Below, in pieces: positions 1 through 45,362 of a stretch of 45,362 nucleotides of DNA. Source of the DNA: Candidatus Poribacteria bacterium (GTDB lineage Bacteria; Poribacteria; WGA-4E; WGA-3G); NCBI GenBank assembly GCA_009839745.1, contig VXPE01000081.1, forward strand, positions 1-45,362. Direction: 5' to 3'. The first letter of the stretch is position 1. Each line of letters starts with the position of its first letter. The notes under the pieces were generated by a model, which saw only the letters and a list, made by a program, of their open reading frames with translations, had not been told where the DNA came from and made no database searches. The translations under genes and the position numbers were made by a program.

Positions 1-176
1 TGGTTCGGACGTTGCAGTTGGGTCAGCAGTCGGCTGGGTACTATACGGACCGTGAACGTGCGGCGTATTGGGATGGTCGGAACGCTTCTGGCGAACAGGT
101 GGCGAGCGGAATTTATTTCTACCAGTTGGAAACGGACACAATTTCGTCGCTTCGCAAGATGGTAATATTGAAGTAG
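1..176 (+). CDS. C-terminal end of a secreted protein with FlgD-type Ig domain (partial)
   Basis: The reading frame is open from the left edge and ends at TAG 174-176, leaving 57 complete residues. The tail contains YWDGRNASGEQVASGIYFY followed by a short basic end (LRKMVILK). This is the typical last strand region of the FlgD Ig-like / T9SS-like C-terminal domain found at the end of large secreted and cell-surface proteins (WDG...G..V..G.Y.Y). What the rest of the protein does cannot be known because its start is outside the window. It converges on the minus-strand dehydrogenase that ends at 284, with a long hairpin between them. The domain call is confident; any specific function is not. 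Confidence 0.75.
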   Translation, partial: VRTLQLGQQSAGYYTDRERAAYWDGRNASGEQVASGIYFYQLETDTISSLRKMVILK

Positions 177-187
177 AACGGAAGAGT

Positions 188-256
188 GGAAGGGTGGAAA
201 ATGGGCAGGGTGGAAGATTCGCAACCCTCATTCTTCCTCCCTGCTTCCATCCTTCC
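188..256. terminator. Long imperfect hairpin between convergent genes, probable bidirectional terminator or repeat
   Basis: GGAAGGGTGGAA (188-199) pairs with TTCCATCCTTCC (245-256) with one G-U pair. GCAGGG (205-210) pairs with CCCTGC (239-244), and GGAAGA (212-217) pairs with TCTTCC (232-237). Together they make a roughly 70-nt near-palindrome. It sits between the 3' ends of two convergent genes, which fits a shared terminator. There is no strong T-tract, so it may instead be a dispersed palindromic repeat. Confidence 0.5.
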
Positions 257-283
257 TTTGTGTGTATACCGCATGTAGCCAGA

Positions 284-1213
284 TTATACCGCTTTCACGA
301 CGCCTTTGATGTAACTGCCGTCTCCACCCGTTGCTTCTTCAAGGAGTGTAGGGTACTCCTGCAGTGGGACGATGTGCGTTACAAGCGGTCTTAGGTCGAT
401 GTGACCACGCTCGAGGAGCCGGATCGCTGGCGGAAACGTGTCCCGTATCTTCGCGCCCGGCGACGAACTCACCAAATTAAACCCACCGCCGTGCCATTCG
501 GAACCGTTGATCGTCACTTCCTCTCGAACCCAACCGAAGAGGTTAATGTGTCCACCTCTGCGAACAATCTTGGTCGCGAGATTTAACCCTTGTGGTTTGC
601 CGGAACAGTCGAATATCACGTCAATTGCGCGTCCTTTCAACGCTGACACCAACTCGGCAGCATCGATTTCCGTTGGATTATACGCGAATTGCGCACCGAG
701 CGATTTCGCCAATTTCAGTCGATCTTCGACGATATCAATGGCGATAAGATCGTGCGTATAGAATTGGCTTAAGGCTTGGACGAACATAAGTCCCATAAAA
801 CCGCACCCAATCACTGCAACGTTGTCAGCAGGTAGCAGCGGTGCGGTGTCCAGCCCTGTTACGACGCATGAAACCGGCTCAACGATCCAATATTCGTCGG
901 CGAGGTCCGATTCCGGGAGGACATACATACGGTCGGCTGTGCAGTTCTTAATGCCGTCGAATCCCAACCCTTGCCCTGTAACACGCATCCCTTCCTCAAT
1001 ATCCTGGACCCCACGTCCAACTTTTGTGACATAGCCGACACCTTCGTGCCCCGGTGGTGCCGTGCCACCATAGCGAAAAGTGGCTAAGTCCCATGCACAT
1101 ATCCCACAAGCGGCACTCTGAACCTGCACTTCACCCACCTGTGGATCGGATACATCAACATCAATGATCTCGACGCCACCCTTTTCTCCATACCTGATCG
1201 TTTGTGTTTTCAT
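284..1213 (-). CDS. Zinc-type medium-chain dehydrogenase/reductase (alcohol or polyol dehydrogenase family)
   Basis: The 309-residue protein has the two-domain MDR layout: an N-terminal GroES-like catalytic domain and a Rossmann NAD(P) domain (VIGCGFMG at 134-141, followed by the acidic DIVEDR segment). Catalytic zinc ligands are expected at Cys36 (in ACGICAWD), His56-Glu57 (PPGHEG) and Glu112 (VEPVS). The four-cysteine lobe that binds structural zinc in classical alcohol dehydrogenases is not present: the region around 78-95 is short and has only one Cys. The protein is also shorter than the usual 340-350 residues. It probably oxidises a sugar alcohol or sugar; the substrate is not readable. 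It is divergent from the amidase gene at 1521, with 307 bp of AT-rich DNA between them in which only the downstream gene's promoter is clear. Confidence 0.85.
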   Translation of the reverse strand: MKTQTIRYGEKGGVEIIDVDVSDPQVGEVQVQSAACGICAWDLATFRYGGTAPPGHEGVGYVTKVGRGVQDIEEGMRVTGQGLGFDGIKNCTADRMYVLPESDLADEYWIVEPVSCVVTGLDTAPLLPADNVAVIGCGFMGLMFVQALSQFYTHDLIAIDIVEDRLKLAKSLGAQFAYNPTEIDAAELVSALKGRAIDVIFDCSGKPQGLNLATKIVRRGGHINLFGWVREEVTINGSEWHGGGFNLVSSSPGAKIRDTFPPAIRLLERGHIDLRPLVTHIVPLQEYPTLLEEATGGDGSYIKGVVKAV

Positions 1214-1464
1214 CGGTTTGATATGCCTTAGTGTTGTCTATTTCAGACGGTTTTTCTTATTTCCAACTCACGTTGAAAGGTTGAAAAGGCTGGATTTTAC
1301 AGAAAAAGATACCTGAGGAACATTTTAGCCCTTATGAGTCGAGAAGTCAAGAGATTTTTTTCATAATCAATTTTCTCCTATCCACACATCGTTCTCGATT
1401 TTTTAATCCGTAATTATATTGGATTCTAATGTGTGTGTCCATCCAAATTTGTAATTACCGTATC

Positions 1465-1493
1465 TTGAATCAAATAGACGGATGTGATACAAT
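1465..1493 (+). promoter_or_regulatory. Sigma70-type promoter for the amidase gene at 1521
   Basis: TTGAAT (1465-1470) and TACAAT (1488-1493) are separated by 17 bp and end 27 bp before the ATG. A ribosome site AAGAGGA lies at about 1506-1512. The rest of the 1214-1464 gap is AT-rich and shows nothing else I can name. Confidence 0.6.
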
Positions 1494-1520
1494 GCCGAAA
1501 ACGTAAAAGAGGATATTCAG

Positions 1521-2363
1521 ATGGCTAACAACCAGATTAAAGTTGCGGCATGTCAATTGCTCACAAGCGAAGACGTTTCCGCCAATACCGCAAAAGTGCT
1601 CCAGCAGCTTGACAGGTGTGCAGAGATGGAGATCCAGATTGCGGCATTCCCTGAAGGCTGTCTGTTCGGCTATTGCTGCCGGACGGATTATTGGGAACAC
1701 ATTTCACCACAGGTTTTTAAAGAGGCTGAGGCAAAAATTTCTGAAGCGGCGCGTCGGCACGGGATAGCCGTTATTGTCGGCTCGGCGCATCACGACGGCG
1801 AGAATTGGCATAACGACCTCGCGATTTTCGATCCGCAAGGGACGCTCAAATACCGTTACGGCAAAACCTTTCTCGCAGGGGAGCAGTGGTGCACGAACAA
1901 TCGCGGTCCACTACCGATTGTGGAACTCGCTGGCGTTGCGTGTTGTTTTATCATCTGCCACGATGTCCGCTATCCGGAGTTAGTCAAATTACCCGCGGCG
2001 ATGGGTGCGCAACTCTGCATTTTCTGCTCATGCGAAGCCGGATTGCTGTCGGAATATAAACTCTCCGCCTACCGTGCTATGCCGATTTCACGAGCGACGG
2101 AAAACGGTATCTATCTCCTGATGGCGAATACACCCGCAAACCCTGATGACATCGGTTCACCCGGCTCGTCGCATGGCAACTCGAAGATTGTGCATCCAGA
2201 TGGTAATGTCATTAAAGAGGCTGGTTTTTTTGGAGATGCCATCGTCTCGGCAACGATAGATCTCTCGCAGGCGACGGGTTCACAGGCGAAACGGACCTGC
2301 AATGAAGACACTATCCTGCGGGAGTGGTTCCAACAAGGATGCGAATTTGTTGTGAAAGTCTGA
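1521..2363 (+). CDS. Carbon-nitrogen hydrolase (nitrilase superfamily amidase)
   Basis: The 280-residue protein carries the complete Glu-Lys-Cys triad of the nitrilase superfamily: Glu45 in FPEGCLFGY, Lys115 in YGKTFLAGE and Cys146 in IICHDVRYPE. These enzymes cleave non-peptide C-N bonds (amides, N-carbamoyl compounds) in the cytoplasm. The order and spacing are those of the omega-amidase / N-carbamoyl-putrescine-like branches, but the exact substrate cannot be assigned. A second nitrilase-family protein with a different sequence is encoded at 23641-24468. The start is supported by an upstream AAGAGGA and by a well-spaced promoter. Confidence 0.9.
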   Translation: MANNQIKVAACQLLTSEDVSANTAKVLQQLDRCAEMEIQIAAFPEGCLFGYCCRTDYWEHISPQVFKEAEAKISEAARRHGIAVIVGSAHHDGENWHNDLAIFDPQGTLKYRYGKTFLAGEQWCTNNRGPLPIVELAGVACCFIICHDVRYPELVKLPAAMGAQLCIFCSCEAGLLSEYKLSAYRAMPISRATENGIYLLMANTPANPDDIGSPGSSHGNSKIVHPDGNVIKEAGFFGDAIVSATIDLSQATGSQAKRTCNEDTILREWFQQGCEFVVKV

Positions 2364-2370
2364 AATCAGG

Positions 2371-3123
2371 TCAAAACTCATAGATATCCGCACGCCGTTT
2401 CGCTACCTTATGTCGCACAAGCGCTTGGAGGTCCTCTGGCATACGGGCAAACGTCTCAGGAAGAACGGGTTGATGACCGCCTTCACGCATGAGATTCCAC
2501 CACGGAGGATAATAGGCGATATTCAGCGCCATGCGGTGCTGGTCGTCGGTTGTGTTCGCGCCCTGTCCATGCCATGTGCCACCGTGCCACAATAACACGG
2601 AACCCCGTCGTCCACAGACAGGCACTGGATGACTCTCGGCAATATCGGAGGCTGAGGGTCTACGTCGTGCGCGATGGCTGAATGGCACGACCAGTGTCGC
2701 ACCGTTCTCAACGGTAAAATCCGTTATCATCCAGATCGAATTAATCATCCACGGCGTTTCGGGTAGACGCGCTGGCAAGTCGTGCGTTGAATCGGAATGG
2801 ATACCCCCCTGTGGTGCACGCGGTTTGACCCATTTCGTACACGCCTCCCCAAGTCGTGGGTTATCGCCGAGGAAATGGCGGATGACCTGTAGCACCTGTG
2901 GATGTGCGATGCACTCCCAACACATCTCATCGAGGTTGACTACGCCGAAAAGGGTCTGATACAGGTCGGCATTCGGGTCCTGAAAGGCAGCACGATTTGT
3001 GGGGTTTCGGTGGAGCTGGAAGTATTTCTCCGCCATTGCATCGGCTTGTGGTGCGGGGATCGCATCCTCAATCAAACAATAACCGAATGTTTCGAGATGT
3101 TCTATTGCGTCTTTTTGTGCCAT
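2371..3123 (-). CDS. Phytanoyl-CoA dioxygenase (PhyH) family protein
   Basis: The 250-residue protein is an Fe(II)/2-oxoglutarate-dependent oxygenase of the PhyH family. The iron facial triad reads His109-Ser-Asp111 (GGIHSDSTHD) and His185 (GGTWHGQG), and Arg197 (DQHRMALN) is the expected 2-oxoglutarate ligand. Length and motif spacing are normal for bacterial members, which hydroxylate small organic substrates rather than necessarily phytanoyl-CoA. PhyH genes are greatly expanded in Poribacteria and marine Planctomycetes, so this supports the taxonomic guess. A GGAG ribosome site lies 7 nt before the ATG. A 50-residue ORF ends 10 bp upstream on the same strand and is probably co-transcribed. 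Confidence 0.9.
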   Translation of the reverse strand: MAQKDAIEHLETFGYCLIEDAIPAPQADAMAEKYFQLHRNPTNRAAFQDPNADLYQTLFGVVNLDEMCWECIAHPQVLQVIRHFLGDNPRLGEACTKWVKPRAPQGGIHSDSTHDLPARLPETPWMINSIWMITDFTVENGATLVVPFSHRARRRPSASDIAESHPVPVCGRRGSVLLWHGGTWHGQGANTTDDQHRMALNIAYYPPWWNLMREGGHQPVLPETFARMPEDLQALVRHKVAKRRADIYEF

Positions 3124-3133
3124 TTATGAACTC

Positions 3134-3286
3134 CTATGCGTTAGGGTAACCAATCAAGGCAATAAGTTTAGGCAAATAGTCTTCATATCTCTCAACGGCA
3201 AATTGGGATCTTGGGTTATCAGGATCAGTGGTCGGATGGACACCAGCCGCATTGTAGTGTTTCCGAGTTGCATCAAATATGTTCAT
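3134..3286 (-). CDS. Small uncharacterised protein upstream of the PhyH gene
   Basis: A 50-residue ORF starts MNIFDATRKHYNAAGVHP and ends KLIALIGYPNA. I chose this ATG over an upstream one at 3328 because an AGGTAGAG stretch lies just before it. It ends 10 bp before the PhyH start on the same strand, so the two are likely one transcript. I recognise no family. There is no signal peptide or membrane segment. The sequence reads as ordinary soluble protein (acidic, few repeats), so I think it is translated, but it could be the remnant of a longer gene. Confidence 0.45.
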   Translation of the reverse strand: MNIFDATRKHYNAAGVHPTTDPDNPRSQFAVERYEDYLPKLIALIGYPNA

Positions 3287-3528
3287 GTATTCTCTACCTT
3301 GAAATATGGCTTGTGTTGTAGGATGCAATAGTGTAAATTGATTGGATAGAATATACCAAACATTCTGCCATAGTTTATCACGTTAGACAAGAGGAAATTT
3401 TTTACAATGAAGATTACTGGATTTGAGACGATGCCGCTATTGAAGCGGTTCGAGATGAGACGTTTCGGCTGCGTGGAATGTTCTGGCACTCAGATGACGG
3501 GGCTTTCGCCGATTATTAGCCGAAGTCC

Positions 3529-3807
3529 TTATAGCGTGTTGTCCCGATCCGTGGGACGCGTGGAGAGATTCGTTTTTGGCGGAACATCCCATGAAATATA
3601 CCCGCAACGCGGGCAGCGCATCTCAAGTTCAACAAGGTTTCTGACAGTCCCGGTCTTTTCGGGCTTCCGTCGGGTCTGACATTGTGGACACCGAACCGCA
3701 CGAAATTCATCTGCATCGCTTTTGCCGAAATGGGCACCTACCTTAAAGAGAACGAGCAACAGCGCGACGATAAAAACACATATAAAACTAAAGATGAGAA
3801 AAGGCAT
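3529..3807 (-). CDS. Membrane-anchored zinc-ribbon protein
   Basis: The 92-residue protein has one N-terminal hydrophobic segment (about residues 2-21, rich in Phe/Ile/Val/Leu) followed by two CPxC knuckles, CPQC at about residue 40 and CPRC at about residue 69. These form a rubredoxin-like zinc ribbon on the cytoplasmic or periplasmic face. The C-terminus is polar. Nothing identifies a partner. Length and cysteine pairs argue for a real gene rather than an accidental frame, and the opposite-strand ORFs over it have no such structure. Confidence 0.6.
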   Translation of the reverse strand: MPFLIFSFICVFIVALLLVLFKVGAHFGKSDADEFRAVRCPQCQTRRKPEKTGTVRNLVELEMRCPRCGYISWDVPPKTNLSTRPTDRDNTL

Positions 3808-3977
3808 TTTTACATTTGCGCCAAGCGTAAAACAGCGTTATAGGTTTAACAGAAGGCTTGGCATAAGTTTCGCATTGCGTGTTTTTGCTTGGGTGTTTCT
3901 GCGTATTGTTGCAATGCTGCCTGCATTTTGGAAAGATGAGACTCGCGCCAAGCGTGAAAAATAACGCGGACACCTCG

Positions 3978-4538
3978 CTAATCGACCAACAGGATCAGCG
4001 GTTTCACCGAGTCCTTACGAAAGGTGGCTTCTGTAACGGTGTCGTCAAAGAAGGGTTCAAAAAATGTGTCGGCGACATCCAAAAACGCTGGGAGGTTGAG
4101 TCCCATATAATTTCCCGATGCGTCGTCACATTCCACCACAACTTGCCGCAATTTATCGCGTCCGGCAGTAGAAAGTGTGCGTAGCGGACGCAACATCCGT
4201 GTATGATACTTGATGAAGGCTGCCGACACCTGAATGAGTCCTTGAAGGAACAGGCGATAGGTGTCTTCTGCTTCGTGCCACAATCCTTCCCACGCTTCAT
4301 GCGCCTCCCACCAATACGCAAAGTTGTAGAGATCTACGCCGTATAGGTAATCCTCGTTCTGTCTCCACAGCTTTGGCGATAAGGGTTCAGCGTCATGAGC
4401 TTCTTCTATGCCGTAACTATGCCCAAGTGGGTCGCGGATCGGATGCGGTGTGACACCCGGTATATGTCGATACGGCGGGAACGGCTTCTGCGGACAATAC
4501 CGCTGCCAATTGACATCAAAGGGTTCAGGATTTTTAAT
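3978..4538 (-). CDS. DUF309-family protein without a clear ATG start
   Basis: The frame is open without stops from the TAA at 4572-4574 down to 3978. The only in-frame ATG (4283) lies in the middle of the conserved domain, so it cannot be the true start. The translated core includes NFAYWWEAHEAWEGLWH followed by LFLQGLIQVSAAF, the hallmark of DUF309 helical proteins (F.EAHE..E..W, then FLQGLIQ.A). Upstream, the frame runs through two tandem copies of the CCGCAAGG/AATTAAAAA leader repeat, and the position normally taken by ATG after that repeat reads ATC here. Translation may begin at the ATT at 4538 or the start may have been destroyed. The 3' part is intact. Function of the family is unknown. 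Confidence 0.6.
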   Translation of the reverse strand: MKNPEPFDVNWQRYCPQKPFPPYRHIPGVTPHPIRDPLGHSYGIEEAHDAEPLSPKLWRQNEDYLYGVDLYNFAYWWEAHEAWEGLWHEAEDTYRLFLQGLIQVSAAFIKYHTRMLRPLRTLSTAGRDKLRQVVVECDDASGNYMGLNLPAFLDVADTFFEPFFDDTVTEATFRKDSVKPLILLVD

Positions 4539-4636
4539 TTTTCCTTGTGGTTTTTTAATTTTTCCTTGCGGTTAAACGACGGGGTTTGTGCTTTGACGGT
4601 TTTCGCTTAAGTCCGCCCTCCACTTCGTTACAGGCT
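4531..4636 (-). repeat. Leader element, with its end motif duplicated, at the 5' end of the DUF309 gene
   Basis: On the minus strand the sequence reads CCGCAAGGAAAAATTAAAAA and then CCACAAGGAAAAATTAAAAA, two adjacent copies (4551-4571 and 4531-4550). The longer upstream part (GTTAAACGACGGGGTTTG to about 4600) matches the element at 20877. This is one of at least seven copies in the window; see the finding on leader elements. Confidence 0.7.
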
Positions 4637-4657
4637 AACGTTTTTGATATTTAGGAC

Positions 4658-6094
4658 TTATGCTCTGCCGATTCCGATATAATGAAAACCTGCGGCTCTC
4701 GCTTCCTCTGGGGAATACACGTTGCGTCCGTCAATGAGGATCGGCGTTTTCATCTGCTTAGCGAGCCTGCGTAGTTCAAGCTTGTGGTAGAAATCCCATT
4801 CGGTAATGAGGACGAGGGCATCGGCATCGTAAGAGAGTTCATATACATCTTCCGTGAAAGACACTCTGTTGTTGCGAGTCTGATTCTCTGTAAGCGGGGT
4901 TTGTAGCCCCGATAAAGCGCGCCTTGCGTTTGCGATAGCGATCGGGTCGTGGGCTCGAACCGTCGCACCTGCTGCAATCAGTTCGCGGACAATGTCAAGT
5001 GCGGGAGCTTCTCGAATGTCATCGGTGTTTGGTTTGAAGGCGAGTCCGAGGATACCAACGGTCTTGCCATTGAGTGTGCCCAATGCGTCGTGCAACTTTT
5101 CAACGACCCGTTCCCGTTGGCGGAAATTGATGGTGCGTGCGGCTTCTGTAATCGGCATCCTGTATCCAGATTGCGCTGCGACCCCTAATAAAGCAGCGGT
5201 ATCTTTGGGATAACAACTCCCACCCCATCCGAGACCTGCTTGGAGAAACCGGCTTCCGATACGTGCGTCGAGTCCGATACCGCGTGCGACTTCTGTCACG
5301 TCCGCCGCGACCTCTTCACAAAGTCCGGCAATCTCATTGATAAAACTAATTTTAAGCGCGAGGAAGGTGTTCGCGGCGTATTTAATCATCTCAGCACTGT
5401 TGGGATCCGTTGTCATCATTGGTGGTAGGTGGTAAGCAGATGGGCGTGGAAACTCACTCGGCGGGTCAAATGTCTGTTCGAGGATTGGTTTATAGAGGCG
5501 ACGCAAAGTGTCGATTGCTTCATCACTGTTGGCGCCGACGACGATCCGATCTGGATAGAACGCGCCTTGCAGTGCCAATCCCTCTTGCAAGAATTCCGGG
5601 TTTGAAGCGACGGAAACGTTGCCTCGAAGTCCACGTTCCGAAAATACAGATTCTACAACTTCAGCGACACGCTGGTTTGTGCCTATCGGGACTGTTGATT
5701 TCACAACAAGTGTGTAGTGCCTATCAGGCAAGCAAACTTGAGCGACCTCTTTGGCGGCTTGTTCGACGTGTTGCGTATCGGCTTCACCGTTCTTTTTCGG
5801 TGGTGTCCCGACAGCAATCAGAATCAGTTCTGCGTCCGGCACGACTTCAGCCACACTCGGTGTGAAACGGATCGTGTGCTGTACTTCTGTAAGAAGATTT
5901 TGGATACCGGGTTCATGAATCGGGCTTTTTCCCTCGTGCAAAAGGTTGAGTTTGCCCTCGTCCTTGTCCACCGCGGCGACATCATGATTGAGATAGGCAA
6001 GCACCACAGCTGTGGTCAAGCCGACATATCCTGTTCCTATAATTGCAATTTTGACACTCCCACGTCTAAAGTCGTGGGATTCTTGTTTCGTCAT
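4658..6094 (-). CDS. ugd: UDP-glucose 6-dehydrogenase family protein
   Basis: The 478-residue protein oxidises a nucleotide sugar (UDP-glucose, or possibly GDP-mannose) to the uronic acid with two NAD+, feeding capsule or exopolysaccharide synthesis. Visible family signatures are the N-terminal GTGYVGL dinucleotide site (20-26), SNPEFLQEG (164-172), the conserved Lys238 in AEMIKYAANTFLALK, the catalytic Cys294 in GWGGSCYPKD, and GLAFKPNTDDIREAP. Length is normal for the bacterial TuaD-type enzyme. I use the ATG at 6094 rather than 6136 because it has GGGAGG 6 nt upstream. The GHMP kinase of the heptose type 2 kb away suggests a polysaccharide theme, though the two are not in one operon. Confidence 0.92.
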   Translation of the reverse strand: MTKQESHDFRRGSVKIAIIGTGYVGLTTAVVLAYLNHDVAAVDKDEGKLNLLHEGKSPIHEPGIQNLLTEVQHTIRFTPSVAEVVPDAELILIAVGTPPKKNGEADTQHVEQAAKEVAQVCLPDRHYTLVVKSTVPIGTNQRVAEVVESVFSERGLRGNVSVASNPEFLQEGLALQGAFYPDRIVVGANSDEAIDTLRRLYKPILEQTFDPPSEFPRPSAYHLPPMMTTDPNSAEMIKYAANTFLALKISFINEIAGLCEEVAADVTEVARGIGLDARIGSRFLQAGLGWGGSCYPKDTAALLGVAAQSGYRMPITEAARTINFRQRERVVEKLHDALGTLNGKTVGILGLAFKPNTDDIREAPALDIVRELIAAGATVRAHDPIAIANARRALSGLQTPLTENQTRNNRVSFTEDVYELSYDADALVLITEWDFYHKLELRRLAKQMKTPILIDGRNVYSPEEARAAGFHYIGIGRA

Positions 6095-6230
6095 TTCGCG
6101 CCTCCCGCAAATGGAGGACTTATAGAAACTCCACAAGCGTTTTAACTGTTTATGCTACAATTTCAATCAGAAATGGTATAAGGTTATATGGACAACGTAA
6201 AAAGATAGATTACAGCAGATCATTAGGATC

Positions 6231-6677
6231 TTAAAGATGCTCTAAATCATCCAAATCCTTCTGCCTTCCGCTGGCTTGCTTATTGAGTTTCAAGTGTTCA
6301 AGACCGATAATCTGAACCTCAACATCATCTATAACATCAATCGTTCGGTCCGAATAGCATTCTTCAAAACGGACTCCGGAGATTGTCGTCAAAAGTTCAA
6401 TTCTCATAGGAGGGTTTCCCATTCGGATAATTTGATTCTGTCGCAAAAAGAGGTCGGCGGCTAGTTCCGGTGTATCAAAACCAAATTCCCTGAAGACAGC
6501 CATGAGTTTTTCGGCGTTCTCTTTCTGGATTGCGATCCAAATATCCATATCAGCTGTTGTCCGTGGATAACCATGGTAACTAACAGCATATCCGCCGATG
6601 AGAAGATATTTAACTTGGTGTGAATTCAGCAACTTCAAGAACTCTTTGAAGTCGGTCGGTAACCGGATCGTAGTCAT
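6231..6677 (-). CDS. Minimal nucleotidyltransferase (AbiEii/DUF6036-like)
   Basis: The 148-residue protein has the polymerase-beta nucleotidyltransferase core: GGYAVSYHG at 28-36, then the metal-binding Asp43 and Asp45 in RTTADMDIWI. A third acidic position lies in the MRIELLTTISG strand. Small proteins of this type occur as toxins or regulators that transfer NMP to a target, for example tRNA or partner proteins in AbiEii and MNT systems. The start overlaps the 3' end of the small upstream gene by 68 bp in another frame, which suggests translational coupling. Its own ribosome site is weak. Whether it acts as a toxin is inference. Confidence 0.75.
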   Translation of the reverse strand: MTTIRLPTDFKEFLKLLNSHQVKYLLIGGYAVSYHGYPRTTADMDIWIAIQKENAEKLMAVFREFGFDTPELAADLFLRQNQIIRMGNPPMRIELLTTISGVRFEECYSDRTIDVIDDVEVQIIGLEHLKLNKQASGRQKDLDDLEHL

Positions 6678-6828
6678 AGTTAATCTGCCGCATCAATTCG
6701 AGTGCCTCCAGACGTTCTTGGGGTGTTTTAGAGTGCCAGTATGTTTTGTCAGCCTCATCCGCTTTTTCAAAGGAGGATAGCACAGAAAACGTTGCTTTAT
6801 CCATTTTAAAAGTGTCAATTGCACGCAT
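6610..6828 (-). CDS. Small uncharacterised protein overlapping the nucleotidyltransferase, possible antitoxin partner
   Basis: A 72-residue, acidic, helix-prone protein (MRAIDTFKMDKATF... PQERLEALELMRQINYDYD). The chosen ATG has GGAGG 7 nt upstream, much better than the in-frame ATG at 6846. The segment PQERLEALELMRQINY is a recurrent feature of small proteins encoded next to nucleotidyltransferases of this size. Its 3' end runs 68 bp into the next gene. Pairing with a nucleotidyltransferase suggests an antitoxin or regulatory subunit; no DNA-binding motif is visible. Confidence 0.65.
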   Translation of the reverse strand: MRAIDTFKMDKATFSVLSSFEKADEADKTYWHSKTPQERLEALELMRQINYDYDPVTDRLQRVLEVAEFTPS

Positions 6829-6842
6829 AGGAAAACCTCCGT

Positions 6843-7862
6843 TCATTGAACCGGTGGGGGTTCGACGTTTTCCAGTAACCTATTGATAATATCTAAACTC
6901 GTGATACCATCAGCCTCTGCGTTAAAATTCGTCAGGATTCGGTGGCGTAGCACAGGGGCAGCGACTGCCTTAATATCTTCATAAGCGACATGATAGCGTC
7001 CATGGAGAATAGCACGCGCCTTTGCGCCGAGCACGAGATACTGCGAGGCACGCGGTCCTGCCCCCCATTGCACCCAATCCTGAATAAAATCAAGTGCATC
7101 TGAAGTCGGTCGCGTCTGGCGGTTCAATTCCACTGCATAATCCACGATGGCTTCGGCAATCGGTACTTTCCGGACGACCTGTTGTATTCGCAACACCTCT
7201 TCCCCTGTGATAACAGGTTCTATCTCGGGTTCATACGCTGCAGTCGTTGTCATCACAATCTCTTTTTCAGCAGTTTTATCGGGATAATCCAGGGTGATAT
7301 GGAACATGAATCGGTCGAGTTGTGCTTCGGGTAGCGGATAGGTGCCTTCCTGCTCGATCGGATTCTGCGTTGCTAACACAAAAAACGGGCGTTCCAACGG
7401 ATAGGTTCTGCCGCCTGCGGTGACCTGGTACTCCTGCATCGCTTGTAAGAGCGCAGCTTGCGTTTTAGGGGGTGTTCGGTTAATCTCATCAGCAAGGACA
7501 ATATTAGCAAAGACGGGTCCATTAATAAAGCGGAAGGCGCGTTTCCCTGCTTCACCTTCTTCAATAATATCGGTACCGATAATGTCGGACGGCATCAGGT
7601 CGGGCGTAAATTGGATTCGATTGAAGGGGAGTTCCAGAATCTGTGCGAATGTGCTGATGAGTAGTGTCTTTGCTAACCCCGGCACGCCCACCAGTAAACA
7701 GTGTCCCTGCGAAAAAAGTGCGATAAGCAGCTGCTCAATGACTTCATCTTGCCCAATGATGCGCTTTCTGAGCTGGTTTAAAATATTTTCCTTCGCCGTT
7801 TTTAAGGTTTCGGCGGCTTCCATATCTGTTCCGGTCTGTGTCACTGAGAGGTCATTTTTCAT
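6843..7862 (-). CDS. MoxR-family AAA+ ATPase
   Basis: The 339-residue protein has Walker A GVPGLAKT (59-66), Walker B with Asp125-Glu126 in IVLADEINR, and the MoxR-specific PKTQAALLQAMQE and ATQNPIEQEGTYPLPEAQLDRF sensor region. MoxR ATPases act as chaperones that remodel or insert metal into client proteins and normally lie beside DUF58 and VWA genes. Here the neighbours are the small protein and nucleotidyltransferase; a DUF58 gene lies about 15 kb away at 22521. The ATG has no Shine-Dalgarno sequence but is preceded by the A/T-rich AATTTAAAAA stretch seen at several starts in this window. Confidence 0.93.
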   Translation of the reverse strand: MKNDLSVTQTGTDMEAAETLKTAKENILNQLRKRIIGQDEVIEQLLIALFSQGHCLLVGVPGLAKTLLISTFAQILELPFNRIQFTPDLMPSDIIGTDIIEEGEAGKRAFRFINGPVFANIVLADEINRTPPKTQAALLQAMQEYQVTAGGRTYPLERPFFVLATQNPIEQEGTYPLPEAQLDRFMFHITLDYPDKTAEKEIVMTTTAAYEPEIEPVITGEEVLRIQQVVRKVPIAEAIVDYAVELNRQTRPTSDALDFIQDWVQWGAGPRASQYLVLGAKARAILHGRYHVAYEDIKAVAAPVLRHRILTNFNAEADGITSLDIINRLLENVEPPPVQ

Positions 7863-7987
7863 TTTTTAAATTATTAAATATGTGCATCGTTTCTTGTGCA
7901 AGCCTATAGAGGTTTGCAGCACAATGTTTCACGATGGTTTTTGGTTAATTTCAATGGAGAATGAAGATATAAACAGTTATTAAGGGG

Positions 7988-9073
7988 TTATGGGATCGGT
8001 TTCCCATCCATCACATCGGTTGTTTGGATTTTCCACATTTGGAGTCCATCCACATCAAAGTTAACCTCAATGAGCTGCGCTCCTGCTTCTTGAAGTTTTT
8101 GACGGACGCGGTGTTCACGTGTAGGTTCGCAGTAAAACAGTAAACACCCACCGCCACCAGCACCACAAGCCTTCCCGCCGATTGCACCGTGCGTCATTGC
8201 AATTTTAAAGAGGGATTCTATCTGTTCATTCGTGACAGAGGGGTGTAATTTCTTCTGATTTTGCCAATTTTGGGTAAGGAGTTCGCCGAATTCGGTTAGG
8301 CGTCCGCGCATCAGTGCTGTTTTTGTTGCCTCAGCGGTGGCTTTGAGGGCTTCCAATGCGTTGCGGACACTGGGTTCTCCGCTTTTATAAGCACCGGTTA
8401 CGTTTTGATGTATATTACCAGAGAGGCGAGATTTTCCGGTATAACAGAGGACAAGGTTCTTTTCAAGTTCGCACCGGATGTGTGGTGGAAATTTCAATGG
8501 TGAGGTTTTCACCGCCTCCCCCTGAAACTCCATAAAATGAATTCCGCCGAGTGCACTGGCATAATGATCCTGTTTCCCGCCGAGGATACCGAGTTCATGA
8601 CGTTCAATATTGCTTGCGAGGTCAGCGTACTCATAAGGCAGATAGGTGGCTTCCTTAAGTGCCCCCAGGACCCCGACGAGTGCGACTCCCATTGCTGCGG
8701 AAGTCCCCAATCCACTTCCGGGCGGTGCGGTGGACTGCGTAATGAGGTCGAAACCGCCAATTTGTATAGACATGCGTCGCACAGCTGCCTTGATTAAATC
8801 AATGTTCCCATCGTATTCAAGCTGACGGACATCGTCGGCTTCAATGAATGTGTCAAAATCCGCAGAATAGATACGAATGCTTTTATCCAGAACACGCTGG
8901 AGTTCGACAGAATCGTCGTGTGCCACTTGGCGTTCACAGCGGAGCGTCGCATAAGCGTATCGGTTAATTGCCCCGTTGACGACAAGCCCTTTTGACTGTT
9001 GCGTAAAGAGGGCTACGTCGCTCCATCCGCCAGCAAAGTCGATGCGGACTGGGGCTCTCGTTCGGATTAACAT
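7988..9073 (-). CDS. hddA: GHMP kinase, D-glycero-D-manno-heptose 7-phosphate kinase type
   Basis: The 361-residue protein shows all three GHMP kinase motifs: RAPVRIDFAGGWSD at the N-terminus (6-19), the ATP-binding PPGSGLGTSAAM (117-128) and the C-terminal KACGAGGGGCLLFY. The FAGGWSD form is typical of the HddA and fucose/heptose kinase branch, which phosphorylates the anomeric carbon of a heptose phosphate or sugar for nucleotide-sugar synthesis (surface glycans). Partner genes (gmhA, gmhB, hddC) are not nearby, so the precise substrate is uncertain. It is on the same strand as the MoxR gene but separated by 125 bp that includes an inverted repeat (7898-7920), so it is likely a separate unit. 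Confidence 0.82.
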   Translation of the reverse strand: MLIRTRAPVRIDFAGGWSDVALFTQQSKGLVVNGAINRYAYATLRCERQVAHDDSVELQRVLDKSIRIYSADFDTFIEADDVRQLEYDGNIDLIKAAVRRMSIQIGGFDLITQSTAPPGSGLGTSAAMGVALVGVLGALKEATYLPYEYADLASNIERHELGILGGKQDHYASALGGIHFMEFQGEAVKTSPLKFPPHIRCELEKNLVLCYTGKSRLSGNIHQNVTGAYKSGEPSVRNALEALKATAEATKTALMRGRLTEFGELLTQNWQNQKKLHPSVTNEQIESLFKIAMTHGAIGGKACGAGGGGCLLFYCEPTREHRVRQKLQEAGAQLIEVNFDVDGLQMWKIQTTDVMDGKPIP

Positions 9074-9285
9074 GATGAGTCTCCTAACATCAAATTTTAA
9101 CCAAAACGCTCGGAGAGCGGGTTTCCTATAAATGCTGCGGACAAAAGAATGGAAGCGGACCTACAAACGGGCAAGAGAAAAGTTGTGTCGATCACTGCAG
9201 GCGGTAGCGTAGTATTAGAATATGTTCTAAAGATGATTCCGGTTATGAAAAAACCCGCAGCGACTTTTGTCAACAAGCGTAACGT

Positions 9286-9341
9286 GGAAAAGCCGCAGGC
9301 ATTCCTCAATTAAAGGTGAGGCACAGCCCGGCGGCTTTTCC
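9286..9341 (-). terminator. Hairpin terminator of the HU gene
   Basis: GGAAAAGCCGC (9286-9296) and GCGGCTTTTCC (9331-9341) form a perfect 11-bp stem. An inner stem is formed by CCTCA (9304-9308) and TGAGG (9317-9321). It lies 28 bp after the HU stop codon. On the minus strand the stem itself ends in TTTTCC, so a run of U is short. The 9074-9285 stretch beyond it holds nothing I can identify. Confidence 0.6.
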
Positions 9342-9368
9342 AGAAACCGAACGAAAGAACCGCCAGTC

Positions 9369-9650
9369 TTAGGCAGTAGCGTCGCGAAGTTTCTTACCAG
9401 CTTTAAAGACAGGGACTGTCTTTTCTGGAATCTCAAGTGGTTCGCCGGTCTGCGGATTGCGACCCGTACGCGCTGGACGATTTTTGGGTTCAAATGTTCC
9501 GAAACCAATTAATCCAACAGAATCGCCATTACTCAAAGCTTCGCAAATAGTCGCAGCGAAAGCATCAACAGCAGCACTCGCCTGTGTTTTACTAAGGCCC
9601 GCTTGTTCAGCGATCTTTTCGACGACATCGCTTTTCATTAATTTTGCCAT
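9369..9650 (-). CDS. hup: HU-family nucleoid DNA-binding protein
   Basis: The 93-residue protein has the N-terminal helical dimer region (KSDVVEKIAEQAGLSKTQA) and the beta-arm signature GFGTFEPKNRPARTGRNP followed by FKAGKKLRD. It binds and bends DNA non-specifically as a homodimer. Length is normal. It is a monocistronic gene with a strong promoter about 125 bp upstream, a long leader containing a perfect inverted repeat, and a hairpin terminator. All of this fits a highly expressed, possibly autoregulated nucleoid protein. Confidence 0.95.
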   Translation of the reverse strand: MAKLMKSDVVEKIAEQAGLSKTQASAAVDAFAATICEALSNGDSVGLIGFGTFEPKNRPARTGRNPQTGEPLEIPEKTVPVFKAGKKLRDATA

Positions 9651-9695
9651 GTCAAATGTTCCTCTAATTTTTAGCCCGATTCAGAAAATCCTATA

Positions 9696-9716
9696 TTTTC
9701 CGAACAGTTCGGAAAA
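9696..9716 (-). promoter_or_regulatory. Perfect 10-bp inverted repeat in the HU leader, possible operator
   Basis: TTTTCCGAAC and GTTCGGAAAA flank a single A. With a one-base centre it is better suited as a protein-binding DNA palindrome than as an RNA hairpin. It lies between the HU promoter (9774-9802) and the HU start codon. It differs from the LexA boxes I know, which need four bases between GAAC and GTTC. Confidence 0.5.
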
Positions 9717-9773
9717 CGAGATTCTCACGCCTCGGCCTCAAAATGAATTTAACAAAAAACTAATAGTAATTAT

Positions 9774-9802
9774 ATTATACTATACAAATATAGATATGTC
9801 AA
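9774..9802 (-). promoter_or_regulatory. Consensus sigma70 promoter of the HU gene
   Basis: On the minus strand TTGACA (9802-9797) and TATAAT (9779-9774) are both perfect consensus, with 17 bp between them. The predicted transcript start is near 9767, giving a leader of about 115 nt. The remaining part of the 9803-10020 gap is AT-rich with no further feature I can name. Confidence 0.8.
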
Positions 9803-10020
9803 GACAAATTTGGTTAACGCCAAAAAATTAGCCTGGGTTACAGGGAAAGCCTACGTTTAACCGTAAATAAACGTCTTAGAAATGGAGAAAATCTAACACA
9901 GTAACTTGACATAATACACAGAGGTCTTAATTTTAATACCACAGACTCCGCAATTTGTCAAGTTTTTTTGTCCTGCAGGCAAAGAATTCCGTTGTAACAC
10001 GGCATTCTTTACCGAAATAT

Positions 10021-10049
10021 TTGCTTAAAGGACGTGTTTGTGGTAAAAT
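10021..10049 (+). promoter_or_regulatory. Probable promoter of the asd-mtnK operon
   Basis: TTGCTT (10021-10026) and TAAAAT (10044-10049) are separated by 17 bp. They lie about 60 bp before the asd start codon, on the correct strand. Confidence 0.55.
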
Positions 10050-10109
10050 TATACAGTAAACTTAACTAAAGATTCTGCCTGAATAACACAATAGAGGAAA
10101 ACATCAGAA

Positions 10110-11108
10110 ATGCGTGAGAGTTATCGTGTCGCGGTTGTCGGTGCAACGGGTGCGGTCGGTAAGACCGTGTTGCAAATTCTCGAAGAGCGATCCTTCCCAG
10201 TTGCTTCTCTCAAACTGTTAGCGTCACACCGTTCTGCCGGTGAAATTCTATCCTTTAAAGACGACCCCATTATTGTTGAGGAACTGACCCACGCCTCGTT
10301 TGAAGATGTGGACGTAGTGTTCTCATCCGCAGGCGCGTCTGTCAGTCGTGAGTTCATTCCTACAGCCGTAGAAAAAGGCGCGCTCGTCATTGACAATACG
10401 AGTGCTTTCCGTATGGACCCGGGCACCCCTCTCGTTGTCCCGGAAGTCAATATGGATGCTGCCCGTAGTCACAATGGACTTATTGCCAATCCCAACTGCT
10501 CTACCATCCAAATGATGGTAGCCCTTAAACCTATCTACGACCGTGTCGGCATCAAACGGATCGTTGTCTCTACCTATCAAAGCGTCTCGGGTAAAAGCGG
10601 ACGTGCTGTCATGGAACTGGTTCAACAAACGACTGAAGCCCTCGAAGGCAAGCCGATCACCTTAGATAAATTTCCACATCAGATGGCATTCAACGTCGCC
10701 TTCGATTGGCCCTTCTTGGAGAGCGGTGACAACGAAGAAGAGGTGAAAATGATTAATGAGACCCGGAAGATTCTTGCAGATGACACGATTGGTGTTTCCG
10801 CGACAACTGTCCGAGTCCCCGTCTTCTTCGCGCATTCTGAGTCGATAAATCTTGAAACACACGAGAAGTTCACAGCCGACCAAGCGAGAGAGTGCCTCGC
10901 CACTGCCCCCGGTATAAAAGTTATGGACGATCCTGACCACCAACAGTATCCACTCGCGGTTGATGTCGCTGGGGAAGATGAAGTCTACGTCGGTAGAATC
11001 CGCGATGATGCTTCCATAGAAAATGGTCTGAATCTCTGGGTAGTCGCAGACAACCTCCGGAAAGGTGCTGCGCTGAATGCTATCCAAATCGCTGAAAATC
11101 TGCTGTAA
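10110..11108 (+). CDS. asd: Aspartate-semialdehyde dehydrogenase
   Basis: The 332-residue enzyme reduces aspartyl phosphate to aspartate semialdehyde with NADPH, the branch-point step to lysine, threonine and methionine. The N-terminal VGATGAVGKTV (10-20) is the nucleotide site. Catalytic Cys130 is in NPNCSTIQ and the acid/base His242 in FFAHSESI. Length and motif spacing match the bacterial enzyme. The start has AGAGGAAAA upstream. mtnK follows after 15 bp, so the two form an operon that links aspartate-family synthesis to methionine salvage. Confidence 0.96.
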   Translation: MRESYRVAVVGATGAVGKTVLQILEERSFPVASLKLLASHRSAGEILSFKDDPIIVEELTHASFEDVDVVFSSAGASVSREFIPTAVEKGALVIDNTSAFRMDPGTPLVVPEVNMDAARSHNGLIANPNCSTIQMMVALKPIYDRVGIKRIVVSTYQSVSGKSGRAVMELVQQTTEALEGKPITLDKFPHQMAFNVAFDWPFLESGDNEEEVKMINETRKILADDTIGVSATTVRVPVFFAHSESINLETHEKFTADQARECLATAPGIKVMDDPDHQQYPLAVDVAGEDEVYVGRIRDDASIENGLNLWVVADNLRKGAALNAIQIAENLL

Positions 11109-11123
11109 GGTTGTCAGAAGGAT

Positions 11124-12263
11124 ATGGAACTTGCCCTTGCCACACTGCCGGACTATCTACGTCAACGATGTGCTGAGATCCGCATGTTTGAACCGGAAAC
11201 GGAACTCTGTATAGAAGAGATTGGCGATGGTAATCTTAATACCGTCTATCGCGTTTCGGACGCATCGCAATCGGCGCGTTCGGTCATTCTGAAACATGCG
11301 CCACCCTACATTAAGATATTAGGACCCGAGTATCCATTATCCATCGAACGTTTGACTTACGAGTCTCGCGCGCTGGACATTTATAACCAGTTCGCAAGCG
11401 GGAGCGTCCCTGAACTCTATTATTTTGACGCCGAAACGGCGGTCATCGCAATGGAGGATCTCCGAGATGCGCAGGTTCTACGGGCGGACCTCATTGCAGG
11501 CAAAGTGGACACCGGTATCGCTGAACAGATTGGGCGATTTATGGGGACCGTCCATAGCCGCACCTACGCCGAGAACCTTGATAGTACAACCGTGCAGCAG
11601 TATAGACAGCAATTTGCGAACACCCCTATGCAGTCAATAACTGCCGATTACGTGTTCACTTTTCCGTACACCGAACATGAAACGAATTTTTGGACTCCAG
11701 GTTTAGAGATAGAGGTCCAGCGATTAAAGGCGGATACGGACTTTCTACAGCACACTGGGGATCTCAAACAGATTTTTCTAACAGCACAGCAAGCCGTAAC
11801 CCACGGTGATTTACACACAGGCAGCGTTCTCGTCCAAAACAACACAGCAAAGGTGATTGATGCCGAGTTTGCCTTTTATGGTCCCGTAGGGTTTGACCTC
11901 GGATTGTATTGGGCGAATTACCTCTTATCCTACTTTTCACATCAGGATACCCCGGACGTGCAAGCCGCACTCAAAACAGCGATTGCGAAGACGTGGCACG
12001 CCTACACGCTTGGGTTTAGAACAGTTGATGGAACGTTGAAAGAACAAACCTTACAACAAATCTTTCACGAAGTCGTAGGGTTTGCGGGATTGGAAATGTT
12101 GCGCCGTCTTATCGGTGCAGCACACGTCAGAGATATAGAAGGTATTGCTGATATACCCAAAAAACTCAGTGTAGAACGGGCAGCACTTCAGTTCGGATTA
12201 ACACTCGTTAAACAGTATCAATCCTTACGAGATGTACCAGCGGTTCTCGCTCTGCTTTTTTAA
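11124..12263 (+). CDS. mtnK: S-methyl-5-thioribose kinase
   Basis: The 379-residue protein is a protein-kinase-like small-molecule kinase that phosphorylates methylthioribose in methionine salvage. Visible signatures are IGDGNLNTVYRV (33-44), the long conserved YIKILGPEYPLSIERLTYE region typical of MtnK, the catalytic loop HGDLHTGS (227-234), and the metal-binding Asp246-Ala-Glu248 followed by FAFYGPVGFD. Start is the ATG 15 bp after asd, with AGAAGGA just before it. mtnA, the isomerase that normally follows, is not adjacent; the next gene is a DnaJ homologue. Confidence 0.9.
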   Translation: MELALATLPDYLRQRCAEIRMFEPETELCIEEIGDGNLNTVYRVSDASQSARSVILKHAPPYIKILGPEYPLSIERLTYESRALDIYNQFASGSVPELYYFDAETAVIAMEDLRDAQVLRADLIAGKVDTGIAEQIGRFMGTVHSRTYAENLDSTTVQQYRQQFANTPMQSITADYVFTFPYTEHETNFWTPGLEIEVQRLKADTDFLQHTGDLKQIFLTAQQAVTHGDLHTGSVLVQNNTAKVIDAEFAFYGPVGFDLGLYWANYLLSYFSHQDTPDVQAALKTAIAKTWHAYTLGFRTVDGTLKEQTLQQIFHEVVGFAGLEMLRRLIGAAHVRDIEGIADIPKKLSVERAALQFGLTLVKQYQSLRDVPAVLALLF

Positions 12264-12281
12264 CGGTTGAACGATTAAAAT

Positions 12282-13151
12282 ATGAGAGACTATTATGAAA
12301 TCCTCGGTGTGAATCGAGGTGCCACTCCAGAAGAAATCAAAAAAGCCTATCGTAAACTTGCGGTCCAGTATCATCCGGACAAGAACCCCGGCGACAAAGC
12401 GGCAGAGGAGAAGTTTAAGGAGGCATCGAACGCGTATTCGGTCCTTTCCGATCCTGACAAACGACGTATGTATGATACCCGCGGACACGCAGGCGTTGAG
12501 GGTATGGGTTTTGAAGGTTACCGAAATATGGACGACATTTTCAGGCACATCAACCTTGACGATATTTTTGGACGTGGTGGCTTCGGTGGCCTCGGTGGCT
12601 TTGGCGATGCATTCGGTGATGTGTTCGGACAGCGGCGCACAACTGCTCCGCCTCGCGGACGCGACCTCCGTATGAATATCAGTATTCCTTTTGCGGAGGC
12701 GGTGTTAGGGAGCAAGAAAGAGGTGAACGTCCAAGGAAAACCTCTCAGACTCACAATTCCGCCGGGTATTCAGGATGGGAAAACCTTACGTATTCAGGGG
12801 CATGGAGAATCTCTCGGCAGCGGCATTTCGGGCGATCTGTTGGTGACAATCTCTGTTCAGCCACATTCGACCCTGACTCGCGAAGGGGCAGACCTGTTGA
12901 CAGATGCGAAAGTCTCTATGACGACAGCGGCGTTAGGCGGTTCTGTTCGGGTACAAACGCTAACAGGCGATGTGGATTTGAAAATCCCGTCGGGATCGCA
13001 ACCGGGACAGCAGTTTCGCTTACGTGGACGCGGTGGGGTAGATGCCTCCGGTAGAAAAGGCGACTTACGGGTGCGGTTGGTTGTGGAGATTCCGAAATCT
13101 TTATCTCGCAAGCAGCGGAATTTGTTGAAGGACTTCGATAAGACATTATGA
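12282..13151 (+). CDS. DnaJ-class co-chaperone lacking the zinc finger (CbpA type)
   Basis: The 289-residue protein has a J domain at 1-70 with the essential HPD at 31-33 (YHPDKNPGD). A Gly/Phe-rich linker follows (about 85-115, [17 protein letters not shown]), then the two beta-barrel substrate-binding domains ([18 protein letters not shown] and [14 protein letters not shown]). The four CxxCxGxG zinc repeats of full DnaJ are absent, so it is a type II protein that stimulates DnaK ATPase. It starts 18 bp after mtnK and its stop overlaps the next gene's start (ATGA at 13148-13151), so it is translated together with an Rpn-like nuclease. Confidence 0.93.
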
Positions 13152-14083
13152 AAAAAGCACCTTCCGAATCTGATGCCCTGCGATCCCCGAGTGGACAATA
13201 CGATACCGTATCAAAACGCCTTATTCAACAAAATCCTGAGGATTGGATCAGGTTTACGCTTGGTATACCGGAGGCTAAGGTAATCGAGATTCTGGATACG
13301 GAGCAACCGACTGTCAGAGGGCATCGTGCCGATAGTTTTATACATGTGGATATCCTTGGTCAAGAGGCTATCATGCATTTTGAGTTTCAGACGCGCGACA
13401 GTACGCAGCTTCCTATGCCGTATCGTGTAGTAGGCTATGCAGGCAGAGGTATTGAAACCTTTCAAAAACCTGTGTATTCGCATGTTATCTATCTGCATCC
13501 GGATGCGGGACGCAATGACCCGGGGCAATACGTCCAAGACATGCCGGGGCATGAGATTACTATCAAATACAAGGTAATCAGGCTCTCCGAAGTAGAAGGG
13601 CAAGCTGTTTTAGATACGAAGTTGAAAGGGTTAATTCCTTTCGCTCCACTGATGAAACCATCAGCGGCGATGGATTCCAGTGAGTGGTTGCGGGAATGTG
13701 TCCGGGTCGCTAATATTTTACCAATGGATGAACCAGACAAACCTGATTACCTTTCAAACCTTGCGATTTTGGGTGGTTTAATATTCGACTATCAAACCAT
13801 TCGTGAGATTATATCGGAGGAAACCATGCACGAATCATCAGTTATTCAACACTTCACGGAACAAGGCATTGAACAAGGCATTGAACAGGGTGAAAGAAAG
13901 GGCGTTTTGGGATCCTTGTTGGATGTATTGGAGGGTCGCTTTCAAATCAGCGAGGTACATGCGTTAAAACCTACACTTGAGAACATCGAAGAAATCCAGC
14001 ACCTCAGGGAGTTGCTGCGCGAGGCTGTCCGCGTGTCGACTCTTGATGAATTCAAACGCATCTTGGCATCAAACGGGAACTGA
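13148..14083 (+). CDS. Rpn-family PD-(D/E)XK nuclease / putative transposase-like protein
   Basis: The 311-residue protein begins with the Rpn-type segment [18 protein letters not shown]. It then has a nuclease core with Asp in [10 protein letters not shown] and the E-x-Q element MHFEFQTRD, followed by [11 protein letters not shown]. The C-terminal third contains [15 protein letters not shown], the glycine-glutamine repeat common at the end of these proteins. Rpn proteins cut DNA without strong sequence preference and promote RecA-independent recombination. The start codon overlaps the stop codon of the dnaJ-like gene, so translation is coupled. The pairing is unusual, because Rpn genes are usually solitary and mobile. 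Confidence 0.72.
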
Positions 14084-14251
14084 ATGCATCGAATAAACTT
14101 AGATGTTTCATACCACAAGGTGTTATGGCTCCTCCGTTGGAACAAGGACAGGTAGTAGTCGTAGGTGGGCAAATTACGCTTTTTCCCATCTTTAGTCAAT
14201 ATCAGATTAAGGTTCGCAACGTAAATGGTACCGAATCACAAAGGAGAACGA

Positions 14252-15439
14252 ATGATCTCATTATCAGAACGGAGTCAAAACGTAACGCCATCGTCCACTT
14301 TGGCGATCACCGCGAAAATCAACGCGTTGATCGCTGATGGTGTAGATGTCGTCAAATTTGGGGCAGGCGAACCCGATTTTGACACACCCGATTATATCAA
14401 AGATGCCGCAATCGCCGCACTCGATGCGGGGTTCACGAAATATACCCCTGTCCCCGGCACCCCCGAACTCCGCGAGGCAATCACGGAGAAATTCAAAAGA
14501 GACAACGGTTTGCGTTATAAACCCTCCGAAGTTATTGTCTCGTGCGGTGCCAAACATACCCTCTATAACATCTTCCAAGCCATCTGTGATCCCGGCGACG
14601 AGGTTATCTTCGCCGCACCCTACTGGGTCAGCTACCCAGAGCAGGTCAAACTTGCGGGGGCAGTGCCACGCGTCATTGAGACGACTCCGAAGCAAAACTT
14701 CTGCATGGCACCCGATCAGGTCGAGGCAGCCATCACACCAAAAACGAAGGCGATCCTCGTTAACAGTCCGAGCAACCCGACTGGTACGACGTATGATGTG
14801 GATACACTCAAAGCAATTGCTGACCTCGCTGTGAAGCATCAAGTCTACCTCATCTCCGATGAAATCTATGAAGCACTGCTCTACGACGGTGCCACGCATC
14901 AGAGCCCGGCTGCGTTCAATGAAGAGACGAAAGCGATTACCTTCGTTGTCAACGGTGTGTCTAAAGCCTATTCAATGACAGGGTGGCGGATTGGATACAC
15001 CGCGGGTCCCGAAGACGCGGTATCGGCGATGTCGCGCATCCAATCACACAGCACTTCAAATCCGACATCCATTGCCCAGAAAGCCGCCCTCGTCGCACTC
15101 AACGAACCGCAGGACGCTGTTGAAGAGATGCGAAAAGCGTTTGAGGAACGCCGAGATGTGATTTGTCAACGTTTTGACGAGATTGATGGTATTAACTATG
15201 CCAGACCGCAGGGGGCGTTCTATATTTTCCCCGATTTCTCCGGTCACTACGGCAGGACGTTGGGGGGCCAGAAGGTTGAAAACTCAATGGATATGACCGA
15301 CTATCTACTCAATTCGGCAGGTGTTGGCGTTGTGCCGGGTGACGGTTTCGGTGCTGACAATCATTTACGACTCTCCTTCGCGACCTCATCGGAGGAAATT
15401 CATCGCGGATTGGATCGAATCAAAAAGGCATTGCAGTAA
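14252..15439 (+). CDS. aspC: Aspartate-type pyridoxal-phosphate aminotransferase (class I/II)
   Basis: The 395-residue enzyme has the fold-type I aminotransferase signatures: FGAGEPDFDTP near the start, Asn175 in NSPSNPTG, Asp203 and Tyr206 in ISDEIYEALL, and the PLP Schiff-base Lys238 in VSKAYSMTGWRIGY. The Ib-type aspartate/prephenate aminotransferases have this exact motif form. It moves an amino group between aspartate and 2-oxoglutarate. I take the ATG at 14252, preceded by AAAGGAG, over the ATG at 14225. It follows the asd-mtnK-dnaJ-rpn run after 168 bp and may be separately transcribed. Confidence 0.93.
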   Translation: MISLSERSQNVTPSSTLAITAKINALIADGVDVVKFGAGEPDFDTPDYIKDAAIAALDAGFTKYTPVPGTPELREAITEKFKRDNGLRYKPSEVIVSCGAKHTLYNIFQAICDPGDEVIFAAPYWVSYPEQVKLAGAVPRVIETTPKQNFCMAPDQVEAAITPKTKAILVNSPSNPTGTTYDVDTLKAIADLAVKHQVYLISDEIYEALLYDGATHQSPAAFNEETKAITFVVNGVSKAYSMTGWRIGYTAGPEDAVSAMSRIQSHSTSNPTSIAQKAALVALNEPQDAVEEMRKAFEERRDVICQRFDEIDGINYARPQGAFYIFPDFSGHYGRTLGGQKVENSMDMTDYLLNSAGVGVVPGDGFGADNHLRLSFATSSEEIHRGLDRIKKALQ

Positions 15440-15483
15440 TGTTATCCTTTCTTGTGGGAGGGAAATCTTGCAAGTCCGAATTG

Positions 15484-15510
15484 TAGGGGCGGGTCTCTGG
15501 GCCCGCCCTT
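15484..15510. repeat. GC-rich hairpin repeat (variable-stem family)
   Basis: GGGCGGG (15487-15493) and CCCGCCC (15502-15508) pair, preceded by GTAG. It is one of at least six hairpins in the window with the same outline but different paired stem bases. It may also end transcription of the aminotransferase gene. Confidence 0.6.
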
Positions 15511-15628
15511 ATCGTCGCATTTGGGCGAGTACGCCGCAAATCGCGGATTACACGGATTTCGCAGATTGCGCGGATTCTAAGAGTATCGCCGCTTGTAGTT
15601 GCGCAATTGACGCGCCTCTCACATTAAC

Positions 15629-15761
15629 AGGACTTACGCAAATTGAACAGAAAAGGGCATATTTCGTTGTATTTAACCCCCTAAAGAATCAACGGTATGA
15701 ATGCCTTATGGCATTCCCCGCCCCTTATCAGGGGGACTTTAAGAGGGACTGCGTAAGTCCT
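15629..15761. mobile_element. Miniature inverted-repeat element, family 1
   Basis: A 133-bp element with perfect 12-bp terminal inverted repeats, AGGACTTACGCA and TGCGTAAGTCCT. It contains TTTAACCCCCTAAAG and TATCAGGGGGACTTTAAGAG. Further copies lie at 29498-29633, 37891-38014 and 42940-43078. It has no coding capacity. The gap 15440-15882 otherwise holds only the hairpin at 15484 and a short CGCGGATTACACGGATTTCG repeat. Confidence 0.75.
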
Positions 15762-15882
15762 AATATAAATGAACACAAGCAATATTTTGATGATTTTTTT
15801 CTGATATGGTAAAATGAATTCACCGCTTACGAAAAAATGTATGATTTTTAGGGTTCATACTATTCAGTCAAAGGAAACAGTA

Positions 15883-16359
15883 ATGTTGAACGTGCGGGCA
15901 ATGTTTTGGAGCATTTTCGGAATACTCTTTATCTTTTCCATCACCTTTACTGCTTTTGCACAACAGGAGCAACAGTTTAATGCTGCCCTGTCACAATCAC
16001 AATTTGAAAAGATTCTTGAGAAAATAGAAGAATCTGAAGATGAAATGCGCGCACATGTTAACAAAAAGTTTAGTGAACTTGATGGGAAATTTGATGAACT
16101 TGACGAGAAAGTCGCTGAAATTAAGACAGATGTTGCGGTGTTAAACGCCAAATTAAATCTTTTACAATGGGTCATTGCAATAATTGGCGCGCCTTTTCTT
16201 ATTTCTATTATAGTCTTATTCGTGCAGATACGTCTCAACCAGCAGAACAGGACCGAGGTAGCCTCGAAAGTCATCTCTGAAAACAGAGAAGAACCGGATG
16301 AAGACATCAGACAAATAAACTTAACAGAGAATCCGCCATCTGGACCGGAATTCACATAG
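15883..16359 (+). CDS. Secreted or membrane-anchored coiled-coil protein of unknown function
   Basis: The 158-residue protein begins with a cleavable signal peptide (MLNVRAMFWSIFGILFIFSI through FAQQ). A heptad-rich coiled coil follows (about 30-100, including KKFSELDGKFDELDEKVAEI) and one transmembrane helix (about 103-125, WVIAIIGAPFLISIIVLFV). The tail is acidic. The topology suggests a periplasmic coiled-coil stalk anchored at its C-terminus. I chose the ATG at 15883 because it has AAAGGA upstream and begins the signal sequence. It is 10 bp from the TPR gene and probably in one operon with it. No family recognised. Confidence 0.75.
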   Translation: MLNVRAMFWSIFGILFIFSITFTAFAQQEQQFNAALSQSQFEKILEKIEESEDEMRAHVNKKFSELDGKFDELDEKVAEIKTDVAVLNAKLNLLQWVIAIIGAPFLISIIVLFVQIRLNQQNRTEVASKVISENREEPDEDIRQINLTENPPSGPEFT

Positions 16360-16369
16360 GAATAGACAG

Positions 16370-17065
16370 ATGAAAAAAGATAATTCCGCTAAGAACATTG
16401 CTAAATCTGTCAAGAACTACTTTGAGAAAGGTAAAAAGTTATGCGATCAGGAAGATTATGGTGCTGCTATCTCTGTTTTTGACACCGCTATTCGTTTAGA
16501 CCCTAATAACAAGGACGTTCATAATAACAGAGGTAACGCGAAATACCTTTTAAAACAATACTTTGAAGCGGTTTCTGACTACGACGAGGCACTCCGTTTA
16601 GACCCTAATTTCGCGATCGCCTATTATAACAGAGGCCTCGCGAAATACAATTTAGGACACCCCAAAGATGCTATCTCTGACTTTGACGCGGCTATTAGAC
16701 TTGACCTTGAATTTGTGCATGCCTACCGCAACCGTGCCGTTGCGAAAAGCGACATAGGACAATATTTTGAATCGATATCCGATTTAGACGTGGTCATTCG
16801 TTTAGACCCTGAAAATGATATAGCATACAATGATAGAGGAAGCACTAAGGCAAACCTTGGACACCATGATTCTGCAATTTCTGACTATGACGCGGCTATT
16901 CGCATAAATCCTGATTATCTATTTCCATATTTCAACCGAGGGATTTCTAAAAGAGAATTAGGGCGGAACGCGGAGGCAGAACAAGATTTTCAGAAAGCAC
17001 TCAGTTTAGCACAAGAATCAGAAGATGCGGAACTTATAGGCCACATAAAAAAACAGATGCAGTAG
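16370..17065 (+). CDS. Tetratricopeptide-repeat protein
   Basis: The 231-residue protein consists almost entirely of six consecutive 34-residue TPR units (for example FDTAIRLDPNNKDVHNNRGN and YDEALRLDPNFAIAYYNRG). The last one ends in EAEQDFQKALSLAQ. There is no signal peptide, so it is probably cytoplasmic and serves as a protein-protein scaffold. It follows the coiled-coil membrane protein by 10 bp, so the two may interact. No catalytic domain is present. Confidence 0.88.
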   Translation: MKKDNSAKNIAKSVKNYFEKGKKLCDQEDYGAAISVFDTAIRLDPNNKDVHNNRGNAKYLLKQYFEAVSDYDEALRLDPNFAIAYYNRGLAKYNLGHPKDAISDFDAAIRLDLEFVHAYRNRAVAKSDIGQYFESISDLDVVIRLDPENDIAYNDRGSTKANLGHHDSAISDYDAAIRINPDYLFPYFNRGISKRELGRNAEAEQDFQKALSLAQESEDAELIGHIKKQMQ

Positions 17066-17079
17066 CATCCATTCCAATG

Positions 17080-17105
17080 GTAGGTGCGGTTTCCTAACCG
17101 CCTCG
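17080..17105. repeat. Hairpin repeat (variable-stem family)
   Basis: GTAGGTGCGGTT and AACCGCCTC form a short stem between the TPR and sulfatase genes, with the same outline as the hairpins at 15484, 29666, 37178, 40211 and 44526. It may act as the terminator of the TPR gene. Confidence 0.5.
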
Positions 17106-17159
17106 ATTTTAATCAAGCACCAGCAGTGTGAAATAGTAAAAAATAAAGGAGATAGAATC

Positions 17160-18890
17160 GTGGCAGAACAGACGACACCGAACCTCGTCTTCGTTATTAC
17201 GGATGACCAAGGTTACGGCGATTTGGGGTGCACCGGAAACCCCGTTATCAATACACCGAATTTGGACGCACTTGCCGCAGAGAGCGTGCAATTACAGAAC
17301 CTGCACGTTGGTCCGACCTGTTCACCGACCCGCGCGGGGATTATGACGGGGCATTATTGCAACTCCACAGGGGTATGGCACACCATCGGTGGACGTTCAC
17401 TCCTCCGCAGCGACGAAGTCACGATGGCGGATATTTTCCGACGCAACGGCTATAAGACGGGTATGTTCGGGAAATGGCATCTCGGGGACAATTACCCGTT
17501 CCGTCCGCACGACAGAGGTTTTGATGAAGCCCTCTATCACGGCGGTGGTGGTATCAGTCAAACTCCTGATTATTGGGGTAACGACTATTTCGACGACACC
17601 TATTTCCGAAACGGCTCTGAACAACCCTTCGACGGTTACTGCACAGATGTCTGGTTTCAGGAGGCGATGGCGTTCATCGAGAGACAGGCGGAAGGCGGTC
17701 AGAACCGTCCGTTCTTCTGTTACCTCTCTACCAATGCGCCCCACGGTCCATTCCGTGTGCCCGATGCCTATAGTGAGGTCTATCGGCGGAAGGGTGTGGA
17801 AGGTGAGCGTGCGAATTTTTGGGGAATGATAACCAATATTGACGACAACATGGCGCGGCTGCGGCATCATCTCCGGGTTCTGGGGCTTGCGGAAAACACG
17901 ATCCTTATTTTTATGACGGATAACGGGTCGGCAATGGGGTGCGACTTAGATGCCCAGCAGTTCGTCAAGGCAGGTTACAACGCCGGAATGCGCGGTAAAA
18001 AGGGGTCACCGTATGAAGGCGGTCACCGTGTGCCACTGTTCATGCACTGGCCCGGGGGCGGTTTCACTGAGAAGCACGAGGTGCATGAACTCACTGCAAA
18101 CATCGACCTACTCCCGACCCTGATAGATCTGTGTGATCTCGAGGTCTCCTCAAACGCACACTTCCACGGTAAGAGTATTGCTCCGTTGTTGAGAAATGAA
18201 ACGGAGTCATGGGAAGAACGGGTTGTGGTTACCGATTCGCAGCGCGTTGAAAACCCGATTAAATGGAAAGACAGCGCGACGATATCGCAACGGTGGCGGC
18301 TCATCAACGGAACTGAACTCTACGATATACAAGCCGATCCGGGACAACAGCACGACATCGCTGACGAGCATCCGGAAGTCGTCTCGGAACTCCGCGAGCA
18401 TTATGAGGCGTGGTGGAAGCTGGTTTCGGAACGGTTTGATGAAGAGTGTCCGATCGTCATTGGGACACAAAACGAACCCGTTACCTGCATCACGACTCAC
18501 GATTGGCACGGAGAAGCACAGGCATGGAATCACGGAATGATCCGCCGAGGCTTGGAATGCAACGGTTATTGGGCGATTGAAGTGCCTGAAGATGGCGAGT
18601 ATAGTTTCGAGTTGCGGCGGTGGCCCCTTGCCGAAGATAGAGCGATAACGGACGGTATTCCGGGGGAACATATCGATCTTTACAACGGTGGAAAGGGTTT
18701 GGCATTAACAACAGCGCAGCTCCGTATCGGGGACCAGGTTGCCACGGAAGCAATTCCGCCAGACGCGAAGGGTGTAACGTTTACGTTCCATCTCACCGCA
18801 GGTCAGACGCGTATGCATACCGTATTCTCCGACGAAACGGGTGAGTTAGCAATTGGGGCGTATTATGTGTATGCGAAACGGGTAATTTGA
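17160..18890 (+). CDS. Type I sulfatase (arylsulfatase family)
   Basis: The 576-residue protein begins with NLVFVITDDQGYGDLGCTGN, which supplies the metal ligands Asp15-Asp16. The maturation motif CSPTRAG (Cys54 to Arg58) follows; its cysteine becomes formylglycine through a sulfatase-modifying enzyme not encoded here. Further conserved segments are GKWHLGD and the second metal site FMTDNGSAMGCD. The extra C-terminal domain of about 130 residues is beta-rich. No signal peptide is visible from this GTG start. Substrates are probably sulfated polysaccharides or sulfate esters, as in marine heterotrophs. An AAAGGAGA ribosome site supports the GTG. Confidence 0.92.
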   Translation: MAEQTTPNLVFVITDDQGYGDLGCTGNPVINTPNLDALAAESVQLQNLHVGPTCSPTRAGIMTGHYCNSTGVWHTIGGRSLLRSDEVTMADIFRRNGYKTGMFGKWHLGDNYPFRPHDRGFDEALYHGGGGISQTPDYWGNDYFDDTYFRNGSEQPFDGYCTDVWFQEAMAFIERQAEGGQNRPFFCYLSTNAPHGPFRVPDAYSEVYRRKGVEGERANFWGMITNIDDNMARLRHHLRVLGLAENTILIFMTDNGSAMGCDLDAQQFVKAGYNAGMRGKKGSPYEGGHRVPLFMHWPGGGFTEKHEVHELTANIDLLPTLIDLCDLEVSSNAHFHGKSIAPLLRNETESWEERVVVTDSQRVENPIKWKDSATISQRWRLINGTELYDIQADPGQQHDIADEHPEVVSELREHYEAWWKLVSERFDEECPIVIGTQNEPVTCITTHDWHGEAQAWNHGMIRRGLECNGYWAIEVPEDGEYSFELRRWPLAEDRAITDGIPGEHIDLYNGGKGLALTTAQLRIGDQVATEAIPPDAKGVTFTFHLTAGQTRMHTVFSDETGELAIGAYYVYAKRVI

Positions 18891-18900
18891 CCTACGCGGT

Positions 18901-19392
18901 TTATTGGTAGACAGGCGTGGTTGCGACGCGGGAGAATAGGCGAGCGAGTTCATCTGTTGACACACCGAGGATCTCTTCAAGGTCCTTTTGCGTCAACTGA
19001 AGTTGTTGGAGACCGAGGCTCTCTTTAAATTCTTCCTGCGTCACCCCAAAATCACGGTAACCCTGAATGATGGTTTTTAGATACCATTTTGAAGGTGCCT
19101 CGAAATTCTTCTCGTATCCCTCCCGCATCCTGTAAAACATGACACCGTCTTGGTAATACTTGCCGTAATAATCGGGATACCCTTCGTAGGTGTCAAGTGC
19201 CTCTTCGTGCGCCTCTGTAATTTTCCAGAGTCCACCGTGGACGGTACCTCCCTCCGCTGGGATAATATCGGCGTGGTATTTAAAAACGAGGCGAAATCCT
19301 TCGAGTTGGAACTTCTCTATGTGCGTGACACCTGGGCACCGCTGTTGCATGTGAGCGCGGTTCATGTTGGACCCATAAGCAAAATATATCAT
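18901..19392 (-). CDS. Gamma-glutamylcyclotransferase-like (AIG2/GGCT fold) protein
   Basis: The 163-residue protein starts MIYFAYGSNMNRAHMQQRCP, which contains the YGSN phosphate-like loop of the GGCT fold. It then has GGLWKITEAHEEALDTYEGYP with the expected catalytic Glu. The C-terminal part is longer than the minimal fold, with a helical extension. It likely cleaves gamma-glutamyl amides to 5-oxoproline, but some members have other roles. I start at 19392, where the domain begins; a start at 19557 would add 55 residues with no family similarity. The ATG is preceded by AGTTAAAAAA, the start context seen elsewhere in the window. Confidence 0.8.
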   Translation of the reverse strand: MIYFAYGSNMNRAHMQQRCPGVTHIEKFQLEGFRLVFKYHADIIPAEGGTVHGGLWKITEAHEEALDTYEGYPDYYGKYYQDGVMFYRMREGYEKNFEAPSKWYLKTIIQGYRDFGVTQEEFKESLGLQQLQLTQKDLEEILGVSTDELARLFSRVATTPVYQ

Positions 19393-19557
19393 TTTTTTAA
19401 CTATGGCCGCCTGGGCTGTGCTCCAAATGTAAAGCAAAGACAAATTATGCCATTTAAGGAAACCTAATTTCATTACGCACAGGTTTTTGGTTAAGTTGCG
19501 ACCGCAATAAGGATCTGTAAGGTTTTTTAAGGAGTGCTTCATGGCATCAAAAACCAA

Positions 19558-19728
19558 GCACGGAATGAAATGGAGTGCGACTCAAACACAAAAAGCTTCA
19601 AGTTATACCACTTCTAAAAGTTTATATTGCATTAGCAGCCCCTGAGTGCACAGACTAACAGTCTATGCTACAAGCATGCACGGAATGAAATGGAGTGCGA
19701 CTCGAACACAAAAAGCTTCAAGTTACAA
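19558..19728. repeat. Pair of about 48-bp direct repeats, 120 bp apart, flanking a GGCTAACAGCC-like hairpin
   Basis: The sequence beginning GCACGGAATGAAATGGAGTG occurs at 19558 and again at 19678, with one mismatch over about 48 bp. Between them lies TTATACCACTTCTAAAAG, a left end like the family 2 element, and a hairpin (CAGACTAACAGTCTATGCTA) matching those in the elements at 33884 and 41243. The gap 19393-19755 contains nothing else I can name. Confidence 0.7.
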
Positions 19729-19755
19729 ACTCCGTTATGTATCCGCAAGGTAAAA

Positions 19756-20505
19756 TTAAAAATGCGACTTCAGTCTTCCCCACAGCACAGGGAGTTTCCC
19801 TGACGGTTCCACGTCAAACGCGGTGTGATAGATACCGTCGTTCATAATGTCCTGAACTTCATCTTCGGTGAGTCCATCATTGAAGAGACCGACCTCATCC
19901 ATAATCGTGGCGGAGAGGAAACCGGTTCCTTTATCAGTCGCGAGCCACGCCGTCTGCTCCTGATCCTGGAGTTGGAACTTCGGGACCTTTTGTGAGACTT
20001 CCTCTTCGCCGTTGACGTAGATTGTACAGTTGTCTCCGTCGTAGACGTTGGCGACATGATACCAAGTTCCATCTTTGACGGTCACACCACTGGCGACATC
20101 CCAAGTGTTCGTCCAACTGCGGAGGAGGTTGCCACCATTTTTGTAAGGAACATAGCGGTTGTTGCTCTGATCCCATATCGAGAAGTAGTTCTGTTGACCC
20201 CCGATGTCCGTGAAGTTTATCCACAGGGTGAAGGTCACTTTATCTTCGATAATACCTTTACCCAGCGGAATAGTGACCGTGCCACCCTTTTTGATTTCAA
20301 GGGCACCATCAACCTTGCCTTTTGCCCATTCTCCTCGCGTAATCGTGCCTTTACGCCCGTTTTCAGAGATGTCTTCAGCGACATCGCCCTTACCTTCGTC
20401 CATTAACCAGATACCGACAATCCTATCTGGATCAATCTCGGCTTGACTATAACCGACAACGAGACTTAGCGCGAGTATGGTGCAGACAAATATTCTTATT
20501 CTCAT
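19756..20505 (-). CDS. Secreted LamG/concanavalin A-like domain protein
   Basis: The 249-residue protein has a signal peptide (MRIRIFVCTILALSLVVG to SQA) and a single LamG-type jelly roll. The jelly roll opens with IVGIWLMDEGKGDVAEDIS and shows TFTLWINF, GTWYHVANVYDGDNCTIYVNG and MDEVGLFNDGLTEDEV. These proteins bind carbohydrates or other proteins at the cell surface. The C-terminal WGRLKSHF is a short tail after the fold. An AAAGGAG ribosome site supports the start. Its stop codon lies inside a copy of the leader-element motif (19743-19762), where TAA is formed by the AATTAAAAA part on the opposite strand. Confidence 0.85.
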   Translation of the reverse strand: MRIRIFVCTILALSLVVGYSQAEIDPDRIVGIWLMDEGKGDVAEDISENGRKGTITRGEWAKGKVDGALEIKKGGTVTIPLGKGIIEDKVTFTLWINFTDIGGQQNYFSIWDQSNNRYVPYKNGGNLLRSWTNTWDVASGVTVKDGTWYHVANVYDGDNCTIYVNGEEEVSQKVPKFQLQDQEQTAWLATDKGTGFLSATIMDEVGLFNDGLTEDEVQDIMNDGIYHTAFDVEPSGKLPVLWGRLKSHF

Positions 20506-20749
20506 GGATTTATGCTCCTTTTTTGTTGTTCAGAGAATCATGACCCCAAAACGTCTCTACTGGCAGAAATGTAATCGGTGTGTTAATTACATTAGACTGA
20601 TCAAGTATATTGTAAGTTTAATCCGATTTTCCACCTACAAGCGAGTGTGTTTACAGTCGTGCGATTTACCGCACGTCCCAAAGGTGTGTAAGGGGTTAAG
20701 AGTCGGGATTTGGGAGTCCCTCCTACAGATGAAACACCGCAAATATAAT

Positions 20750-20778
20750 TTGACAAGGCACGAAAATTAGGGTATACT
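20750..20778 (+). promoter_or_regulatory. Promoter of the tRNA-Leu gene
   Basis: A perfect TTGACA (20750-20755), a 17-bp spacer and TATACT (20773-20778) end 10 bp before the tRNA 5' end. The 20506-20749 stretch upstream includes a GTGCGATTTACCGCAC palindrome and a GTCGGGATTTGGGAGTCCC repeat but no gene. Confidence 0.8.
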
Positions 20779-20788
20779 ATAATTGCTC

Positions 20789-20874
20789 GCCGGGATGCTG
20801 AAATTTGGTAGACAGGCTAGGTTCAGGGTCTAGTGTGCATTATGCGCGTAAGGGTTCGAGTCCCTTTCCCGGCA
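20789..20874 (+). tRNA. tRNA-Leu (anticodon CAG)
   Basis: An 86-nt class II tRNA. The acceptor stem is GCCGGGA (20789-20795) with TCCCGGC (20867-20873) and discriminator A. The anticodon stem CTAGG/TCTAG encloses loop TTCAGGG with CAG at 20824-20826. A long variable arm GTGC...GCGC follows. The T arm is AAGGG-TTCGAGT-CCCTT. The 3' CCA is not encoded. Class II structure and CAG give leucine. Confidence 0.95.
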
Positions 20875-20876
20875 TC

Positions 20877-20990
20877 TTTTTTAATTTTCCTTGCGGTTAA
20901 ACAACGGGGTTTGCGTTTTGACATTTTTCGCTCAAGAGCCGCCTGCGTGTTTTTGCTTGGGGTGTTTTTGCGTATTGTTGCAGGCTACGT
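20877..20990. repeat. Leader element between tRNA-Leu and the MFS gene
   Basis: It begins TTTTTTAATTTTCCTTGCGG immediately after the tRNA and continues with GTTAAACAACGGGGTTTGCG, as in the copy at 4531-4636. It ends in GCGTATTGTTGCAGGCT just before the MFS stop codon. The segment TGTTTTTGCTTGGG is also present near 3890 and, inverted, near 37378. Confidence 0.65.
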
Positions 20991-22169
20991 TTACTCTCTT
21001 TTCAATGTCTCGGGTACCAACCAGAGAAAAATGCTCACCGCGAGATAACCGATACCACCCAACGCGAAACCGGAATAACCCAACCCGAACAGATCGGCAA
21101 GATTACCGACGATAACGGGTCCTGCGGAACCTCCGAAATCTCCCGTGAGTCGCCATAAACCTAAGAACTCTCCGGTTCCGTCGCGGGGTGCTAGGTCTGC
21201 ACCGAGTGTCATCATCGTCCCTGAAGCGATGCCGTTACCCATCCGCATGAAGACTGCAGCAAGCAGTAACCCGGTAAATGTTCCAGTAAACGGCATCAAC
21301 ACCATGCCCGTGGCAAAAATGAAAACTCCGGGGACTGTTGCATACCTCCGACCGAACCGATCCATCATATATCCGGCAATTGGGAACATCGACATATCCA
21401 CCGCTGAGGAGATCATGACGACAGAGCGAACCTGTTGTGTCGTTAGCCCGACCGTCTCGTCCGCATAGAGTGGAATAATGATATTGCACCCGCGGCGCAA
21501 CGTCTGCACACACACCTGCCCTACCCCTGCTGTGGCGAGGAGTCGCGCATGCTGGCGCGAGATTTCAAGGAGTTGTTTCAGGTAAGGCATCTTCTTCCCT
21601 GCTGCTTCAGTTGCGGGGCGCTGCGTTCCGGGAATGAAGAAGAAACAGAGGAGCAGGTTCAGCATCACAATGCCAGCATAGATGAAGAAGGGGAGACGGA
21701 GATTCACCCCAAGAAAGATAGAGCAGAACTGACCCGCGAAGGTGCCCATCCTGTTCACACCGCCGAACAGGGCAATCGCTCTCCCGCGATTCGCTATCGG
21801 GATCACATCCGTCATATAGGCATGGCGCGCAAGCATCCACAAAGCGTGTCCAATGCCTCCGAGTAACTGTGCCCCGATGAGTTGGTAGAAATTCCCTGCC
21901 GTTCCCATACCGAGCGTTGACAGTCCTATCATGGCTAAACCGAGCAACATCGATAGTTTGCGCCCGAGGCGTTCCACTAAAATACCAGCCGGAATATTTC
22001 CAAACACACCCACAGCAAGGACAACCGTCGTCAACGTATAGGATAACTCAAACGATTTAACATAAATCGAAAGCGTCGGTGAAACGATGCCTCCGCCTGT
22101 TGCCAACAGAAACGCTGGAATATAGATGGGAAGGATTAATGAGACTCGGCTAAATTTGCGGTGGTTCAA
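20991..22169 (-). CDS. Major facilitator superfamily transporter
   Basis: The 392-residue protein has the 12-helix MFS pattern. Visible are the N-terminal helix IYIPAFLLATGGGIVSPTLS, the loop 2-3 motif GILVERLGRKLSM (G-x-x-x-E-R-x-G-R-K), and a matching DRFGRRYATVPG in the second half. This layout is typical of the DHA1-like drug or sugar efflux branch. The best start is TTG at 22169, because the first upstream ATG is followed by an early stop; no strong ribosome site is seen. The substrate is unknown. It is on the same strand as the DUF58/macro-domain unit and 117 bp downstream of it. Confidence 0.85.
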   Translation of the reverse strand: MNHRKFSRVSLILPIYIPAFLLATGGGIVSPTLSIYVKSFELSYTLTTVVLAVGVFGNIPAGILVERLGRKLSMLLGLAMIGLSTLGMGTAGNFYQLIGAQLLGGIGHALWMLARHAYMTDVIPIANRGRAIALFGGVNRMGTFAGQFCSIFLGVNLRLPFFIYAGIVMLNLLLCFFFIPGTQRPATEAAGKKMPYLKQLLEISRQHARLLATAGVGQVCVQTLRRGCNIIIPLYADETVGLTTQQVRSVVMISSAVDMSMFPIAGYMMDRFGRRYATVPGVFIFATGMVLMPFTGTFTGLLLAAVFMRMGNGIASGTMMTLGADLAPRDGTGEFLGLWRLTGDFGGSAGPVIVGNLADLFGLGYSGFALGGIGYLAVSIFLWLVPETLKRE

Positions 22170-22285
22170 TTTGGGTCTATAGACATGGAAACCCTCCGTT
22201 GGAGAGCCTCATGGGAAGAGTCGGGAATCGGAGTTCCCTCCTACATAGGATCTTGGGTTCCTCATATAGCACCGGGAACCCATCG

Positions 22286-22519
22286 TTAAAAAAGTGCGTC
22301 CGCATAGCATGTATACCCGGTAGGACAGCCCCCCTCACGGGCACGAATCTCTGCACAGGCTTGTTCAATTGCGTCACCACCGGCGCGACGTATTGCCCCG
22401 TCGACACCACCCCCCCCGACAAGCGCACTGTTCGCTGCGTTCACGATAGCATCAACGGGGGCTTTGGTTATGTCACCTTGGATGAGTTCCAAATCGGTTT
22501 GTGAAATCTGTGTTTTCAT
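22286..22519 (-). pseudogene. Truncated macro-domain (ADP-ribose-binding) gene
   Basis: The 77-residue frame starts [18 protein letters not shown] and continues [25 protein letters not shown], the unmistakable N-terminal half of a macro domain (ADP-ribose and O-acetyl-ADP-ribose hydrolases). At GGCPTG, where the family continues with a glycine-rich loop and about 90 more residues, the frame turns into TCYADALF and stops. No matching C-terminal half is found in other frames downstream, so the gene looks deleted rather than merely frameshifted. It has a good GAGGAGG ribosome site and begins 1 bp after the DUF58 gene ends. Confidence 0.8.
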
Positions 22520-22520
22520 T

Positions 22521-23417
22521 TTACCTCCTCTGAATCAAACCTGTTCTGTGTAGCTCGTGTAAAATAAAGGGCTCTATAGGCATATCACTTTTCAGTTGGG
22601 CGTAACCAACACCTTGGTCGGTACAGAAGCGTTGCAAGGTGTCAGAAAATATCTGTTGTTGATTCTGGTATTGCGAAAGCACTTCAGGATTGATTGTGAT
22701 GGCTCTCGTTTCACCGGTTTCGGCATCCTCTACCCACCAATCCCCACCCGTCGGTCGGTCTTCCAAGTACATCTGCGGGTTCATCTCCTCTGGGGTTATC
22801 AAGTGGATAGCCGTGAGTGAGAAGCCGCGTCCTGTGAGCAATTTGAAGCCCTGTTCGTAGCCACTGGGATCCAAAAAATCGGAAAGGATAACAACCGCGC
22901 ACGGGTTTCGTTGATACATCGGGAGCTGCCTGAGGCATTCCGTCAACCGTGTTTGTCCGTCTGCAACAATCGCGGTCAAAACCTTCGTGAGACGTAAAAA
23001 TTGTGAGGTGCTCGATGCGGGGGGTAGTGCCGCGGAGAGCCGTTCGGCACAGGTATAGACGGCAACACTATCGGCGTGTCCCAAAGCGACATAGCCTAAC
23101 GCTGCAGCGATCTGTTTGGCACACGCTAACTTGGTGGGGGCACCAAATGCCATGGAACGACTGTTATCAATGAGGAGTGCAAGCGGTAATCCTTCGTCAG
23201 CGTGGAAGAGTTTGATAAAGAGTTTCCCCAAACGTGCGTAGATGTTCCAATCGACATGCCGTAGGTCGTCGCCGGGTTCATAGACCCGATAATCGGCGAA
23301 TTCCATGCCTACCCCTCGGTTCGGACTCCGGCGTTCACCTCTGAATTTACCACGGAACGAGCGGTTCGATCGGATATGGAAGGGTTTAAGTTGCTTCAGG
23401 AATTGCGGTGTAAGCAT
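22521..23417 (-). CDS. DUF58 / von Willebrand A-like domain protein
   Basis: The 298-residue protein has the DUF58 signature [26 protein letters not shown] in its N-terminal third, given here in short: [13 protein letters not shown] then RHVDWN. It is followed by a vWA-like fold with the metal-site motif [12 protein letters not shown]58 proteins are clients or partners of MoxR ATPases. The start is the ATG at 23417 directly after the leader element; a TTG at 23435 inside that element would add the encoded RIIKK. A truncated macro-domain gene follows immediately. The MoxR gene is 15 kb away rather than adjacent. Confidence 0.88.
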
Positions 23418-23513
23418 TTTTTTAATAATTCGCAAGGCGTTAAATGAAAGGGTTAGGGCATTGACGTGTTTATGTGCAGAGTCGCCTGCGCCGTTGTTGC
23501 AGGCTTGCGTCTC
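23418..23513 (-). repeat. Leader element forming the 5' end of the DUF58 transcript
   Basis: On the minus strand it ends CCTTGCGAATTATTAAAAAA directly before the ATG. It includes the inverted repeat GCCTGCGCCGTTGTTGCAGGC (about 23486-23506 on the plus strand), also present in the copies at 24469 and 27064. Confidence 0.65.
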
Positions 23514-23640
23514 CAGCTATAAGGTATTTGACACATTTATCGGAAATAGGTTTATATGAGTTGGATTTATTCTAAAGGTGATTTAACTTTCAGTGGGAAG
23601 TCGTGACCGGGAGGTCGCTCCTACGAGGAATGCTACCGTG

Positions 23641-24468
23641 TTAGCGCAAACGGTCAGTAGTCTTTCGGTAGCGGGCTTCCATCTCAGGTCGTTGAGATTG
23701 TAAGTACGCTTGTTCCGAACGGCGCGCCGCCTCGGTTGATGGGAGCATTGGGATGTCGATATTTGCTGTGCTGATTTGGTCGTTTCCCCATTTGTATGCG
23801 ACAATTTCGCCTTTGCTGATGATAAGGTTCATCCCAACGTTTGCCTCTACAATCGGCACCCCATTTTCACGCGCTCTGGCAAGCACTGTCTGATTTTGCC
23901 CTTTGCCCTTTGAACCATACGAGGGGATTAGGAGGAACTGTGCGCCATCTAAAACGAGTGTGCGCGCTATCAGTGGATTCCATCTATCGTTGCAGATTAA
24001 AATGCCGGCACGTCCGAAAGGTGTGTCAAAGGCGCGAATCGTTTCGCCGATGCAATTGAAGTTCCACGATGGGTGGGTTCCCTCGGCGAACTGCGTTTTG
24101 TGATAGGTGCCGCATATCTCGCCGGTAGCATCAATAAACACGGCGGAATTGTAGACAGAAGCGGTTCCACACCGTTCAGCGAATCCGAAACAGAGACAAG
24201 TGTCGAGTTGACGTGCTAATCGACGGAAGCGGTGGATATACGTGCCATCAAGCGGCTCTGCGATTTCAAGCATCGCCTCCGGTGTGGCTCTGCCTTCAAT
24301 GACATCCATCACGACATAGCCCTCCAAAACCCCCTCTGTTGCCAAAATTAACTGTGGAGTATTCTTGGCAGCCTCAACGAAGAAAGCCTCCAGCTTCTCA
24401 GCATTGGAGGCTTTATCCCATTTGGTCGGTTTTAACGAAATTGCGGAGACTTTGATTGACGCATACAT
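23641..24468 (-). CDS. Carbon-nitrogen hydrolase (nitrilase superfamily), second copy
   Basis: The 275-residue protein has the triad Glu45 (LATEGVLEGYV), Lys124 (TYHKTQFAEG) and Cys159 (GILICNDRWNP). It shares only the fold with the nitrilase-family protein at 1521-2363. The active-site Cys motif ICNDRWNP is the form found in the carbamoyl-putrescine / N-carbamoyl-amino-acid branch. The substrate is not identifiable. The start codon lies 1 bp after a copy of the leader element (CCGCAAGGTATAATTAAAAT), which supplies AAGG 12 nt upstream as the only ribosome-site-like sequence. Confidence 0.88.
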   Translation of the reverse strand: MYASIKVSAISLKPTKWDKASNAEKLEAFFVEAAKNTPQLILATEGVLEGYVVMDVIEGRATPEAMLEIAEPLDGTYIHRFRRLARQLDTCLCFGFAERCGTASVYNSAVFIDATGEICGTYHKTQFAEGTHPSWNFNCIGETIRAFDTPFGRAGILICNDRWNPLIARTLVLDGAQFLLIPSYGSKGKGQNQTVLARARENGVPIVEANVGMNLIISKGEIVAYKWGNDQISTANIDIPMLPSTEAARRSEQAYLQSQRPEMEARYRKTTDRLR

Positions 24469-24563
24469 ATTTTAATTATACCTTGCGGGAGAACAACGCG
24501 GTTCGGGATCCAACGGTTTTTGATCGGTATCCGCTTGCGCCGGTGTTGTAGGAAACCTGCGGT
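24469..24563 (-). repeat. Leader element forming the 5' end of the second nitrilase-family gene
   Basis: On the minus strand it reads CCGCAAGGTATAATTAAAAT directly before the ATG at 24468. Upstream it contains a decayed copy of the GCCTGC...GCAGGC inverted repeat (GCTTGCGCCGGTGTTGTAGG on the plus strand). Confidence 0.65.
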
Positions 24564-24644
24564 CGATTAAAAAAATGTTCAGAATACTCAAGAACCCGCT
24601 CGTAACGAAGTGGAGAGCGGGCCAGGAGTACATCAATTAAAAGC

Positions 24645-25757
24645 CTATTTCGGATAGGCAGTGTCCAGAGAAAGCACCGCATAACTGGTTGCCAATACAG
24701 GAAGCGCCTCCATCCAACGACTCTCGTCATTCGACCAGAATCCATCGGGTTTCTGGACCTCGATCAGTTTTTCGGCGAGTTCTCGGTACCAATCATGTGA
24801 GATACCCTTCGCGTCCATAAGAATGGGTTCACCGTAAAGTCGTAACGCCTTCGCCATCGTATGATAGTTGTAATACAGTCCCTGTGCGCCCATACCGTAG
24901 TTTTCTTCCGTTGTGAAATGTTGCTTAATCCACTCGACGGCTGCCTGCAGGCGTTCATCTTTCTTGTCTACATTGGCGTAGATGAAACTCAACAATCCGG
25001 CATACGTCATGCTCGCATAAGAACGCGGACTGCCTGCGGCATCCGTGCCGGCTTTGCTCTCACCATCAGGCGAATAGATAAACCCGCCATCGTTGCCTGC
25101 CCAGGACTGATCGTTGCTCTCACTCCGATTCTGTGTGCGTTCCAGAAATTTTATCGCTTTGTCCCAGACCTCTTGGTCGTCCGACCCGCTCTCTTTTAAG
25201 GCTTGGATGGCAAGGTTTAGATTGGACAGGTCATGCACGGTTTCACGGCTTCCATAACCGATCCCACCGTAATAGACGCTCTCCTCATCTGTGACTTGCA
25301 AACTTTTCAGAAACCCTTGTGCCTTTTCAATAATAGACGCATATTCCGAGTTGCCTGTTGAGGAAAGTGCCAGGACCGAGATAGCGGTGTTATAATTTGG
25401 CAGTGCGGGTTGCATCTCGATATTATAGATCGCCCCGTTTGGTTGTTGCATCCCGACCAATCGCTGCAGTCCCTTTTGGATAAACGGATGCTCTGCCTCC
25501 GAGTATTTGTTCTGAGGATGCCGTAAAAAAGCCGTGAGTGCGAGAGCGGTTATGCCCGGATGATTGGCAAATAGCCCATCTTCGGCTTGTTGTCCCTTCA
25601 GCCACTCCAACCCCCGATCGATGCTCGCAATGACCTGTTCGTTTAGTTCGTGGTATTCCGATGCGTCCGTCTCATGATGCGCGGTCATACCGCTTTGCAC
25701 AACAACAAACACAAGGAACAATACCAGTATGAATCCACGCTGCATTTTCATTTTCAT
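24645..25757 (-). CDS. Secreted squalene-hopene/prenyltransferase-repeat protein
   Basis: The 370-residue protein has a lipoprotein-free signal peptide (MKMKMQRGFILVLFLVFVVV to MTA) followed by alpha/alpha-toroid repeats of the terpene-cyclase type. These include IDRGLEWLKGQQAEDGLF, IQKGLQRLVGMQQPNGAI, KAIKFLERTQNRSES and WYRELAEKLIEVQKPDGFW. In planctomycete-type bacteria these exported proteins are common and do not have the DxDD catalytic motif of true squalene-hopene cyclases; I see none here. The function is unknown, probably structural or protein binding. The start at 25757 has GGGAGAGG upstream; the longer frame from 25778 lacks one. Confidence 0.85.
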   Translation of the reverse strand: MKMKMQRGFILVLFLVFVVVQSGMTAHHETDASEYHELNEQVIASIDRGLEWLKGQQAEDGLFANHPGITALALTAFLRHPQNKYSEAEHPFIQKGLQRLVGMQQPNGAIYNIEMQPALPNYNTAISVLALSSTGNSEYASIIEKAQGFLKSLQVTDEESVYYGGIGYGSRETVHDLSNLNLAIQALKESGSDDQEVWDKAIKFLERTQNRSESNDQSWAGNDGGFIYSPDGESKAGTDAAGSPRSYASMTYAGLLSFIYANVDKKDERLQAAVEWIKQHFTTEENYGMGAQGLYYNYHTMAKALRLYGEPILMDAKGISHDWYRELAEKLIEVQKPDGFWSNDESRWMEALPVLATSYAVLSLDTAYPK

Positions 25758-25906
25758 TTTGCCTCTCCCTTTCAACAAATTTGTTTACGTGAGTATTATT
25801 TAGCAAATACAATGCCAATGCTGAAAGCCTATTTCCGCGTGAATTCTCGGGATTCAACGGAGAATTGCGTCAAAAAGTGAACGCTGTTGTCCACAATCTG
25901 AACAAT

Positions 25907-25926
25907 TTTTAATTATTCCTTGCGGT
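25907..25926. repeat. Leader-element end motif without an adjacent gene start
   Basis: TTTTTAATTATTCCTTGCGG matches the end of the other copies but lies 103 bp after the 3' end of the Gfo/Idh gene (26029) and 150 bp upstream of the squalene-repeat gene's start. It is the only copy not touching a start codon, stop codon or RNA gene. Confidence 0.6.
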
Positions 25927-26028
25927 TCGGTCAGTTGAGTTTGGGCTTTTATCGGCCTCTCCGTTATTAAAGGAAAACCTCTTAACTGACAACTGATAAC
26001 GGTTTTGAAACTAACGGGAAAAGCGCGT

Positions 26029-27063
26029 CTATAGTCGCACGGTTTCTCCCGTCTCGGCAGACTGCATCGCGGCATCGTAGACCTGCATGACCGTGCGAAT
26101 CTCTTCGGGCTTGACAACCAGTTCCTCACCCTTGTTCAGCACATCCGCGATATTCTGATAATAAGATTTCCATGTTGTCTGGACGCTTTCAACGATGAGT
26201 TCTCTGTTCTCACCACCTGCCTCTGTCCAGACTTTGGCATAGTTTTCGGGGTCCTGCTGTGCGGCATCAATATTCCCGGCTACCATCGGTCCCTCCTGCG
26301 GATCTAAACCCTGTTTAACCAGTCCACCGAGATCCCCGACGATATACCATCTCGGTTTCTCCGCTTTAGCGAGGTTACCGATTTCAATCTGGTATCGCAC
26401 ATCGTTTTCAAACTTAATAATGAGGTTGGCGTAGTTGCCGATATCGATGTCCCATGTTGTGCCGTAGTGAACGTCGCAGTACACAGATTCAACGGGTGCC
26501 GTTACGAGTTGTAGTGCCTGATCGACGAAGTGTGCGGGCCAATCGTAAAGGATACCACCGCTTTGACTTTTGACGCCGCGCCAGCCGCGAGGGGGTCCGT
26601 AACGCATAATCGCGACCTGAAAGAGGTAAGGTGTTCCGAGCAGACCGTCGTCGATAATTTTTCTGACCGTGTTGTAATCCCAATCCCATCGGCGATTATG
26701 AAACACGCTGAGCAGGACATCGTTCCGCTCACTCGCCGCAATCATGGTATCCGCTTCGGCGGTATCCATCGCCATGATTTTGTCCGTGACGACGTGCTTA
26801 CCGGCATCCATCGCCTTGATAGAGAGTTCTGCGTGTGTGTCGTGCGGTGTGGCTAACACAACAAGGTCAACAGCGTCATCTGCGATGACTTCGTCAATCG
26901 TTTGATACATCTTTACATTTGGATATGCCTCGCGTGCGGCTTCACGGCGTTCGGCATCCCGTGTCGCAATGGCATAAAGATTCAGTCCATCTGCCAAACC
27001 GACGAGATAGGTATGAAAAGCGCGTCCAGCATATCCATAGCCAATAACGGCTGTATTTACCAT
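26029..27063 (-). CDS. Gfo/Idh/MocA-family NAD(P)-dependent oxidoreductase
   Basis: The 344-residue protein begins VNTAVIGYGYAGRAFHTYL with the Rossmann site. It has a TDKIMAMD segment where the family usually has EKP, and the C-terminal domain motif GGILYDWPAHFVDQAL. These enzymes oxidise or isomerise sugars, polyols and related compounds. The start at 27063 is chosen because it lies directly behind the leader motif CCGCAAGGAACGTTTAAAA; the frame upstream of it reads through that repeat to an ATG at 27102. The change of the conserved Lys motif (DKI for EKP) keeps the lysine. Substrate unknown. Confidence 0.88.
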   Translation of the reverse strand: MVNTAVIGYGYAGRAFHTYLVGLADGLNLYAIATRDAERREAAREAYPNVKMYQTIDEVIADDAVDLVVLATPHDTHAELSIKAMDAGKHVVTDKIMAMDTAEADTMIAASERNDVLLSVFHNRRWDWDYNTVRKIIDDGLLGTPYLFQVAIMRYGPPRGWRGVKSQSGGILYDWPAHFVDQALQLVTAPVESVYCDVHYGTTWDIDIGNYANLIIKFENDVRYQIEIGNLAKAEKPRWYIVGDLGGLVKQGLDPQEGPMVAGNIDAAQQDPENYAKVWTEAGGENRELIVESVQTTWKSYYQNIADVLNKGEELVVKPEEIRTVMQVYDAAMQSAETGETVRL

Positions 27064-27250
27064 TTTTAAACGTTCCTTGCGGGTGAATAATGTGGGTTTC
27101 AAATTTAACGTGCCTTCCTATCGAGTCGCCTGCGCCGATGTTGCAGGCTTCGGATCCGACTTAAGAAGACTCTACAAAATACTATTTTTAAACGTTCCTT
27201 GCGGGTGAATAATGTGGGTTTCAAATTTAACATGCCTTCTTGTCGAGCGG
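27064..27250. repeat. Duplicated leader element, two copies about 122 bp apart
   Basis: A 60-bp block beginning TTTTTAAACGTTCCTTGCGG and including GTGAATAATGTGGGTTTCAA occurs at 27063 and again at 27185. The first copy abuts the Gfo/Idh start codon. Between them is the GCCTGCGCCGATGTTGCAGGC inverted repeat. The second copy is followed by a diverged tail near 27250. Confidence 0.75.
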
Positions 27251-27285
27251 TCAGGACCAAAAAAACCGTTGTTAAACCAAATCCT

Positions 27286-28104
27286 TCATTTTATGCCTTG
27301 CGAATTATTAGAAAAATCGTTTAGGGTCCAGTCGTAGTCCAAGTAGCGGAACTTCACATCTGTTGATTCCAAAAATTCTGCGTCTTCAGGCGGCAGGTAG
27401 TCGGCGAGAAAATCGGCTACACCCTCGTAACCTTCCTTGAAATCATCGTCATACCATTTGAAAATTTTAGAGACGTAGACGTGGCGTTTCGCGCGATCAA
27501 TCCTCACGTGCTCCGGATTCCGAAGAAAGTTGAGCGTTGCAGTCTCCAGACGCTCTTCAATCGTCTCAGCAGCATAAGCACGGTTCCACAAAGGCGGACA
27601 ACTCCGCGAAGCACATACAAGCACAAAGTGTGCGCGCGGATCCACAAACTCTGTGCGGATAATGCCGTGTTCAATCTGATCGAGTGTGTACATCTTACCC
27701 GCTACTTGGAACTTCAGGCGAGAGAAAAAACCGTTGAAGAGTTTGACCTTTCGGACACTCGTTATCGGGTAGTGGTTGATAACACCTTTAATGACGAGGG
27801 CATTATAAGCGTTAACCCAGAACGTCAGTCGTTCATTATAGGGCAACGCCTCTGGCTTCGCAAAAGCCAATCGGTCGAGATACGCCTCAAATTTTTCAGG
27901 GTTCGCCTTCAGTTTTGTATAATTGACCCGACCCCTTTCATCGACATATTCCTGTAAAACCTGATCAAACAACTCATGCGAAAATGAAGTATCATCCCCC
28001 GGCTGCTCGGTGCGAGAATCCGCTTCGACGCGATAGTGGTAGAGGAAGATAACACTACATACAGATAAGAGTAAGAGGCATACAATTAGGATACGTTTTT
28101 TCAT
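27286..28104 (-). CDS. DUF547-family exported protein
   Basis: The 272-residue protein has an N-terminal signal anchor (MKKRILIVCLLLLSVCSVIF) and the DUF547 signatures. These are RLTFWVNAYNALVIKGVI, DPRAHFVLVCASRSCPPLW with the conserved Cys, and the C-terminal FRYLDYDWTLN. DUF547 proteins are widely found in bacterial envelopes; a papain-like or transglutaminase-like role has been suggested for the family, but the function is not established. The start at 28104 follows the leader element directly; the upstream TTG would add RIIKK encoded by the repeat. Confidence 0.9.
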   Translation of the reverse strand: MKKRILIVCLLLLSVCSVIFLYHYRVEADSRTEQPGDDTSFSHELFDQVLQEYVDERGRVNYTKLKANPEKFEAYLDRLAFAKPEALPYNERLTFWVNAYNALVIKGVINHYPITSVRKVKLFNGFFSRLKFQVAGKMYTLDQIEHGIIRTEFVDPRAHFVLVCASRSCPPLWNRAYAAETIEERLETATLNFLRNPEHVRIDRAKRHVYVSKIFKWYDDDFKEGYEGVADFLADYLPPEDAEFLESTDVKFRYLDYDWTLNDFSNNSQGIK

Positions 28105-28145
28105 TTTTTTAATTATTCGCAAGGTTTTTAATTATTCGCAAGGCG
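28105..28145 (-). repeat. Two tandem leader motifs before the DUF547 gene
   Basis: TTTTTTTAATTATTCGCAAGG is followed at once by TTTTTAATTATTCGCAAGG. The inner one touches the start codon. The same tandem doubling is seen at 4531-4571. A further copy in opposite orientation (28187-28204) supplies the stop codon of the next gene. Confidence 0.7.
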
Positions 28146-28198
28146 TTAGATATGGTACACCAAAGTTCTAACTCACGGTCTTCTTCCGCAAGGTAAAA

Positions 28199-29275
28199 TT
28201 AAAATTGTTCTAATACGTCTCGGTCGATGTCAATACCCAATCCGGGTGCCTGCGGAACCTCAACGTATCCATCGACGGCATTTATCGGTTGCTGTGCCAA
28301 CGCCGTGCGGAGACGGTTTTCGGTCATATCGAATTCCAACAGTGAGGGGATCGGGTTAAGGGCTTGCGGGGCATCTGGGAGCGTGGCTTGCCAGTGCAAC
28401 GTCGCCGCGAGGCGGATACTACCGCCCCACATGTGGGGCAACACCCGAACGTAGTTCGCACTCGCCATCGCAGCGATTTTTCGGCACTCCGTAAAACCGC
28501 CCGCAATACTCAGATCGGGCTGCACGATATCCAACCCGCGTTCCTGTAGTAGGTCTCGGAACGCCCAGCGTCCCTTCAGCATCTCGCCGCCGGCGATTCT
28601 CACCTTCAGTGCGTGCCGGATTTCCCGATAGCCGACCACATCATCACTGGTAATCGGCTCCTCATACCAGAAGAGGTCGTAGTCGAGAAGTTTCTGTCCG
28701 ACATCAATTGCAGTCCCGACATCGTAGCCACAATTTGCGTCAACGGCGAAGAGGGTATCGTCCCCAATGGCGCGCCGAACCGCGGCGACGTTTTTCACAT
28801 CGTAAGTCTCACCGAAACCGATCTTCATCTTGACAGCGGGGAACCCTGCATCGACATAGCCTTTCGCTTCGTCCATCAGGGCTTGGGTTATGTCGGGTTT
28901 GTCTTTTTTGAAGAGTCCGCTGGCGTAAGCCGGAATTTTCAATCGGAACGCGCCGCCGAGGAGTTGATAGATCGGCATATCCAGTGCCTTGCCCATGATG
29001 TCCCAGAGTGCGATATCGATCCCGCTTAGCGCGCCGATATCGCCACGCATCGCCTCCCAAATCCGTTCCGTTTCAAAAGGCGATTGTCCGATCAGGTGTG
29101 CTTCAACTGCTGAGGCGGACGGAACGCTCACGCCTTCACCCCAACCGGTAATGCCGGCATCTGTGCGAATTTCGACAACGACGGCGGTTCGCGTGCTCGT
29201 CCAGCCGCGCGAATTCGCGAAGGGTTCAATGAGTGGATAGCGTAAGTTGTAAGTTTTAACGTCGGTGATTTTCAT
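28199..29275 (-). CDS. Mandelate racemase/muconate lactonizing enzyme family (enolase superfamily)
   Basis: The 358-residue protein has the enolase-superfamily capping domain (MKITDVKTYNLRYPLIEPF) and barrel. The active-site residues are Lys149-x-Lys151 (AVKMKIGFGE), metal ligands Asp179 (FAVDANCGYD), Glu205 (WYEEPI) and Glu231 (AGGEML), and HMWGG near the end. This pattern is that of the muconate-lactonizing / mandelate-racemase-type sugar-acid dehydratases or epimerases. The length fits. The substrate is probably an acid sugar. Its stop codon is the TAA inside a copy of the leader motif at 28187-28204. Confidence 0.9.
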   Translation of the reverse strand: MKITDVKTYNLRYPLIEPFANSRGWTSTRTAVVVEIRTDAGITGWGEGVSVPSASAVEAHLIGQSPFETERIWEAMRGDIGALSGIDIALWDIMGKALDMPIYQLLGGAFRLKIPAYASGLFKKDKPDITQALMDEAKGYVDAGFPAVKMKIGFGETYDVKNVAAVRRAIGDDTLFAVDANCGYDVGTAIDVGQKLLDYDLFWYEEPITSDDVVGYREIRHALKVRIAGGEMLKGRWAFRDLLQERGLDIVQPDLSIAGGFTECRKIAAMASANYVRVLPHMWGGSIRLAATLHWQATLPDAPQALNPIPSLLEFDMTENRLRTALAQQPINAVDGYVEVPQAPGLGIDIDRDVLEQF

Positions 29276-29497
29276 AGTTTCGGGTTACGGTGTGGTTTTA
29301 GACCGTCCTTCGTGTTGTATTGGGACCCGCAATGTATCTCTATTTTACCACAATCCTTACATTTTTTGCAGAAAAAACGGAAATAGGATAGCAATCAGCG
29401 GTCAACAGTCGAGGGTCACCCCTAAAGAGGCAATAGGGGCATCATCCAAATGAACAGAAAAACGAGAATTTTGCTACAAATTCCTCGCGGTAAGCGT

Positions 29498-29633
29498 ATT
29501 TCGCTTCATTTAACCCCCTAAAGAATCAGAATCAACGGTATGAAGTCCGTATGGACTTCCCCGGGTATGAGGTCTCCCGTATGGGCTTCCCCGCCCCTTA
29601 TCAGGGGACTTTAAGAGGAACTGCGTAAGTCCT
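29498..29633. mobile_element. Miniature element, family 1, with decayed left end
   Basis: The right end TGCGTAAGTCCT (29622-29633) and the interior TTTAACCCCCTAAAGAATCA and TATCAGGGGACTTTAAGAGG match family 1. The left inverted repeat has lost its similarity. An internal duplication around TATGAAGTCCGTATGGACTT and TATGAGGTCTCCCGTATGGG is unique to this copy. Confidence 0.65.
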
Positions 29634-29637
29634 AAGT

Positions 29638-29735
29638 AAAGTTTAGAATTAATTGGACACTTCACACCGGTGAGGTTAGAAACCTCGCCTACCGGGGAAG
29701 GGAACACGTCTATTTATTTTTAGGATCCACTATAA
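29638..29735. mobile_element. Miniature element, family 3, degenerate, with a GGTGAGGTT hairpin inside
   Basis: The right end GGATCCACTATAA (29723-29735) matches the family 3 element at 33884-33993. The left side TTTAGAATTAATTGGACA corresponds to its decayed left end. The interior holds ACCGGTGAGGTTAGAAACCTCGCCTACCGG, split here as GAGGTT pairing with AACCTC and CCGGT with ACCGG (29666-29695). The rest of the 29276-29989 gap holds the family 1 element, a GCAAGCCTCTATAGGTTTGC palindrome near 29888 and no gene. Confidence 0.5.
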
Positions 29736-29989
29736 AGGTCGTTGTAATCATACTTCCGCATGATTAAAGACACATTTTAGGGACGAAAAGGGTGCATAAT
29801 ATGAGAAAACAAAAAACTTGACATTTTTTTGACTTTAATTATAAGATAGAGGCAATCTTATAGCGGTTTCTGGAATCCATTGTCCTGCAAGCCTCTATAG
29901 GTTTGCACAGAACCGAACATCAGAACGGTATTCCATCGAAAGTTACTCACGTGAGGGCTCGCCTCACGCAGAACGTATCGGAGGTGAAC

Positions 29990-31375
29990 ATGTCAACGAA
30001 CGATGTTGCGTTAATGGCGCACCTCATGCGCCGCGCAGGGTTTGGGACAACCCGCACCGAGCTGGAAGCCTACGTGGAAAAGGGATACGAGAATGTCGTT
30101 GACGCTCTCGTCCATCCTGAACGCGGGACCCCCATTGATGAAGACATTTTAGAACGCTACTTCGGCGGCGAAGGTGCTTATGTCGGTATTTGGATCTACC
30201 GGATGCTGAACAGTCGGTGTCCACTTCAAGAGAAGATGGCACTCTTCTGGCACCATGTCTTTGCAACGGGATTAGGCAAGAATCAGCACATCCTCGCGTC
30301 TTCGGACCAGATTGATATGCTGCGCCGCGTCGGTATGGGACAGATGCGGGACATCCTACTCGAACTCTCCAAAGATCCGGCGATGATCTTTTGGCTCGAC
30401 AATAACGAAAATCGTAAGGGCGAACCCAACGAGAACTACGGGAGGGAGCTCCTCGAACTATTCTCATTAGGGGTAGGCAATTACAGTGAAGATGACATAA
30501 AGAGCTGCGCGCTCGCTTTCACAGGGTGGACATTCGGACAGCCGATTCCGTTGTATCCGCACGGTTACTACTCGCCACCCTTTTTGTTCGATGAAGCGGA
30601 GCACGACGACTGCGAGAAAACCTTCTTGGGACATACTGGAAATCTCAACGGTGAAGACATCATCGACATCATCGTCGAACAACCGGCGTGTGCCAGATTT
30701 ATCTCCAGACACCTCTACAACTTCTTTGTCGCAGACGAACCACAAGTGCCGTCGTGGAACGTAACGCCCCCGCAAGATCCGGAAGCGATCGAGACACTCT
30801 CGGACGCATTCATGGCATCTGACGGGAATATATCCCACGTCCTCAGCGTCCTTTTCAATTCCGACTTCTTCAAAGAAGCCGAATTCAAGAAGGTGAAAAG
30901 CCCGACGGAACTCGTCACAGGGATCGTGAAACTGGTAGGCACCTTCCAAGGTCCGCAACCCGGAATAGGGCAGTATGCCAGTGCTACGCAATTAATGGGA
31001 CAGAAACTCATGGATCCGCCCACCGTTGAAGGGTGGCATACGGGTAAAGAGTGGATCGATGGAGGGCTGCTCACCGCTCGCGTCAACTTCGCCGTTCGTG
31101 AAGTTAGCGACGCATCGAAACCCGGAATTCAGGACATCCTCACACGTCTGAAAAACAACGGGGGTTCACTCTCGCCGGAAGCATTTGTGGACGAATGCCT
31201 TGAACTCGCTGGACCGCTGACGATAGGGGACACCACCCGTGAGTATCTCACGCAATTTGCGGAAGCGAACGGTGAACTCAACCTCGGGGATGATGACGCT
31301 GCGGAGGAGAACCAAGAACGAGTCGTGAGTATGCTCCAGTTAATCGTGGCTTCCAGAGAGTATCAACTTGGTTAA
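29990..31375 (+). CDS. DUF1800 domain protein
   Basis: The 461-residue protein starts DVALMAHLMRRAGFGTTRTE, the N-terminal DUF1800 motif (HLLRRAGFG). It continues with CPLQEKMALFWHHVFATG, NYGRELLELFSLGVGNYSE and VEGWHTGKEWIDGGLLTARV. DUF1800 and DUF1501 genes are usually paired in Planctomycetes and relatives and encode exported proteins of unknown function. This one has no signal peptide from the chosen start (29990, GGAGG upstream). The frame upstream to 29903 lacks a ribosome site. It is followed by the DUF1501 gene after 13 bp, as is typical. Confidence 0.92.
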   Translation: MSTNDVALMAHLMRRAGFGTTRTELEAYVEKGYENVVDALVHPERGTPIDEDILERYFGGEGAYVGIWIYRMLNSRCPLQEKMALFWHHVFATGLGKNQHILASSDQIDMLRRVGMGQMRDILLELSKDPAMIFWLDNNENRKGEPNENYGRELLELFSLGVGNYSEDDIKSCALAFTGWTFGQPIPLYPHGYYSPPFLFDEAEHDDCEKTFLGHTGNLNGEDIIDIIVEQPACARFISRHLYNFFVADEPQVPSWNVTPPQDPEAIETLSDAFMASDGNISHVLSVLFNSDFFKEAEFKKVKSPTELVTGIVKLVGTFQGPQPGIGQYASATQLMGQKLMDPPTVEGWHTGKEWIDGGLLTARVNFAVREVSDASKPGIQDILTRLKNNGGSLSPEAFVDECLELAGPLTIGDTTREYLTQFAEANGELNLGDDDAAEENQERVVSMLQLIVASREYQLG

Positions 31376-31388
31376 AGGAGAGATTGAC

Positions 31389-32531
31389 ATGAGTACGACG
31401 AAGAAAGCCCCAGTCCTTGTCGTTGTCCAACTCAGCGGCGGCAACGACTTCATGAATACACTCATTCCGTACACAAGCGGGATTTATCACGATTCCCGTC
31501 CGGTTGTCGGTATCAAATCGGAAAATGTTTTACCGTCAGAGGTAGATGACAAGTTGGGCTGGCATCCGCAGGCTGGACCGTTGAAAGCGATGTTCGATGC
31601 TGGTGATGTCGCCGTTGTGCAGGGAATCGGCTATCCAGATTCCAACCGCTCACATTTCCGGGCGATGGATATCTGGCATACCTGTGAACCGCTGAAAATT
31701 GGTGATGAAGGTTGGGTCGGTAGACTCGTCCGCGAACTCGATCCACAGAGCCATAATGTCTTAACGGGTGTCAGTTTCGGACAAGGACTTCCGCGCGCCT
31801 GTGCACTCTCCGGCATCCCTGTCACCTCTGTTGGTGATTTGGATAACTACGGATTGATGACCAGCATTGGCGATGAAAGTCAACGGACGAAAGCACTTGA
31901 GATATTCAAAGGGATGTACAGCAGCACGGTCGGCACCGGTATTGTGATGGACTACCTCAGCCAAACCGGATTAGATGTGATTAAAGGTGCCGATGAGCTC
32001 AAAAAGGCACCGGCGATGTATACATCCGAAGTGGAATATCCACAAAACTCGATTGCAAAGAGCCTGCGGGATGTCGCACGGGTTCACCTCGCCAATCTCG
32101 GCACACGCGTTTTTTACACGCAGCACGGAGGTTATGACAACCACGCCAACGAGGTCCCGACGCATCCTCGACTGCTGACAGAACTCACGGAAGCCATCCA
32201 AGCGTTCTTCACGGATCTACGGTCACAGAACGCCTCCGAAGAGATCGTCATGTATGTTTTCACGGAATTCGGCAGACGTATCCGAGACAACGCCAGTGGC
32301 ACTGACCACGGCACGGGTGGCGGTGCGTTCATCATCGGGGATCGGGTGAAGGGTGGACTCTACTCAGAATATCCATCTCTGGCTCCGGCTCGTTGGGTAC
32401 ACGGCGAAGACCTTGAACATACCATAGACTTCCGAGGCATATACGGAACGCTCTTAGAGCAGTGGATGGGTGTAGACCCGACGCACATCGTCGGTGGCAA
32501 TTTTGAACAGATTCATCCCTTTTCAGTGTAG
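31389..32531 (+). CDS. DUF1501 domain protein
   Basis: The 380-residue protein shows the DUF1501 motifs VVVQLSGGNDFMNTLIPY, LGWHPQAGPLKAMFDAGDVA and IGYPDSNRSHFRAMDIWHT, then YTQHGGYDNHANEVPTH and the end domain TEFGRRIRDNASGTDHGTGG. The fold is related to alkaline phosphatases and sulfatases, with conserved Asp/His that suggest metal binding. The family usually carries a Tat signal peptide; here none is visible at the start (31389, AAAGGAG upstream). It is the second gene of the DUF1800-DUF1501 pair. Confidence 0.92.
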   Translation: MSTTKKAPVLVVVQLSGGNDFMNTLIPYTSGIYHDSRPVVGIKSENVLPSEVDDKLGWHPQAGPLKAMFDAGDVAVVQGIGYPDSNRSHFRAMDIWHTCEPLKIGDEGWVGRLVRELDPQSHNVLTGVSFGQGLPRACALSGIPVTSVGDLDNYGLMTSIGDESQRTKALEIFKGMYSSTVGTGIVMDYLSQTGLDVIKGADELKKAPAMYTSEVEYPQNSIAKSLRDVARVHLANLGTRVFYTQHGGYDNHANEVPTHPRLLTELTEAIQAFFTDLRSQNASEEIVMYVFTEFGRRIRDNASGTDHGTGGGAFIIGDRVKGGLYSEYPSLAPARWVHGEDLEHTIDFRGIYGTLLEQWMGVDPTHIVGGNFEQIHPFSV

Positions 32532-32739
32532 CTTGCAAACTGAAACTTGCTATTCTAATGACTCAGGGATAATTTTTTTAACGATTAAATCTGAACTTCA
32601 AAAACGTTGTTTTTGAAGATGTCCGTAGAAGGAAACCAATAGGGTGCTGTTAGCACCATTAATAGTGAATTTAGACGAAAACCGCAAGAACAACGGACAC
32701 AGCGTCCAGAAGCAATCGTTAGAAAGACAGGAGGTAATT

Positions 32740-33753
32740 ATGGGCAGACCTTACGGCTTGCTGCGTGCCGGGTATCCATTTCACAAGACCCTGAGCATGC
32801 GGCGAACGACCAATTTTCCGGTCGATATTGCCACCGGGAAAGAGGGACGTTTGTATATCATGTGTCGTAGTGACGGCACTGCGATGATTCGGAAATATAC
32901 CGTTGAGGACGAAGACCTCGGCACGATGGGCGGTTACGGACAGGGTGATGGTCAATTCACGTGGCCCGTGACGATTACCCCCGACAGCGAAGAAAACCTC
33001 TATGTGTCTGATGAATACCTGCATCGGATTGTCGCCTTTAACAGTGAAGGTGAACATATCGGCACATGGGGTGAACACGGCACGGAGTCGGGGCAACTCA
33101 ATGGTCCCGCGGGTATGGACTTTGACCCAGAGGGGAATCTCTATGTCGCTGACAGTTTGAGCCACCGGGTGCAAAAGTTCACGAGAGACGGTAAGTTCCT
33201 CTTAGGGTGGGGGAGTTATGGCGACGGTGAAGGTGAATTCAATATGCCGTGGGGTGTCGCTGTAGACGAACTCGGGGATGTCTACGTTTCGGATTGGCGA
33301 AACGATAGGGTTCAAAAGTTCAACGCCGAGGGGGAGTTTCTCTTTGAATTCGGTAAATCCGGCAGCGGTAACGGTGAACTCAACCGTCCCGCCGGGATTG
33401 ACGTTGACTTATACGGTGATATCTATGTCGCTGACCGAGGGAATGACCGTATCCAACTCTTCAACGCTGAAGGGCGGTATGTGCAGAAATTCCTCGGTGA
33501 TGCTACCTTGTCAAAAGTGTCACAGGCTTACATGATGACGAACGCCAGTCCAAATCGGATGCGAGATATGGCGGACCTGGAACCGCAGAAATACCTGCGC
33601 CAACCGAAATCAGTCGCCGTCAGCGATGATGGGCTGATGTTTGTGCCGGACTTTGGATCCTATCGGGTTCAGGTTTATCGGAATATGGCAGTGCCGTTGT
33701 CAGAGCAGGAATTCAGCCCACCGCGTCGGTCGGTTACATTGCATCAAGAATAA
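32740..33753 (+). CDS. NHL-repeat six-bladed propeller protein
   Basis: The 337-residue protein contains repeated NHL blades, for example GPAGMDFDPEGNLYVADSLS, MPWGVAVDELGDVYVSDWRN and RPAGIDVDLYGDIYVADRGN, each ending in a DRVQKF-type strand. NHL propellers bind proteins or ligands; some catalyse lyase or lactonase reactions. There is no signal peptide in the predicted protein. The start at 32740 has AGGAGG 6 nt upstream. It lies 208 bp after the DUF1501 gene and is followed by a strong terminator. Confidence 0.88.
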   Translation: MGRPYGLLRAGYPFHKTLSMRRTTNFPVDIATGKEGRLYIMCRSDGTAMIRKYTVEDEDLGTMGGYGQGDGQFTWPVTITPDSEENLYVSDEYLHRIVAFNSEGEHIGTWGEHGTESGQLNGPAGMDFDPEGNLYVADSLSHRVQKFTRDGKFLLGWGSYGDGEGEFNMPWGVAVDELGDVYVSDWRNDRVQKFNAEGEFLFEFGKSGSGNGELNRPAGIDVDLYGDIYVADRGNDRIQLFNAEGRYVQKFLGDATLSKVSQAYMMTNASPNRMRDMADLEPQKYLRQPKSVAVSDDGLMFVPDFGSYRVQVYRNMAVPLSEQEFSPPRRSVTLHQE

Positions 33754-33780
33754 CATTTGGACAAATACTGAAACACAGAG

Positions 33781-33820
33781 AAGCCAAGCATGTGGAGGTC
33801 CATGTGCTTGGCTTTTTTTG
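33781..33820 (+). terminator. Rho-independent terminator of the NHL gene
   Basis: AGCCAAGCATGTGGA pairs with TCCATGTGCTTGGCT (two G-U pairs), immediately followed by a run of seven T. It lies 28 bp after the NHL stop codon. Confidence 0.9.
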
Positions 33821-33883
33821 CGTCCTGGCGAGAAAGTAATCTTAGGTAAACCCAAGAACCCAATTGAACGTTGAATTGTAACG

Positions 33884-33993
33884 TTATAGTGGATTCTGTA
33901 ATTATTTGGACATCTTCCGAGCTCCGAAACCCTTATGGCACAGGCTAACAGCCTATGCTACATGTGTAAACTTATTTTTCGGATCCACTATAA
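33884..33993. mobile_element. Miniature element, family 3, with GGCTAACAGCC hairpin
   Basis: Perfect 11-bp terminal inverted repeats TTATAGTGGAT and ATCCACTATAA bound a 110-bp element. Inside lies CACAGGCTAACAGCCTATGCTAC, a GGCT-aac-AGCC hairpin also found in the family 2 element at 41243 and near 19654. No coding capacity. Confidence 0.75.
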
Positions 33994-34021
33994 TGCCCGA
34001 ATCGGAGGTCACAACGACTGA

Positions 34022-34411
34022 ATGAAGCCACAATTCATCATAGTTCTATTTGCGTTCATCACCATACCACTCTCTGTTATAGCCGAAACAGGCGATATTC
34101 AAGGCACTGTTTATCAGCGAAGCACAGGGAAATCCCTCGTAGACGCTGATGTTCATATTCTCGAAACCGACCAACACCAAAAAACCGATGAAAACGGAGT
34201 CTTCCGATTCACAGAACTGCCCGCAGGCGCCTATACCTTTGTTGTAACGCACTCCGTAGAAGCCGCGCCCACACAAGTGTCGGTGGACATCAGGAGCGGC
34301 GATACCACTGAAGTCAAAATACACCTCGGAGCAGTCTTTAAACTTGAAGCAGTCGTGGTAGAGGGGAAACGCCTTCCACCGACGGTGAGTCGCACAGATT
34401 GCCATTTATAG
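34022..34411 (+). pseudogene. Signal peptide plus carboxypeptidase-regulatory-like domain; truncated TonB-receptor N-terminus
   Basis: The 129-residue protein has a signal peptide (MKPQFIIVLFAFITIPLSVI) and a beta-sandwich regulatory domain (GDIQGTVYQRSTGKSLVDAD, ENGVFRFTELPAGAYTFVV). It then has FKLEAVVVEGKRLPPTVSR, exactly the linker that leads into the plug of TonB-dependent receptors in this type of organism. Instead of the plug it ends in TDCHL and stop. About 600 residues of barrel are missing, so it is probably a remnant. A small stand-alone secreted domain cannot be excluded. Confidence 0.65.
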
Positions 34412-34480
34412 GCTGCTCTGGTATAATACAGCAGGAAACGCTACCCTGTATACGCACATTTATCACAAGGAGAAGCACCG

Positions 34481-35110
34481 ATGAAAACTTGGATTATTTT
34501 GGGTATCTGCGCGCTGATGCTCGCGGGTTGTACAAGTGTCGAGTACCAAAAGATGCAAGCAGAACGCGATCAGCTGCTCAAGAATTACGAAGACCTTCGC
34601 GAGGAACACAATGAACTGAAACTCAAAACCAATGTAACTGATACACTCCTCGGGAAGTGGAAGTTCCTGAACCTTGAGATCGAGGAAAGCAGTGTCAGCG
34701 AAGAAATTGCAGAAACCAAAGCCGCCCTTTATGCGCTTAACCTGAAGAACCTGACCCTTGAATTCTCCGAGGCGAAAGGTATGTATAATTACCGTGGTAA
34801 AAATGGTAACACGGAGGTATCGGGTCAATTCACTGTCATCACTGTGCGATACGGTGATGAACCCTTCCCCTTCATCCGGTTCATCAGACGCGCAGGTCCA
34901 GAGATTTCACAACTCCTCTTCGCAGCAAGTTCCGATGGGAAGACGCTCGGTTTGTCAGGTGCTCGAGGGCTTGACACAGCGAAAGGGATCAGTATTTCTG
35001 TTACGGAGGACAGGTTATATCTCACAATGCACGGCGAGATGCAATTAGGTCCTAACGGCTGGGTGCAAAGCGGTGGGGTGCGGTGTTACTTTGAAAGGAG
35101 TGCAGAATGA
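34481..35110 (+). CDS. Lipoprotein of an uncharacterised family, paralogue A
   Basis: The 209-residue protein has a lipoprotein signal (MKTWIILGICALMLAGCTS, lipobox LAGC). A coiled-coil neck follows (MQAERDQLLKNYEDLREEHN), then a beta-rich domain with LLGKWKFLNLEI, KNLTLEFSEAKGMYNYRG and VRYGDEPFPFIRFIRRAGPE. The domain resembles in outline the lipocalin-like (LGKW...) folds but I recognise no named family. The next gene encodes a clear paralogue and overlaps by 4 bp (ATGA), so both are translated together. Likely anchored in the outer or inner membrane facing the periplasm. Confidence 0.8.
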   Translation: MKTWIILGICALMLAGCTSVEYQKMQAERDQLLKNYEDLREEHNELKLKTNVTDTLLGKWKFLNLEIEESSVSEEIAETKAALYALNLKNLTLEFSEAKGMYNYRGKNGNTEVSGQFTVITVRYGDEPFPFIRFIRRAGPEISQLLFAASSDGKTLGLSGARGLDTAKGISISVTEDRLYLTMHGEMQLGPNGWVQSGGVRCYFERSAE

Positions 35111-36012
35111 AAATATTAATAGCCGTGGGTATTCTGGTGATCGTGTTCACGAGTTGTGGGACGCTGGTATCCCCGGAAACGCAGTATGAACGAGAACGTT
35201 TAATTGAGGCTTATGATGCGGCGCGCCAAAAACACAACCCGGAAAGGGTTAAAGAAACCGTAAAAGACCTTCTCGTCGGCAAATGGCAGTATGTCGGCTT
35301 GGAGGTCGAAAAAGGGAGCGTCACCGCGCGGCGGGTAAGTTCCACGTCGTTACAGACAATCAACGCATCAACCTCTCCTGGGGCGGTGACCTCTAAAGGT
35401 GGTACCGGCGAACAGCCGACAGCTCCTAATGCTCCTGAACAACTGATCCCCCAAAACTCCGCGAACATAGAGGCAGACGCACAGACGCCAGCAGCAAATA
35501 CGACCCGTTTACCGCCAATTGAGGTGGAGGATGAAGAATCCAATCAGCGGATACTCGATGCAAAAGCCGCGCTTGTCGCATCTACGCGTAAAAACTTGAC
35601 GATCGAATTTTCCGAGGACCGTGGCTCGTATCATTACAGCGGTAGCAATCGTGGCACGAATGTCACGGGACAATGTTCCATCACTACCAAGCGGTATGGC
35701 GACGATCCGTTCCCATTTATCAGTTTTAATCGGAGGACGGGACCGAAGATGCTTGAGTTCCTGTTCGGTTCCGAACCTATCAAACAGATGGTTGCGAAAA
35801 AGAAACGGGCGGATGCCGAAAGAAGACGCAGAATGGGAGCCCAAATTGGACGGAGAGCCTCCGCAAAAACTTCCTATTCAATTGCTTCAATCGCAGGGAT
35901 TACGGTGACGGAGGATACGCTGTATTTAGTCCTCTATGGGGATATGGAATTAACACGGCAAGGTTGGATGCGAACCCGGGGACTGCGATGCACTTTCAAA
36001 CGGGTTGAATAA
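35107..36012 (+). CDS. Lipoprotein of the same uncharacterised family, paralogue B
   Basis: The 301-residue protein has a lipobox (IVFTSCGT), then QYERERLIEAYDAARQKHN and the shared core DLLVGKWQYVGLEVEKGSV. A Ser/Thr/Pro/Asn-rich low-complexity insert of roughly 70 residues follows, then KNLTIEFSEDRGSYHYSG, GQCSITTKRYGDDPFPFISF and DTLYLVLYGDMELT. It is colinear with paralogue A outside the insert and a second basic insert (KKKRADAERRRRMGAQIGRR). It is a local tandem duplicate that has acquired inserts. Start overlaps the stop of paralogue A. Confidence 0.8.
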   Translation: MKILIAVGILVIVFTSCGTLVSPETQYERERLIEAYDAARQKHNPERVKETVKDLLVGKWQYVGLEVEKGSVTARRVSSTSLQTINASTSPGAVTSKGGTGEQPTAPNAPEQLIPQNSANIEADAQTPAANTTRLPPIEVEDEESNQRILDAKAALVASTRKNLTIEFSEDRGSYHYSGSNRGTNVTGQCSITTKRYGDDPFPFISFNRRTGPKMLEFLFGSEPIKQMVAKKKRADAERRRRMGAQIGRRASAKTSYSIASIAGITVTEDTLYLVLYGDMELTRQGWMRTRGLRCTFKRVE

Positions 36013-36045
36013 GATGAATGTCGCATCAAATAGGAGGGAAATTTA

Positions 36046-37008
36046 ATGAAGGGCATACGTCTTTTTGTTCTCTGTAGTCTGAGTTTCGCGCTCGTCTTAG
36101 CAAGTGTTTATCCCTTACCCGCGAGAGCACCGAGAACTGAGAAGATTGCGTTCTCATCAAATCGCGACGGGAATTGGGATATCTACATTATGAATCCCGA
36201 TGGGAGCGATCAGGTGAATTTAACGCGACATAAAGCCATTGATGTCTCCCCGGCCTGGTCGCCGACCGGTGAACACATTCTTTTTGTTTCTAACCGTGAG
36301 GGCCTGCGCGATCTCTTTTTAATGGATGCGGATGGACGAAATGTGCGACGGGTTTTTAAGAAAAGGGCACAGCGAATCGAACCGACGTGGGCATCGGATG
36401 GACAAAGGATTGCTTATCATGCAGAAATGCCGCAATGGAGCATCCAAACCGGGACGATACAGGGTATCGGTGGCGTTCAGGTGGCTTTAGCGGAAGTGCA
36501 GGGGGGTAATCCATCGTGGTCCCCAGATGGAGAGGAGATCGCTTTCGTCGCTGGCGCCCATAGTCGTCGGATATACATTGCGGAACTCCGTTCTCGGACA
36601 AGACGGGTGTTTCTGCCGAATGAAGCGTCATGGATGTACGGTCCCGCGTGGTCCCCGGATGGCGAAAAACTGGTGTTTTCTTGGTTAAAATGGGGTCTGG
36701 GCGGTAGGGACACAATTCATGTCGCAAATCGCGATGGAAGCGGATTGAAGCAAATCGGTAAACCTGCGCTGGGTATCTTTCGATTGGCGTGGTCACCGGA
36801 TGGCGAAAAACTGGTTTATACGGAGGAAGTCGTGGACAGGGATCGTCAAATTGTCACAATTGATTTGCGGACTCGACGGAAAAAACAGTTGACGCGTCGC
36901 GGTTTAAACTTGACACCCTCTTGGTTCGATCCAGCATTTGCGACGTTGCCTGTTGCGCCACAACCGCAGTTGCTGACCACAGTCTGGGGCAAAATGAAAG
37001 CGGATTAA
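36046..37008 (+). CDS. Secreted TolB-like beta-propeller (PD40/WD40-like) protein
   Basis: The 320-residue protein has a signal peptide (about residues 1-27, ending PLPARAP) and six PD40 repeats. Examples are FSSNRDGNWDIYIMNPDGSD, AWSPTGEHILFVSNREGLRD, PSWSPDGEEIAF and AWSPDGEKLVYTEEV. This is the six-bladed TolB-type propeller. It lacks the N-terminal TolB domain. It follows the lipoprotein pair by 33 bp with an AGGAGGGAAAT ribosome site and is likely co-transcribed with them. Confidence 0.88.
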   Translation: MKGIRLFVLCSLSFALVLASVYPLPARAPRTEKIAFSSNRDGNWDIYIMNPDGSDQVNLTRHKAIDVSPAWSPTGEHILFVSNREGLRDLFLMDADGRNVRRVFKKRAQRIEPTWASDGQRIAYHAEMPQWSIQTGTIQGIGGVQVALAEVQGGNPSWSPDGEEIAFVAGAHSRRIYIAELRSRTRRVFLPNEASWMYGPAWSPDGEKLVFSWLKWGLGGRDTIHVANRDGSGLKQIGKPALGIFRLAWSPDGEKLVYTEEVVDRDRQIVTIDLRTRRKKQLTRRGLNLTPSWFDPAFATLPVAPQPQLLTTVWGKMKAD

Positions 37009-37129
37009 GAACCGAGACGCACTGTCCGCAGTTGCCCCCGGAAGTCAACTTGGACTTTCCAATACGTAGGGCTAGTGATACTCACAACGCCTAAAGGCGT
37101 GTGCTTCTTTGTCTGCTCTTGGCAGGCTT

Positions 37130-37247
37130 ATACCAACTCTAAAAAATAACTCCGCATTTCAGAGATTTTGAAACATATAACGGGCGAGGGGACCTCGCCC
37201 CTACGCGTAGGTTGCGTTAATGAGGAGTAGTCATTCAGAAATGGTAT
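37130..37247. mobile_element. Miniature element, family 2, with GGGCGAGG hairpin
   Basis: The left end ATACCAACTCT and right end AGAAATGGTAT (37237-37247) match the perfect ends of the family 2 element at 41243-41357 with two changes on the left. The interior carries the hairpin GGGCGAGG-GGA-CCTCGCCC (37182-37200) instead of the GGCTAACAGCC hairpin. Confidence 0.6.
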
Positions 37248-37426
37248 TACTTGATATGAGTCCCGAAAATGGTGACCACTTATCAAGTCTACGCAAGTGT
37301 GGGTGAAACCGCACACCATAGGTGTCAATTTAGGGATTTTATAGTGCTTTAGCAGTGATGCGCATGTTGAAGAAACACCCAAGCAAAAACCCCTTACAGG
37401 ACTTGGGGCTTCGCTCGAAAATGCTG

Positions 37427-37784
37427 CTATAAACATAACGTCCCTCCGGGACTCAGGATGTTTATAGAAAACGGTTCTTTCAGGCTTCCCAGCCCTGTAA
37501 GGGCGATATGTTTATAGAAGGAGGTATCGTAGTCTATTTTAGCCCTGTAAGGGCGATATGTTTATAGAAAACGGTTCTTTCAGGCTTCCCAGCTCTGTCA
37601 GGGTGATATGTTTATAGAAGCGAAAACAATATGGACGTAGAGCTGCGTATAGGTGTTTGGCACGGTCTAAAGAAATCTCCTTCTAACTTTGATAGATATA
37701 TTGACGCTCCAGACATATCGCCCTGACAGGGCTGAATAGGGTGGGGTCCCTTGTTCTATAAACATAGCGTTCCTACGGAACTCA
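37427..37784. repeat. Hairpin-repeat array with a 50-bp period (CRISPR look-alike)
   Basis: A 29-bp unit, AGCCCTGTAAGGGCGATATG followed by TTTATAGAA, starts at 37491, 37541 and (variant) 37591, with a diverged unit at 37441. The period is exactly 50 bp. The 21-bp spacers at 37470 and 37570 are identical. Each unit contains a GCCCT-gta-AGGGC hairpin. Two inverted copies lie at 37711-37740 and 37754-37784. The gap 37009-38073 otherwise holds the family 2 and family 1 elements and no gene. Confidence 0.8.
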
Positions 37785-37890
37785 AGAGGTTCGAGATCGA
37801 AAATGAGTATGACTGGGACGAAATTGATTACAATAACGTGCCGCAAACGCCCTTGACTTTTCTGGGTGTTTCTGATATTATAACTCTATC

Positions 37891-38014
37891 AGGACTTACG
37901 CAAATTGGGCAAAAAACAGTGTATTTCCGTGATTTAACCCCTTGTTCCCCAACCCCCCTTTATCCCCCCTTATCAGGGGAGTAGAGGGACTTTAAGAGAA
38001 AATGCGTAAGTCCT
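37891..38014. mobile_element. Miniature element, family 1
   Basis: A 124-bp copy with perfect AGGACTTACGCA and TGCGTAAGTCCT ends. The interior has CCCCTTATCAGGGGAGTAGAGG. It lies 59 bp before the TPR-propeller gene. Confidence 0.75.
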
Positions 38015-38073
38015 ATCTATAAAATGGTTATCAGTTATCAGTACTGAAAACTATAAAACAAGGTAAATAAATT

Positions 38074-40146
38074 ATGTCGCAGCAGAAACCCACAAAAAAC
38101 ACGCAGGTTAAAAAACAGAAAGTTTATTGTCTTCTTACATTGATGGCAGTAGCCATCCTGCTCGCTTCCCAGCATTCTGCCTATAGTGAGCAATACGTCA
38201 TTGTGGAAAGTGAAAACGGGGATAGACTCACCGGCAGTTGGCGTGGTGCCACGGATACCCACTTTGAAATCGAATATAATGGGCAGGTATTACAATTCCC
38301 ATTGGCAGGACACACCCTCAATTTCACGTCAGATTTGGCGCACGTTCCGGATCGAACCGCTGCAAAGTATTTTCGCAACGGACTTACATTGCTGGAGTTG
38401 GGACTTCCCGAAAGAGCACAAAAACGATTTGAAGCCGCTATCGAAGAATTCCCGAAATACCCAGATGCCCACTACCAACTCGGATTACTTTACCGAGCAA
38501 ATGCGGACAATGCCAACGCATTGGAACGATTCCGTTCTGTCGCCATCCTTGATGCCCCGAGTTTCGACCTCGTGCCACTCCTTCATGAACTCGGGGATAT
38601 TGCCTTTGCGAACGAAGCATACGATATAGCAGCGGATAACTACCAACTGATTCTCACCTATTACCCAGATCATCCCGACGTATCCGTGTTGAAATACCTC
38701 ACCGGCTTCCTACTCGTCGAAGAACTGGAGAATCCCAGTGCGGGATTATCCCTTCTCGAAGCTGCAATCAAAGATTATCCCGACATGGCGTTCCACGAAA
38801 AAGCACTTTTCCTGATTGGAAAACTACAAGCAGATATGGATCAGCAGGAAAACGCGCTCCACACCTTAGACAGATTTGTTACCCACTATCCAGAGAGCGA
38901 ATGGATTTATGAAGCACACCTCATCCGTGCAGCGAGCAACTTAAAATTGGGTAGACTGGAAGCAGCGGCGAATGAAGCGATTCACGTCAGCGAGATTAGT
39001 GAAGATGCGGCGATAAAGGAACAGGCAAAAAAGATTTTGGATCAGACGAAATGGACGGTTTACACGGACGCAAGTGGACTCCCCGATAACCACATCCAAA
39101 CCATGACAACCGATGGTACCCGGCTATGGATAGGCACACCCAAAGGGTTGATGCTATTCGAGACTGCGTATGACAAATGGATACCGTTTGAACCCGTCGC
39201 TGAACTTATTAACACTGCTTTGGGAAATGTGCCGGATGTTACAGCCATCGCAGCAAACTCGCAAGAAACGTGGATCGGCACGCGTTCCCAAGGCGCGATT
39301 CACTACAGTCACCTAACGGGTAGAATCATAAACTATTCTCCAGCAGAAGGATTTCCTGCCTGGATTAAGGACATAAAAATGGATGCATCGGAGATTTGGT
39401 TCGCCACAGACACCGGCATCATACGGCGGATCCGCGGCAGCGTTGATCCATTTCTCTATTACAATACCCATAACAGTCTTTTACCAGCAGACAACATTGA
39501 GACCTTGTTGCTAACGCCTCAAACGGTTTGGAGTGCTTCAGCAGCAGGAGAGGTCATCATGTTCGACCGGGAAAAAGAGGAGTGGGACTCCTATCACTCT
39601 ACAGAAATCCGAGCCGGCATGAAGGTTGTAGGACTTGATATTGCAGAAGAGCAGTTGCTCTTTACCTGGTTTAATGCCGATGAAAAATCCAACGGTTACT
39701 TTCGAGCAGACATGGACGGCAGCAATGGAAAATCGACGACCCTTGACACAGGTATAGAAAATGACAACGATTTAAGGCATATCTACATCAGAGGTGCTCT
39801 GGATACTTCACCTATACCGAAAGCGGAACCGGAACCCTTACCGGAAGAAACACCGGATCCGACGCCACCTGAATTTTCACCAGAAGCAGACGGATTAGAA
39901 ATTGAACCGGAAACAGAAGGGTTAGAAACTGAACCCCCTCCGCCCACGCCACAAATTCCGTTGGTCTTGTGGATAGCGACGAATAAAGACCTGTATACAC
40001 ACCAGACGCGTTCTGCGGATGTATGGCAGTACACAACGACACCTCAGATACTCACGGGTGAATTGATAGTAAAATCTCTCGTTGTAGTGAACAATAGAGT
40101 CTGGTTAGCGACTTCCAATGGCTTAGCAACTATGAACGCGCAATAA
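38074..40146 (+). CDS. Large exported TPR and beta-propeller fusion protein
   Basis: The 690-residue protein begins with a signal segment (about 20-40, VYCLLTLMAVAILLASQ), then a short beta domain (QYVIVESENGDRLTGSWRG). Five or six TPRs follow (about 95-325, e.g. LELGLPERAQKRFEAAIEEF, HYQLGLLYRANADNANALER). The C-terminal half is a two-component-regulator-type propeller (LWIGTPKGLMLFE, TWIGTRSQGAIHYS, IWFATDTGIIRRI, VWLATSNGLATM). A Pro/Glu-rich linker (about 577-628) is inserted between blades. It carries no kinase or output domain. The architecture suggests an envelope sensor or assembly scaffold; I do not recognise a named family. Confidence 0.85.
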   Translation: MSQQKPTKNTQVKKQKVYCLLTLMAVAILLASQHSAYSEQYVIVESENGDRLTGSWRGATDTHFEIEYNGQVLQFPLAGHTLNFTSDLAHVPDRTAAKYFRNGLTLLELGLPERAQKRFEAAIEEFPKYPDAHYQLGLLYRANADNANALERFRSVAILDAPSFDLVPLLHELGDIAFANEAYDIAADNYQLILTYYPDHPDVSVLKYLTGFLLVEELENPSAGLSLLEAAIKDYPDMAFHEKALFLIGKLQADMDQQENALHTLDRFVTHYPESEWIYEAHLIRAASNLKLGRLEAAANEAIHVSEISEDAAIKEQAKKILDQTKWTVYTDASGLPDNHIQTMTTDGTRLWIGTPKGLMLFETAYDKWIPFEPVAELINTALGNVPDVTAIAANSQETWIGTRSQGAIHYSHLTGRIINYSPAEGFPAWIKDIKMDASEIWFATDTGIIRRIRGSVDPFLYYNTHNSLLPADNIETLLLTPQTVWSASAAGEVIMFDREKEEWDSYHSTEIRAGMKVVGLDIAEEQLLFTWFNADEKSNGYFRADMDGSNGKSTTLDTGIENDNDLRHIYIRGALDTSPIPKAEPEPLPEETPDPTPPEFSPEADGLEIEPETEGLETEPPPPTPQIPLVLWIATNKDLYTHQTRSADVWQYTTTPQILTGELIVKSLVVVNNRVWLATSNGLATMNAQ

Positions 40147-40210
40147 GCTCTCTCGGTGAACGCCTTGCCTTAAGCAATTTTAAGTATTAAATATGCACAT
40201 TATCCATTGG

Positions 40211-40238
40211 TAACGGGCGGGGAGACCCCGCCCCTACG
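40211..40238. repeat. GC-rich hairpin repeat (variable-stem family)
   Basis: GGGCGGGG and CCCCGCCC pair around AGA. It lies 65 bp after the TPR-propeller stop codon and may act as its terminator. The flanks TAAC and CTACGGG match the hairpin at 37178. Confidence 0.6.
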
Positions 40239-40307
40239 GGTTCGCAGCCTTTGGGAAAATGGGAATTTATTTTTGAATATTGCTTAACCGGAAGGTCAAT
40301 TTAAAAA

Positions 40308-41144
40308 ATGCAACCGACATCTACAAAACTTATTACACGTTGGGCATCGACTGAACCCACGCAAGTCGAAGACGAGTTGGTTGTTGAGGAACCCCTTGAG
40401 ATTCGGGTGGGACAACAGAGTTTGATCGTTGTGATGCGGACCCCTGGACACGATTTTGAACTCGCCGCGGGGTTTCTGTATACGGAAAGCCTCATCGCTT
40501 CCGGTGATGACATCGAGATTATCGCCTACTGTGATGAAGAGCCCTCTGAAACGGAGGCTTCTGGTTTATCGCCGTTGCAGAATATCGTCAACGTTCGTCT
40601 TACGGAGGCACTGGACCTTGATGCAGAATCGGGGTGGCAGCGGAATTTTCACGCAAATGCGAGTTGCGGACTCTGTGGCAAAATGACGATTGAATCCGTT
40701 AGACAGCAGGTGCAACCGCTAAATTCAGGGTTCCATATCAATCACACGCTTTTCTATAAACTCAACGATCAGTTAAGAAAAGCGCAATCCGTTTTTGAAA
40801 GAACGGGTGGACTCCACGCCGCTGGATTGTTCGATGAAAACGGTGAACTCCTGATTATCAGAGAGGACATAGGCAGACATAACGCTGTCGATAAAGTGAT
40901 CGGACACGCCTTACTAACTGACTTGGTGCCGCTGGACCGACATATCTTGATGGTCAGTGGACGCGCCAGTTTTGAAATCGTCCAGAAAGCGCTTTTTGCA
41001 CGTATCCCGATTATCGTGGCTGTCTCAGCGGCATCTACACTCGCCGTAGATCTCGCCAAAGAGGGTAACCTTACATTAATAGGTTTCATGCGGGGACAGA
41101 GCATGGCGGTCTATAGTTGCCCAGAACGTGTTCATTCTGAATAG
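40308..41144 (+). CDS. fdhD: Formate dehydrogenase accessory sulfurtransferase
   Basis: The 278-residue protein carries sulfur from the cysteine desulfurase to the molybdenum/tungsten bis-MGD cofactor of formate dehydrogenase. The redox cysteines Cys120 and Cys123 are in NASCGLCGKM. The C-terminal signature GGLHAAGLFDENGE and IREDIGRHNAVDKVIGHAL is complete. No formate dehydrogenase gene is in the window, so it must be elsewhere. The start is preceded by GGAAGG and AATTTAAAAA, the same kind of spacing (12 nt) as the leader elements. Confidence 0.95.
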   Translation: MQPTSTKLITRWASTEPTQVEDELVVEEPLEIRVGQQSLIVVMRTPGHDFELAAGFLYTESLIASGDDIEIIAYCDEEPSETEASGLSPLQNIVNVRLTEALDLDAESGWQRNFHANASCGLCGKMTIESVRQQVQPLNSGFHINHTLFYKLNDQLRKAQSVFERTGGLHAAGLFDENGELLIIREDIGRHNAVDKVIGHALLTDLVPLDRHILMVSGRASFEIVQKALFARIPIIVAVSAASTLAVDLAKEGNLTLIGFMRGQSMAVYSCPERVHSE

Positions 41145-41147
41145 CGA

Positions 41148-41177
41148 AAAAACGAAAAGGAGCGTCGGGTCGTTTTT
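41148..41177 (+). terminator. Hairpin terminator of fdhD
   Basis: AAAAACGA (41148-41155) pairs with TCGTTTTT (41170-41177), so the stem ends in a run of T, just after the fdhD stop. A second small hairpin GGGCTTACAAAGCCC follows at about 41224-41238. Confidence 0.6.
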
Positions 41178-41242
41178 GCTATCTTTTTGGGATGCCGTGT
41201 CTCTATAGGGATAAAAGGAAATCGGGCTTACAAAGCCCTCTT

Positions 41243-41357
41243 ATACCATTTCTAAGAGATTATATCGCATTGACAGATCGCCTCAAAGACTGCACAGGCT
41301 AACAGCCTATGCTACAAAGTGCTCGTTTATTGAAGCATTTTCAATCAGAAATGGTAT
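41243..41357. mobile_element. Miniature element, family 2, with GGCTAACAGCC hairpin
   Basis: A 115-bp element with perfect 11-bp ends ATACCATTTCT and AGAAATGGTAT. Its interior TGCACAGGCTAACAGCCTAT matches the interior of the family 3 element at 33884. A half copy of the right end is at 6163-6182. Confidence 0.75.
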
Positions 41358-41377
41358 TACAAAGGAGCGAAACTCTT

Positions 41378-41662
41378 ATGTTAAGCATTTTAAACGGCAT
41401 CCAAGGGCTCGTCAACCTTCTATTCTTCGTAGCGATTGTTGGGACTTTGGTGGTCTCGTGGATATATGCCAGTCGATTGCAGAAACAGTATGGTGCCGCC
41501 TTTCCGTGGAACAAAACAGCCCTTATCGTTGGGATTGAAGTCTTACTTTGGATCGGATTTAACTTTTTCTGGGAAATTTTTGAAGCGTTCTGGCTGCCAA
41601 TTACGATTGTTGCCATTATTGTTATTGTGCTTATCTCGCGAAAGAAACGGAGATATGTATGA
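41378..41662 (+). CDS. Small integral membrane protein
   Basis: The 94-residue protein has three predicted hydrophobic segments: about 10-28 (VNLLFFVAIVGTLVVSWIYA), 47-66 (TALIVGIEVLLWIGFNFFW) and 72-87 (LPITIVAIIVIVLIS). It ends in the basic tail RKKRRYV. The charge distribution suggests a cytoplasmic C-terminus. No family recognised. The start follows AAAGGAG with 9 nt spacing. It lies 20 bp after the family 2 element, which may carry or replace its promoter. Confidence 0.7.
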   Translation: MLSILNGIQGLVNLLFFVAIVGTLVVSWIYASRLQKQYGAAFPWNKTALIVGIEVLLWIGFNFFWEIFEAFWLPITIVAIIVIVLISRKKRRYV

Positions 41663-41724
41663 AGAAAGCCAAGGGTGGTGTGATTTGAATGCACACCACC
41701 CAAAAATGAACCTAATAGTTCATC

Positions 41725-41857
41725 AAGATTGAGTTTTAGAGTAGGTTCGTAGTCGTGCGATTTATCGCACTGCTTCGCAGTGAGAATATAGCAAGAACGG
41801 GCAATGAATGGTTTCCCTACTACAAACGAAAGAATATCTCTTAAGTTCGATCTTGAA
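41725..41857. mobile_element. Miniature element, family 4, upstream of the zinc dehydrogenase gene
   Basis: The left end (CAAGATTGAGTTTTAGAG...GTTCGTAGT) and the right end (ACTACAAACGAAAG...GTTCGATCTTG) are imperfect inverted repeats of about 30 bp. The interior holds the palindrome GTGCGATTTATCGCAC and a CACTGCTTCGCAGTG hairpin. The copy at 43306-43435 is similar but lacks the second hairpin. Confidence 0.65.
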
Positions 41858-41879
41858 CGACTACTAAGGAGAGCGAAAT

Positions 41880-42932
41880 ATGAGTCGGACAGGGAGAGCC
41901 GTGGTCGCGCACGGTAAAGATTTTGAAATTCGCGAATACCCGGTTCCCGAGCCTGAACCTAACACGGTGCTGCTCCGTCAGGAATTAGCAGGGATCTGCG
42001 GAACTGACCTTCACAACTGGCAGAACGGCTTCCAACAGGAAGTTTTACTTGGACATGAAAACGTCGGTATTATTGAAGCAATTGGTGAAGGTGTGGAAAC
42101 CGATTATGTAGGTAAGCCGGTTAAAGAGGGAGACAGGGTTATCTTCGCACCGGGAACAAACTATGGTGCTTACGGCTTCCAATGGAATCCAGATGAAGCA
42201 CCACATTTTCGCGGTGGATTTGCGGATTATATGTATCTCAACTATCCAAACACGTGCTTCATGAAAACTGATGCGTCGCCTGAGGTTGCTGTGCTCACAG
42301 AGCCGTTCACTGTCGGTGTTCACGCCGCAATGCGAGGTGAGATAAAACTGGGGGATACCGTCGTCGTGCAGGGTTCGGGTGCTATCGGGCTTGTGACGCT
42401 TGCGTGTGCGAAATTGAGCGGTGCCGCAAAAGCGATTATGGTCGGAGGCCCTGCTGGACGCTTGGAACTCGCGAAACGCCTCGGTGCCGATGTAACCATT
42501 AACATCGAGGACGTAACTTCTGTCGAGGAACGGACGGAACTCGTGAAAGCGGAAACACCGCGCCAAGAGGGAGCGGACGTTGTTTTTGAATGTGCAGGTT
42601 TCCTCCCCGCGACACCAGAGGGATTGGGATACACCCGACGGAGTGGAACTTTTGTTGAGGTCGGTCACTTTGTGGATATGGGGTCGATTGACTTTAATAT
42701 CAACCAATTGCTGATGCGTAAAAACCTGCGTGTGGAGGCTATCTGGGGAAGCAGCTACGAGCACTTCGTCCGTGGCCTACCCCTCCTTGAACAGAGTGGA
42801 CTGCCGTTTGCTGACATGATTAGTCACCAGCTGCCGCTCTCACAGGTCGCAGATGGTTTTCATGCGCTCAATGGAGACTACCGGATTAAGGGTGAAACCG
42901 CGATTAAAATTGCGGTTCGCTCCGATTTTTAA
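41880..42932 (+). CDS. Zinc-type medium-chain dehydrogenase
   Basis: The 350-residue protein has LAGICGTDLHNW with the catalytic zinc Cys, GHENVGIIEAIGEGVE with His-Glu, and the Rossmann site VVQGSGAIGLVTLACA. The usual four-Cys structural zinc lobe is not seen; the segment contains FAPGTNYGAYGFQWNPDEAP instead. It is longer and distinct from the dehydrogenase at 284. It probably oxidises a polyol or sugar. The next gene, 567 bp away, is a Gfo/Idh oxidoreductase on the same strand, and both sit behind a family 4 element. Start has AAGGAGAGCG upstream. Confidence 0.9.
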   Translation: MSRTGRAVVAHGKDFEIREYPVPEPEPNTVLLRQELAGICGTDLHNWQNGFQQEVLLGHENVGIIEAIGEGVETDYVGKPVKEGDRVIFAPGTNYGAYGFQWNPDEAPHFRGGFADYMYLNYPNTCFMKTDASPEVAVLTEPFTVGVHAAMRGEIKLGDTVVVQGSGAIGLVTLACAKLSGAAKAIMVGGPAGRLELAKRLGADVTINIEDVTSVEERTELVKAETPRQEGADVVFECAGFLPATPEGLGYTRRSGTFVEVGHFVDMGSIDFNINQLLMRKNLRVEAIWGSSYEHFVRGLPLLEQSGLPFADMISHQLPLSQVADGFHALNGDYRIKGETAIKIAVRSDF

Positions 42933-42939
42933 ATTATAC

Positions 42940-43078
42940 AGGACTTACGAAAATTGAACAGAAAAGGGCATATTTCGTTGTATTTAACCCCCTAAAGAAT
43001 CAGAATCAACGGTATGAAGTCCGTATGGGCTTCCCCGCCCCTTATCAGGGGTACTTTAAGAGAAAATGCGTAAGTCCT
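42940..43078. mobile_element. Miniature element, family 1
   Basis: A 139-bp copy ending TGCGTAAGTCCT. The left end reads AGGACTTACGAA, one change from the perfect form. It begins 7 bp after the dehydrogenase stop. The stretch 43079-43499 holds two hairpin units and a family 4 element but no gene. Confidence 0.75.
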
Positions 43079-43110
43079 ACTAAACTTTGGACAATTTTTT
43101 TAAGAATACA

Positions 43111-43186
43111 CATATCGCCCCGCTGGGGCTTGCCTGGTGTAGGGTATGGCGTTTCTATAAACATATCGCCCCGCTGGGGCTTGCCT
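43111..43186. repeat. Two hairpin units 51 bp apart, related to the 50-bp-period array
   Basis: CATATCGCCCCGCTGGGGCT followed by TGCCT occurs at 43111 and 43162. The GCCCC-gct-GGGGC stem replaces GCCCT-gta-AGGGC of the array at 37427, in inverted orientation. TTCTATAAA precedes the second one. Confidence 0.7.
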
Positions 43187-43305
43187 TTGGGGCCTCCGAG
43201 TTTATTTTTTCAGAGTTGGGTATGTGTGAGAACCCTCGAGAAAAATCAGACATACCTTGAAAACAAGGTATGAACCTGACCGAAATTGTCCAAACTCTTA
43301 TTCCT

Positions 43306-43435
43306 TCAACTTTGAGTTTGAGAGTAGGTTCGTAGTCGTGCGATTTATCGCACGTCCATAAAGCAAGAACGGGCAATGAATTACCCTACTACGAACGAAA
43401 GGATATCTCTTAAGTTCAATCTTGATGCACTACTA
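43306..43435. mobile_element. Miniature element, family 4, upstream of the Gfo/Idh gene
   Basis: It aligns end to end with the copy at 41725-41857 (shared blocks AGAGTAGGTTCGTAGTCGTG, GCAAGAACGGGCAATGAA and GATATCTCTTAAGTTC) but lacks the second internal hairpin. Its right edge is 64 bp before the next start codon. Confidence 0.65.
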
Positions 43436-43499
43436 TAGTATATCTTATATAGGACTTAAAATGCGTGCTGGTATTGCGCGCCCACAGGAGACATAATTA

Positions 43500-44519
43500 A
43501 TGGCAAAAATGTATCGCGTCGGCTTCGCATCCCTTGTGCATGACCATGTATGGGGTGAACTTCGCTACTGGAAGGCACATCCGAACGTTGAGATCGTCGC
43601 AGCAGGCGATGTCAATGCGGAATTACGCGCCCAGTTCAGTGCAGAAGTCGGTATCAATAACATCTATAACTCTTGGCAAGAAATGGTGGAGAAAGAGGAA
43701 TTAGATATTGTTCAAGCAGCCGCGGAGAACAATGCTGGTGCTGACATCGTCGAGGCAACAGCGGCGAAAGGTATCCACGTTGTATCCGAAAAACCGATGG
43801 CGGCGCGACTCTCACAAGCAGATCAGATGCTTGCCGCAGCAGAGAACGCTGGCACCCTGTTGATGGTGAATTGGCCCACGGCATGGAGTCCACCGCTTAA
43901 CACTGCAATGAACCTCATCAAAGACGGGGCAATCGGTGACATTTTCTATTTCAAGTGGCGTTCCGCACACAACGGACCGATGGAAATCGGATGCTCCCGC
44001 TACTTCTATGAGTGGCTCTACGACGAAGAGAAGAATGGTGCGGGGGCGTTGATGGATTACTGCTGTTATTGCGCGGATATGTGTGCCTATCTCCTCGGTC
44101 TGCCACAGCAGGTAACGGCGTTCCGGGCCACCTTCGTCAAAGACTATCCGATTCCTGACGACAACGCCGTCATCCTCATGAAATACGGCAATGCGTTCGG
44201 ACTCACGGAAGCATCTTGGACCCAAAAGGTCGGTTATATCACACCGAATCCGGTGGTCTACGGCACTGAGGGTGCCCTGATGGTCAGCGGTAACGAAGTT
44301 CATCTGCATCCTGCAAACGGTGATGCTGAAGTCGTTACGCCTGAACCTCTCCCGGAAGGCAAACGCAATGCCGCGGAATATTTCATCCACTGTTTAGAGA
44401 CAGGCGAACCCATTGAAGGATTGTGCAATGCCAAGGTGAGTCGGGATGCCCAAGAGATCCTCGAAGCGGGATTGGTGTCGGCGGATAGTGGGCAGGTCGT
44501 TAACTTGCCGATGTCGTAA
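43500..44519 (+). CDS. Gfo/Idh/MocA-family oxidoreductase, second copy
   Basis: The 339-residue protein has a Rossmann-type N-terminus with an unusual nucleotide loop (YRVGFASLVHDHVWGE rather than GxGxxG) and VVSEKPMAARLSQADQ with the conserved EKP. The catalytic-domain region GAGALMDYCCYCADMCAYLL is where the family has GG...D.G.H..D; Cys replaces His there. The variant loop and Cys residues suggest a different substrate or a non-canonical member. The ribosome site is AGGAG with 9 nt spacing. It is the last gene before the RNA-guided nuclease element. Confidence 0.85.
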   Translation: MAKMYRVGFASLVHDHVWGELRYWKAHPNVEIVAAGDVNAELRAQFSAEVGINNIYNSWQEMVEKEELDIVQAAAENNAGADIVEATAAKGIHVVSEKPMAARLSQADQMLAAAENAGTLLMVNWPTAWSPPLNTAMNLIKDGAIGDIFYFKWRSAHNGPMEIGCSRYFYEWLYDEEKNGAGALMDYCCYCADMCAYLLGLPQQVTAFRATFVKDYPIPDDNAVILMKYGNAFGLTEASWTQKVGYITPNPVVYGTEGALMVSGNEVHLHPANGDAEVVTPEPLPEGKRNAAEYFIHCLETGEPIEGLCNAKVSRDAQEILEAGLVSADSGQVVNLPMS

Positions 44520-44525
44520 AGTATT

Positions 44526-44555
44526 ACGGGTGCGGTTTCAGACCGCGACCCTAGG
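44526..44555. repeat. Hairpin repeat (variable-stem family)
   Basis: TGCGGT and ACCGCG pair (ACGGGTGCGGTTTCAGACCG then CGACCCTAGG). It lies between the Gfo/Idh gene and the nuclease element. It has the general form of the hairpins at 17080 and 29666. Confidence 0.5.
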
Positions 44556-44570
44556 AACGTCAGGAGAAAT

Positions 44571-44760
44571 TGGTCAGTGACCTCGCCCTAAAGGACGAGG
44601 CTTGTTCAATACGTAAACCAACACTATAGGTTGAACGAGGGCAACTCACTGACTACCGGTAAAATATCGCATATCTTTGGCGTAGTAGCCTGCACTATGT
44701 ATCGGATACTCCCCTCGTCTGATACCACTTGGATATGTGATCGGGAAGGGGCAATACAAA
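44571..44760 (+). ncRNA. Probable omega RNA (HEARO-type) of the IscB/IsrB element
   Basis: Between the Gfo/Idh gene and the nuclease ORF the plus strand can fold into a compact multi-helix RNA. H1 is GTCAGTGA (44573-44580) with TCACTGAC (44646-44653). H2 is the hairpin 44581-44600 (CCTCG/CGAGG). H3 is CTTGTTCAA (44601-44609) with TTGAACGAG (44631-44639). H4 is ATCGCATATC (44666-44675) with GATATGTGAT (44732-44741). H5 is CGTAGT (44681-44686) with ACTATG (44694-44699). H6 is TATCGGA (44700-44706) with TCTGATA (44718-44724). A pseudoknot joins CCCCT in the H6 loop (44711-44715) with AGGGG (44747-44751). This position, directly 5' of the ORF, and this nested junction with a pseudoknot match the known omega RNA of IscB-type elements. 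The guide would be the bases immediately 5' of the scaffold (about 44550-44570). Confidence 0.78.
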
Positions 44761-44781
44761 CTCTACGGAGATTTACAAACC

Positions 44782-45362
44782 ATGTTTGTTCCAGTTGTAG
44801 ATAAAAACCAAAATCCACTTATGCCTACCAAGCCTTCACGTGCCAGGAAGTGGATACGAGACAAGAAGGCAACCCCCTTTTGGAAGAATGGCGTGTTTTG
44901 CGTTAGACTTAACGTAGACCCGTCAGATAGATATTTCCAAGAGATTGCTGTAGGCGTAGACCCCGGTAGCAAGAAGGAAGGCTTTACGGTCAAAAGCGAA
45001 TCCCATACGTATTTGAACGTTCAAGCAGACGCGCAGAATAAGGTGGGAAAGAAAGTTGAAAAACGCAGTCAATTACGGAGAGGGAGACGTTCCCGAAAGT
45101 GTCCGAACCGCAAGAATAGAACCAACAGACTTGCGAACAAAGAGCGGATACCCACAGGCACACGTGCAAGGTGGGATTGGAAACTTCGGATATTGGATTG
45201 GCTGTCGAAGTTGTATCCGATCACACATGTGTGTGTAGAGGATATTAAGGCACGCACAATACAGCATGCGAAGAAGTGGAATACGTCCTTTAGTCCGCTT
45301 GAAGTCGGTAAACAGTGGTTCTACACTGAAGTCGAAAAGCGGTGGAAAATGTTAACACTTCA
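44782..45362 (+). CDS. IscB/IsrB-family RNA-guided RuvC nuclease (partial, runs off the window)
   Basis: 193 complete codons are open from ATG 44782 to the right edge. The N-terminal PLMP domain is present (NPLMPTKPSRARKWI, Pro12 to Ile25), as is RuvC-I (VGVDPGSKKEGFTV, catalytic Asp60). The arginine-rich bridge helix is at 95-116 (RSQLRRGRRSRKCPNRKNR). RuvC-II (HVCVEDIKART) has catalytic Glu153. The 40 residues after RuvC-II (FSPLEVGKQWFYTEVEKRW) show no HNH His-Asn-His signature, so this may be the HNH-less IsrB type; RuvC-III and any HNH beyond the edge are not visible. These nucleases are guided by the omega RNA encoded just upstream to cut or nick DNA and are carried by IS200/IS605-type elements. 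No transposase is present in this window. A CGGAGA ribosome site lies about 12 nt upstream. Confidence 0.88.
   Translation, partial: MFVPVVDKNQNPLMPTKPSRARKWIRDKKATPFWKNGVFCVRLNVDPSDRYFQEIAVGVDPGSKKEGFTVKSESHTYLNVQADAQNKVGKKVEKRSQLRRGRRSRKCPNRKNRTNRLANKERIPTGTRARWDWKLRILDWLSKLYPITHVCVEDIKARTIQHAKKWNTSFSPLEVGKQWFYTEVEKRWKMLTL

What the first reader, a model, noticed from the sequence alone, without database searches (positions are those of the whole stretch)
44571..45362. IscB/IsrB-type RNA-guided nuclease with a readable omega RNA at the right edge
Seen: PLMP motif, RuvC-I Asp60, arginine bridge helix and RuvC-II Glu153 in an ORF that leaves the window, with a 190-nt upstream region forming six helices and a pseudoknot by exact base pairing. 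Known: this gene order and RNA position define IscB/IsrB elements, the ancestors of Cas9 and OMEGA systems. Inferred: an active or recently active RNA-guided nuclease in this lineage. It is the strongest candidate for an undescribed functional system here.
Basis: partly seen in the sequence, partly recalled or inferred. Interest (0 to 1): 0.9.

Follow-up and report, generated by a model that had tools for sequence, protein, structure and literature searches.

The report
IsrB element inserted at start codon
The right edge of the window holds a small mobile element with an RNA-guided DNA-nicking protein (IsrB, a Cas9 ancestor type) and its guide RNA; it belongs to a known kind, but it sits exactly between a host gene's ribosome-binding site and its start codon, and many relatives sit the same way.

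Summary
Confirmed and made more precise. From 44573 the window holds the left end and about 60% of an IsrB-type OMEGA element from a Candidatus Poribacteria genome (sponge symbionts). The contig ends inside the gene. The protein is IsrB, not IscB: relatives are complete at about 340 aa, have PLMP, RuvC-I/II/III and no HNH, and match the DtIsrB structure (8dmb) over nearly the full length (E 1e-43). The upstream RNA (44573-44781) is a real structured RNA: across 64 sequences there are 309 compensatory cells against 79 in shuffles. Rfam HEARO gives only a sub-threshold hit (27.7 bits, cut-off 83). Related genomes keep the empty site, which shows that the element was inserted, sense-oriented, exactly between the Shine-Dalgarno and the ATGA start codon of the next gene. 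The 20 bases left of the element (guide) plus ATGA (NTGA TAM) match the empty allele. Of 71 distinct insertions, 19 sit between a Shine-Dalgarno and the start of a gene of at least 100 codons (background 1-3%), and 64 of 69 are sense to the host gene (background 51%). Two annotated cyanobacterial relatives appear to do the same. System type: known. The start-codon, sense-strand siting is the noteworthy part.

The parts
44553..44572 (+). guide: 20 bases of host sequence directly left of the element (AGGAACGTCAGGAGAAATTG); includes the Shine-Dalgarno AGGAG (44562-44566) of the interrupted downstream gene
   Evidence: Identical 20 bases precede ATGAGC at the empty site in L119 and L121; guide position and 20-nt length as in DtIsrB (PMC9581776)
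44573..44781 (+). omega RNA scaffold, which is also the left end of the element
   Evidence: Element boundary from identical copies with different flanks and empty sites; R1 model hit 160.6 bits (the window was one of the 64 sequences used to build R1); covariation; HEARO RF02033 sub-threshold
44573..44580 (+). stem S1, 5' strand (pairs with 44646-44653)
   Evidence: 6 of 8 pairs with compensatory changes; 75% of cells paired
44581..44600 (+). SL1 hairpin (CCTCG...CGAGG); subterminal hairpin of the left end
   Evidence: 5 of 6 pairs compensatory
44601..44639 (+). SL2 hairpin (CTTGTTCAA/TTGAACGAG)
   Evidence: base of the stem (84% of cells paired)
44666..44741 (+). nexus stem (44666-44675 with 44732-44741) enclosing two hairpins
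   Evidence: helix 5: 97% of cells paired, 5 of 9 pairs compensatory
44711..44751 (+). nexus pseudoknot CCCCT 44711-44715 with AGGGG 44747-44751; last pair covaries T-A/A-T
   Evidence: helix 8: 97% of cells paired, 23 double changes at the outer pair
44761..44770 (+). terminal hairpin with the Shine-Dalgarno of isrB (SL7-like)
   Evidence: position as in DtIsrB SL7 (PMC9581776)
44782..45362 (+). isrB gene, 5' 193 codons, cut by the contig end
44815..44826 (+). PLMP motif
44959..44961 (+). RuvC-I Asp60
   Evidence: invariant in 37 sequences
45064..45111 (+). arginine-rich bridge helix
45238..45240 (+). RuvC-II Glu153
   Evidence: invariant
43500..44519 (+). upstream Gfo/Idh/MocA oxidoreductase gene, same strand, ends 53 bp before the element; its transcript could read into the guide
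   Evidence: transcription is inference

Best explanation
It is an IsrB-type OMEGA element of the non-autonomous IS200/IS605 kind. Shown: a structured RNA begins at the element's left end; a PLMP-RuvC protein follows, without HNH in all complete relatives; the element lies between a 20-base host sequence and (by the empty sites) ATGA, and orthologous loci lacking it keep that 20-base sequence joined to ATGA. Inferred from DtIsrB: the host sequence to the left is transcribed as the 5' guide, IsrB and the RNA nick DNA that matches the guide next to NTGA, which is the empty allele, and repair from the filled allele keeps or restores the element. Movement is by a Y1 transposase acting in trans (inferred). 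My addition: because the guide lies outside the element and upstream, the element needs a host promoter; landing on a start codon (TAM NTG plus purine equals a start codon), on the sense strand and just after the Shine-Dalgarno, provides that promoter and leaves the coding sequence whole. The siting is measured as an enrichment; the reason for it is inference. The confidence given is for the identification as an IsrB element with its omega RNA.
For: DtIsrB is the best solved match, E 1e-43 over positions 3-325 of 340, with RuvC-I/II/III aligned. No HNH in 37 of 37. RNA covariation 309 cells against 79. Exact ends from identical copies in one genome. Empty sites for the window and for two further insertions. 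Junction motifs: 53 ATGA, 8 ATGG, 6 GTGA, 3 TTGA, 1 CTGA, against NTGA/NTG/NTGG TAMs reported for IsrBs (PMC9581776). Start-codon siting with Shine-Dalgarno 19/71 against 1.1-2.6% in three backgrounds, p about 2e-14 or less. Sense orientation 64/69 against 51%, p 9e-14. Two cyanobacterial relatives (48% identity) have an annotated CDS starting at the apparent right junction. Y1 transposase in 37 of 40 genomes searched, 7 hits in this genome.
Against: The window copy's RuvC-III, C-terminal domain and right end are not in the assembly. No activity, transcription or nicking was measured. The transposase that moves the element was not identified; no IsrB copy examined carries its own tnpA. The start-codon enrichment could come from transposase target preference plus selection against broken genes rather than from a need for a promoter. 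The right junction was called preferring ATG in ambiguous cases (TTGATGA); empty sites confirm it in three loci only. In the cyanobacterial relatives the ends were read by eye, without empty sites.
Confidence: 0.9

Rival explanations
1. It is an IscB (RuvC plus HNH double-strand nuclease) whose HNH lies beyond the contig edge.
For: NCBIfam guided_IscB is the only NCBIfam model that matches all members; the window stops not far after RuvC-II, where an HNH would begin.
Against: NCBIfam match for the window is 94.7 bits, cut-off 175. The second copy in the same genome, 78% identical, and all complete relatives go straight from RuvC-II to RuvC-III with about 65 residues between and no HNH. The window sequence follows the HNH-less linker (KKWNTSFSPLEVGKQWFYTEVEKRW) to its last codons.
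Confidence: 0.03
2. A dead remnant: the RNA and protein no longer work and persist only because a transposase moves the ends.
For: Internal-deletion derivatives with an intact RNA exist; a few copies carry stops. The window copy is incomplete in the assembly.
Against: Most copies are intact; catalytic residues are present in all complete proteins; base pairs are kept by compensatory change, including in the pseudoknot; identical copies at new sites in one genome indicate recent movement.
Confidence: 0.1
3. Start-codon siting is only a by-product: the Y1 transposase prefers ATGA (TCAT on the other strand) and insertions inside genes are purged, so what survives is at gene starts.
For: ATGA makes up 53 of 71 junctions although it is about 22% of NTGA sites; genes dominate the genome.
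Against: Against intergenic-compatible NTGA sites (2.2%) and against ATGA sites (2.6%) the enrichment is still about tenfold, and sense orientation is 64/69 against 315/562 for ATGA sites, which purging of broken genes alone does not require.
Confidence: 0.4

Closest known systems
DtIsrB of Desulfovirgula thermocuniculi and its omega RNA (PDB 8dmb; Hirano et al. 2022, PMC9581776)
   Same: PLMP-RuvC-bridge helix architecture without HNH, about 340-350 aa; omega RNA directly upstream with 5' stem, hairpins, nexus stem, pseudoknot and a terminal hairpin holding the Shine-Dalgarno; NTGA TAM
   Different: Distant in sequence (E 4e-34 for single sequences); scaffold about 209 nt here against 262 nt; multicopy in Poribacteria
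RRXRR/IsrB-like proteins of cyanobacterial plasmids (Leptolyngbya WP_017291781.1, Stanieria WP_015211891.1)
   Same: 48% protein identity; R1 RNA model hits upstream; apparent right end directly before an annotated CDS start
   Different: One copy per record; different phylum
HEARO RNA (Rfam RF02033) and IscB
   Same: Same RNA position; the 5' GUCA stem and CUAAAG hairpin are shared
   Different: Below the gathering score in the window and in 20 relatives; no HNH
TnpB (IS605) elements
   Same: RNA-guided nuclease in an IS200/IS605-type element (family knowledge)
   Different: TnpB takes its guide from the right flank (family knowledge); here it comes from the left flank

Membership tests
IsrB (OMEGA nickase) | PLMP domain plus split RuvC with bridge helix | tested here: met
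   Window: PLMP, RuvC-I, bridge helix, RuvC-II; RuvC-III (H221, D224) in complete relatives
IsrB (OMEGA nickase) | no HNH domain; about 350 aa | tested here: met
   Complete relatives about 334-356 aa, Pfam RRXRR only in 37 of 37; not directly visible in the cut window copy
IsrB (OMEGA nickase) | structured omega RNA upstream of the gene with guide at its 5' end | tested here: met
   transcription not tested
IsrB (OMEGA nickase) | NTG/NTGA/NTGG TAM next to the target | tested here: met
   ATGA at the empty site of the window element; spectrum
IsrB (OMEGA nickase) | RNA-guided nicking of the non-target strand | not testable with these tools
   needs an in vitro assay
IscB | HNH domain inserted in RuvC | tested here: not met
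   Absent in the same-genome copy and in all complete relatives; NCBIfam score below cut-off
HEARO RNA RF02033 | score at or above Rfam gathering (83 bits) | tested here: not met
   27.7 bits; none of 20 relatives
IS200/IS605-type element | subterminal hairpins, no target duplication, fixed target motif at one end | tested here: met
IS200/IS605-type element | mobilised by a Y1 transposase | tested here: inconclusive
   Y1 genes are present in 37 of 40 genomes searched, this one included, but not inside the elements examined

The most novel reading that the evidence does not exclude
IsrB-type elements are start-codon specialists: their TAM (NTG plus purine) is read as a start codon, so they settle between Shine-Dalgarno and ATG on the sense strand. 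There a host promoter transcribes the guide, RNA and isrB, the host coding sequence stays whole, and the guide is a gene's translation-initiation region that stays conserved among relatives, which suits homing into them. This would be a general siting rule for guide-upstream OMEGA elements, not only a Poribacteria habit.
Probability: 0.45. Interest if true: 0.65.

Novelty: new member of a known kind. Interest (0 to 1): 0.5.

Why it matters
IsrB is the proposed ancestor type of IscB and Cas9. This clade offers many natural copies with short scaffolds (about 209 nt), exact ends, empty sites and natural guide-TAM pairs, in a phylum for which I found no IscB report in the library searched. The start-codon and sense-strand bias gives a testable answer to how an element whose guide lies outside its own left end obtains transcription, and why its TAM looks like a start codon.

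Tried and rejected
Finding the missing right part of the window copy: no further isrB fragment in the genome, and the orthologous downstream gene was not found, only short dispersed matches. Structure prediction from 37 close relatives: mean pLDDT 54.9, too poor to use, no fold search run. RNAalifold's own pairing of columns 199-201 with 213-215 was set aside for the pseudoknot, which shows double changes. Stand-alone omega RNAs: several apparent ones lie at contig ends; those read in mid-contig were mostly internal deletions of the gene, two had no recognisable gene. An own transposase inside the element: one isrB copy lies next to tnpA (L152), but that copy is inserted at the start codon of a tnpA followed by what reads as tnpB. 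An insertion before an essential single-copy gene (dnaN-like, L076): weakened, because tandem paralogues exist in related genomes. The original IscB, HEARO and transposon papers (10.1038/nature08586, 10.1126/science.abj6856, 10.1038/s41586-023-06597-1) were not held, so I could not check whether start-codon siting had been noted there. I recall, unverified, that the HEARO paper reported integration before ATGA/GTGA.

Full report
What is there. The window is the whole contig C81 of a 5.04-Mb draft genome. Relatives found in named genome records are all Candidatus Poribacteria. From 44782 an open frame runs off the contig. It matches Pfam RRXRR (1.3e-34) and the N-terminal half of NCBIfam guided_IscB below its cut-off. 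A second, complete copy lies on C79, 78% identical over the shared part (L002:1501-2526, 342 aa).

Which enzyme. In 36 relatives plus the window, Asp60 and Glu153 are invariant, and His221 and Asp224 of RuvC-III are present in all complete sequences. The only Pfam domain is RRXRR. A profile of the family finds DtIsrB (8dmb) at 1e-43 over positions 3-325 of 340, far ahead of any IscB. The protein is therefore IsrB, the HNH-less nickase type, and not IscB.

The RNA. The 209 bases from 44573 to 44781 align with 63 relatives. For the structure I named, 91.3% of cells form standard pairs, 27 of 44 pairs have double changes, and 309 cells carry compensatory changes against 79 in shuffles (0 of 500 as high); sliding partners by 1-3 columns destroys the signal. 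The pseudoknot CCCC(T/A) with (A/T)GGGG shows 23 double changes at its outer pair. Some S1 positions are often unpaired (75% in that helix), so S1 is less certain. Rfam HEARO aligns to 44573-44757 with 27.7 bits, far below gathering, and none of 20 relatives reaches gathering, so the clade would be missed by standard annotation. In outline it resembles the DtIsrB scaffold (PMC9581776) but is about 50 nt shorter.

The element and its site. Identical copies with different flanks in one genome fix the ends: left GTCA..., right ...GAAGATT(..)G before (A/G)TGA. In sister genomes the region left of the window element continues without interruption: L119 and L121 read AGGAACGTCAGGAGAAATTG-ATGAGCAATAGAATTCC. 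The window element thus sits between the Shine-Dalgarno AGGAG and the ATG of the next gene. The 20 bases to its left, which would be the guide, match that empty allele exactly, followed by ATGA, an NTGA TAM.

Is this siting general? I called both junctions for 71 distinct insertions. 34 of 71 have a frame of at least 100 codons starting at the right junction; 19 also have a Shine-Dalgarno in the left flank at normal spacing. Background: 1.1% of NTGA sites, 2.6% of ATGA sites, 2.2% of intergenic-compatible NTGA sites. Orientation: 64 of 69 are sense to the covering or next gene, against 1192 of 2359 random NTGA sites. Empty sites confirm the junction for two further insertions in many genomes each. 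Outside the phylum, relatives at 48% identity in Leptolyngbya and Stanieria plasmids have an annotated CDS beginning at the apparent right end, and the R1 RNA model hits upstream of their genes. The caveat is that my junction caller prefers ATG where TTGATGA is ambiguous; the conserved element end and the three empty sites support the choice.

How it most likely works. Shown: RNA, protein, ends, site, junction motif. Inferred from DtIsrB: guided nicking of the empty allele. Inferred here: a host transcript entering from upstream (in the window, possibly from the oxidoreductase gene 43500-44519 that ends 53 bp before the element) makes guide, scaffold and isrB mRNA together. The siting at start codons fits this need, but target preference plus purging remains a serious alternative (0.4).

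Distribution and decay. The family is found in 41 of 85 genomes of the phylum sample at 1e-40, in 5 of 22 genera, with up to 15 copies at that threshold. Counting all matches at E 0.001 there are up to 21 per genome. Several genomes hold more RNA than protein copies; those read in mid-contig were mostly gene-deleted derivatives that keep the RNA.

Verdict. Observation confirmed, interpretation narrowed to IsrB, activity of this copy untested. New member of a known kind, with an unexpected and testable siting rule.

Noticed in passing
L155, L156, L163, L167, L171, L174: Derivatives with internal deletions of isrB that keep the omega RNA and, where read, the right end; L163 keeps little more than the RNA, about 39 C-terminal residues and the end. 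They could supply guides in trans.
   Followed up: partly
L160:1495-1702 and L164:1056-1264 (in the RNA's orientation): Omega RNA copies with no recognisable isrB after them; L160 is followed within about 90 bases by another gene.
   Followed up: no
L076 and L080, position 3001; G014:C5:29968 and 31368: isrB element between Shine-Dalgarno and ATG of a dnaN-like gene in two species; relatives carry tandem dnaN-like paralogues about 1.3 kb apart.
   Followed up: partly
L152:1441-2450 (same place as L038): An isrB element inserted exactly at the start codon of tnpA in what reads as a tnpA-tnpB (IS605-type) element: one OMEGA element inside another.
   Followed up: partly
L119:2622-2700: A repeat of about 70 bases with some 35 dispersed matches in the window's genome.
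   Followed up: no
L032, L035, L076, L080, L093, L094, L113 right junctions: A subgroup with ATGG instead of ATGA at the junction and element ends ...ATG; may reflect a different TAM preference (compare BbIsrB NTGG, PMC9581776).
   Followed up: no
window 44573-44655 against L002:1295-1375: The 5' third of the window's omega RNA is unlike that of the other copy in the genome while the rest is about 80% identical; PLMP-domain types also appear mixed among copies, suggesting recombination between elements.
   Followed up: no
G000:C75:10893-10933: A 41-base stretch 83% identical to the 5' part of the window's omega RNA (E 3e-4), possibly a remnant end.
   Followed up: no
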